A DNA stretch of 38,036 bases from Oscillospiraceae bacterium (GTDB lineage Bacteria; Bacillota; Clostridia; Oscillospirales; CAG-272). Below the pieces are notes generated by a model. It was given only the letters and a program-made list of their open reading frames with translations, did no database searches and was not told the origin of the DNA. Shown here piece after piece: positions 1-38,036 of the stretch. The DNA lies in assembly GCA_015064735.1 (NCBI GenBank), contig SVRP01000006.1, positions 1 to 38,036 on the forward strand, read 5' to 3'. The translations under genes were made by a program, and so were the position numbers. Position 1 is the stretch's first letter. Each line of letters opens with the position of its first letter.

Positions 1-2
1 AT

Positions 3-314
3 TATATTCTTATAAATCACGGCGCGAACGACAGAGGTCATACGGCTGAGGAATACGTAACAAAATACGGTGAGCTTCTCGACGTTATAAGAAAGCTCAA
101 TCCCAACGCAAAGATAATTTCTCTTTCCGCATTCTGCGGAGGACATCACGAGGCGCTTGAAAAATTCATCGCCGAGTATAACGAAAAGAACGGAACGAAT
201 ATTCCCTTCATCGACTCCACGGGCTGGGTTCCCGTTGAACCTCTCCACCCTCTGCGCGACGGTCATAAGATAATCGCGGAGCATTTGACAGAAATACTCA
301 AAAACATACTTTAA
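3..314 (+). CDS. SGNH/GDSL-type hydrolase, C-terminal part (5' end outside window)
   Basis: Open frame entering from the left edge (first complete codon at base 3) and ending with TAA at 312-314, about 103 residues. It carries the last two conserved blocks of the SGNH hydrolase superfamily: NHGAND near the start (the Gx-N-D block III with the oxyanion-hole Asn) and HPLRDGH near the end (block V, Asp and catalytic His). Members are esterases or deacetylases acting on carbohydrate or lipid esters. The N-terminal catalytic Ser block lies outside the window, so substrate and localisation cannot be judged. A second SGNH enzyme is encoded at 7333-8007, but the two are clearly different in sequence. 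Confidence 0.8.
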   Translation, partial: YILINHGANDRGHTAEEYVTKYGELLDVIRKLNPNAKIISLSAFCGGHHEALEKFIAEYNEKNGTNIPFIDSTGWVPVEPLHPLRDGHKIIAEHLTEILKNIL

Positions 315-328
315 CGCAAAAAAATATT

Positions 329-372
329 GCCCACCGCATACGGAAAATCCGTATGCGGTGGGCTTGTTTTTG
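329..372. terminator. Strong bidirectional intrinsic terminator
   Basis: A 16-bp perfect stem (329-344 pairing with 348-363) with an AAA loop, followed on the + strand by TTGTTTTT. On the - strand it is followed by a run of T residues (complement of the A tract at 317-324). It lies between two convergent genes and can end both. Confidence 0.9.
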
Positions 373-383
373 TATGCTTTCTA

Positions 384-3254
384 TTAGTTTGCCTGAGCAA
401 GGAATTCGTCCATAAAGTCAAGGCTTTCATTTATTGTAGCCTTGTACTGGGTGTATGCCGTCTCAAAGTTGGTAGAACCGGGGTTGCTTAAATTATTGAG
501 GAGAGGTCCTCTCCAAATCTTGTTACGGATATAACCGGTAGCCTGTGCGTAAATATCAGCATAGTCCCAACGAGCGCCGTTAATAATAAGAGTAAATACA
601 TCGAAAGAGTTCTTGTCAAGGATCTGTCCCTTAACGATCTTCTCTATGTAGAAAGGACGAACGTTATCGTAGCTGAGAGAGTTAAACTTCTCCATAACAG
701 CACTTATCAAGCCGTAATCAAAGGTAGCATTGAAGGCTACACCCGTTATGTTGTGAGCATCCTGTACACCGGTGTAATACTCGCCCTGGTCGGTATCATA
801 CATAGGCATAGGAAGAACACCGAATCCGTCTTCCATGTTCTTGAGTTGTTCAAGACCCGATTCATAGTGGTAAACTACGTCGATGTCAAAGAGCGCATGA
901 CCCTGAGTAAAGAAATCATAGTTTGCTCCGGAGCCATTGATTGCTATGGTTCCGTCGGTAGCCCAGAACTCAGCAACCTTACTAAATGCATTCGAAGTCT
1001 TGGTGTAGTTGGCATCGCTTACGAGGACTCTCTTGTCGGTATCTCCGTCCTTCTGTGTCAATTTTGCATTGAACGCATAAAGGAAACCGTCGCAGAACTC
1101 AGCGCCCTTGATCGATGCGAGGCCGTAGAAGTCATCGCTTTCGTCGGTGGTACCGTTATCCTCGTGGATATCAGCAACCATCTCGTAAAGGACGTCGTAC
1201 GTCCATTCCTTATCAAGAACCATCTGGTAGAGCTGGTCGAAGTCACCGAGACGCTCGGTAGCCTTTGCCTTGTTAAAGAATACAACGTGGCAACGGTCGA
1301 AAACGGAAAGGTTAACGTCACCAACCGCGAGGAAGAGCTTATCGTAGCACTCTGCTTCGCTTATGAAATTCTGATTCCAGTAAGGCTGGTCAAGATTCAT
1401 ATTATAAAGCTGAGCGTTACGAAGGTTCATAAATCCTCCGATGTTGTTCATGGTTCCTGCGTATGCAGCATAGTTACTTATGATATGGAACTGACCTGCT
1501 CCGCTCTTGAAATCTCTCAGAATAAGGTCGTTCATCTTGTCATCAGCTTCGGTATTCTTATAAAGATTGAGTCTTACGTTAAGCTGAGTCTGAACGTCTG
1601 CGTTACGCTTGAAGATAGCTGTCTGGAGATTATCGGGTTCTGTAGTGTCAGATGTCCACTCTCTCATATACTGCTCAGCCGATCTGATGAGAACCGTTAC
1701 CGTTTCACCGTCAAAGGTGTCAGCGGGTATGTCAATCGTAACCACTGAACCGTTAAGATAAACCTTTCCTATATTCCATGCAGGATTTGCGTACTTATTA
1801 CCAAAGGAAATAGCGTTAAATTTATCAAGGTCTGTAATATCTATTCTCTCGATTGCCTTACAACCGACAAACGCATTCATACCTATTGCTGTTACAGCCA
1901 TAGGAATATTTATTGTCTTAAGAGAAGCACATTCCGCAAACGCTCCCGCGCCTATTGTAGTTACCTTTGCGGGAATATTTACCGTTTCAAGAGAGCTACA
2001 GCCGCTAAAGGTATTATCCTTTATTTCGGTAATATTCTTGGATACGTATACCGTCTTAAGCTTGGGGCAATTCTCGAATGCTCCTGCGCCTATGCTCTTT
2101 ACGCTGTCGGGAATGAGAATAGACGTAAGATTTTCGCAGTTTGCAAAGCCGTTTCCAATGATAGCCGTTACAGCCTTGCCCTTATGCTTTGAAGGAACTT
2201 CTATTACGTCCATCATTATGGAGTTACCGACGCTTACGGCATAAGTGCCGTCCGGCTGTATAAAGAAATCAAGATCGGATTCAAGATAAGAGATAGACTC
2301 CTTGAGCTTTTCGATTTCAGCCTCGTAGAACTCTTCAAGAGCCTTGAGAGCATCTTCGTTTGCCTTATTCTTTGCCGCAAGCTCTGCAACCTTTGCGTTG
2401 TAGGCATCGGTAAGAGCCTTGATTGCGTTTGCGTTGGTCGTATCGGCATTCTGGAGCTGGGTTATGAGGGTGTTGATCTCACCGATCTCTTTTTCGGTAT
2501 CAGCTTTAACTTGATTTATTTTCGCTTCAAGCTCGGTTTCAAGATTGGAAATAGCCGTCTCATTTGCGCTTATCTTTCCGTTAAGCTCGGCAACCTTTGC
2601 TTCATAAGCGGTCTTGTGAGCGTTAAGTGCGTTTGTGTTTTCGGTTATCTTATTATTAAGCTCTGTAACCTTTGCGTTGTATGCGGTGGTGAGAGCATCA
2701 ATTGCCGCCTTGTTGTCGGTGTCAGCCTTTTGAAGCTTTGCAAGCTCTGCTTCGTACGCCGCCTTGTGAGCCACGAGAGCGTCTGCGTTTGCTTTATCAG
2801 CCGCTTCAAGCTCTTTTACCTTTGCATTGTATGTAGCAGTAAGAGCATCTATTGCCGCCTTGTTGTCGGTATCGGCTTTTTGAAGCTTTGCAAGCTCTGC
2901 TTCGTACGCCGCCTTGTGAGCCGCGAGAGCGTCTGCGTTCGCCTTGTCTGCATCTTCAAGCTCTTTTACCTTTGCGTTGTAAGCGGTAGTAAGAGCTTTT
3001 AGCTCCTCCTTTGCTTCATCGCTACTCTTTTCAAGAATGGCGATCTTTGCTTCACAAACAGCCCTCAAGCTACTGATTTCGGTAAGTGCTACATCGTTTT
3101 TAGCGGTTACCTCGGCTTTAAGGGTATTTACAAAACCGTCAACCTCAGTTTTTGTGTAGCCGTTGCTACTACTCACCTGATCCAAGCACGACGTCATGGA
3201 AAATACAGATGCGCACATGAGAATTGCGAGAACTACGGATAAAAGTTTTTTCAT
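384..3254 (-). CDS. Lipoprotein fusing coiled-coil repeats, BspA-type LRR and extracellular solute-binding domain
   Basis: 956 residues. The start is set at 3254 by an AAAGGAG site at 3261-3267; a longer in-frame start at 3293 lacks one and would spoil the signal peptide. Residues 1-23 are a lipoprotein signal with lipobox MTSC (Cys23). Residues about 35-330 are Ala/Lys/Glu-rich coiled coil, including a nearly exact 50-residue tandem repeat. Residues about 335-510 contain four or five BspA-type leucine-rich repeats (LRR_5) with the IPxxVxxIGxxAFxxC pattern. Residues about 515-956 resemble family 1 extracellular solute-binding proteins. The product is probably tethered outside the membrane, with the binding domain held away on a rod. 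No ABC permease or ATPase gene is adjacent, so a transport partner is unknown. It has its own near-perfect promoter at 3414-3442. The domain combination is unusual; each domain assignment is by pattern only. Confidence 0.8.
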   Translation of the reverse strand: MKKLLSVVLAILMCASVFSMTSCLDQVSSSNGYTKTEVDGFVNTLKAEVTAKNDVALTEISSLRAVCEAKIAILEKSSDEAKEELKALTTAYNAKVKELEDADKANADALAAHKAAYEAELAKLQKADTDNKAAIDALTATYNAKVKELEAADKANADALVAHKAAYEAELAKLQKADTDNKAAIDALTTAYNAKVTELNNKITENTNALNAHKTAYEAKVAELNGKISANETAISNLETELEAKINQVKADTEKEIGEINTLITQLQNADTTNANAIKALTDAYNAKVAELAAKNKANEDALKALEEFYEAEIEKLKESISYLESDLDFFIQPDGTYAVSVGNSIMMDVIEVPSKHKGKAVTAIIGNGFANCENLTSILIPDSVKSIGAGAFENCPKLKTVYVSKNITEIKDNTFSGCSSLETVNIPAKVTTIGAGAFAECASLKTINIPMAVTAIGMNAFVGCKAIERIDITDLDKFNAISFGNKYANPAWNIGKVYLNGSVVTIDIPADTFDGETVTVLIRSAEQYMREWTSDTTEPDNLQTAIFKRNADVQTQLNVRLNLYKNTEADDKMNDLILRDFKSGAGQFHIISNYAAYAGTMNNIGGFMNLRNAQLYNMNLDQPYWNQNFISEAECYDKLFLAVGDVNLSVFDRCHVVFFNKAKATERLGDFDQLYQMVLDKEWTYDVLYEMVADIHEDNGTTDESDDFYGLASIKGAEFCDGFLYAFNAKLTQKDGDTDKRVLVSDANYTKTSNAFSKVAEFWATDGTIAINGSGANYDFFTQGHALFDIDVVYHYESGLEQLKNMEDGFGVLPMPMYDTDQGEYYTGVQDAHNITGVAFNATFDYGLISAVMEKFNSLSYDNVRPFYIEKIVKGQILDKNSFDVFTLIINGARWDYADIYAQATGYIRNKIWRGPLLNNLSNPGSTNFETAYTQYKATINESLDFMDEFLAQAN
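2701..3000 (-). repeat. 150-bp in-frame tandem repeat (two copies) inside the lipoprotein coiled coil
   Basis: Two adjacent 150-bp segments (2701-2850 and 2851-3000) are about 90% identical and encode the 50-residue unit with DKANADAL, HKAAYEAEL and YNAKV motifs. The period is a multiple of three, so copy-number change would lengthen or shorten the rod without a frameshift. More diverged units continue on both sides (for example at 2380-2450 and 2590-2700). Confidence 0.85.
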
Positions 3255-3413
3255 TTCTTTCTCCTTTGGTTTTTTTATTTTATATTCAACCATTTAACTT
3301 TAGAGGCTTTCTCCACAGAAAATTCCGCATGCGTATCTACAGCGTGTCATACTGACGGATACTCAGGCTTTTTTGGACGCAGTTAAATGCAAGCATCTAA
3401 AATTTTATGACAT

Positions 3414-3442
3414 ATTATAACACTTTTCTTTATATTTGTCAA
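3414..3442 (-). promoter_or_regulatory. Sigma-A promoter of the LRR/solute-binding lipoprotein
   Basis: On the minus strand TTGACA (3437-3442), 17-nt spacer, TATAAT (3414-3419): a consensus promoter just after the MATE gene. It leaves a leader of about 150 nt before the lipoprotein start. I see no obvious riboswitch in the leader. Confidence 0.85.
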
Positions 3443-3448
3443 GACTTT

Positions 3449-4780
3449 TTAATATCCGTACTTTTCCCTTTTTATAAATACGAAGAACAGCGAAATCGCA
3501 ACAGCCATGACCTCGGCGACTACCACCGACCACCAGATCCCGTCTATCCCGCCGAAAATCAAAGGCAAAAGCATAACCGCTGCCGTTTGAAAAACAAGCG
3601 TACGCAAAAATGATATGAGTGCAGAGGTAAGTCCGTCGTTAAGGGCTGTGAAAAAGCTCGAAAAATATATAGCAAAGCCCATAAATAAAAAGGACAGCGA
3701 ATAAATCTTAAAGCCCCGCGCAGTAAGTCTGAACAAATATTCGTCGTAGCCTACAAAAAGTCTTGACATAGGAGATGAAAGGAAGAATGCCGCCCCTAAC
3801 ATACATACCGAAAATATTCCGATTATAACACAGCTTTTCCTCAACAGTCCCCGAAGCTCCCGTCTGTTTTCAGCTCCGAAATGATACCCCACAACAGGTG
3901 CTACACCTATTGAATATCCTATAAAAACAGCGTTGAATATCATTCCCACGTACATAAGCACTCCGTAAGCCGCCACACCGCTCTCGCCCTCATATTTGAG
4001 AAGCTGAAAATTGTAAAGAATTCCCACAACAGAAAAGGCTATATTTGACATAAGCTCGGATGAGCCGTTAGTACAGGTCTTAAGCAATGCGGCACCGTCC
4101 ATTTTTGTTCGGCAAAGGCGCAACAGACTCTTGTTTTTTCTGCTGAAATACACTATTGGCACAACAGCTCCTATACACTGACTGACGGCGGTAGCGATTG
4201 CCGCTCCCTCAAGTCCCGCGCCGAGAGCGCCCACGAGAATAGCGTCGAGCGCCATATTCGTAACACCCGAGGCAACCGTTACAGCAAGCCCGAGCTGAGG
4301 CTTCTCCGCTGTTATAAAAAAGCTTTGAAATTCCATCTGCAAAATAAACGCGGTAAGCGCTGAAAGTATTATTCTTCCGTATACTACCGCTCTTTCGAGA
4401 AGAAATCCCTCCGCCCCGAAAAGTCGCGCCACCGTCGGCATAAAAATTATTCCCACGGCTGAAAGCAACAAGCCTACGGCGATCGACACGTACACGATAA
4501 GCGAAAATATTTCATTCGCCTTTTTTGCGTCTCCCTCTCCGAGTGTCTTTGACACAAGGGCGCTGCCACCCGTTCCAAACATAAATCCTACCGCTCCGAG
4601 TATCATCAGGAATGGCATAATGAGATTTATAGCCGCAAATTCGGTTGTATGACAGAAATTAGACACGAAAAAGCCATCAACCACGCTGTAGATCGAGGTA
4701 AAAACCATCATTATCATTGACGGCAAAGTAAATCTTAAAAGTTTTTTATAATTAAAGTGATCCGAAAGACTGATATTCAT
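3449..4780 (-). CDS. MATE family multidrug/sodium antiporter
   Basis: 443 residues with about twelve hydrophobic segments, the usual MATE length and topology. The N-terminal region LPSMIMMVFTSIYSVVDGFFVSNF and the following GTGGSALVSKTLGEGD stretch match the MatE family pattern. MATE proteins export organic cations, drugs or metabolites using a sodium or proton gradient. The start codon lies 10 bp after the stop of the upstream nitrilase-GDPD gene on the same strand, with only a weak ribosome binding site, so it is probably cotranscribed and translationally coupled. No terminator is visible between its stop and the promoter of the next gene. The substrate cannot be deduced. Confidence 0.9.
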   Translation of the reverse strand: MNISLSDHFNYKKLLRFTLPSMIMMVFTSIYSVVDGFFVSNFCHTTEFAAINLIMPFLMILGAVGFMFGTGGSALVSKTLGEGDAKKANEIFSLIVYVSIAVGLLLSAVGIIFMPTVARLFGAEGFLLERAVVYGRIILSALTAFILQMEFQSFFITAEKPQLGLAVTVASGVTNMALDAILVGALGAGLEGAAIATAVSQCIGAVVPIVYFSRKNKSLLRLCRTKMDGAALLKTCTNGSSELMSNIAFSVVGILYNFQLLKYEGESGVAAYGVLMYVGMIFNAVFIGYSIGVAPVVGYHFGAENRRELRGLLRKSCVIIGIFSVCMLGAAFFLSSPMSRLFVGYDEYLFRLTARGFKIYSLSFLFMGFAIYFSSFFTALNDGLTSALISFLRTLVFQTAAVMLLPLIFGGIDGIWWSVVVAEVMAVAISLFFVFIKREKYGY

Positions 4781-4790
4781 TTTGCGTCTT

Positions 4791-6401
4791 TTACTTTTTC
4801 AATGTGTTTGATATATTAAGATAGTCGTTTGTGAGGATAGTGTCTATGCCCATTTCACGGTACTTTCTTGCCTCTTGAGGGTCATCGGCAAAGAATACGT
4901 TGCAGAGTATACCGTGCTCATGTGCCTTTTTAACAGTTTCCTCTGTGAAATAGGGCTTGAAGAGCTGGATCTTGTATGCTCCAAGCTTGATTGCCCGTTC
5001 GACCATAGACATGGGGTCTTTGTTTCCGTCCCAGCCGACACAACACCTGATGTCGGAGGCATATTCCATGGCGCGCCTTATCATTTTATCGCTCGAGGTC
5101 ATGAAATATACGTGCTGCGAACAGTCGTATTTGCGGATAAGTGCGACTATTTCTTCGAGCATGTCGCATTCAAATTCATGATCCCATATCTTTACGTGGA
5201 TGTTCATAATCACCCGTCCCGCAAATTTTTGCAGGATCTCCTCAAAGGTGGGTATCTTAAGACCCGCAAATTTTTCTCCGTACTTTGCCCCGAAATCAAG
5301 CTCTAAAAGCTCCGCGTAGGTATGATCGTATATCTTTCCCGTACCGTTGCTGACGCGGTCAAGAGTAGAGTCGTGACATGAAACGATGACTCCGTCCTTT
5401 GTTGACCAAAGGTCAAATTCGATTTCCTCGGCACCGAGAGCCACCGCCGCGCCAAAGGCTGGCATACTGTTTTCGGGAGCTACCGTATTGAAGCCTCTGT
5501 GAGCGCAGATTCGAGGATATTTCATTACCTGATCGAATGGAACTACGGATGCCCCACCGTTTCGGTAGAGCCAAGGACGTCTGCCTTCCTCTATGTATTC
5601 ATAGTGAGCCTTAGGAGCACCCATATGTCCCGCAGGCTTATAGTATTTTGCCCTTGGATCAATGTCGCAAATACCGAGACCTACACGGCTTTCCATATTC
5701 AAAACCGTTTTTCCGTCCGGAGCTACCACCATACTGCATCCGCATTTTTTCACGTCCTCTCCAAGGGAGACAGACGCGCGAACAAGATATGCGTTGGTGT
5801 TGTAGCAAAGGAATTTGTTGATTATTGAAAGAGCCTCGTGGCTGTCGGTGCGCTGAAGTGAGCAGCCGATGATTATATCCACGTTTTCTCGCGCGATCCT
5901 TGCGAAATTCTCGTAAAAATAAAAGTCGTAACAGGTAAGGAATCCGAATCGAAGACCCTCTATCTCCATAACGTAGGGCTCTGCGATCTCATAGCTGTAA
6001 GCCACGTCAAGCTCGTGTCCCCCCTCGGCGTCGGTCTTTACCTCGCTTGGAGCGGGATGCGCCTTAAAATATCTGCCCACGATCTTCCCGCTTCTGTCAA
6101 TGGCATGGGTGGTGTTTCTCACACCGTTTTCGGTTTTATATCCCGCGTTTACGAAAATCAGAGAATTACAACGCTTGGCGGTTTCCGACGCTTTTTTCAT
6201 TAACGTTTCGTTGAACTCTCTTACCGCTCCGTAAAAGCCTTCCTTTCCCACAACGTCGGCAAGCGCGTCGCTGTATTCGGGCAGGACTATAAGATCCATA
6301 CTGCTATCGCATTTGTCCATAAGCATAAGAAGTTCTTCAAAGCATTTTCTCGCGTCCCTTGGGTCAAACGAATATTTCGGCTGAATAACGCATATCTTCA
6401 T
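4791..6401 (-). CDS. Fusion of nitrilase (carbon-nitrogen hydrolase) and glycerophosphodiester phosphodiesterase domains
   Basis: 536 residues; start at 6401 chosen for its AAAGGAG site and the MKICVIQP beginning typical of nitrilases. Residues 1 to about 275 are a CN-hydrolase domain with the Glu-Lys-Cys triad visible as LPEY (Glu42), YFKAH (Lys113) and LTCYD (Cys157). Residues about 293-536 are a GDPD TIM-barrel domain with HRG (301-303), the metal ligands in EIEFD (Glu328, Asp330) and CHD (His343). Nitrilases cleave amides or nitriles; GDPD releases glycerol-3-phosphate and an alcohol from glycerophosphodiesters. No signal peptide is seen, so it should act in the cytoplasm. Both active sites look intact. 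The gene heads an operon with the MATE exporter and has its own promoter at 6444-6472. The physiological substrate linking the two activities is unknown. Confidence 0.85.
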   Translation of the reverse strand: MKICVIQPKYSFDPRDARKCFEELLMLMDKCDSSMDLIVLPEYSDALADVVGKEGFYGAVREFNETLMKKASETAKRCNSLIFVNAGYKTENGVRNTTHAIDRSGKIVGRYFKAHPAPSEVKTDAEGGHELDVAYSYEIAEPYVMEIEGLRFGFLTCYDFYFYENFARIARENVDIIIGCSLQRTDSHEALSIINKFLCYNTNAYLVRASVSLGEDVKKCGCSMVVAPDGKTVLNMESRVGLGICDIDPRAKYYKPAGHMGAPKAHYEYIEEGRRPWLYRNGGASVVPFDQVMKYPRICAHRGFNTVAPENSMPAFGAAVALGAEEIEFDLWSTKDGVIVSCHDSTLDRVSNGTGKIYDHTYAELLELDFGAKYGEKFAGLKIPTFEEILQKFAGRVIMNIHVKIWDHEFECDMLEEIVALIRKYDCSQHVYFMTSSDKMIRRAMEYASDIRCCVGWDGNKDPMSMVERAIKLGAYKIQLFKPYFTEETVKKAHEHGILCNVFFADDPQEARKYREMGIDTILTNDYLNISNTLKK

Positions 6402-6443
6402 ATTTTTCTCCTTTGATATGAAAAGATTTTCTGTATTGCCTAT

Positions 6444-6472
6444 ATTGTAACACAATTCATTATTTAAATCAA
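6444..6472 (-). promoter_or_regulatory. Promoter of the nitrilase-GDPD/MATE operon
   Basis: Minus strand TTGATT (6467-6472), 17-nt spacer, TACAAT (6444-6449) preceded by TGT. It lies back to back with the plus-strand promoter at 6493-6521, only about 20 bp away, so the two divergent transcription units could be coregulated. Confidence 0.7.
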
Positions 6473-6492
6473 TAAAATTTCCCCAATAGATA

Positions 6493-6521
6493 TTGATGTT
6501 TTGGATGAATTATGATACAAT
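6493..6521 (+). promoter_or_regulatory. Promoter of the EEP/SGNH hydrolase pair
   Basis: TTGATG (6493-6498), 17-nt spacer, TACAAT (6516-6521), about 30 bp upstream of the first gene's GGAGG site at 6540-6544. Confidence 0.7.
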
Positions 6522-6550
6522 TATTAAAACAATATATTCGGAGGTTTTTT

Positions 6551-7303
6551 ATGGAGCTCAAGGTAATAAGCTTTAATATACGTTGCTGCGATGACAAAAA
6601 CGGGCACTCCATCGAAGAACGCGCCCCAAGACTTGCGCAGACGATTCTTCCCTGCGACGCTGACCTTATAGGTATTCAGGAATTTCGTCCCAAATGGGAG
6701 GCTCATTTCGAAAAATATTTCGGTAAGGATTACGAGCTGTTCAACAAGTACAGAGACGATACAAGATTTGAATCCGCGCCTATTCTTTGGAAGAAGGACA
6801 AATTTGACGTTATCGAAAAGGGATATTTCTGGCTCTCGGACACCCCCCAGATCATGTCCGCAGGTTGGGATTCTCTCGGACATAACAGAATATGCGAGTA
6901 CGTGATCCTGCTCCACAAGGAAAGCGGCAAAAAGTTCAATTTTATGAACACTCACTACGGATTTAGCGACGACTGCCAGATCAAAAGCTCTGCTCTTATC
7001 GCAAATAAGGCAAAGGAGCTTTCAGCGCTTCCCACCTTTGTTACGGGAGATTTCAACATGACCCCGGGCAGCGCGGGCTACGCTGAGCTCACCAAGCACT
7101 TTGCAGACTCAAATATGCTTACCTCAAAGGATACGAGAGCTACCTTCCACGGATATGCTCCCGAAAAGAATTCTACCGAGCATATAGACTATTGCTTTGT
7201 AAGCGAGGGCGTAACCCCCACTCACAGAGAGCTTCTTGACAAGACCTTCGACGGCAAGTACCCCTCAGACCACTACGGTGTTTTCGTAAAGCTTGAAATA
7301 TAA
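6551..7303 (+). CDS. Endonuclease/exonuclease/phosphatase family hydrolase
   Basis: 250 residues; the start at 6551 has GGAGG six bases upstream, whereas the in-frame ATG at 6512 overlaps the promoter. Motifs of the DNase I-like EEP fold are complete: SFNIRCC at the N-terminus, GIQEF (metal-binding Glu), TGDFNMTPGS (Asp/Asn of the active site) and SDHYG at the C-terminus (catalytic Asp-His). Family members hydrolyse phosphodiesters in nucleic acids, sphingomyelin or inositol phosphates; nothing here fixes the substrate. There is no signal peptide. It is followed 29 bp later by an SGNH hydrolase gene in the same direction, and it diverges from the nitrilase-GDPD operon. Confidence 0.88.
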   Translation: MELKVISFNIRCCDDKNGHSIEERAPRLAQTILPCDADLIGIQEFRPKWEAHFEKYFGKDYELFNKYRDDTRFESAPILWKKDKFDVIEKGYFWLSDTPQIMSAGWDSLGHNRICEYVILLHKESGKKFNFMNTHYGFSDDCQIKSSALIANKAKELSALPTFVTGDFNMTPGSAGYAELTKHFADSNMLTSKDTRATFHGYAPEKNSTEHIDYCFVSEGVTPTHRELLDKTFDGKYPSDHYGVFVKLEI

Positions 7304-7332
7304 TTTATACATATATAAGGAGATTTAAAACA

Positions 7333-8007
7333 ATGGAACTCAAAGGAAAAGTAATTAATTTTCTTGGAGACAGTATTACCGAGGGTGTAGGCGTTTCGGA
7401 TATTCCCAACTGCCGTTACGATAACGTGCTTCACAGGAGATTCGATCTTGCCGGACACAACAACTACGGCATAGGCGGCACCCGTCTTGCCTATCAGGAA
7501 AGCCCCAGTGAAAAGCCCGCTCACGACCTCTATTTCCTCGGCAGAGCGCACAAGATGACCTCTAAAGCCGACATGGTAGTCGTTTACGGCGGCGTTAACG
7601 ACTATATCCACGGCGACGCGTATTTCGGAACCATGGACGACAGAACCCCCACCACCTTCTGCGGAGCTGTATGGTGTCTTATGGACTACCTCACCACCGC
7701 ATACGAGGGCAAGCCCATAGTATTCATGACCCCTGCTCATATGCATTTCAAGGGTGTTTCGGATAAGGAAGTATCTCCCCGCCCCATGAAGAAGCCCGAC
7801 GCAAAGCCCCTCCAGGCATACGTTGACGTTATCAAGGCAAGAGGCAAGGAATTCAACATCCCCGTTCTCGACCTCTTTGAAAATCTCGGTATCGACCCCA
7901 ACAACGAGGAGCAGAGAGAAAAGTACACCGTTGACGGCCTCCACTTCAACAATGAGGGACAGGCGTTCCTTGCAAAGGCTCTCGGAGATTTTATCGAGGC
8001 GCTTTGA
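7333..8007 (+). CDS. SGNH/GDSL-family hydrolase (esterase/lipase-like)
   Basis: 224 residues, preceded by AAGGAG at 7317-7322. SGNH blocks are all present: GDSITEG (block I, nucleophile Ser) near residue 13-19, GIGGTRLA (block II Gly), YGGVNDY (block III Asn) and DGLHFNNEG (block V Asp and His). Length and lack of a signal peptide fit a cytosolic esterase or acetylesterase of the carbohydrate-esterase type. It is the second gene of a two-gene unit with the EEP enzyme and ends at a strong hairpin terminator. The true ester substrate cannot be inferred. Confidence 0.9.
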   Translation: MELKGKVINFLGDSITEGVGVSDIPNCRYDNVLHRRFDLAGHNNYGIGGTRLAYQESPSEKPAHDLYFLGRAHKMTSKADMVVVYGGVNDYIHGDAYFGTMDDRTPTTFCGAVWCLMDYLTTAYEGKPIVFMTPAHMHFKGVSDKEVSPRPMKKPDAKPLQAYVDVIKARGKEFNIPVLDLFENLGIDPNNEEQREKYTVDGLHFNNEGQAFLAKALGDFIEAL

Positions 8008-8030
8008 TTTAAGTATCAATTCACATAAAA

Positions 8031-8064
8031 CAGAGCTGTCTCAATTTGAGACAGCTCCGTTTTG
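8031..8064. terminator. Bidirectional intrinsic terminator
   Basis: Perfect inverted repeat with arms GAGCTGTCTCAA (8033-8044) and its complement (8046-8057), flanked by AAAAC and CGTTTTG. It sits between the convergent SGNH hydrolase and DUF11 genes. Confidence 0.85.
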
Positions 8065-8078
8065 CTCTAAAGCTTAAA

Positions 8079-8930
8079 TCAGATAATACCCGTAACTGCA
8101 AGTGTAGTCGTTCCGGGGATCACGGTATAGCTTCCGTCGGGATTCTGAACGTAGGTGGCTTCGGGTACTGTGATAACTCCCGACACGGTTTCAAAGAGAC
8201 CTGTGGTCTCATTGTAGGTGTACTGTGTCGTGGGAGAGAGAGGCGTTCCGTCAAGGGTTACCGAGCTGATATCAAGAATAGGGTCAAAAAGGTCGGTAAC
8301 AACTACATCGTCGGTAGCGACTGTCGCTCTGTTGCCGCTATTGGATATAACGAAGGTATAAACTATCTCCCCATTATCAAGCACCGTAAGAGGTGAGAGA
8401 GCCTTGTTTATAGAAAGATAGGGCGCATTACGCACCGTTACTGTTTCATCTGCGGTTAGATTTTCGATAAGTCCGCCGCCCGTTACGGTTACAGTATTGG
8501 TTACCGTTTCACCAACCGCAAGAGGCGCAAATGAATTAGTCTGTGCCTCATAGATTATAGTTGCGTTTCCGCCTGCGGGAATATTTATTCCGCTGAATAC
8601 GAGAGGGGGTCCGTCTACTACCGCGGGAGCTGTCTGGGGTGTTCCGTTTATAAGGTAAAGAAGTGAGCCTTCAACGTAGGTCAGAGGATAAACTGTGGTC
8701 GTATCAAAAGCATATCCGCCGAGATCATCGGATACGACAAGTCCCGTAAGGGCGGTAGTTCCCGCATTTACAAGGCTTATAACGTAGGTTATTACCGACT
8801 CGGGTCCATAGCTGTCGGGAAGCGCTATCTTACTGACGGTAAGCAGCTCCGTATAGCTACCCGTTACGGTATTTGAATCCACCGTTATTCCGTTATAGGA
8901 AAGAGTGGCTTTATTGGTAAAGATTGGCAT
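8079..8930 (-). CDS. DUF11 repeat-domain protein (surface or spore-type, no signal peptide)
   Basis: 283 residues; start at 8930 is supported by AAGGAG at 8938-8943 with 7-nt spacing. An in-frame extension to 9002 has no such site. The protein begins MPIFTNKATLSYNG and is rich in Thr, Val, Gly, Asn and Pro. Two DUF11-type beta-sandwich units are visible: about residues 30-160 (DSYGPESVITYVISLVNAG, then AVGETVTNT) and about 175-283 (LSINKALSPL, DNGEIVYTF). DUF11 domains usually occur in secreted surface proteins, but this protein lacks a signal peptide, membrane segment or sorting signal. In Clostridia short proteins of this kind are common and of unknown function. No clear promoter was found. 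Confidence 0.75.
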   Translation of the reverse strand: MPIFTNKATLSYNGITVDSNTVTGSYTELLTVSKIALPDSYGPESVITYVISLVNAGTTALTGLVVSDDLGGYAFDTTTVYPLTYVEGSLLYLINGTPQTAPAVVDGPPLVFSGINIPAGGNATIIYEAQTNSFAPLAVGETVTNTVTVTGGGLIENLTADETVTVRNAPYLSINKALSPLTVLDNGEIVYTFVISNSGNRATVATDDVVVTDLFDPILDISSVTLDGTPLSPTTQYTYNETTGLFETVSGVITVPEATYVQNPDGSYTVIPGTTTLAVTGII

Positions 8931-9065
8931 GAAATTTCTCCTTAAAAGTTTTACGGCATTACTGCCATTATCATCATATGCACACATGAAGCTGTTCGGC
9001 ATTTTTTGTCGGACGGTAACTTTAAAAATATCTTAAAATCATCTGCAATATTTTACTTTTTCTTA

Positions 9066-9094
9066 TTGAAAAATACGCTTGATTATGGTAGAAT
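9066..9094 (+). promoter_or_regulatory. Promoter of the D,D-carboxypeptidase gene
   Basis: TTGAAA (9066-9071), 17-nt spacer, TAGAAT (9089-9094) with an extended -10 TGG directly before it. Confidence 0.65.
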
Positions 9095-9153
9095 ATAACT
9101 TGAAGGAATTTTTAATAATTTGCTGAATTTCGTACATACATAAGGAAGTAAAA

Positions 9154-10518
9154 ATGAACAATAATCCAAATCAGACAAGAACGCCAAACGGTCAGCAAAA
9201 CAGACCGCAGACGGGTCAAAGACCTCCTATGCAGGGACAGAGACCTCCCATGCAAGGACAGAGACCTCCAATGCAAGGACAGAGACCTCCAATGCAAGGG
9301 CAGAGACCTCCCATGCAAGGACAGAGACCTCCAATGCAAGGGCAGAGACCTCCCATGCAAGGGCAGAGACCTCCAATGCAAGGGCAAAGACCCCCTATGA
9401 ACGGTCCGCAGAATCGCAGATCCGCTCCTAAAAAGTCAAATAAAACGCTTATAATTGCTTTGATCTCTATTCTTGTCGTTGCGATCATCGGCGGACTTAT
9501 TGCAATGACTATAGTTCTTGTCAATAACGGGAACGGCTCTACTACGGAAAACGCGGGTGGCTCTGCGGGTAAAAAGCCAAGTACAAATAAACCGCCAAAG
9601 GACACAAGGCCTGAGGTTGAATATACCATTTCCCTACCCTCTGCCACACAAAGCGGAGTAAACGTAAATTATTCCGCACCCGCGGAGGAGATAAGCGGAA
9701 TTGCATCACAAGCAGCTGTACTTATCGACATGAGTAACGGAAACGCTGTAGCGGGTAAAAATTCCGACACAAGAATCTATCCCGCATCTATGACCAAGGT
9801 AATGACCCTTCTTGTAGCCTGCGAAAAAGCTCCCAATGCCGGCAAGCTCCTGACTGTCGAGCAATGGATGATCGATTATCAGCAGAGCAACAAGGCTTCG
9901 GGTATTATGGGATTTGTTGCCGGAGATCAGATAAGTGTTGAGAGCGCACTTTATCTTATAAATTACACGTCGGATACCATTGCATGTCTTCTTATTGCAG
10001 ATTACATAGCCGGAAGCGAAGCCGATTTTGTGTCTCTGATGAATCAGAAGGCGGTTGATTTAGGACTTAAGGATACCCATTTTGTAAACACTACGGGACT
10101 CCAGGACGCAAATCACTATACCACCTGCCGTGAAATGGCTATCATAATGAACGAGGCTATGAAAAATCCCACGGCAAAGAAGATAATCACCTCCTACGTG
10201 GGAACGACCGTTGACATATACAGTGGCTATGAAAGCGGAAACACAGACCCATACAGACAGCCTACCATCTACTCGTCGTGGTACAGCGAGAGAATGGGAA
10301 ACGACCCGAAAGTCAACAGCAATATTACCGTTATCGGCGGCAAGACCGGCTATGAAGATATCCCTACAGGTTGCTTTGTAACGGTTGCAAAAAATGCTTC
10401 AAACGGTAAGCAGTACATATGCGTCAACGTTGGACGTATAGACGAAACACAAACAGAGGTTTCGTCTTCACAGTCCACCAAGGATAGCATAACAATTTAT
10501 AAGAATTACGCAAAATAA
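9154..10518 (+). CDS. Membrane-anchored serine-type D-Ala-D-Ala carboxypeptidase (S11 family) with cytoplasmic QRPPMQG repeats
   Basis: 454 residues, AAGGAA site at 9142-9147. Residues 22-84 are nine tandem seven-residue units QRPPMQG. Residues about 97-123 form one transmembrane helix, so the repeat tail is probably cytoplasmic and the enzyme domain (about 165-454) outside. The S11 active site shows SMTK (Ser212-Lys215) and KTG (397-399). At the position of the usual SxN motif the protein reads SDT (273-275) within NYTSDTIACLL, so the Asn is replaced. The family trims the terminal D-Ala of peptidoglycan pentapeptides, limiting crosslinks. Most relatives have a cleavable signal and a C-terminal anchor; an N-terminal anchor with a basic, Pro-rich tail is unusual. 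The gene has its own promoter and terminator. Altered activity or substrate is possible. Confidence 0.85.
   Translation: MNNNPNQTRTPNGQQNRPQTGQRPPMQGQRPPMQGQRPPMQGQRPPMQGQRPPMQGQRPPMQGQRPPMQGQRPPMQGQRPPMNGPQNRRSAPKKSNKTLIIALISILVVAIIGGLIAMTIVLVNNGNGSTTENAGGSAGKKPSTNKPPKDTRPEVEYTISLPSATQSGVNVNYSAPAEEISGIASQAAVLIDMSNGNAVAGKNSDTRIYPASMTKVMTLLVACEKAPNAGKLLTVEQWMIDYQQSNKASGIMGFVAGDQISVESALYLINYTSDTIACLLIADYIAGSEADFVSLMNQKAVDLGLKDTHFVNTTGLQDANHYTTCREMAIIMNEAMKNPTAKKIITSYVGTTVDIYSGYESGNTDPYRQPTIYSSWYSERMGNDPKVNSNITVIGGKTGYEDIPTGCFVTVAKNASNGKQYICVNVGRIDETQTEVSSSQSTKDSITIYKNYAK
9217..9405 (+). repeat. 21-bp coding tandem repeat, nine units
   Basis: Nine in-frame 21-bp units each encode QRPPMQG (the last ends in NG). 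Differences between copies are confined to silent positions (CCC/CCA/CCT, CAG/CAA, GGA/GGG), and adjacent units are nearly identical. This suggests recent expansion by slippage or unequal recombination, with copy number free to vary in frame. Confidence 0.95.
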
Positions 10519-10522
10519 CATG

Positions 10523-10560
10523 AAAACAGACCTTTCGGGCTATTCCGAAGGGTCTGTTTT
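10523..10560 (+). terminator. Intrinsic terminator after the D,D-carboxypeptidase gene
   Basis: Left arm AAAACAGACCTTTCGG (10523-10538) pairs with the right arm ending GGGTCTGTTTT at 10560 (one G-T wobble), loop GCTATT. Confidence 0.85.
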
Positions 10561-10624
10561 AATTTGCGACAAAAAGTACTATAATACCGCTTAATAGCCC
10601 ATTATTCCCCCATAACCTGACACC

Positions 10625-10720
10625 TTCGACGATATTTTTTTATTTCGCAAAAAAATCTTTCTCTTTTTTTCTGGAAAATTCTGTAAAACACTTGATGTTT
10701 TTACCAAAATATGGTAATAT
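10625..10720 (+). promoter_or_regulatory. spo0A promoter with possible 0A box
   Basis: TTGATG (10692-10697), 17-nt spacer, TAATAT (10715-10720) with an extended TGG. The TTCGACG at 10625-10631 matches the Spo0A-binding box (TTCGACA) in six of seven positions and may allow autoregulation. The promoter is fairly clear; the box is a weak inference. Confidence 0.55.
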
Positions 10721-10750
10721 ATGCATATCAACATAAAAAGGAGCAGGAAA

Positions 10751-11533
10751 ATGGAAATAAACACGAAAATACTTATAGCTGACGAAAATCCCGCGGGCAG
10801 ACAAGCTCTCTGTAACGAGCTAAAAAAGGCGGGATATAAAAATATAGAGGAGGCGGCAAACGGCGAAGAAGCTCTTATAAAAATAGGACGCTACCATCCC
10901 GACGTGGCAATACTTGACGTATGGCTCTCAAAGCTTGACGGAATAGGAGTGTTGAGAAATTGCAGATCACTTCATTTCGGAGACGATCTTCCACCTGCTT
11001 TTATTATAGTTTCTATGGTTTCAAATCAGAGCATATTTATGGAAGCGGCGCGTGCGGGAGCCGACCTTTGTCTGCTAAAGCCATACAATATCGAAAGTCT
11101 TTGCCAGCATATACAGTCTCTTTCGGCAGGCAGATATATGATAGCCGAGCCCGTACAGCAGGAGCAGGCCGACAGCGTTCCCGATATCGAAACTCAGGTA
11201 ACGAGAATTATTCACCAGATAGGCGTACCCGCGCATATCAAGGGATATCAGTACCTGCGTACTGCAATTTTGCTGACCATCAAGGATAGCGACATGATAA
11301 ACTCGGTTACAAAGGTCCTCTACCCTTCCGTGGCAAAGAAATACCAGACCACCACAAGCCGAGTTGAGCGCGCTATTCGCCACGCAATCGAGGTGGCGTG
11401 GGACAGAGGCGACGTGGATACTCTGAATTCTTATTTCGGATATACCATTCAAAACACCCGCGGTAAGCCCACAAACAGCGAGTTTATTGCGATGATAGCT
11501 GACAACCTCAGACTGAAATATAAGCTGTATTAA
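10751..11533 (+). CDS. spo0A: Sporulation master regulator Spo0A
   Basis: 260 residues, the usual length; start at 10751 has AAGGAG at 10738-10743. Residues 1 to about 125 are a response-regulator receiver domain with acidic pair Asp11/Glu12, phosphoacceptor Asp56 (AILDVW) and Lys110 (LLKPY). Residues about 148-260 are the Spo0A DNA-binding domain, including [16 protein letters not shown], the recognition-helix region [17 protein letters not shown] and the ending KYKLY. Phosphorylated Spo0A switches cells into sporulation in Bacilli and Clostridia. Its presence is good evidence that the host belongs to an endospore-forming lineage. The gene stands alone; spoIVB, its usual upstream neighbour, is absent here. 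Immediately after its stop lies a tandem array repeating its own last 22 codons. Confidence 0.97.
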
Positions 11534-12136
11534 TAATAGCCTTCCCCAGTGGGGGAAGGGGGACCGCGTGAGCGGTGGATGAGGTGTTTAAAATGCGTAA
11601 AGGACTCCTCATCCGTCAGCCTTCGGCTGCCACCTTCTCCCACAGGAGAAGGCTTCTGTATCGAAAAGCCCACAAACAGTGAGTTTATTGCGATGATTGC
11701 TGACAACCTCAGACTGAAATATAAGCTGTATTAATAATAGCCTTCCCCAGTGGGGGAAGGGGGACCGCGTGAGCGGTGGATGAGGTGTTTAAAATGCGTA
11801 AAGGACTCCTCATCCGTCAGCCTTAGGCTGCCACCTTCTCCCACAGGAGAAGGCTTCTGTATCGAAAAGCCCACAAACAGCGAGTTTATTGCGATGATAG
11901 CTGACAACCTCAGACTGAAATATAAGCTGTATTAATAATAGCCTTCCCCAGTGGGGGAAGGGGGACCGCGTGAGCGGTGGATGAGGTGTTTAAAATGCGT
12001 AAAGGACTCCTCATCCGTCAGCCTTCGGCTGCCACCTTCTCCCACAGGAGAAGGCTTCTGTATCGAAAAGCCCACAAACAGTGAGTTTATTGCTATGATT
12101 GCGGATAATTTGAGGCTCAAGTACAAACTCTATTAA
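11465..12136 (+). repeat. Tandem array of 201-bp units: spo0A tail plus 132-bp hairpin element
   Basis: The last 69 bp of spo0A (11465-11533, codons for KPTNSEFI...KYKLY and stop) are followed by a 132-bp element (11534-11665). The pair is then repeated with exact 201-bp spacing. Tail copies lie at 11465-11533, 11666-11734, 11867-11935 and 12068-12136; elements at 11534-11665, 11735-11866 and 11936-12067. The element starts with GCCTTCCCC/GGGGGAAGG and ends CTTCTCCC/GGAGAAGGC, with CCGC/GCGG and CATCCGTCAGCC/TTCGGC hairpins between. Tails 1 and 3 are identical, tail 2 has two changes, and tail 4 differs from tail 1 at 15 positions, all synonymous. The 201-bp period keeps the reading frame. 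The element belongs to the same repeat family as 31485-31536 and 31631-31686. Confidence 0.95.
12068..12136 (+). pseudogene. Displaced, synonymously diverged spo0A 3' end (fourth tail copy)
   Basis: 69 bp encoding the same 22 C-terminal residues of Spo0A plus stop, but with 13 of 22 sense codons changed silently relative to the tail now joined to the gene. Only this copy lacks a following hairpin element. It is instead followed by a unique sequence with an intrinsic terminator at 12177-12229. It therefore looks like the original chromosomal end of spo0A, or the relic of a second spo0A gene, now separated from its gene by the array. Confidence 0.7.
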
Positions 12137-12176
12137 GTTTTATAAAATAAGGGGACTTGACACTTGTAATACAATA

Positions 12177-12229
12177 AACACTCTTGATTTATTGGGTACT
12201 GAAAATCCAAGAATCAGGAGTGTTTTTTT
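12177..12229 (+). terminator. Intrinsic terminator downstream of the spo0A array
   Basis: 13-bp stem AACACTCTTGATT (12177-12189) pairing with 12212-12224 (one G-T wobble), loop of 22 nt, then a T run to 12229. Probably the ancestral spo0A terminator. The rest of the gap 12137-12437 holds no convincing gene. Confidence 0.75.
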
Positions 12230-12373
12230 CTATGTTTAATTATCACCTTGATTTCCAACTTCACGACTTTATACGCCGATGCCACACGGCAATTGCGATA
12301 ATGATCCGCGCGTGGAAAGCCGAAGAATTTTCATTTACAATTCACGGTTGTATTAATTACACCTTTCAGATGG

Positions 12374-12402
12374 TTGACAATTTTGAATAAAAAATGTAAA
12401 AT
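12374..12402 (+). promoter_or_regulatory. Promoter of the ADP-ribosylglycohydrolase-family lipoprotein
   Basis: TTGACA (12374-12379), 17-nt spacer, TAAAAT (12397-12402), 36 bp upstream of the start codon. Confidence 0.75.
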
Positions 12403-12437
12403 TTAGATGTAACAATCTTTTAGATGGAGGTGGGGTT

Positions 12438-15011
12438 ATGAAATCCAAATTATTACTGCGAATCACAACGAGTCTTTTGGCTGTATGTATGTGTATTTCA
12501 CTTGCCGTTACTTTTGTGTCGTGCTCCGATAAGCCTTTGGAGGATACTGATAAAATAACCGATGGAGAAACGGAGAGCGGTACAATTACAGAAACACAAC
12601 CCAACGTTGACAATGATAAAGATACCGGTACGGATTTTGATTGGGATGTACCTCATACTAAAATCGAGCTTTCAAACGAGAATTTGGAGGACAAGATAGC
12701 AGGTTCATGGGTAGGTCAGATGGTTGGTGTATCATGGGCGGCATCAACGGAGTTTAAGTACAAAGGAACTATAATTCCGGAAAACGAGGTTCCCGTGTGG
12801 ACGTCCGAAATGGTAAATAACGCTTTCTCACAGGACGACCTTTACGTGGAAGTTCCCTTTATGGATGCTATGAAAGACCATGGCATTGACGCAACCGTAG
12901 ACGAGATTGCCCCCTATTTCCGTGATTCCGACTTTGCACTTTGGCATGCGAATTATTTTGGAAGACTTAATCTTCAGATGGGTATTGAACCAAGCATGGC
13001 GGGGCATTATCTTAACAGCTATTGTGCAGACGATATAGACTGGCAGATAGAATCTGATTTTCTCGGAAATATTTATCCCGGAATGATGTCTATGGCAGGA
13101 AAGCGCGCCTTTGAGATAGGACACCTGATCAATTACGGTGATGGAGTTTACGGTGGAGTATTCGTTTCGGTAATGCATTCGGCAGCTTTCGTAACAGATG
13201 ATCTTGATGCGGTGATAGATGCAGGTATAGGTGCTATACCCGAGGGCACTAAATTCCGCAAAGTAATGGATCAGGTCGTAAAATGCTACGAAAAAGGAAT
13301 GACCTGGGAAGAGTGCTGGAGTGAAATTGAGAGTGCTTGGGGAACCGACGACAAATGTCCCGACTGTAGCGGAAATATCGACGCAAAGCTAAATGCGGCG
13401 TATATCCTGATCGGTCTTCTTTGGGGTGAGGGTGATTTTGAAGACAGCATGGTTATATCCATGAGATGCGGTCAGGACAGCGATTGCAATCCTTCAAGCG
13501 TTGCCGCAGTTCTCGGAGCACTTTACGGTCTTTCGGGACTTCCCGAAAAATACGTTAGAGGAGTCAATTATTCCCAAAAGAAATTTTCTTACACCGACTA
13601 TACCCTGCAAGATTGCATTGACGTTAATACAGAGCTTGCTCGTGAAGCACTTACCGCATCCGGCGCAGTCTGTAACGAAGGGGTATGGACAGTGATTGCC
13701 GAGACCGAAGATGTTCCCGTGCCGTTTGAACAGTGGCCTGATGACATTCTGACGGTATATATGGATATTGTTAAAAACAACAATGGAGTTATAAATATCA
13801 CAACAAAGGCGGTAGCCCCCAAGGGAGAATCTGCATCTGACATAGAATATTCCTTTGATATGGGAGACGGTGTGAAAGTACCCTCTAACGTCTCGTCTTA
13901 CAAATACTTGAACGCAGGCGTTTATACTATAACCTGCACAGCTAAGCTTGGAGAATATACAGCCAAGACATCTAAAACGGTAGATCTTAGCGATCTACTC
14001 GGAGACAGAGGCTTTAAAATCACGCCTACCTGCTCGGAAACCTCTCCTTGGGGTGCCGGCAGTAAGGATATATCCGTTATAACCGATGGCTACGTTCCGA
14101 CATCAAGGAATGAGTCGGCAAAGATTCAATACGACACCTACAAAAACGGAGCAATGACCGATGGCTGGTTTGCGCTTAACTTCGACCATACGGTAACCGT
14201 ATCCAAGGTGTTGTTTACCGAGGGAGTGAATTATCACGATGGCGGTTGGTTCAAGAGCACTCCGACTATTGAGGTTCTGATTGACGGAGTATGGAAAAAG
14301 GTAGACACAGAGTGCTCACCCAAATATGTTGAAACAAATACGTTGGAGGCACAGGGCGATCCATACGAGACCTTTGTGTTTACCCTGAAGGAGGAGATCG
14401 CTTGCCGCGGAATACGCATAACAGGTGAGGCGGGAGGAAATAAGACCTATATTTCCTGTGCCGAGCTTAACGTAGAAGTAACGCACGTTGAAAATCCGAC
14501 CTACGAGGAAATAAAAACCAACTCGCCTACGGAAAATGCGATCATACTCGTAAGCATTTCCAATCCCAGCGGTGAGGGTAATAAAAATATAAGCGTTATA
14601 GCAGACGGTGTAGTGCCCAACGTCGGAAATACCGATTCGATGCTTCAGTATGATACGTACAGAGGAAATAACGAGCCCCATGAGGATTATTACGGATATA
14701 TATTCCGCGAAGAGTGGACGGTAAGTGAGGTTGTATTTACAGAGGGTAAGCATTTTCACGACGGCGGATGGTTCAAATCGGGCACATTAAGGCTCCAGCT
14801 CTTTATTAGAGGAGAATGGATCGATGCCGAATTTACCTTAACTCCCGATTATCCGAACGGAAATGCTATTTCAAACTTCGGACAGAGTTGCGAGAGCTAT
14901 ACCTTCAAGCTCACAACCCCCGCAAAGTGTAGTGGCATACGTATAATCGGTGAGGCAGGAGGGGTACATTATTTCACCTCCATATCCGAGCTTGCGGTAA
15001 AAACCGCATAA
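12438..15011 (+). CDS. Secreted ADP-ribosylglycohydrolase-family lipoprotein with PKD-like and F5/8-type domains
   Basis: 857 residues, GGAGG at 12426-12430. Residues 1-29 are a lipoprotein-type signal ending FVSC (Cys29). Residues about 82-375 match the ADP-ribosylglycohydrolase fold: DKIAGSWVGQMVG, the acidic FSQDD (130-134) and the second metal-binding block CGQDSDCNP followed by VAAVLGALYG (344-364). Residues about 448-517 look like a PKD beta-sandwich. Two mutually similar C-terminal modules (about 522-690 and 695-857), each with ISVI.DG, QYDTY, FHDGGWFKS-like and RI.GEAGG motifs, resemble discoidin/F5/8 carbohydrate-binding domains. Intracellular members remove ADP-ribose from proteins. 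An exported member with glycan-binding modules may instead cleave an external N- or O-glycoside; that is inference. It stands alone between its own promoter and a bidirectional terminator. Confidence 0.82.
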   Translation: MKSKLLLRITTSLLAVCMCISLAVTFVSCSDKPLEDTDKITDGETESGTITETQPNVDNDKDTGTDFDWDVPHTKIELSNENLEDKIAGSWVGQMVGVSWAASTEFKYKGTIIPENEVPVWTSEMVNNAFSQDDLYVEVPFMDAMKDHGIDATVDEIAPYFRDSDFALWHANYFGRLNLQMGIEPSMAGHYLNSYCADDIDWQIESDFLGNIYPGMMSMAGKRAFEIGHLINYGDGVYGGVFVSVMHSAAFVTDDLDAVIDAGIGAIPEGTKFRKVMDQVVKCYEKGMTWEECWSEIESAWGTDDKCPDCSGNIDAKLNAAYILIGLLWGEGDFEDSMVISMRCGQDSDCNPSSVAAVLGALYGLSGLPEKYVRGVNYSQKKFSYTDYTLQDCIDVNTELAREALTASGAVCNEGVWTVIAETEDVPVPFEQWPDDILTVYMDIVKNNNGVINITTKAVAPKGESASDIEYSFDMGDGVKVPSNVSSYKYLNAGVYTITCTAKLGEYTAKTSKTVDLSDLLGDRGFKITPTCSETSPWGAGSKDISVITDGYVPTSRNESAKIQYDTYKNGAMTDGWFALNFDHTVTVSKVLFTEGVNYHDGGWFKSTPTIEVLIDGVWKKVDTECSPKYVETNTLEAQGDPYETFVFTLKEEIACRGIRITGEAGGNKTYISCAELNVEVTHVENPTYEEIKTNSPTENAIILVSISNPSGEGNKNISVIADGVVPNVGNTDSMLQYDTYRGNNEPHEDYYGYIFREEWTVSEVVFTEGKHFHDGGWFKSGTLRLQLFIRGEWIDAEFTLTPDYPNGNAISNFGQSCESYTFKLTTPAKCSGIRIIGEAGGVHYFTSISELAVKTA

Positions 15012-15050
15012 TTATAAGTTATATTAATCAAAAATTGGCTGACTCAAACG

Positions 15051-15084
15051 AAAAGACGGTTTGCATAATACAGACCGTCTTTTT
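15051..15084. terminator. Bidirectional intrinsic terminator
   Basis: Arms AAAAGACGGT (15051-15060) and its complement (15075-15084) around TTGCATAATACAG-like loop, followed by T-rich sequence; on the other strand it would end the XRE gene, whose stop codon overlaps it. A decayed copy of the same hairpin lies at 17184-17218. Confidence 0.75.
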
Positions 15085-15292
15085 ATTTTTTCTCAAATTC
15101 TTTACCGAAAATAAGATAATCTATTGATACGTTAAAATACTCCGAAAGCTTTATAAGCATTTCGACGTCGGGACTTCTCTTACCTGTCTCATAGAACGAG
15201 ATCGCCTCTCGGCTAATATTAAGATCCATAGCAACCTTAAGCTGATTATATCCTTTTTTCAGCCGTATTTCTCTCAACCCAATCATTTTCAT
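15083..15292 (-). CDS. Small XRE-family helix-turn-helix regulator (cassette 1)
   Basis: 69 residues, essentially one Cro/C1-type HTH domain: LREIRLKKGYNQLKVAMDL, then NISREAISFYETGKRSP as turn and recognition helix, then IDYLIFG. An AAGGTGA site precedes the start (15298-15304). Stand-alone domains of this size usually bind palindromic operators as dimers. The gene diverges from a promoter that carries two perfect inverted repeats (15328-15371), which are the likely operators. It differs from the protein at 17216-17425 by only two of 69 residues, so the two arose by a recent duplication and may bind each other's sites. Confidence 0.92.
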   Translation of the reverse strand: MKMIGLREIRLKKGYNQLKVAMDLNISREAISFYETGKRSPDVEMLIKLSEYFNVSIDYLIFGKEFEKK

Positions 15293-15319
15293 ATTTTATC
15301 ACCTTTTAAAAAAATACTC

Positions 15320-15371
15320 TTGACATAATTGTAACATTATGTTACAATTCATATGTAACAATTTGTTACAT
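15320..15371 (+). promoter_or_regulatory. Divergent promoter with two palindromic operators (cassette 1)
   Basis: Plus-strand promoter TTGACA (15320-15325), 17-nt spacer, TACAAT (15343-15348). A palindrome with 10-bp arms (ATTGTAACAT and its complement, one central base) covers 15328-15348, and a second with 9-bp arms (ATGTAACAA) covers 15353-15371. Both share the half-site TGTAACA. A repressor bound here would cover the spacer, the -10 box and the start site. That the adjacent XRE protein is the binder is inference from position and symmetry. Confidence 0.75.
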
Positions 15372-15408
15372 AGCACTGAATATATGTTATGAGATAAAAT
15401 AATGCTCT

Positions 15409-15445
15409 CTATGTTGCTTTACCAAGCACGCTTGGGCTAACATAG
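15409..15445 (+). promoter_or_regulatory. Hairpin in the leader of the cassette 1 membrane-protein gene
   Basis: Outer arms CTATGTT (15409-15415) and AACATAG (15439-15445) and inner arms CCAAG (15422-15426) and CTTGG (15431-15435) with loop CACG. It lies in the roughly 140-nt leader between the promoter and the start codon. No T tract follows, so it is not a terminator. Function unknown. Confidence 0.4.
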
Positions 15446-15490
15446 ATTTTATTTCACAAAGTGTGCAAAATTATTTTACGGGGACAGATT

Positions 15491-16099
15491 ATGAAAAAGT
15501 CAAATGAACAAAAAGCCGAAGTTATAACGACCAAGGAAGCATTGATTGCTGACATGAAAAAGTGCAAAAAAGAATGTTCAATTCTATCTGTTATTTTCTT
15601 TATTTTAGGATTTGTAATTAATATATGCGGTATAATCATATCAACAAGCTCGAATTTAATGGTTGAGGATTCATTTATCATAATACCGCTTTTGGGTATG
15701 TTATTTGTTCTTTTTGCAATAATAAACGGATTTCGCGGACTTTCGATAAAAATTGCCATGACCAACTACAATTCCTTGGAGAAAAGACTGCAAAAAGTAC
15801 AGGAAACACAAAGAAATCCATCTCAGACACAAAAGAAATGGAGATGGATATCCGTAATACTCGCCGTTATTCTTGTTGTCGGCTACTGGAGCGTTTTTCT
15901 GATAATAGAATCAGATAATTCAACCCAATACGGTATCTCCGATTCTTACGGCTCTTCGGGGTCTTCGGGATCATCATCAACAAGCTGCGGACACCCCTCG
16001 TGCGCTGAATACGGTCCGTTTCCTTGTTATGGAAAAAACAACACGTGTACCAATACAACGAGCTGCTATCAGGATATGTATTGTAACTCTTGCGATTGA
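15491..16099 (+). CDS. Small membrane protein with Cys-rich C-terminal tail (unknown function)
   Basis: 202 residues from the ATG at 15491; the ribosome binding site is weak (GGGGAC at 15480-15485). A basic N-terminal segment precedes three hydrophobic stretches at about 33-55, 60-82 and 117-138. After the third comes a Gly/Ser linker (GSSGSSGSS) and a tail with seven Cys in about 38 residues, beginning CGHPSC and ending CNSCD. Such a tail could bind metal or form disulfides if outside the membrane. The gene is under the operator-bearing promoter divergent from the XRE regulator. I recognise no family. The next gene, also a metal-type Cys protein with membrane segments, follows 114 bp downstream. 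Confidence 0.7.
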   Translation: MKKSNEQKAEVITTKEALIADMKKCKKECSILSVIFFILGFVINICGIIISTSSNLMVEDSFIIIPLLGMLFVLFAIINGFRGLSIKIAMTNYNSLEKRLQKVQETQRNPSQTQKKWRWISVILAVILVVGYWSVFLIIESDNSTQYGISDSYGSSGSSGSSSTSCGHPSCAEYGPFPCYGKNNTCTNTTSCYQDMYCNSCD

Positions 16100-16133
16100 T
16101 CAAATAAATCGCTATATCAATTATGTGCGCAAT

Positions 16134-16164
16134 CAAGGTCGGTGTTCTCGGTGCGCCGACCTTG
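16134..16164 (+). other. Intergenic hairpin between two membrane-protein genes
   Basis: Perfect 9-bp arms CAAGGTCGG (16134-16142) and its complement (16156-16164) with a 13-nt loop. The following sequence is not a clear T tract, so it may be an mRNA-stabilising or weak attenuating structure. Confidence 0.5.
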
Positions 16165-16213
16165 TATAGCATAAATTTTTAAATCAAATCAAACATCAAA
16201 AGGAGACAACAAA

Positions 16214-16867
16214 ATGTTTTGTAAAAATTGTGGAACCAACATTGGAGACGCAAGATTTTGCCCCAATTGTGGTACAAACATTAACGGTGAACCGTTCATC
16301 TCACCGGAACCCGAGCACGCACCTGTAGCCGTAGAAAACAGTGCATCTCGAAAAAGGAGCTTGTCGTTTATACTGTATACCGTTTTAGGTGGCTTTACAA
16401 TAGGATCTTTTTTTATTTCAAAATTCTCCACCTGCCTCAACGAAGAGTTCTGGAGCTCCAGATATTACGGATATGGCCAAGAAAAGCTTTCTTCCAGCAC
16501 AACAAACTGTAGTTTTTGGGATTTCACCTTCTTGTCTTCATCAAGCATTTGGGCAATTATAGCTATACTACTTTTTGCTACAACTATTATACTGTCATTT
16601 GCTAATTTCTTCGCAAGAAAAAAGTCAATTTCGGTTATCAATACAGTATTTTCTTCCGTTTCTTTTGTTTATATGCTTGTAATGCCCTTAGTTTCAACTC
16701 ACTATCATTGCAATGAATTTACCTCTTACGGTATAACAAAAACATACGTACATAGCCTTGTGTCATTTGACGTACTGTTCTACGTTACCCTCGCAATTTC
16801 CGCTTTTCTGGTAGTCGTATCTATATTTGATACCGCCAACAAGCCTTTGATCAAATTGTCGAAATAA
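16214..16867 (+). CDS. Zinc-ribbon membrane protein (unknown function)
   Basis: 217 residues with AGGAG at 16201-16205. The N-terminus is a zinc ribbon: CKNC (Cys3, Cys6) and CPNC (Cys16, Cys19). It is followed by a linker and about four transmembrane segments (roughly residues 50-70, 112-135, 142-165 and 180-207). Zinc-ribbon membrane proteins of this layout are common in Clostridia and poorly understood. It probably shares the transcript of the preceding Cys-tailed membrane protein and so the XRE-controlled promoter. A GC-rich hairpin with T-rich trailer follows at 16886. Confidence 0.75.
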   Translation: MFCKNCGTNIGDARFCPNCGTNINGEPFISPEPEHAPVAVENSASRKRSLSFILYTVLGGFTIGSFFISKFSTCLNEEFWSSRYYGYGQEKLSSSTTNCSFWDFTFLSSSSIWAIIAILLFATTIILSFANFFARKKSISVINTVFSSVSFVYMLVMPLVSTHYHCNEFTSYGITKTYVHSLVSFDVLFYVTLAISAFLVVVSIFDTANKPLIKLSK

Positions 16868-16885
16868 CGCCTATACACCGAGAAA

Positions 16886-16920
16886 CCGCCGCACCCTCAT
16901 GGATGCGGCGGCATTTTATT
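16886..16920. terminator. Intrinsic terminator between the zinc-ribbon gene and the phosphodiesterase fragment
   Basis: Arms CCGCCGCA (16886-16893) and TGCGGCGG (16904-16911), followed by CATTTTATTTTT. An almost identical hairpin follows the next cassette at 18293, so the terminator was part of the duplicated segment. Confidence 0.7.
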
Positions 16921-16927
16921 TTTCACT

Positions 16928-17172
16928 TCAAAGCTCTATTTCCTTATAAACCTTACCCTCAAGGTTACAGAATTTCATTCTGCGGTTTTCGTACAGTATA
17001 TATCCCTTTTCGGAGTTTTCCTTGGGTATGGATACCGAGCCGGGGTTTATATAGATATTGTCGTTGCCAAAAGGAATCGCCACGGGCACGTGGGTATGTC
17101 CGTGCAGAAGAATATCGCCTTTTCTGAGGGGGGCGGGTTATCCGTGTTGAATTTATGTCCGTGAGTTACAAA
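16928..17172 (-). pseudogene. Truncated, frameshifted copy of the YfcE-like phosphodiesterase gene
   Basis: About 245 bp nearly identical to the 3' end of the intact gene at 18339-18584, including the same stop. Homology stops abruptly at GTGAGTTACAAA, just before the duplicated XRE cassette. A run of seven G in the intact gene (about 18538-18545) is one base shorter here (about 17137-17143), shifting the frame. The fragment lacks the N-terminal metal-binding half and cannot be functional. It marks the junction of the duplication that produced the two XRE cassettes. Confidence 0.9.
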
Positions 17173-17215
17173 TTAAAATTACGAAAGACTGTTTGCATAA
17201 ACACAGACCGTCTTT

Positions 17216-17425
17216 TTATTTTTTCTCAAATTCTTTGCCGAAAATAAGATAATCTATTGATATGTTAAAATTCTCCGAAAGCTTTATAAGCATTTCGACG
17301 TCGGGACTTCTCTTCCCCGTCTCATAGAACGAGATCGCCTCTCGGCTAATATTAAGGTCCATAGCAACCTTAAGCTGATTATATCCTTTTTTCAGCCGTA
17401 TTTCTCTCAGCCCGATCATTTTCAT
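17216..17425 (-). CDS. Small XRE-family helix-turn-helix regulator (cassette 2)
   Basis: 69 residues, two differences from the regulator at 15083-15292 (SENFNIS instead of SEYFNVS), with all HTH residues kept. Its ribosome-binding region differs slightly (AAATGTGA), so expression may be weaker. It diverges from a promoter whose -35, spacer length and -10 are the same as in cassette 1 but whose palindromes have decayed. It may therefore regulate the cassette 1 operators more than its own. The terminator hairpin behind it (17184-17218) has also lost some pairing. Confidence 0.92.
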   Translation of the reverse strand: MKMIGLREIRLKKGYNQLKVAMDLNISREAISFYETGKRSPDVEMLIKLSENFNISIDYLIFGKEFEKK

Positions 17426-17451
17426 ATTTTATCACATTTTAAAAAATACTC

Positions 17452-17480
17452 TTGACATAGTTATAATATTATGCTACAAT
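17452..17480 (+). promoter_or_regulatory. Promoter of the cassette 2 lipoprotein with decayed operators
   Basis: TTGACA (17452-17457), 17-nt spacer, TACAAT (17475-17480), aligned base for base with the cassette 1 promoter. The two inverted repeats are only partly kept (half-sites GCTACA, TGTAGCA and TGTTAC up to about 17502). Confidence 0.75.
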
Positions 17481-17578
17481 GCATGTGTAGCAGTTTGTTA
17501 CGTTCACTGTGCAAATATCGCTGCATGTAATACAAAATCAAACTATATTTGCCATGTGCAAAAGGAAAGGATCAAAAA

Positions 17579-18232
17579 ATGAAAGTAAAATTTTTGAGAA
17601 TTGCGTCTTTAGTATTGTGTATTTTTATGTTTTGTGGATCACTGATGTCCTGCGGCAAATTCTTGTCCCTTTTAGGTATGAAACGTATTGATGCGACCTC
17701 TAACAACCCCGATGAAAACGGCGAAGGCAATCCAATCGACAACTCCATTGTTGAGGGTGGCAAATATATATTCGAGTCTGCAACTGTAGAGGTAAAACCC
17801 GGCAGATTCGATGCTGATGATGCGGCGATCTCCAAGGATCAGTACGATGCGCTTGTAGCACAGCTTCAAACAGAATCCGAAGCCAAATTGCGGGAATGGG
17901 CATCAAATAAAACAATGTACGTAAAGTCCGAGGGCAATTACGTTTTGTATAAGGAGTATTTGCTTTTTGAAAACGGCATTGTTAAGGAATTCGGTGTATA
18001 TTCAAACGATGAATCCCTTGAGGAAAAGGACGGCATAAAGGTATATCCTTCTATCGACAGTACCTCGACGGGTTATGACTGCGCTACGTACTATGAAAAC
18101 AGTATCACTGCCAACAACGACGATACAAGAATCTCTGTTTCCGGCAACAAAGTTACAGTTGAGGATACAAGACATAACGATGCCCTCGAATGCGACGTAA
18201 TATACAAATATTATTACATTCTTGAAAAATAA
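17579..18232 (+). CDS. Lipoprotein of unknown function (cassette 2)
   Basis: 217 residues; start at 17579 has AAAGGAAAGG at 17561-17570. Signal peptide with lipobox LMSC (Cys25), then an acidic linker and a mixed alpha/beta domain with no motif I recognise. Residues about 75-100 (DQYDALVAQLQTESEAKLREW) look helical. The C-terminal half is rich in Tyr, Thr and Asp and ends YKYYYILEK. It occupies the slot filled in cassette 1 by the Cys-tailed membrane protein but is not its homologue, so only the regulator, promoter and downstream part of the cassette were duplicated, or the payload was exchanged. Confidence 0.75.
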   Translation: MKVKFLRIASLVLCIFMFCGSLMSCGKFLSLLGMKRIDATSNNPDENGEGNPIDNSIVEGGKYIFESATVEVKPGRFDADDAAISKDQYDALVAQLQTESEAKLREWASNKTMYVKSEGNYVLYKEYLLFENGIVKEFGVYSNDESLEEKDGIKVYPSIDSTSTGYDCATYYENSITANNDDTRISVSGNKVTVEDTRHNDALECDVIYKYYYILEK

Positions 18233-18292
18233 TTTTTTGTTTGCTGAATACATAATATCATTTACGGTTCTCAATTCATAATAAAGCAACAA

Positions 18293-18328
18293 CCGCCGCA
18301 CCCTAATGGATGCGGCGGCATTTTATTT
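18293..18328. terminator. Intrinsic terminator between cassette 2 and the phosphodiesterase gene
   Basis: Arms CCGCCGCA (18293-18300) and TGCGGCGG (18311-18318) followed by CATTTTATTTT; duplicate of the hairpin at 16886. It serves convergent genes. Confidence 0.7.
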
Positions 18329-18338
18329 TCTATTCGGT

Positions 18339-18887
18339 TCAAAGCCCTATTTCCTTATAAACCTTACCCTCGAGGTTACAGAATTTCATTCTGCGGTCTT
18401 CGTAGAGTATATAGCCCTTTTCGGAGTTTTCCTTGGGTATGGATACCGAGCCGGGGTTTATATAGATATTGTCGTTGCCAAAAGGAATCGCCACGGGCAC
18501 GTGGGTATGTCCGTGCAGAAGAATATCGCCTTTTCTGAGGGGGGGCGGGTTTTCCGTGTTGAATTTATGTCCGTGAGTTACAAAAAATCTCAATCCGTCT
18601 ACGTCGATAAAAGCGTAATCGGCGAGGACGGGAAATTTCAGCACCATTTCGTCAACCTCCGCTTCGCAGTTTCCTCTTACGCAAAGTATATCGTCCTTTA
18701 TCGCGTTTAAAAGCTCAATGACCTTTTTTGGAGCATAGCCTGCGGGCAGGTCGTTTCTCGGTCCGTGGTAAAGCACGTCGCCGAGAAGCACCAGCTTCTC
18801 GGCTCCGCTTTCTTTGTATCTTTCAAGCAAAAGAGCCGTTGTCTTTGCGTCTCCGTGAATATCCGACGCTATGATAAATCTACTCAT
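18339..18887 (-). CDS. YfcE/MJ0936-family metallophosphodiesterase
   Basis: 182 residues, standard for the family. Metal-binding motifs are in order: SDIHGD (about 8-13), LGDVLYHGPRN (about 35-45), RGNCEAEVD (about 70-78), THGH (about 104-107) and HGHTHVP (about 124-130). Family enzymes are cytosolic manganese-dependent phosphodiesterases; the E. coli YfcE is active on artificial phosphodiesters and its natural substrate is uncertain. The start overlaps the proA stop by four bases (ATGA), so the two are cotranscribed and translationally coupled. A truncated second copy of its 3' end lies at 16928-17172. Confidence 0.92.
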   Translation of the reverse strand: MSRFIIASDIHGDAKTTALLLERYKESGAEKLVLLGDVLYHGPRNDLPAGYAPKKVIELLNAIKDDILCVRGNCEAEVDEMVLKFPVLADYAFIDVDGLRFFVTHGHKFNTENPPPLRKGDILLHGHTHVPVAIPFGNDNIYINPGSVSIPKENSEKGYILYEDRRMKFCNLEGKVYKEIGL

Positions 18888-20134
18888 CTTACTGCTCCGT
18901 TTCCTCTTATGAGATATTTTTCGGTTGTAAGAGCGGGCAGTCCCATAGGTCCTCTTACGTGGAGCTTCTGGGTTGAAATTCCTATCTCGGCTCCAAAGCC
19001 AAATTCTCCTCCGTCGGTAAATCTCGTTGATGCGTTTACGTATACTGCCGCGGAATTTACTTCCTTAAGGAATCTGTCTGCATTCTCCTTATTCTCGGTA
19101 ATTATCGCCTCACTGTGCCCCGTGCTGTATTTATTTACATGGTCTATTGCCTCGGTGCAGGAATTGACAACCTTTATCGCAAGAATATAATCGTTATACT
19201 CTGTATTGTAGTCCTCGTCGGTAGCCTCTTTTGCGTCGGGAACAAGAACTCTTGTCTTTGCGCATCCGCGTATCTCAACACCGTATTTCTTCATTTCCTC
19301 GGCAAGGCGGGGCAAAAGCGCGCCCGCTATACTCGAATGAACAAGCAGAGTCTCCATTGCGTTGCAGACAGACGGACGGGAGCATTTTGCGTTTACCGCT
19401 ACCTTTATTGCCATATCTACGTCGGCGCTTTCGTCTACGTAGGTGTGGCAATTTCCCGCTCCGGTTTCGATTACGGGAACCTTTGCGTTTTCAACGACGC
19501 TCTTTATAAGTCCCTTTCCGCCTCTGGGAATAAGCACGTCTATATATCCTCTCATGGTCATGAGAATATTTGCGCTTTCTCTTTCGGTGGACATTACAAG
19601 CTCTACGGCATGGGGGTCAAGCTCACATTCATCGAGAGCCTTCTTTATAAGCCTAACAATTGCCATATTGGTATTTATAGCCTCTTTTCCGCCACGTAAA
19701 ACTACCGCGTTACCCGTTTTCAGGCAGAGCGCTGCGGAATCCACGGTTACGTTGGGGCGAGCCTCATATATCATGGCAACTACGCCGAGAGGCACTCTCG
19801 TTCTCGTTATCTCGATTCCCGAGGGACGGCTCCAGCTCTCGCTTTTGCCTACGGGATCATCAAGCTCCGTAAGGTCGCGCAAAGATGCGCACATATTTGC
19901 AAGTCTTGTCTTGGTAATTGTGAGACGGTCCAGCATTGCCCCCGGTACACCGTTTGCCTCAGCTGCAGCAAGGTCAAGCTTGTTCGCCTCGATTAAACCA
20001 TCACCCTCTTTTTCTATAAGCTCTGCTATTTTGAGGAGCGCTGAATTCTTTTTATCGGTATCCACAAGAGCCATTTTATGCGATGCAACTCTTGCGCAGG
20101 TACACATTAATTCCATTTCTTCTCTTAATGACAT
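18884..20134 (-). CDS. proA: Gamma-glutamyl phosphate reductase
   Basis: 416 residues, the usual ProA length. ALDH-fold motifs include ARPNVTVDSAALCLKTGNAVVLRGGKEA (about 126-153), PRGGKGLI (about 214-221), the catalytic Cys region SRPSVCNAMET (about 252-262) and the C-terminal FGFGAEIGIST and HVRGPMGL. It reduces gamma-glutamyl phosphate to glutamate semialdehyde with NADPH in proline synthesis. A GAGGT site precedes the start and a promoter lies at 20161-20189. proB, usually adjacent, is not in the window. The only partner in the operon is the phosphodiesterase. Confidence 0.96.
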   Translation of the reverse strand: MSLREEMELMCTCARVASHKMALVDTDKKNSALLKIAELIEKEGDGLIEANKLDLAAAEANGVPGAMLDRLTITKTRLANMCASLRDLTELDDPVGKSESWSRPSGIEITRTRVPLGVVAMIYEARPNVTVDSAALCLKTGNAVVLRGGKEAINTNMAIVRLIKKALDECELDPHAVELVMSTERESANILMTMRGYIDVLIPRGGKGLIKSVVENAKVPVIETGAGNCHTYVDESADVDMAIKVAVNAKCSRPSVCNAMETLLVHSSIAGALLPRLAEEMKKYGVEIRGCAKTRVLVPDAKEATDEDYNTEYNDYILAIKVVNSCTEAIDHVNKYSTGHSEAIITENKENADRFLKEVNSAAVYVNASTRFTDGGEFGFGAEIGISTQKLHVRGPMGLPALTTEKYLIRGNGAVR

Positions 20135-20160
20135 AAAATCACCTCATTTCTTACATCTAT

Positions 20161-20189
20161 ATTTTACCATATTTTTTTATTACAGTCAA
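20161..20189 (-). promoter_or_regulatory. proA promoter
   Basis: Minus strand TTGACT (20184-20189), 17-nt spacer, TAAAAT (20161-20166) with extended TGG. Confidence 0.75.
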
Positions 20190-20272
20190 TCGAAAGACCC
20201 ACTTAATTTTTAAATTAAGTCTAAAATTTGTAAATATTTTTTGCAAATTTTGTATTTATTTTTTTAACTTAC

Positions 20273-20301
20273 TCGACAATCAAACCCTTTAGGTGTATAA
20301 T
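20273..20301 (+). promoter_or_regulatory. Promoter of the DAHP synthase gene
   Basis: TCGACA (20273-20278), 17-nt spacer, TATAAT (20296-20301) with upstream TG. No trp- or T-box-like leader structure is seen in the 45-nt leader. Confidence 0.65.
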
Positions 20302-20346
20302 AATGCAGTATTTATGAATATTTTTCACAAATGAGAGGTATATACA

Positions 20347-21381
20347 ATGCAAAACAACATAAAATTCATAAGGAAGCTTCCGATACCGATGGACGTTAAG
20401 GCGCAGTTCCCCTTAAAGCCCGAATACGTACAAAAGCGTGAGGAACGCAACCGTGAAATTGCCGACATATTCACGGGCAAGGATGACAGACTCGTTCTTG
20501 TAATAGGTCCCTGCTCTGCCGACAGAGAGGACTCGGTTCTCGACTATATTACAAGACTTGCCGACATTCAGGAAAAGGTCAAGGACAAAATAGTAATTAT
20601 TCCGAGAATATACACGAACAAGCCCCGCACCACGGGAGACGGCTACAAGGGTATGGTACACCAGCCCAACCCCGATGCCGCTGCCGACATGCTTGAGGGT
20701 ATTATTGCCATTCGCCGTCTGCATACAAGAGCAATAGAGGAAACCGGCTTGTTCTGCGCCGACGAGATGCTTTATCCCGAAAACTACCGTTATCTTTCCG
20801 ACCTGCTCGCGTACGTTGCCGTAGGCGCGCGCTCCAGCGAGAACCAGCAGCACAGGCTTACCGCCAGTGGCATTGACATTCCCGTAGGTATGAAAAATCC
20901 CACCGGCGGAGATATCTCTGTAATGCTCAATTCCATAACCGCCGCTCAACATTCTCATACCTTCCTTTATCGCGGCTGGGAATGTGTTTCGTCGGGTAAC
21001 CCCTTAGCCCACGCGATCCTGCGCGGATACGTAGACCAGTTCGGCAACTCCCACCCCAACTATCACCATGAGGATCTTATGAATTTATACAAGGATTATT
21101 CATCTAAGAATCTCCAAAACATGGCGGTAATTATTGACACAAATCACGCAAATTCGGGTAAGAAATGGGCAGAGCAGCCGAGAATATGCAAGGACGTTCT
21201 CCACACCTGCCGTCATTACCCCGAAATAAAGGGACTTGTAAAGGGCTTTATGATAGAAAGCTACATTGAGGACGGCGCGCAAAAGATCGGAGAGCATATA
21301 TACGGCAAATCTATCACCGACCCTTGTCTCGGCTGGGAAAAGACCGAGCGTCTTATATTTGATATTGCCGAGCTTTGGTGA
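20347..21381 (+). CDS. aroF: 3-deoxy-7-phosphoheptulonate (DAHP) synthase, class I
   Basis: 344 residues, matching the E. coli AroF/G/H type. Motifs: IGPCSADR (phosphate site), PRIYTNKPRTTGDGYKG (PEP binding), GARSSENQQHR, PVGMKNPTGGD, then DTNHANSGK and ESYIEDG for metal and substrate binding. It condenses PEP with erythrose 4-phosphate as the first step of aromatic amino acid synthesis. The KPRTTGDGYKGM stretch differs from the KPRTTVGWKG of enterobacteria but is usual in clostridial homologues as far as I recall. GAGAGG precedes the start. Single gene with its own promoter and terminator; the exact aroF/G/H symbol is by family only. Confidence 0.93.
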   Translation: MQNNIKFIRKLPIPMDVKAQFPLKPEYVQKREERNREIADIFTGKDDRLVLVIGPCSADREDSVLDYITRLADIQEKVKDKIVIIPRIYTNKPRTTGDGYKGMVHQPNPDAAADMLEGIIAIRRLHTRAIEETGLFCADEMLYPENYRYLSDLLAYVAVGARSSENQQHRLTASGIDIPVGMKNPTGGDISVMLNSITAAQHSHTFLYRGWECVSSGNPLAHAILRGYVDQFGNSHPNYHHEDLMNLYKDYSSKNLQNMAVIIDTNHANSGKKWAEQPRICKDVLHTCRHYPEIKGLVKGFMIESYIEDGAQKIGEHIYGKSITDPCLGWEKTERLIFDIAELW

Positions 21382-21394
21382 TTTTGATACACGC

Positions 21395-21434
21395 AAAAGA
21401 TGGCGCTCTCATTAGAGACCGCCATCTTTTACTT
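21395..21434 (+). terminator. Intrinsic terminator after the DAHP synthase gene
   Basis: Arms AAAAGATGGC (21395-21404) and its complement (21421-21430), with an inner TCTC/GAGA pairing, followed by ACTTTTAT. Confidence 0.8.
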
Positions 21435-21439
21435 TTATA

Positions 21440-21468
21440 TTGACATTTTTACGCAATTATGTTATAAT
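21440..21468 (+). promoter_or_regulatory. Consensus promoter of the 295-residue lipoprotein gene
   Basis: TTGACA (21440-21445), 17-nt spacer, TATAAT (21463-21468). The roughly 112-nt leader contains a weak hairpin (AAAGCTAT at 21487-21494 with its complement at 21517-21524). Confidence 0.85.
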
Positions 21469-21586
21469 ATAGGTACAGGTGTTGACAAAGCTATTTTGCC
21501 GATACGTTTTCTGTGCATAGCTTTGGAAACAAAGGTATGCGTTTTTTGCTTTCACACACATAAAAAACACACAGGAGGACAATGTT

Positions 21587-22474
21587 ATGAAATCACCCAA
21601 GAAGCATTTAAGAATTTTTTTACCCGTTTTGCTGATCTTATCTATGCTTCTGGCGGGATGCAAAGCAAGCGGTCCCTCAGTCTCGGAAAAAGCAGAGGAA
21701 TCCGAAGTTCTTCAAGACGGCACAGTGGTAAACGCAGAGCTTTATACCATTGAGAGAATAAACGGAAAGTACTATCTTGAACCCAAAAAAGGAAAAGAAA
21801 AGGATCCCTATTGGAATAAAGGGTGTGTAAGACACCTAAACACTATTTATGGCAACAGCTTAAAGGAATTACGTGAGAAGATATATACAGGAAGCCTTAC
21901 ACAGCACGACATTGACGAAGTAGTAAACGGATTCCCGAGAGACGAGAACAATAATATTCCGATTGCCGATCTTGAAAATCTTTATATCCCGAAGCTGCCT
22001 GAAAGCGCAAGTTACGGATACGTTAATGTTGGAGGAGAAGAATATTATTTCTTCTTAAGGGATAACATTACGAATAGTCACATGGGAAATTTTCATATAA
22101 TAACCCAAAAGAGCTTTGAGAAAGTAAAGTCCGATTTTGATACTTACTCACCAAGCGACCTGATTTCATCCACCACCATTTCGGGACAAAACGCAACGGT
22201 ATATATATACGGATCCGAATCCTACATGCGTCAAAAGATCAACTTCTCGATAAATCTTCCCGATAAAACCTTATATGTATCTGAAACCTATTTAATTCGC
22301 AATACGGAGAATTCCAAACACATAGCATCCGACAGCATTCCAACATCTGTAGAAATATTTGGAATAGATAACGGAGTCTTTTTCAAGGTTATTTTCTTCT
22401 ATTCGTATGACTTTACCGAAAAACCCGATATAGAATTTTATAAGAGCTTCGGTGTAGAAAAATACGTTGAATAG
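21587..22474 (+). CDS. Lipoprotein of unknown function
   Basis: 295 residues, GGAGG at 21574-21578. Signal peptide with lipobox LAGC (Cys25), then a Ser/Glu-rich linker to about residue 50 and a mixed alpha/beta domain. Visible features include KYYLEPKKGKEKDPYW, a helical segment near residues 85-105, and a Tyr/Ser-rich beta-strand region in the second half. I recognise no family. It is a single-gene unit with a consensus promoter and a shared terminator, located outside the membrane. Confidence 0.75.
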   Translation: MKSPKKHLRIFLPVLLILSMLLAGCKASGPSVSEKAEESEVLQDGTVVNAELYTIERINGKYYLEPKKGKEKDPYWNKGCVRHLNTIYGNSLKELREKIYTGSLTQHDIDEVVNGFPRDENNNIPIADLENLYIPKLPESASYGYVNVGGEEYYFFLRDNITNSHMGNFHIITQKSFEKVKSDFDTYSPSDLISSTTISGQNATVYIYGSESYMRQKINFSINLPDKTLYVSETYLIRNTENSKHIASDSIPTSVEIFGIDNGVFFKVIFFYSYDFTEKPDIEFYKSFGVEKYVE

Positions 22475-22501
22475 GTTAAATAAAGCAAATAAAGTAAAAA
22501 T

Positions 22502-22537
22502 CAGGCTGCTTCGTTTTGAAGCAGCCTGTAATTTTTA
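22502..22537. terminator. Bidirectional intrinsic terminator
   Basis: Arms CAGGCTGCTTC (22502-22512) and its complement (22518-22528), with A/T-rich tracts on both sides (GTAAAAA before, TAATTTTTATT after). It sits between convergent genes. Confidence 0.85.
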
Positions 22538-23728
22538 TTCTGCGGTGTAGTTATCGAAATATCCCTGAATGAATACGATAGGAGTTCCCTTATCTCCCGA
22601 ACCCGAGGTAAGGTCGCAAAGAGATCCGATAAGGTCTGTAAGACGTCTGGGTGTCGTTCCCTCGGATGCCATCTTTCCAAAGAGGTCCTCGTCCTTTTCG
22701 TGGATCTTGGACTTAATTGCTTCCTTAAGCTCGTCGCCCGAAAGTCCTGCGAACTCGTTATCCGCAAGATACTTGAGCTTAAGCTCGTTGGGCGTTCCCA
22801 CAAGTCCCTTGGTATATGCGGGCGCTACGACCGGGTCAGCAAGCTCCCATATCTTTCCTACGGGGTCCTTGAAGGCGCCGTCGCCGTATACCATTACCTC
22901 AATGTTCTTGCCCGTCTTCTCAAGAAGCTTGTCGTGAATAGCGTCAACTACGGGCTGACAGTCTCTCGGGAATAGCTTTATCTGATCCTCGGTTGCCTTG
23001 TTGGAGCCGAGAAGTCCGTAATTCTCGTTATATCCGCTTCCGTTTACGGGAGCGTTGAGTATCTCATCCATTCCGAGAACGATATCAGCGCCTGCCGCCT
23101 TAAGTATCTTCTTGGTACGGAATCTTGTGTGGATATCACAGCAAAGAACGTTCTTGGTATAGTTGAGAATTGCCTTTGCGTTGTTAGCGAAGATTATCTC
23201 GCAGTCTGCTCCGCAGCCGCGTACAAGCTCCTCGTAGTATGCAACGTAGTCCATACCCGTAAAGATGTGCTTCTTATATCCGAAAAGCTCACGGTACTGC
23301 TCAAGAGAAAGAACGTCCGTATAGGGATTGATTCCCTTTTCATCAACGTCGTCAAGAGTGATAAGGCTGTTTCCAACCTCGTCGGAGGGATAAGAAAGCA
23401 TAATAACTACCTTCTTTGCGCCCTTTGCGATTCCTCTCAAGCAAATAGAGAAACGGTTACGGGAGAATATGGGGAATATAACGCCCACGGTCTCTCCGCC
23501 GAACTTTGCCTTAACGTCTGCGGCTATATCGTCTACCGTTGCGTAGTTGCCCTGCGCTCTCGCTACGACAGCCTCGGTCATTGCAACGATATCACGGTCG
23601 TGAAATTCAAATCCTGCATCCTCAGATGCCTCGATAACAGAGTTTACGACGATTTCAACTATGTCGTCTCCCTGTCTTATAATAGGCGCTCTTACGCCTC
23701 TGGATACTGTTCCTATCATGCGGCTCAT
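22535..23728 (-). CDS. Coenzyme F420-0:L-glutamate ligase (CofE-like) family protein
   Basis: 397 residues, AAGGAG at 23738-23743. The N-terminus RMIGTVSRGVRAPIIRQGDDIVEIVV and the DIVAMTEAVVARAQGNYAT stretch follow the F420_ligase family pattern. Later motifs include NRFSICLRGIAKGAKKVVI, GMDEI, VMVYGDGAFKDPVGKIWELADPVVAPAY and TSGSGDKGTP. True CofE adds glutamates to F420-0 with GTP in methanogens and actinobacteria. Clostridial hosts are not known F420 producers, and no cof/fbi gene is nearby, so the real substrate is unknown, perhaps another gamma-glutamyl conjugate. It is larger than CofE (about 250 residues). It has its own promoter at 23799-23827 and follows ddh on the same strand. Confidence 0.75.
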   Translation of the reverse strand: MSRMIGTVSRGVRAPIIRQGDDIVEIVVNSVIEASEDAGFEFHDRDIVAMTEAVVARAQGNYATVDDIAADVKAKFGGETVGVIFPIFSRNRFSICLRGIAKGAKKVVIMLSYPSDEVGNSLITLDDVDEKGINPYTDVLSLEQYRELFGYKKHIFTGMDYVAYYEELVRGCGADCEIIFANNAKAILNYTKNVLCCDIHTRFRTKKILKAAGADIVLGMDEILNAPVNGSGYNENYGLLGSNKATEDQIKLFPRDCQPVVDAIHDKLLEKTGKNIEVMVYGDGAFKDPVGKIWELADPVVAPAYTKGLVGTPNELKLKYLADNEFAGLSGDELKEAIKSKIHEKDEDLFGKMASEGTTPRRLTDLIGSLCDLTSGSGDKGTPIVFIQGYFDNYTAE

Positions 23729-23798
23729 AATAATAATCTCCTTAAAAGAACGGTCTTCGCAAAGCTCTCAGCAGAAGCTGTTCGGTTCACGACACTAT

Positions 23799-23827
23799 AT
23801 TATATCACAGTCTGTTGATTATTTCAA
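23799..23827 (-). promoter_or_regulatory. Promoter of the F420-ligase-family gene
   Basis: Minus strand TTGAAA (23822-23827), 17-nt spacer, TATAAT (23799-23804). Confidence 0.8.
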
Positions 23828-23863
23828 TATATTTTTTGAATTTTTTTTAAAATCTTTTACTTT

Positions 23864-24856
23864 TCAGAGCATAGTCGAAATTATTTCCTCGTAGCTCTTG
23901 TCGGTAAGGTATGCGGGAGGCACGTCGAATACGGTCTTACAGCCAATCATTCCCTCTCTGTACATTCTGTGAACAGCCCTTGCGTAAGCGGCTATGACCG
24001 ATGCGGTAAATTCGGGGTTAGAGTCAAGCTTTAGGCTATATTCAATAACATGTGAGTTTTCAAGCTCTCTGCCGGTCTTGCCCGTGCGTATTACAAAGCC
24101 ACCGTGAGGAATACCGCCATGGTCTCTCTTAAGCTCTTCCATAGTGATAAAATGAACTGTCGTATCGTAATCGGCAAAATAGTTGGGCATCTCTTTGATC
24201 TCTTTTTCTATTCTCGCCTTATCGGCTCCTTCCTCTGCTACAACGAAGCATTCGCGCGTATGCTTTTGTCTTACGGTAAGCTCGGGGCAGCTTCCGCTTC
24301 TCACGGCATCAAGCGCAGCTTCCACGGGAATCGTATACTGCTTTCCGTCAAGAACACCGTCAATTCTGCGGATAGCGTCCGAATGACCCTGACTTACTCC
24401 CTTTCCCCAAAAGGTATAGTCCTTTCCGTCGGGAAGAATGGCAGACGCATAAAGCCTGTTGACCGAGAACATACCGGGATCCCAGCCTGCCGAAATAAGG
24501 GCGGTCTTTTTCCCCTCTCTTGCCGAGACGTCAACGTTGTCAAAATGCGTAGGGATTTTCGCGTGAGTGTCAAAGCTGTCTACTACGCAGAATTTCTTTG
24601 CAAGCTCGGGAGTTTGCGTTGGAAGGTCGGTAGCGCTTCCGCCGCAAAGTATCATAACGTCTATTTTATCAACGAAGGAATCCACGTCGCTTACGTGGCA
24701 AACGGGAACTCCCTCTGTTCCTATTTTGAGGGTCGACGGATCGCGTCTTGTAAAAACGGCAACAAGGCAAAGATCGGGACGCTGACGGATAGCATTTTCT
24801 ATTCCCCTGCCAAGATTTCCGTAACCGTAAATACCTATTCTTGTACTCATATTCAT
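23864..24856 (-). CDS. ddh: meso-Diaminopimelate D-dehydrogenase
   Basis: 330 residues from the ATG at 24856; a second ATG at 24850 is equally possible given AAAGGCG at 24860-24865. The NADP-binding fold opens with GIYGYGNLGRGIE. Family motifs follow: FTRRDP, CGGSATDLPTQTPELA, VDSFDTH, SAGWDPGMFS, WGKGVSQGHSDAIRRIDGV and HTRECFVV. The enzyme makes meso-DAP directly from tetrahydrodipicolinate and ammonia with NADPH, a one-step bypass of the succinylase or acetylase route. Product serves peptidoglycan and lysine. Single gene with a good promoter at 24890-24918. Confidence 0.95.
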   Translation of the reverse strand: MNMSTRIGIYGYGNLGRGIENAIRQRPDLCLVAVFTRRDPSTLKIGTEGVPVCHVSDVDSFVDKIDVMILCGGSATDLPTQTPELAKKFCVVDSFDTHAKIPTHFDNVDVSAREGKKTALISAGWDPGMFSVNRLYASAILPDGKDYTFWGKGVSQGHSDAIRRIDGVLDGKQYTIPVEAALDAVRSGSCPELTVRQKHTRECFVVAEEGADKARIEKEIKEMPNYFADYDTTVHFITMEELKRDHGGIPHGGFVIRTGKTGRELENSHVIEYSLKLDSNPEFTASVIAAYARAVHRMYREGMIGCKTVFDVPPAYLTDKSYEEIISTML

Positions 24857-24889
24857 ATCGCCTTTCAGCACCTAAAAATTTACGGGAGT

Positions 24890-24918
24890 ATTATACCATA
24901 TTTTTTATTAATTTGCAA
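24890..24918 (-). promoter_or_regulatory. ddh promoter
   Basis: Minus strand TTGCAA (24913-24918), 17-nt spacer, TATAAT (24890-24895) with extended TGG. Confidence 0.75.
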
Positions 24919-24947
24919 GTAAAAGAAAAAATTTTTTTCTCTGCGCT

Positions 24948-26984
24948 TCAATAAAGATCCGTAAAATAGAGTCCTCCGTTTTCACGGCAAAAGCTTTCAA
25001 TTTTCGTGTCTCCCCCAAATCCCACGAAGGGAGTTTCCACCGAAGCGGCAAATACGAGAGAATGAAATCTCATTCCGCACACCACCTGTCCTCTCTTAAT
25101 TATCCCAACCATATCTCCCTCTCCTATTCCCTCAAGAAGGACTCCCCCAAGACGTCTGCAAAGTCCAAGGCTTTCCTCTCGGTCCTCTTTCGGAAACATA
25201 GGAACGACAAGAAGCTTTATTCCGTCGAGAACCAATGAAAGAAGCCATTTGTCAAATATCTCCTTATATCCTTTGTTCTCGCTTCCTTTGACGGCAACCA
25301 CCGCATAGCCCTTTGGCGCGGTTTTTTCGGTTATCCCCACACTTTTCAATATATAGTCAACTCTTTCGCTGCATGCGGGAGCTTTTCCTTTTGCCAGATC
25401 GTCCTCACGGCATATATTGCTTTTCTTACCCTCTCCGAGTATTTCAACACATTCCGAAAGCGATGCACCGTCTCGGATTCCAAGATATCGACATTTTGAA
25501 AGCGCGCTTTTCATCAGCTTTCGTCCGAGGTCGCTTCTCGGAGCACCCAATCCGTTTCCCCACAGCTCTACGGGAACACCCTTTTTCCACGCATATTTTA
25601 TTATTGACGAATAATACCACAAGGACCGAAGGCTCGTATTTTCCTGAAGAAGCGTTCCGCCGCCGAAAGCGAGCACCGACGCTCTGGATATTTCCCTGCG
25701 AACAGCAAAAGGAGAGCTACGCCTGACACACCGAACGTTAAACTCGGACTCGTCCTTCCCCGGCGATTTGGTAAGAGCGCATACAGGCTTGTCCTTGTAC
25801 CTTTTTCTCGCTATATCAACGGATGCTCTTAAAAGAGCGTTATCTCCCATGTTTCCGAACCCGTAATACCCACAAAGGAGCACCCCTCCCTCCTTTTTTT
25901 TGCTCCGTTTGTACACCTCGCCGTAGGCGTTAAGATTTTCCCTTGCCATAACGGCGGCGGAATGATTTTGTTCCACGTATTCGAAAAGCATTTTGCCAAC
26001 ACCTTCTCTCTCGGTCTTTGAAAGAGAAAGCCCCTTGCAAATATCGTAAAACAGTCTCTCCTCGGTAGTAGGATTCTCCCCACGGCAACAAAAATTGCAA
26101 AGAGCCGCTCTTTTTAACTGTTCCTCATTTTCAATCAGTCCAATATATCCCTCGTCTCCCGAAAGAATCGTGGGAATACCGCATGCCATAGCCTCCATTG
26201 CTGCCCGTGATACCCCCACAAACATCCATGCGTCGGTAAGAATTTTTTCCATTTTACCGATATCTCCAAGCATCCTGAAAAAAGGCTTACCCTCGGCTTT
26301 GCTTGCAAGCTCTGAATATTTATCCCCACCTCCGCAGATAAGAAATTCCGTGTCGGGGTAGTTCTCGCAAATCCGTTCAGACAGGGAAAGTAAGAGAAAT
26401 GCCGTCCGAGAGCAATCTCCGTCGAGTCTGCTGGCAAAGACAATCTTTCTCTTTTTCACATCGTTTTTCCGGGGATAAAATCTGCTCACATCAACTCCGT
26501 TTGAAACAACTCTTGTGTTTTCAGGACTGATTTTATAGCTTTTGCAAAGATAATCTCTCAGATCCTCGCTAACGGCTACGGATATATCCCCCCACCTTGA
26601 CAGCCGCCTCAGATACCAAGGGGTCGCGAATTTGGCGTGAACCGTTGTAACAAAGGGGATATGAAGCTTTTTAGCTATGGGCGATACGGCAAACGCGGCT
26701 ATTCTTGAATGAGCGTGTATTACTGTGGTTTTCTGTTTTTTGATGATTTTTTTCAGCTTCCGTCTGCTTTTTACTATATTCCAAGGAGATCGGCTATCAA
26801 GCGCTGTCCTATAATGATTTATTCCCTCAGCCTCAAGCTCTGATACAAGTCTGCCTCCCGACGACACTACCGCAACAGAACAACCAAGCTTTTGCAATTC
26901 CTGCGCAAGAGTTATTACATGGCTCTCCGCTCCTCCTCGCTCAAGAGATGATGTAAGGAGAAGCACTCTTGGCTGTCCGCTCAT
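24948..26984 (-). CDS. Fusion of GT4 glycosyltransferase and CsaB-type polysaccharide pyruvyl transferase
   Basis: 678 residues. Residues 1 to about 358 are a GT-B family 4 glycosyltransferase: LERGGAESHV (N-terminal glycine loop), IHAHSR, TTVHAKF, SNGVDVSRFYP and the donor-site SRAAMEAMACGIPT (259-272), in which the first Glu of the classical EX7E motif is not seen. Residues about 366-678 are a polysaccharide pyruvyl transferase: LLCGYYGFGNMGDNALL, AFGGGTLLQ, ELWGNGLG, ICREDDLA and CGMRFHSLVFA. CsaB adds ketal pyruvate to secondary wall polymer, the ligand of SLH-domain proteins. A fusion would couple chain building to pyruvylation in the cytoplasm. It starts 12 bp after an upstream lipoprotein gene, in an operon. 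No SLH protein is in the window. Confidence 0.87.
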   Translation of the reverse strand: MSGQPRVLLLTSSLERGGAESHVITLAQELQKLGCSVAVVSSGGRLVSELEAEGINHYRTALDSRSPWNIVKSRRKLKKIIKKQKTTVIHAHSRIAAFAVSPIAKKLHIPFVTTVHAKFATPWYLRRLSRWGDISVAVSEDLRDYLCKSYKISPENTRVVSNGVDVSRFYPRKNDVKKRKIVFASRLDGDCSRTAFLLLSLSERICENYPDTEFLICGGGDKYSELASKAEGKPFFRMLGDIGKMEKILTDAWMFVGVSRAAMEAMACGIPTILSGDEGYIGLIENEEQLKRAALCNFCCRGENPTTEERLFYDICKGLSLSKTEREGVGKMLFEYVEQNHSAAVMARENLNAYGEVYKRSKKKEGGVLLCGYYGFGNMGDNALLRASVDIARKRYKDKPVCALTKSPGKDESEFNVRCVRRSSPFAVRREISRASVLAFGGGTLLQENTSLRSLWYYSSIIKYAWKKGVPVELWGNGLGAPRSDLGRKLMKSALSKCRYLGIRDGASLSECVEILGEGKKSNICREDDLAKGKAPACSERVDYILKSVGITEKTAPKGYAVVAVKGSENKGYKEIFDKWLLSLVLDGIKLLVVPMFPKEDREESLGLCRRLGGVLLEGIGEGDMVGIIKRGQVVCGMRFHSLVFAASVETPFVGFGGDTKIESFCRENGGLYFTDLY

Positions 26985-26996
26985 ACATCGGTATCC

Positions 26997-27506
26997 TCAG
27001 TCGATAAATTCAAAATCCCGAACATAAATATTCTTTCCGTCAAAATGAATCTCAACGGGATAACCGCTTTTTTTGTCAACGTATATTTCATAAATTTTTC
27101 CTTCCATTTCTGTATCTTCAACCGTTACGCACAACAGCGAAGCTCTGCCTTTAACCTTATTTTCTCTTGACATCTCTCCCTTTGGAACAAGGGCGCATGC
27201 GTAGGATATGAGCTCCTCAAAGACTTTCGTATTTAAGCTCATTCCGCCGTATTCGACTTTACCTTTACCGTAAATTACAACTCCCGCAAGAGCATCTGGA
27301 GAAAGTATCTCCATTTGCGTATTCTCAATATCCTTCACCGTCAAATCGGCACAGATTTTCCTCTCCCCTACCGAAAAATCTATTACACACCGAAACGGAC
27401 GGCTTCTGTAATCGTCAATTTTTCCGACAGTTCCACACGAACACAAAACAACTAAAAGGCAGCTAAGCGTAAGTACGGCAAATATTTTCTTCCTTATCAT
27501 CCCCAT
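26997..27506 (-). CDS. Small lipoprotein of unknown function, first gene of the GT4-CsaB operon
   Basis: 169 residues, GGAGG at 27513-27517 with six-base spacing. Signal peptide with lipobox LCSC (Cys24). The mature part alternates beta strands with the pattern FSVGERKICADLTV, MEILSPDALAGVVIYG and YEIYVDKKSGYPVEIHFDG. This loosely resembles LolA/outer-membrane-lipoprotein-carrier-like folds found in Gram-positive lipoproteins, but that is only an impression. It ends 12 bp before the GT4-CsaB start, so the two are cotranscribed and it may act in wall polymer assembly outside the membrane. A TATAAT-like -10 is at 27547-27552 but with no good -35. Confidence 0.72.
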   Translation of the reverse strand: MGMIRKKIFAVLTLSCLLVVLCSCGTVGKIDDYRSRPFRCVIDFSVGERKICADLTVKDIENTQMEILSPDALAGVVIYGKGKVEYGGMSLNTKVFEELISYACALVPKGEMSRENKVKGRASLLCVTVEDTEMEGKIYEIYVDKKSGYPVEIHFDGKNIYVRDFEFID

Positions 27507-27583
27507 ACTTTTCCTCCGTAATTCCTTTTTATGTTAAATACACAAAATTATATGAATTTGATAATATTTTAATTCAAAATTGG

Positions 27584-27612
27584 TTGCAATGGATGAAGGT
27601 TTGTGTTATAAT
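27584..27612 (+). promoter_or_regulatory. Promoter of the AraC-family regulator gene
   Basis: TTGCAA (27584-27589), 17-nt spacer, TATAAT (27607-27612), about 30 bp before the start codon. Confidence 0.75.
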
Positions 27613-27641
27613 GAGCCTATAATCGTTCTATTGAGGTGGAT

Positions 27642-28472
27642 ATGCAGGCTTTTTACGAAAAAGGAAGCAAGGATCTGTATTGCCGAGACAGCGAGGTATC
27701 CGGAGGAACCATCGGATATACTTCACACCTGCACTATCAGATTGAGCTCGCAATGATATTTGACGGTCATACCCATATAACCGTTGACAGCGCAGAGTAT
27801 GATGCTCTGAGCGGAGACGCTTTCGTTGTATTTCCAAATCAAATACACTCCTTTACGACCGTAAAGCGGGAATCCTACGTGCTATTGAAAATCAATCCGG
27901 ACTATATTCCCGAGCTCCTTCCACTGATATCCTCGTCTCTGCCAAAGAGCGCCGTTATCAAGGGAGCCGCAAATGACCGCGAGTTGGCATATCTTGTGAA
28001 AGAAATTTCCAACGTATATCACAAGGATGAGCCATTCAAGGACGCGATACTGCGCGGTCTTGTCCTAGTGTTTCTTTCCAAGGTTATGCGCAGACTTGAG
28101 CTTTCGGAGGCTTCTGCCGTAGACTATCACGCAGTAGGCATCATTATGGACTATTGCAATAAAAATTACAACAAGCCCCTCTCCCTCGGCATTCTTTCAA
28201 AGGAGCTCCATCTGAACAAGTATTACATATCGCACGTTATCAGCGAAAAACTCAATATAGGCTTTAATGATTACATTAATTCCCTGCGTGTATCAAACGC
28301 CTGCAAGCTTCTGGTAAAGTCTGACCGCACGGTAACCGAAATAAGCGAGGCGGTGGGCTTTAATACTATGCGCACCTTTAACCGCGCCTTTATGAAGCAA
28401 ATGTCCTGTACACCCAGTGAGTACAGACAAAAAAAGAGAAACGAAAGTATTTCCTCGAAGAAAACCAAATGA
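27642..28472 (+). CDS. AraC-family transcriptional regulator (upstream of nagB)
   Basis: 276 residues from the ATG at 27642, with GAGGTGG just upstream; a GTG two codons earlier overlaps that site. The N-terminal cupin-like sensor domain (about 1-140) has HLHYQIELAMIFDG and a DAFVVFPNQIHSF strand typical of sugar-sensing members. The C-terminal about 100 residues hold two HTH motifs: LSLGILSKELHLNKYYISHVISEKL and VTEISEAVGFNTMRTFNRAFMKQMSCTPSEYR. It is followed at 55 bp by nagB in the same direction without a visible terminator, so an amino-sugar-related ligand is plausible but not shown. Confidence 0.9.
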   Translation: MQAFYEKGSKDLYCRDSEVSGGTIGYTSHLHYQIELAMIFDGHTHITVDSAEYDALSGDAFVVFPNQIHSFTTVKRESYVLLKINPDYIPELLPLISSSLPKSAVIKGAANDRELAYLVKEISNVYHKDEPFKDAILRGLVLVFLSKVMRRLELSEASAVDYHAVGIIMDYCNKNYNKPLSLGILSKELHLNKYYISHVISEKLNIGFNDYINSLRVSNACKLLVKSDRTVTEISEAVGFNTMRTFNRAFMKQMSCTPSEYRQKKRNESISSKKTK

Positions 28473-28526
28473 AACCAAAATTTTTATATAAAATTTATTT
28501 TTACAAATTAACAAGGAGAGAAAAAA

Positions 28527-29252
28527 ATGAAAGTTATCGTTGTAAAAAATTACGATGAAATGTCCAAGGTAGCTGCGAATCACGTAGCGGACGTAATGAA
28601 GGCAAAGCCCGACTGCGTACTCGGTCTTGCTACCGGAGACACCCCTATCGGAATGTACAAGAATCTTATTGAGATGTACAAGAACGGAGAAATAGACTTC
28701 TCCAAGACCACCTCAGTAAACCTCGACGAGTACTACCCCATTACACCCGATAACGACCAAAGCTACCGTTATTTCATGAACTGCAATCTCTTTGACCACG
28801 TGAACATCGACAAGGCAAAGACCTTCGTTCCCGACGGACAGGCTAAGGACGTTGAGGCTCACTGCAAGGCATACGAGGACCGCATTGACGACCTCGGTGG
28901 CGTTGACATTCAGGTTCTCGGTATCGGAAGAAACGGTCATATAGGATTCAACGAGCCCGATGACGAGCTTATCAAGGGTACGCACCTTACTGCTCTTACA
29001 CAGAGCACTATTGAGGCTAACTCCCGCTTCTTCGCATCTGAAGCTGACGTTCCGAAGCACGCGCTTACCATGGGAATCGAAAGTGTTTTCAAGGCTCGCA
29101 AGGTTATCGTTCTCGCTTCCGGAGCAAACAAGGCTGAGGCTATCCGCGCAATGCTCAAGGGTAACATCAGCACCAAGTGTCCCGCATCCCTTATATGCTT
29201 GCATCCCGACGCAGTTATCATTTGCGACGAGGCAGCTTATTCCTTAGTTTAA
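28527..29252 (+). CDS. nagB: Glucosamine-6-phosphate deaminase
   Basis: 241 residues with AAGGAG site. Motifs: GLATGDTPIGMY (phosphate binding), NLDEYYP (catalytic Asp), GIGRNGHIGFNEP (catalytic His and Glu) and TMGIESV. It converts glucosamine-6-phosphate to fructose-6-phosphate and ammonia, feeding amino sugars from mucin or cell wall into glycolysis. Length is close to the short Gram-positive NagB; the allosteric tail of the E. coli enzyme is absent. nagA is not adjacent. Probably expressed with the upstream AraC regulator. Confidence 0.95.
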   Translation: MKVIVVKNYDEMSKVAANHVADVMKAKPDCVLGLATGDTPIGMYKNLIEMYKNGEIDFSKTTSVNLDEYYPITPDNDQSYRYFMNCNLFDHVNIDKAKTFVPDGQAKDVEAHCKAYEDRIDDLGGVDIQVLGIGRNGHIGFNEPDDELIKGTHLTALTQSTIEANSRFFASEADVPKHALTMGIESVFKARKVIVLASGANKAEAIRAMLKGNISTKCPASLICLHPDAVIICDEAAYSLV

Positions 29253-29275
29253 TTTCAAGAATATAAAATAAAAAC

Positions 29276-29299
29276 TCGGGGCTATTAATATAGCCCCGA
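29276..29299 (+). other. Hairpin between nagB and azlC
   Basis: 10-bp perfect arms TCGGGGCTAT (29276-29285) and its complement (29290-29299), loop TAAT. The following sequence AAGCTTTG has no T tract, so it may weaken read-through or protect mRNA ends rather than terminate fully. Confidence 0.55.
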
Positions 29300-29319
29300 A
29301 AGCTTTGAAAGGTTATAAC

Positions 29320-30060
29320 ATGACTCGAAAGAAATGGTTTCTCAAGGGGATGAAGGCAGGCATACCTATTTCCCTTGGGTATTTTGCCGTAGCTATTGCC
29401 CTCGGAATTGCCGCACGGAATGCGGGATTTAACCCCTTCCAGGCAGCGCTTACCAGTCTTCTCATAAATGCGTCTGCCGGTGAATACGTGGGATTTGATA
29501 TGGTACGCGTAGGCGCGCCCATACTTGTTCTCGCGCTTATGGAGCTCGTTGCCAACGCAAGATATCTGCTTATGTCGGCATCCATGTCTCAGAAGCTCAA
29601 GCCGGGTGTGGGTACACTTCAGCGGCTTTTGCTCGGCTTTACGGTAACAGACGAAATATTCGGTGTATCCATGGGACTCCCCGTGCCTCTTGACCCCTGC
29701 TTTACATACGGTGCTTTCTGTGTTGCAACCGCAGGCTGGACATCGGGAACCTTTGTAGGCGCTCTACTTGGAAATATTCTGCCCATATCGGTGCTCAGCG
29801 CTCTCGGCGTCGGACTTTTCGGAATGTTCATTTCCATATTTGTTCCCGAAGCAAGAAGAAACAAGGTCGTAGGCGCTCTCGTGCTTATAAGCTTCGCGCT
29901 TTCGGCAGGATTTCATTATCTTCCCTATCTGCGCAATATAAATTCGGGAATTACCACTATAGTTCTCACCGTTGTCATTTCCCTCGGCGCCGCCATTTTC
30001 TTTCCCATCAAGGATAAAACCGACAAGGAAGAAAAAACAGAAAGCGAGGAAACGGCATGA
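29320..30060 (+). CDS. azlC: AzlC-family branched-chain amino acid exporter, large subunit
   Basis: 246 residues from the ATG at 29320 (AAAGG at 29308-29312). Family signature: ISLGYFAVAIALGIAARNAGFNPFQAALTSLL, then NARYLLMSASMSQ and VTDEIFGVS. About six to seven membrane helices; the hydrophilic C-terminal tail is acidic/Lys-rich. With AzlD it forms a two-subunit exporter of branched-chain or related amino acids. The stop overlaps the azlD start by four bases (ATGA), indicating translational coupling. Confidence 0.93.
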   Translation: MTRKKWFLKGMKAGIPISLGYFAVAIALGIAARNAGFNPFQAALTSLLINASAGEYVGFDMVRVGAPILVLALMELVANARYLLMSASMSQKLKPGVGTLQRLLLGFTVTDEIFGVSMGLPVPLDPCFTYGAFCVATAGWTSGTFVGALLGNILPISVLSALGVGLFGMFISIFVPEARRNKVVGALVLISFALSAGFHYLPYLRNINSGITTIVLTVVISLGAAIFFPIKDKTDKEEKTESEETA

Positions 30061-30368
30061 ATATTTATCTTTATATTGCCGTTATGGCAGGCGTAACCTT
30101 TCTCATCAGAGTTCTTCCCTTGACTCTTATACGCAAGGAAATAAAGAACAAGACCGTGCGGTCGTTTTTATACTACGTTCCTTACGTAACCCTTGCTGTT
30201 ATGACCTTCCCCGCAATTCTTGAAGCAACCCAAAGCCCTACTGCGGGACTCGTAGCATTTCTTGCAGCACTTGTTCTCGCGTTTTTCGGACGAAGCCTCT
30301 TTCAGGTTGCCGTGGCATCCTGCCTTACGGTGTTTATCGTTGAGCTGTTTACTCACCCGTTTTGGTGA
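30057..30368 (+). CDS. azlD: AzlD-family branched-chain amino acid exporter, small subunit
   Basis: 103 residues, three to four membrane helices, with the family motifs TFLIRVLPLTLIR near the N-terminus and FLYYVPYVTLAVMTFPAIL. It starts within the stop codon of azlC and is followed by a hairpin terminator. Length and order match the usual azlCD pair. Confidence 0.93.
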   Translation: MNIYLYIAVMAGVTFLIRVLPLTLIRKEIKNKTVRSFLYYVPYVTLAVMTFPAILEATQSPTAGLVAFLAALVLAFFGRSLFQVAVASCLTVFIVELFTHPFW

Positions 30369-30387
30369 TAAATTTTATATCAAGCTT

Positions 30388-30429
30388 AAAATTCTCCGAT
30401 TGAGTCATTGCAGATCGGGGAATTTTTGT
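30388..30429 (+). terminator. Intrinsic terminator of azlCD
   Basis: Arms AAATTCTCCGAT (30389-30400) and ATCGGGGAATTT (30414-30425, one G-T wobble), followed by TTGTTTT. Confidence 0.8.
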
Positions 30430-30608
30430 TTTCAAAATATCCGTCAGCGTGTCGAGGACATCACGCCGTACGACGGAGAATGTGCGGAATACCCGTCAAC
30501 ATGTCCGATCAAAAATATAGTCGCCTCGTCGGCTAACGCTCCGATGCTCCTTATTTTTTCCCTTGTCGCACTCCCTCCTCCTCGCACTGCGAGCGGTCGT
30601 GCTCCAAG

Positions 30609-30923
30609 CATCCTGAGCGGAGCGCAAGCGTAGTCGAAGTTTTGCGAGGCGAACCTGCGAAGCAGTGAGTGAGCAAAACCGAGTTGCGTTAGCAACGATG
30701 GGATCTCGTATGGAGTTTTGTTGTCTTTCTCGGGATAAACTTACATTTTGCTGTACTGCGAAAAAAATAGTAACTTACTGTAAGAAAGCTAATGAAAAGT
30801 CATAGTAGATCCCTGCGCCGCTAAAAGCGGCTTGATTTTTTCTCAGCTCGCTTAGTAGCAAGCCCGCGAGCGGACATTGCTTCGCTCCTTCGAAAAAATT
30901 TCGGCTCCGCTCAGGATGACATG
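30609..30923 (+). repeat. Palindrome-ended repeat element, copy 1 (about 0.32 kb, non-coding)
   Basis: Begins CATCCTGAGCGGAGC and ends with the reverse complement GCTCCGCTCAGGATG, so the termini are inverted repeats of about 15 bp. The first 225 bp are over 90% identical to 31009-31234 with a constant 400-bp offset. Internal hairpins include GTTGC-GTTA-GCAAC and GCCGC-TAAAA-GCGGC. No open frame fits a protein. Such elements behave as MITE or REP-like sequences; transposase origin is not visible. Confidence 0.8.
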
Positions 30924-30995
30924 TAGCCGTTTTCTAAGGATGTTCGCGGGGCGCCCCGTCAGCGTGTCCGCTCGAAAATATAGTCGTCTGTAGTA

Positions 30996-31317
30996 TCCGT
31001 CAGCATGTCATCCTGAGCGGAGCGCAAGCGGAGTCGAAGTTTTGCGAGGCGAACCTGCGAAGCAGTGAGTGAGCAAAACCGAGTTGCGTTAGCAACGATG
31101 GGATCTCGTATGGAGTTTTGTTGTCTTTCTCGGGATAAACTTACATTCTGCTGTACTGCGGAAATAATAGTAACTTACCGCAAGAAAGCTAATAAAAAGT
31201 CATTGTAGATCCCTGCGCCACTAACGTGGCTTGCTTTTGCATCGGTTCGCCCTGCCGCACACGACACGGCTCTCCTCAACAAAAGTTCGCTTCGCTCGAG
31301 GATGACATGTTGACGGA
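30996..31317 (+). repeat. Palindrome-ended repeat element, copy 2 (322 bp, non-coding)
   Basis: Left end TCCGTCAGCATGTCATCC and right end GGATGACATGTTGACGGA form imperfect terminal inverted repeats of about 24 bp. The left 225 bp match copy 1; the right part has diverged. The hairpin GCCGC/GCGGC of copy 1 is GCCAC/GTGGC here, a compensatory change. An additional relic of the outer end (CCCGTCAGCGTGTCCG...ATATAGTCG) lies at 30957-30985 and again near 30492-30523, so the region has taken several insertions. Confidence 0.8.
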
Positions 31318-31398
31318 CGCGAAACATAAGCGACAATGTTTTGGATTTGGCACGTTGCCGAGGATGCACAGCATTTTTGTATAACATATTTCCGCGTC

Positions 31399-31433
31399 CC
31401 CCCACGGAAAATTCCGTGGGGGTGCTTTTTTTG
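31399..31433 (+). terminator. Orphan strong intrinsic terminator
   Basis: 11-bp GC-rich perfect arms CCCCCACGGAA (31399-31409) and its complement (31412-31422), followed by TGCTTTTTTTG. No gene on the plus strand lies within 1 kb upstream, so it ends either an unannotated RNA, a lost gene or read-through from azlCD. Confidence 0.8.
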
Positions 31434-31484
31434 CAAAAACTAACCCTCAAAAATTCTGCAATCTCAAAACAACTTCACATATAA

Positions 31485-31757
31485 GACTACTCATCCGTCA
31501 GCCATTCGGCTGCCACCTTCCCTGACAAGGGAAGGCTTTTTGTAAGTTAGACATCAAAAAATTTTTATCCAAAGTAAACTGTAAAATGATAAATGGTAAA
31601 CCAATACCCATCGTTACGCAAACCAACTTAGCCTTCCCTTGTCAGGGAAGGTGGCAAAACCTTTAGGTTTTGACGGATGAGTAGTCTTGTACACAAACTA
31701 ACTTAGCCTTCCTCCCGGAGAAAGGCTAAGGTTAGTTTTGCGTAATAATGGGTATTG
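31485..31757. repeat. Nested inverted-repeat elements of the spo0A-linked family
   Basis: 31485-31536 and 31631-31686 are inverted copies of one 52-56-bp hairpin unit (GACTACTCATCCGTCAGCC... CCTTCCCTGACAAGGGAAGGC). A second inverted repeat, 31602-31634 against 31724-31757 (CAATACCCAT...ACGCAAA...TTAGCC), encloses the second copy. The unit core CTCATCCGTCAGCC...GGCTGCCACCTT is shared with the 132-bp elements behind spo0A. No protein is encoded; this is a mosaic of miniature elements. Confidence 0.85.
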
Positions 31758-31787
31758 AGTTATCTTTCTCTATTTTCCCAAAAATCA

Positions 31788-31816
31788 TTGACATTTTTTT
31801 CTTCTTATGTTATAAT
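31788..31816 (+). promoter_or_regulatory. Consensus promoter of the lysyl-tRNA synthetase gene
   Basis: TTGACA (31788-31793), 17-nt spacer, TATAAT (31811-31816). The leader is about 35 nt, too short for a T-box. Confidence 0.88.
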
Positions 31817-31859
31817 AATATGCTATGTTTAATTTCAATTGTTTTAAGGAGTAACTAAA

Positions 31860-33908
31860 ATGCATTGGTCAGAAGAAATTGCAGAAAAGATCATCGCGAG
31901 AAATCCCGACAAGGAGGAGTACGTATGTGCCGCAGGTGTCAGCCCCTCGGGCTCTGTTCACATCGGTAACTTCCGAGATTTTGCCACGCCTCTGTTCGTG
32001 GTAAAGGCTCTCCAGAAAAAGGGTAAAAAAGCGAGACTTCTCGTTTCGTGGGACGAATTCGACCGTTGCCGCAAGATTCCCGCCAACGTTCAGGCTGTGG
32101 TCGGAAGCGACTACGACAAATATATCGGCTGTCCTTACGTTGACATTCCCGACCCTTGGGGCTGCCACAAAAACTACGCGGAGCACTTCGAAGCTGAATT
32201 TCTCAAGGGAATTGAGCCCTTTGGCATGGAGCTTGATTGCCGTTATCAGGCAGAAATGTACCGCTCGGGCAAGTATACAAAGGACATTATCGAGGCTATC
32301 CGAAAGAGAGGCGAGATCTTCGAGATTCTCGACTCATTCAAAACAAAGGACACCTCAAAGAGCGAGGAAGAACTCAAGGCTGAGCATGATGCCGAAAAGG
32401 CTGCATACTCTCCCGTAAGCATCTTCTGCCCCGAATGTAAGACCGACTTCACAAAGATAACCGCCTTCTCCGAGGACGGAACCGAGGCTGACTACACATG
32501 CCGCTGCGGACACTCGGGACACTTCAATTTCCTTGAGAACTTTAACTGCAAGCTCGGTTGGAAGGTCGACTGGGCTATGCGTTGGAGATACGAAAACGTT
32601 GACTTTGAGCCCGGCGGAAAGGATCATGCAGCTCCCACAGGCTCTTACAGCAACTCCAAGATTATTTCCAAGAGAATATTCAACTTCGAGGCTCCCATTT
32701 TCCAGGGCTATGAATTTATAGGTATCAAGGGTATGACCGGCAAGATGTCCAGCTCCTCGGGTCTCAACCTTACTCCCGAAACGCTTCTCAAGCTCTATCA
32801 GCCCGAGGTTCTTCTCTGGCTCTACTCCAAGACCGAGCCTACCAAGGCGTTCGACATCTGCTTCGACGACGGTATTCTCCGTCAGTACTTTGAGTTTGAC
32901 AAGATGCTCACCGACTACCGAGAGGGCAAGGCTACCGACGCGGTCAAGGGCATTATGTATAACTGCGAAATAAAGGGTCGTGAAATATCCACCGTACCCA
33001 TGGGTCTTATCGTTCAGCTTGGTTCTATCGTTAACTTTAACGTACCCATGCTTGAAACTGTGTTTGAGAAGATCGGCACTCCCTATAAGGAAGCGGATTT
33101 TGCCGACCGTCTCGCAAGAGCTGAATTCTGGCTTGAGCAGTGCGCTCCCGATCAGGTAAATAAGCTCCGCAAGACCAGAAACTTTGAGGTATACGACACT
33201 CTCGACGAAAATGAGAAAAAGGCAATCGAAATGCTCCACGAATATATCGCAAATGGCGGTTACAGCCTTGACGATCTTAACGCAGAGCTTTATGCGATCC
33301 CCAAGAAGATATACGGCACAGACATGACCGACAAGGAGCTTAAGGGTATTCAGGGAACATTCTTCCGCAACGTATACAAGCTTCTTATAGACAAGGAAAA
33401 GGGTCCCCGTCTCTATCTCTTCCTTTACGCTATCGACTCCGCGGACTACGTAGGACTTCTCGATTTCTCCTATCCTCAGACCGAGGAGGAAAAGGCGGCT
33501 GACGCTCCATGCGAGGAGTGCGCTCCCGTTGAAGAAAAGGAAGAAGTTATTCGTGAAGCCGACCCTGTTGAACCCGTTAAGGAGCAGATCACCATTGACG
33601 ACTTTTCAAGAATTGACCTCCGCGTATGCGAAATACTCAAGGCAGAGGGAGTAAGAAAATCTCACTCCTGCTTGAAGCTCACACTTAACGACGGCATCGG
33701 AGAGCGTGTTATCATGTCCTCTATCAAGGAGGAATACAAGCCCGAGGAGCTTATCGGCAAAAAGATAATCGTTATCGCCAACCTCAAGCCCGGAAGAATC
33801 TGCAACGTAAATTCCGAGGGTATGCTTCTTGCGGCAACCAACAACGCTTGCGGCTGTAAGATAGTTTTCATCGATCCTTCGGTTCCCGCAGGAACTCAGA
33901 TAAAGTAA
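31860..33908 (+). CDS. lysS: Class I lysyl-tRNA synthetase with C-terminal tRNA-binding (EMAPII-like) domain
   Basis: 682 residues, AAGGAG at 31846-31851. Class I signatures: HIGN (34-37) and KMSSS (295-299) in a Rossmann catalytic domain; zinc-type Cys pairs CPEC (190-193) and CRC (214-216). This is the archaeal-type LysRS (LysRS-I), unrelated to the usual bacterial class II LysS. An acidic linker rich in Glu/Ala/Pro (about 545-572) leads to a C-terminal OB-fold domain (about 573-682): DFSRIDLRVCEIL, SHSCLKL, IVIANLKPGRI and GMLLAATN, as in the C-terminus of MetRS and Trbp111. It charges tRNA-Lys; the extra domain should raise tRNA affinity. Single gene with promoter and terminator. The fusion makes it longer than the usual 500-530-residue LysRS-I. 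Confidence 0.93.
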   Translation: MHWSEEIAEKIIARNPDKEEYVCAAGVSPSGSVHIGNFRDFATPLFVVKALQKKGKKARLLVSWDEFDRCRKIPANVQAVVGSDYDKYIGCPYVDIPDPWGCHKNYAEHFEAEFLKGIEPFGMELDCRYQAEMYRSGKYTKDIIEAIRKRGEIFEILDSFKTKDTSKSEEELKAEHDAEKAAYSPVSIFCPECKTDFTKITAFSEDGTEADYTCRCGHSGHFNFLENFNCKLGWKVDWAMRWRYENVDFEPGGKDHAAPTGSYSNSKIISKRIFNFEAPIFQGYEFIGIKGMTGKMSSSSGLNLTPETLLKLYQPEVLLWLYSKTEPTKAFDICFDDGILRQYFEFDKMLTDYREGKATDAVKGIMYNCEIKGREISTVPMGLIVQLGSIVNFNVPMLETVFEKIGTPYKEADFADRLARAEFWLEQCAPDQVNKLRKTRNFEVYDTLDENEKKAIEMLHEYIANGGYSLDDLNAELYAIPKKIYGTDMTDKELKGIQGTFFRNVYKLLIDKEKGPRLYLFLYAIDSADYVGLLDFSYPQTEEEKAADAPCEECAPVEEKEEVIREADPVEPVKEQITIDDFSRIDLRVCEILKAEGVRKSHSCLKLTLNDGIGERVIMSSIKEEYKPEELIGKKIIVIANLKPGRICNVNSEGMLLAATNNACGCKIVFIDPSVPAGTQIK

Positions 33909-33914
33909 AAATGC

Positions 33915-33950
33915 AAAAGCTCTTGAAATTTTTTCAAGAGCTTTTTTAAT
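33915..33950 (+). terminator. Intrinsic terminator of the lysyl-tRNA synthetase gene
   Basis: Arms AAAAGCTCTTGAAA (33915-33928) and its complement (33932-33945), followed by a T run. Confidence 0.9.
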
Positions 33951-33967
33951 ATATTACGGAAAAATTA

Positions 33968-33996
33968 TTGACATTTCTTGCAATAAATCGTATAAT
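33968..33996 (+). promoter_or_regulatory. Consensus promoter of the AraC-family gene at 34031
   Basis: TTGACA (33968-33973), 17-nt spacer, TATAAT (33991-33996). Confidence 0.85.
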
Positions 33997-34030
33997 AATC
34001 GCAAGAATTTGATTTGCAACGGAGAAACAT

Positions 34031-34870
34031 ATGCCAACGTACAGTTCCCTTCACCAGCCTCAAAACACCTTCAGAAACGTAATGACTCTGTGTACCTACA
34101 CGGATTTCAGCACTCCGATACACTTTCACAGAAATCTCGAGCTTATATACGTTGACGAAGGAAGCGCAACGGTAACCGTAGCCAATGAAAATCACATCTT
34201 AAACAAGGGACAGTGTATTCTTGTATTCCCCTACCGCTTGCACAGTCTCAATATTCCAAAGGACGCAAACGTCTGGGTAATAACCTTTTTGCAGGACTAC
34301 GTTAAAGCATTCTATAAGCCCATGGCAAGAAAACGTGCCGTTAACCCCGTTTTCGATCTTTCCGATGCAACCAGAAACTTTATAGAGCAAAAGCTTATAA
34401 TACCCCTTAAGGGAAATTCCTTTTTCTCTGCCATTTCGGGCATCATGGAGCTTACTTTGAAGAGCTGTCTTTATGCCGTATGCTCGGAATTCTGCGAAAA
34501 GGTAACCGTTGTCAACGAAAGCCGTGAGGCAGATACTATTGCCGTAAATATTCTCCAATACATATCCGAAAAATTCAAGGAGGATATTTCTCTGCAGACC
34601 GCCGCCGACGCCCTTGGATACAATTATCAGTACATTTCAAGAACCTTTAACAGTATGGTTGGCTATAACTTTAAGACCGTACTTAACCAGTACCGCTTTG
34701 AATACGCACTTCAGCTCCTGCGTGAGAGCGACAAGTCCATAACCGAGGTTGCCTTTGAAAGCGGATTTCAGTCTCTGCGCACGTTTAACAGGGTAAGCTA
34801 CGAAATGTTCAATACCTCGCCGAGAAGGTGTCGATCTTCTATGGGAGAACGAAACAAAAGATCTCAATAA
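34031..34870 (+). CDS. AraC-family transcriptional regulator
   Basis: 279 residues, CGGAG about 10 bp before the start. N-terminal cupin-like domain with TPIHFHRNLELIYVDEGSATVTV and QCILVFPYRLHSL (about 25-75), then a helical linker. The C-terminal double HTH has ISLQTAADALGYNYQYISRTFNSMVGYNFKTVLN and ITEVAFESGFQSLRTFNRVSYEMFNTSPRR. The His residues near 31-33 fit a sugar-binding cupin. No adjacent transport or catabolic gene points to a target; the nearest downstream gene is the tiny hydrophobic ORF at 35003. Confidence 0.9.
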   Translation: MPTYSSLHQPQNTFRNVMTLCTYTDFSTPIHFHRNLELIYVDEGSATVTVANENHILNKGQCILVFPYRLHSLNIPKDANVWVITFLQDYVKAFYKPMARKRAVNPVFDLSDATRNFIEQKLIIPLKGNSFFSAISGIMELTLKSCLYAVCSEFCEKVTVVNESREADTIAVNILQYISEKFKEDISLQTAADALGYNYQYISRTFNSMVGYNFKTVLNQYRFEYALQLLRESDKSITEVAFESGFQSLRTFNRVSYEMFNTSPRRCRSSMGERNKRSQ

Positions 34871-34925
34871 TTGACACTGTGCGGTACTGAGTGATACTGT
34901 CTTTGTTAATTCAAAATGATATAAT

Positions 34926-34974
34926 ACCGTCAGCTTTTGGGCTAACCTGAAGCTATCTTCCCTTTACCGACGGT
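34926..34974 (+). promoter_or_regulatory. Hairpin in the leader of the 28-residue peptide gene
   Basis: Outer arms ACCGTC (34926-34931) and GACGGT (34969-34974), inner arms AGCTT (34932-34936) and AAGCT (34950-34954). It follows a TGATATAAT extended -10-like box (34917-34925) and precedes an AAGGGAGG site. The sequence also recalls a decayed member of the CGTCAGC...CTTCCC repeat family. Confidence 0.4.
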
Positions 34975-35002
34975 TACTTTCCCTTTAAGGGAGGTGGTCA
35001 TT

Positions 35003-35089
35003 TTGTATATTACTTTGGAACAGCTCATTCTTTTGGCGACCCTTATCGTAGCAATTCTGTCTTTTTTCGAGGATCACACCAATAATTAG
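35003..35089 (+). CDS. 28-residue single-helix hydrophobic peptide (holin-like/type I toxin-like)
   Basis: TTG start at 35003 with a strong AAGGGAGG site at 34987-34994 (eight-base spacing); stop TAG at 35087-35089. The peptide begins MYITLEQLILLATL and continues with a hydrophobic stretch to SFF, ending in a polar tail EDHTNN. Length, the TLEQL start and the single membrane helix recall the small holin-like toxins of Gram-positive type I toxin-antitoxin modules. A GC-rich terminator follows. An antisense RNA promoter was looked for and not found with confidence, so the toxin idea is inference. It is too short for ordinary gene calling. Confidence 0.5.
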   Translation: MYITLEQLILLATLIVAILSFFEDHTNN

Positions 35090-35127
35090 TTCTTTGTACA
35101 AATACTGTAACGGGAAATAATCAAATA

Positions 35128-35168
35128 GGGGGCAATCTCTTGCTATGCTTGAGATTGCCCCCTGCTTT
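35128..35168. terminator. Bidirectional intrinsic terminator
   Basis: 12-bp perfect arms GGGGGCAATCTC (35128-35139) and its complement (35151-35162), followed by TGCTTTTG. It separates the small peptide gene from the convergent ygiQ-like gene. Confidence 0.8.
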
Positions 35169-35175
35169 TGTGGGA

Positions 35176-37101
35176 TCATTTTTTTCTTTGATGCTTTTTC
35201 TGTATATTTTTCGGGCTGCTCTTTCCCTTTGAGCTTCGGCTTTGATTTCTGCTCTGAGCCGATTTTTCGGGGGCTTTTTTCTTCTGTCCCTTATACGTAT
35301 TCTCTTTTTCCGGACGAACAAGACATTCCTTGCCATAGCCTATAAGGTCTTCTCTGCCGAGCTTCACAAGAGCCTCGCGTACAAGAGGCGCGTTTTCGGG
35401 TCGGTTAAACTGAAGAAGAGCCCTTTGAAGCTGCTTTTCATGATAATCGGTAGCAACGTACACAGGCTTCATATCAAGGGGATTTATTCCCGTATAAAAC
35501 ATAACGGTTGACGCGGTACCGGGTGTAGGATAATAGTCCTGAACCTGCTCCGGAGCGTAATTATCGCGTTTTAAACACAAGGCAAGCTCCAATGCGTCTT
35601 TGAGGGTCGATCCGGGATGGCTGGACATAAGGTACGGAACAAGATACTGCTCCTTCCCCACCTCCCGTGTAAGCTCAAAGTATCTTCTTCTGAACTCCTC
35701 GTAAACACCGAAATCAGGCTTGCCCATGCATCTGAGAACGGCAGACGAGCAATGCTCGGGTGCAACCTTCAGCTGACCGCTTACGTTATCTCTTACGAGC
35801 TTTTCGAAAAAGCTTTGATTTTTATCGCAAAGAAGATAGTCAAACCGTATGCCCGATCTTATAAACACCTTCTTTATCTTCGGTAATTTTTCAATTTCCT
35901 CAATAAGGCGCAGATATTCGCTGTGATCGGCCTTGAGATTTTTGCACGGTGTGGGAGCCAAGCACTTTCTTGATGAACAAACTCCGTCTTTAAGCTGTTT
36001 GTCGCAGGCGGGATATCTGAAATTTGCAGTGGGTCCGCCCACGTCGTGAATATATCCCTTGAAATCCTCAAGCTCGGTGATCTTCCTTGCTTCGGCAACC
36101 ACGCTTTCTATACTTCTTGAGCGCACGGTTCTTCCCTGATGAAAGGCAAGCGCACAGAAATTACAAGCTCCGAAGCAGCCTCGGTTATGGGTGATCGAAA
36201 ATCTCACCTCCGCAATAGCGGGTACCCCACCTTCCTTTTCATAGCTCGGGTGATAGGTTCTCATATACGGAAGCGCGTACACTCTGTCAAGCTCCTCGCG
36301 CTCAAGAGGCGGCATGGGGGGATTCTGTACCAACAGCTTTCCGTCGTAATTCTCCACTATTGCCTGTCCGTTTATCGAGTCCTGATTTTTATACTGCACG
36401 CCGAATGCCTCGGCATATTTTTTCTTGTTTGTCTTAAGCTCATTATAATCGAAGGTCGCTGCAACCTCATAGTGTATCTTTTCGTCAGGTCGGCACATGT
36501 AAACCGTTCCGCGGACGTCTCTTATTTTCTTTACGGGCACACCCTTGTCAAGAAGAGCGGCTATACGCAGAAGTATATTTTCTCCCATGCCGTAGGTAAG
36601 AATATCGGCTCTTGAATCTACAAGTATAGACCGTCTTACACTGTCAGACCAGTAATCGTAGTGAGCAAATCTGCGCAAGGATGCTTCAAGTCCGCCAATA
36701 ATTATCGGAACGTCCCCGTAAGCCTCGCGTATGCGGTTACAGTAAACAATAGTCGCTCTGTCGGGACGCTTGCCCATTTTTCCGCCTGCGGAATAGTAAT
36801 CGTAGCTTCTTTTCTTCTTTGCAGCCGTGTAGTGCGCCACCATGGAATCTATATTACCGGCTGTAACCAGAAATCCAAGTCGCGGTCTTCCGAATTCACG
36901 GAAGGCATCGCAGCTCTTGTAATCGGGTTGCGCAAGAATTGCCACTCTGTATCCCGCATTTTCCAGAACACGCGATATTATTGCCACTCCGAAGCTTGGA
37001 TGGTCAACGTATGCGTCGCCGGTAACGTAAACGAAATCGGGACGGTCCCAGCCGAGAGCGTCCATATCCGCTTTTTGTATAGGTAAAAATCCTTTATTCA
37101 T
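35176..37101 (-). CDS. ygiQ: YgiQ-family radical SAM protein
   Basis: 641 residues, in the family range. The N-terminal domain (about 1-290) has the YgiQ pattern: DFVYVTGDAYVDHPSFG, FLVTAGNIDSMV and IIGGLEASLRRFAHYDYW. The radical SAM cluster motif is CFGACNFC (Cys309, Cys313, Cys316). The C-terminal 35 residues are a very basic Lys/Arg/Ser tail. Family members bind a 4Fe-4S cluster and SAM, but the reaction is unknown. A weak GAGG site lies 12-15 bp upstream. It starts 22 bp downstream of the AraC-family gene on the same strand and is probably expressed from that gene's promoter. Confidence 0.93.
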   Translation of the reverse strand: MNKGFLPIQKADMDALGWDRPDFVYVTGDAYVDHPSFGVAIISRVLENAGYRVAILAQPDYKSCDAFREFGRPRLGFLVTAGNIDSMVAHYTAAKKKRSYDYYSAGGKMGKRPDRATIVYCNRIREAYGDVPIIIGGLEASLRRFAHYDYWSDSVRRSILVDSRADILTYGMGENILLRIAALLDKGVPVKKIRDVRGTVYMCRPDEKIHYEVAATFDYNELKTNKKKYAEAFGVQYKNQDSINGQAIVENYDGKLLVQNPPMPPLEREELDRVYALPYMRTYHPSYEKEGGVPAIAEVRFSITHNRGCFGACNFCALAFHQGRTVRSRSIESVVAEARKITELEDFKGYIHDVGGPTANFRYPACDKQLKDGVCSSRKCLAPTPCKNLKADHSEYLRLIEEIEKLPKIKKVFIRSGIRFDYLLCDKNQSFFEKLVRDNVSGQLKVAPEHCSSAVLRCMGKPDFGVYEEFRRRYFELTREVGKEQYLVPYLMSSHPGSTLKDALELALCLKRDNYAPEQVQDYYPTPGTASTVMFYTGINPLDMKPVYVATDYHEKQLQRALLQFNRPENAPLVREALVKLGREDLIGYGKECLVRPEKENTYKGQKKKAPEKSAQSRNQSRSSKGKSSPKNIQKKHQRKK

Positions 37102-37123
37102 ATATTTATCAATCCTCGAAAGA

Positions 37124-37912
37124 TCAGCCTACGAGACGTCCTTTTTCGGCAAACTCGGAGGGAGTAAGCCCCGTAATGCTCTTGAACACCTTACAGAAAT
37201 AAGAGGAATTTGCGAAGCCCACTGCCACGGCAATATCCTCAACAGACCCGTCAGACTTAAGAAGAAGCTCCTTTGCCTTGTCAACTCTGTACTGCTGAAT
37301 ATATCTCGTGGGCGCAACACCGAATACGGATATAAAAATACTGCGGTAGTAGGTCTCTCCCATTCCCGACATTTCAGCAAGCATGGGGGTATAAAGATCC
37401 TGACGGCTGTAATACCTTTCAATATATTTTACAGAACGGTGTATCATGCTGTACTTTCCCGCAAGAGAGCTTGAAAATGACTGAACAGAAGATATTTGCG
37501 TAAACAGTCCGTAAAGCTCGGACAGACATTTTGAACGGTATGCGGGTCCGCGGAGAGTCCAATAATGTAAAAGCTCCTTTACAGTATCGGTAACATCCTC
37601 GTCTCCCTCGGTACAAAAGCTGCAAAGACCTGCCGACGTATAATCCTCTGCGGTATCAAATTCGATAACGGTACAGTCCCCCGCCTTTCCTATGTAAAGC
37701 GAATAAGCACAACCCTTGGGAATGAACACCATGTTCTCGCTGTCAGCTACATGCTTTGATGCTCCTGAGGTGTAAATACTCTCTCCCTTGGATTTTACAA
37801 CAAGCAGACAGTGCTCCGCTACCGCATCTGCCTCGCTATCCTCTGCAAGGTGCGCGGCATATATATTGCATATGTTTGAAACTGTAATGCTGGATATGTC
37901 AAATTTTTTCAT
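37124..37912 (-). CDS. AraC-family transcriptional regulator, operon with ygiQ
   Basis: 262 residues with an AAAGGACGG site just upstream. The N-terminal half is a divergent cupin-like domain (EHCLLVVKSKGESIYTSG, MVFIPKGCAYSL). The C-terminal about 100 residues show the two HTH motifs: LYTPMLAEMSGMGETYYRSIFISVFGVAPTRYI and VEDIAVAVGFANSSYFCKVFKSITGLTPSEF. It precedes ygiQ by 22 bp and is driven by the consensus promoter at 37979-38007. Its target and ligand are unknown. Confidence 0.9.
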   Translation of the reverse strand: MKKFDISSITVSNICNIYAAHLAEDSEADAVAEHCLLVVKSKGESIYTSGASKHVADSENMVFIPKGCAYSLYIGKAGDCTVIEFDTAEDYTSAGLCSFCTEGDEDVTDTVKELLHYWTLRGPAYRSKCLSELYGLFTQISSVQSFSSSLAGKYSMIHRSVKYIERYYSRQDLYTPMLAEMSGMGETYYRSIFISVFGVAPTRYIQQYRVDKAKELLLKSDGSVEDIAVAVGFANSSYFCKVFKSITGLTPSEFAEKGRLVG

Positions 37913-37978
37913 GTTTTCCGTCCTTTTTCCAAAGTATGTAAAATTTCATCACCGTATTTTTTGATAATTACATTTATA

Positions 37979-38007
37979 ATTATACCACACAATATTTATT
38001 TTGTCAA
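37979..38007 (-). promoter_or_regulatory. Consensus promoter of the AraC-ygiQ operon
   Basis: Minus strand TTGACA (38002-38007), 17-nt spacer, TATAAT (37979-37984) with extended TGG. Confidence 0.85.
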
Positions 38008-38036
38008 TATTTGTCGAGACATTTTTGTGATGAATT

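Follow-up and report, generated by a model that had tools for sequence, protein, structure and literature searches.

The 3′ end of spo0A as a probable attachment site of gene-restoring integrative elements in Clostridia

Integrative elements that carry a tyrosine recombinase and insert at the 3′ ends of housekeeping genes are known, as are their decay to CIMEs and their accretion (described in the sections of PMC5704250 used here). Mobile elements have also been described in sporulation genes, including skin, vfbin, gin, yin and SP-beta (sections of PMC10747680 and PMC5595907). The targets named in the sections of PMC10747680 used here are sigK, spsM, spoVFB, gerE and yabG, and spo0A is not among them. 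Skin-like elements, in the same sections of PMC10747680, interrupt a gene and leave it for function, whereas the element proposed below would restore its gene. A literature search, which was partial with most subscription journals outside it, turned up no account of elements attached at spo0A, so that a prior description is possible. Spo0A decides whether the cell sporulates. We analysed a 38,036-nucleotide stretch of DNA (the window) from an Oscillospiraceae bacterium, in which spo0A is full-length despite an array of repeats at its 3′ end; its coding sequence is thus not interrupted while the array is in place.

The spo0A 3′ end in the window

The window is part of a 144-kb contig (C9) of a 2.11-Mb assembly with 31 contigs. 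The spo0A open reading frame of this contig extends from position 10721 to 11533 on the plus strand, and the ATG at 10751, which lies behind GGAG, is a likelier start than 10721. The product was identified by PF08769 and PF00072 (Pfam) and by the TIGR02875 spore_0_A model, for which it scored above the cut-off (NCBIfam).

As listed in Table 1, the last 22 codons of spo0A and the stop codon (69 bp, hereafter the tail) are present four times, and each tail encodes the same 22 residues. The tails alternate with three 132-bp spacers at an exact period of 201 bp (TRF score 1235, 98% matches). The coordinates and the TRF result agree with the original prediction, which had claimed this arrangement of four tails, three spacers and 201-bp spacing. 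It had also described the first three tails as nearly identical, and indeed tails 1 and 3 are the same and tail 2 differs at two positions. Over the whole 201-bp repeat, units 1 and 3 are identical, and unit 2 departs from them at three positions. Tail 4 has 14 differences from tails 1 and 3 and 12 from tail 2, all of them synonymous; the synonymy had been noted before, while the earlier count of 15 had to be corrected to 14. Since 42 of the 207 single changes possible in tail 1 are synonymous, 14 of 14 would arise by chance with a probability of about 2e-10, which indicates that tail 4, or the sequence from which it came, ended a working spo0A gene not long ago.

Table 1. Positions of the features of the spo0A locus in the window and of the terminal genes of the G644 element
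Feature	Position	Strand	Evidence or remark
spo0A, ending in tail 1	10751..11533	+	Pfam, NCBIfam
Tail 1, functional spo0A 3′ end (22 codons + stop), read as element-supplied	11465..11533	+	
Spacer 1	11534..11665	.	118-bp palindromic MITE-like core 11538-11655; fold z = -6.0
Tail 2	11666..11734	+	2 synonymous differences from tail 1, both common to tail 4
Spacer 2	11735..11866	.	MITE core 11739-11856
Tail 3	11867..11935	+	Identical to tail 1
Spacer 3	11936..12067	.	MITE core 11940-12057
Tail 4	12068..12136	+	Differs synonymously from tail 1 at 14 positions; interpreted as attL of an older element with integrase
Integrase leader, terminator-like hairpin with AAACACTCTTGATTTATTGGG	12168..12233	+	z = -5.9
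Truncated 5′ end of tyrosine-recombinase gene (remnant)	12232..12301	+	Alignment to G310/G377
G644 integrase	7882-8868		Left end of the element
G644 serine resolvase	16472-17074		Right end of the element

The 132-nt spacer has a calculated folding energy of -68.8 kcal/mol. A genome search for this element, which had been proposed as a check, showed that its 118-bp core is dispersed in the assembly. Outside the array, matches of 115-127 bp with 83-92% identity were obtained at four places, together with 19 more match rows that are mostly shorter, and many copies of the core occur also in relatives. The core is MITE-like, being a short, dispersed, palindromic repeat with inverted-repeat ends, and in the window units it lies flush between the stop codon and the next tail. 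No target-site duplication was recognised by eye in the flanks of eight core copies (two partial). At another location (G000:C29 69117-69597), the MITE family is represented by its two end halves with about 380 bp between them, as if a longer, cargo-bearing form existed. Tandem repeats are found also within other genes of the window: a 21-bp repeat with 8.6 copies (9220-9399) in a D-Ala-D-Ala carboxypeptidase-like gene (9154-10518), and a 75/150-bp repeat (2658-3053) in a BspA-type leucine-rich-repeat gene.

The sequence behind tail 4 had been taken for a native terminator. The hairpin is real, but it aligns to the integrase leader of relatives and is probably not native. Positions 12169-12301 of the window scored 82 and 87 in alignments to the leader plus integrase start from G310 and G377, respectively (shuffle maxima 34 and 33), so that the hairpin leader and about 70 bp of an integrase gene sit behind tail 4. 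Alignments confined to the hairpin were obtained with G002 (71; shuffles 32), G352 (50; shuffles 36) and G117 (38; shuffles 28). This remnant is short, and its alignment to G400 is weak (38 vs. 33 in shuffles). The leader of G644 gave no match to that of the window at the DNA level (20 vs. 30 in shuffles), its likeness being in layout only. A 21-bp leader motif, allowing up to two mismatches, is present in 6 of the 395 family genomes. In five of them (the window, G002, G310, G377 and G117) it follows spo0A, and in G352 it lies close to a displaced spo0A tail. For G117, the hairpin is present and no integrase relative was found in the stretch examined. In G002, which belongs to the same genus as the window, the leader directly follows the spo0A tail. 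Of 105 spo0A ends, that of G002 is the only one to match the final 21 bp of tail 4 exactly (next best three differences, median six). Over the whole of tail 4, G002 shows 10 differences and the best of the others nine, and thus G002 is not the nearest. On account of the leader and the truncated integrase start behind it and of the match to G002, we read tail 4 as the attL of an older, gutted element; it is probably the left end of that element rather than an untouched native end.

Integrases and displaced tails behind spo0A in other genomes

Intact tyrosine recombinase genes lie directly behind spo0A in G310 and G400. Their products (329 and 348 aa, 71% identical) match PF00589 at 5e-31 and 2.6e-34, and in G377 the start of an integrase gene is found behind spo0A at the contig end. 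When integrase P0003 (PF00589) was used as query, 2 of 395 family genomes gave matches at E <= 1e-60; these were G310 and G400, both with the gene directly downstream of spo0A. An order-wide search at E <= 1e-45 retrieved 1 of 267 genomes, G644 from another family, where an integrase of 46% identity again directly follows spo0A. One of 80 named loci of close relatives (GTDB r220), L148, carries this integrase, on a contig as long as that of G400. No integrase relative was found in plasmids and phages at E <= 1e-40, and none was confirmed in viral contigs, where the single-protein query reaches close relatives only.

The G644 genome contains an apparently complete element of 9.9 kb with a copy of the spo0A tail on each side. 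These copies (7580-7651 and 17444-17515) are identical over 72 bp through the stop codon and lie 9,864 bp apart, and the second one is preceded by 54 bp more homology with two differences. Among the other genes of the element, with 8 of its 10 ORFs scanned against Pfam, an HNH endonuclease, a zinc-ribbon protein, DUF5050 and RCC1 were recognised, along with weak ResIII and weak Arc-like matches. Since Pfam recognised neither a relaxase nor a conjugation gene among these 8 of 10 ORFs, the element is filed neither as an ICE nor as an IME. The second tail is followed by about 190 bp that resemble, by eye, the left-end leader, and here, too, an element looks to have inserted ahead of an older remnant. 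In G310, there is likewise a serine resolvase gene behind the integrase. The contigs of G310, G400 and G377 stop short of the right end of the element, and direct repeats were seen in G644 only. In G352 (L095:5118-6215, minus strand), an acyltransferase gene (PF01757) has a leader hairpin of the integrase type on one side and a displaced spo0A tail on the other, and it is a possible cargo of an integrase-less element.

Beside the window, displaced spo0A tails on the same contig, mostly decayed, were found in nine genomes from two families. The order in G012 is tail, hairpin repeat, diverged tail and hairpin repeat, and in G759 it is tail, MITE and decayed tail. In G355, three spacers, all different, separate four tails, while G394, G312, G065 and G231 have two tails each. 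In G020, a 1.1-kb insert with a 322-aa ORF is followed by half a tail. The displaced copy is on a contig other than that of the spo0A body in G352 and G220, and in G400 the integrase and a second spo0A end are on different contigs. The displaced tails are nonsynonymously changed in most pairs, and the tail joined to spo0A is intact.

In the family survey, the spo0A tail was detected in 330 of 395 genomes, and 25 with at least two matches were rechecked. Fourteen of these were fetched (left out were G068, G122, G151, G158, G197, G200, G218, G291, G296, G313 and G393), and clear same-contig displaced tails were seen in five of them (G355, G394, G312, G065 and G231). G298 and G232 were dropped because their matches were overlapping contig ends, G280 proved to have one gene only, and G212 was assigned to no class. 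In the 80 named loci, the spo0A tail was recognised in 80 of 80 and a displaced tail in none; the best downstream score there was 44 (L127), which was not counted, the upstream control reaching 40. A strict order-wide pattern search, the pattern of which misses decayed tails, retrieved the window only (1 of 394). Tail displacement at spo0A is thus recurrent, not common. Short ORFs directly behind spo0A in G422 (L093, about 1279-1664) and G143 (L094, minus strand, about 1118-1821) resemble, by eye, the C-terminal DNA-binding domain of Spo0A only, and they are possibly truncated Spo0A paralogues.

As a control, a second copy of the last 22 residues was looked for within 1.5 kb of mechanically chosen ORFs (at least 150 aa, longest non-overlapping). 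The 80 named loci and the window yielded 992 ORFs, or 994 in a rerun with ties broken differently, and 68 of them end like spo0A. Only 1 of 926 non-spo0A ORFs gave a match, a whole-gene tandem paralogue in L151; spo0A itself gave none in the 80 named loci and so behaves like the control genes there. No displaced tail was found for 123 non-spo0A ORFs in 180 kb of G644, whose second spo0A tail, 9.9 kb off, is outside the 1.5-kb reach of the control. The same was true of 46 non-spo0A ORFs from 11 other stretches, the window among them, of genomes in which displaced tails occur, while spo0A was matched in 7 of these 11 stretches (L088-L092, L022 and the window).

Three spacers between tails are not MITEs (L089:954-1096, L090:931-1041 and L088, minus strand, about 1276-1390). 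They resemble small convergent transcription units, with a minus-strand TTGACA-17-TATAAT-like promoter (by eye) and a T-run near the spo0A stop; two of the three were folded and contain a structured stretch (z = -5.1 and -3.5). A known RNA in the spacers was rejected: at E up to 0.1, Rfam gave for eight loci only a tRNA outside the array and a microRNA model far below its gathering score. A phage origin of the tail was also considered and dropped, with 0 matches in an exact degenerate-pattern scan of viral contigs. Searching a phage collection with the tail by tblastn returned 10 records, and all four that were examined have an in-frame spo0A coding region upstream; these four are apparently bacterial sequences within faecal scaffolds that are unverified.

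Empty sites and the origin of the array

Comparison of the spo0A 3′ ends and flanks of relatives, also proposed as a check, revealed empty as well as occupied sites. In genus g60, spo0A of G353 and G189 ends in ...KLN-stop, and behind it come a terminator-like hairpin and a conserved downstream sequence. A flank homologous to that of G353 and G189 lies behind a displaced ...RLN tail in G394 and G231, where spo0A ends in ...KLY-stop. These pairs indicate that the replacement tail changes the last residue and that the displaced end is the native one. Similarly, G400:C2 and G759 have 119 bp of spo0A body and 53 bp of flank exactly in common, and G759 has 197 bp extra between them. This insert is made up of the tail, MITE and decayed tail, and it ends in a repeat of CGATGATCGCGG. 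At the junction in G400:C2, the reading frame stops early (...FIAMIAVEI-stop). The 119-bp overlap at the start of the G400:C2 contig suggests an assembly-graph branch, and the two sequences come from different assemblies. The empty-site comparisons concern the miniature units, not the integrase-bearing element.

The explanation that we consider likely, judging from these sequence comparisons, is that the spo0A 3′ end serves as the attB of a family of gene-restoring integrative elements and that the window holds a decayed element with three stacked CIME-like miniature units. Such a family would have its own tyrosine recombinase, and an incoming element would recombine inside the last spo0A codons, supplying a replacement 3′ end that leaves Spo0A intact and pushing the old end to the far side. 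The window would first have received an older element, consisting of tail 4, the hairpin leader and the integrase, which then lost nearly all but its left end. Later, miniature units of one spo0A tail and one hairpin repeat would have arrived ahead of it, and the unit is now present three times in tandem. We infer here that the recombinase cuts in the tail, that the events took this order, and that the miniature units are CIME-like deletion derivatives either moved in trans or amplified by recombination. It is plausible that the integrase moved the miniature units themselves, which have a tail on both sides and carry neither the integrase nor the leader. The original prediction, replacement of the gene 3′ end by an integrative element, was therefore right in kind, as seen from the spo0A-linked integrases, the G644 element and the empty sites, but its choice of tail 4 as the native end is probably mistaken. 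Its statement that no more than a miniature element was inserted is true of the window, whereas relatives carry integrase-bearing elements. A more far-reaching version, which we regard as doubtful, is that the units of about 200 bp (tail and hairpin) are themselves mobile as cassettes, and that spo0A-specific integrases move them in trans and so build up the arrays. Their loss would then truncate Spo0A as the displaced native tail decays, as might have happened in G400:C2, and the element would become indispensable or act as a sporulation off-switch.

The array might instead have arisen by local duplication, if a MITE inserted behind spo0A and the 201-bp tail and MITE were duplicated in tandem, with the copies diverging afterwards. 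The sequence identity of units 1 and 3, nearly matched by unit 2, indeed suggests that the array of three was probably amplified recently. Moreover, the hairpin repeats of G012 differ at 2 of 132 positions although its tails differ at 10 of 69, and in G412 the MITE lies directly behind the spo0A stop without a second tail. Still, we find this origin quite improbable, as tail 4 is untranslated in Spo0A and yet has 14 synonymous and 0 nonsynonymous differences, and what lies behind it is the integrase leader, not a MITE. In G394 and G231, the displaced tails encode a different C-terminus that matches the empty relatives, and integrases occupy the same site. An assembly artefact of mixed strains was considered as well: many of the relatives are fragmented MAGs, several contigs break at the tail, and G298 and G232 turned out to be overlapping contig ends. 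Against this, the window contig is 144 kb long, and each of the nine other genomes has such an arrangement within a single contig, that of G644 being 574 kb long. Assemblers usually collapse repeats, and the invention of three near-identical 201-bp units would be less expected. We therefore give the artefact hardly any weight.

Homologous or homology-assisted recombination with DNA of other species at the conserved spo0A tail could also add a second tail together with what followed it, and the miniature units would then need no site-specific recombinase. This would suit their lack of an integrase and the variety of the spacers, which include three MITE types (by eye), promoter hairpins, the 1.1-kb insert of G020 and the acyltransferase gene of G352. 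Six displaced tails (window, G012, two in G355, G394 and G231) have their start at one and the same AAGCCC codon or no more than about 9 bp from it; the tail start is decayed near AAGCCC in G312, G065, G759 and the third G355 tail, and G020 starts mid-tail. Homology upstream of the displaced copy amounts to 0 to about 9 bp in most miniature units, but it is about 39 bp in G352, 54 bp in G644 and about 100 bp or more in G220, and the long stretches of body homology in G220 and G352 are as expected from recombination with foreign DNA. The common AAGCCC start favours a defined boundary, but the longer homology in G352, G220 and G644 shows that this boundary differs between cases. A crossover point was not found by common identity, as only ATGAT is identical in every pair, and this is nearly forced by the code. 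Considering also that control ORFs have no displaced tails and that integrase-bearing elements use the same place, we think recombination with foreign DNA rather unlikely and retain the integrative-element explanation.

Comparison with known systems

If the integrative-element explanation is true, the spo0A 3′ end is a safe-harbour attachment site in at least two families of Clostridia, at which the protein is kept intact, and the repeated, synonymously scrambled spo0A ends are accounted for. The site would also offer a direct test of how elements become indispensable after the old gene end decays, and an integrase and site that work would make a possible landing pad for bacteria in which genetic tools are scarce. 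CIMEs described so far are generally remnants of kilobase size, while the window units measure only about 200 bp, with one tail and one MITE, and the att function of the tails is putative. What the units have in common with CIMEs and their tandem accretion, in the sections of PMC5704250 used here, is that they are flanked by putative att copies, lack an integrase and are stacked before an element remnant. The G644 element and the spo0A-linked integrases resemble the integrative, mobilizable and conjugative elements of gene 3′ ends (same sections of PMC5704250) in the integrase beside the att site, the direct repeat with the gene 3′ end and the intact gene, and they differ in the target, here spo0A, the master regulator of sporulation. 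Compared with what are called the MITEs of Clostridia, the window repeat is alike in its size of about 116-118 bp, its palindromic and dispersed nature and its conserved ends, but it is flanked by gene tails in tandem. The class of element is thus already known, and new here are the striking target, the unusually small size of the stacked units and one possible case of a host gene that is broken when its element is lost.
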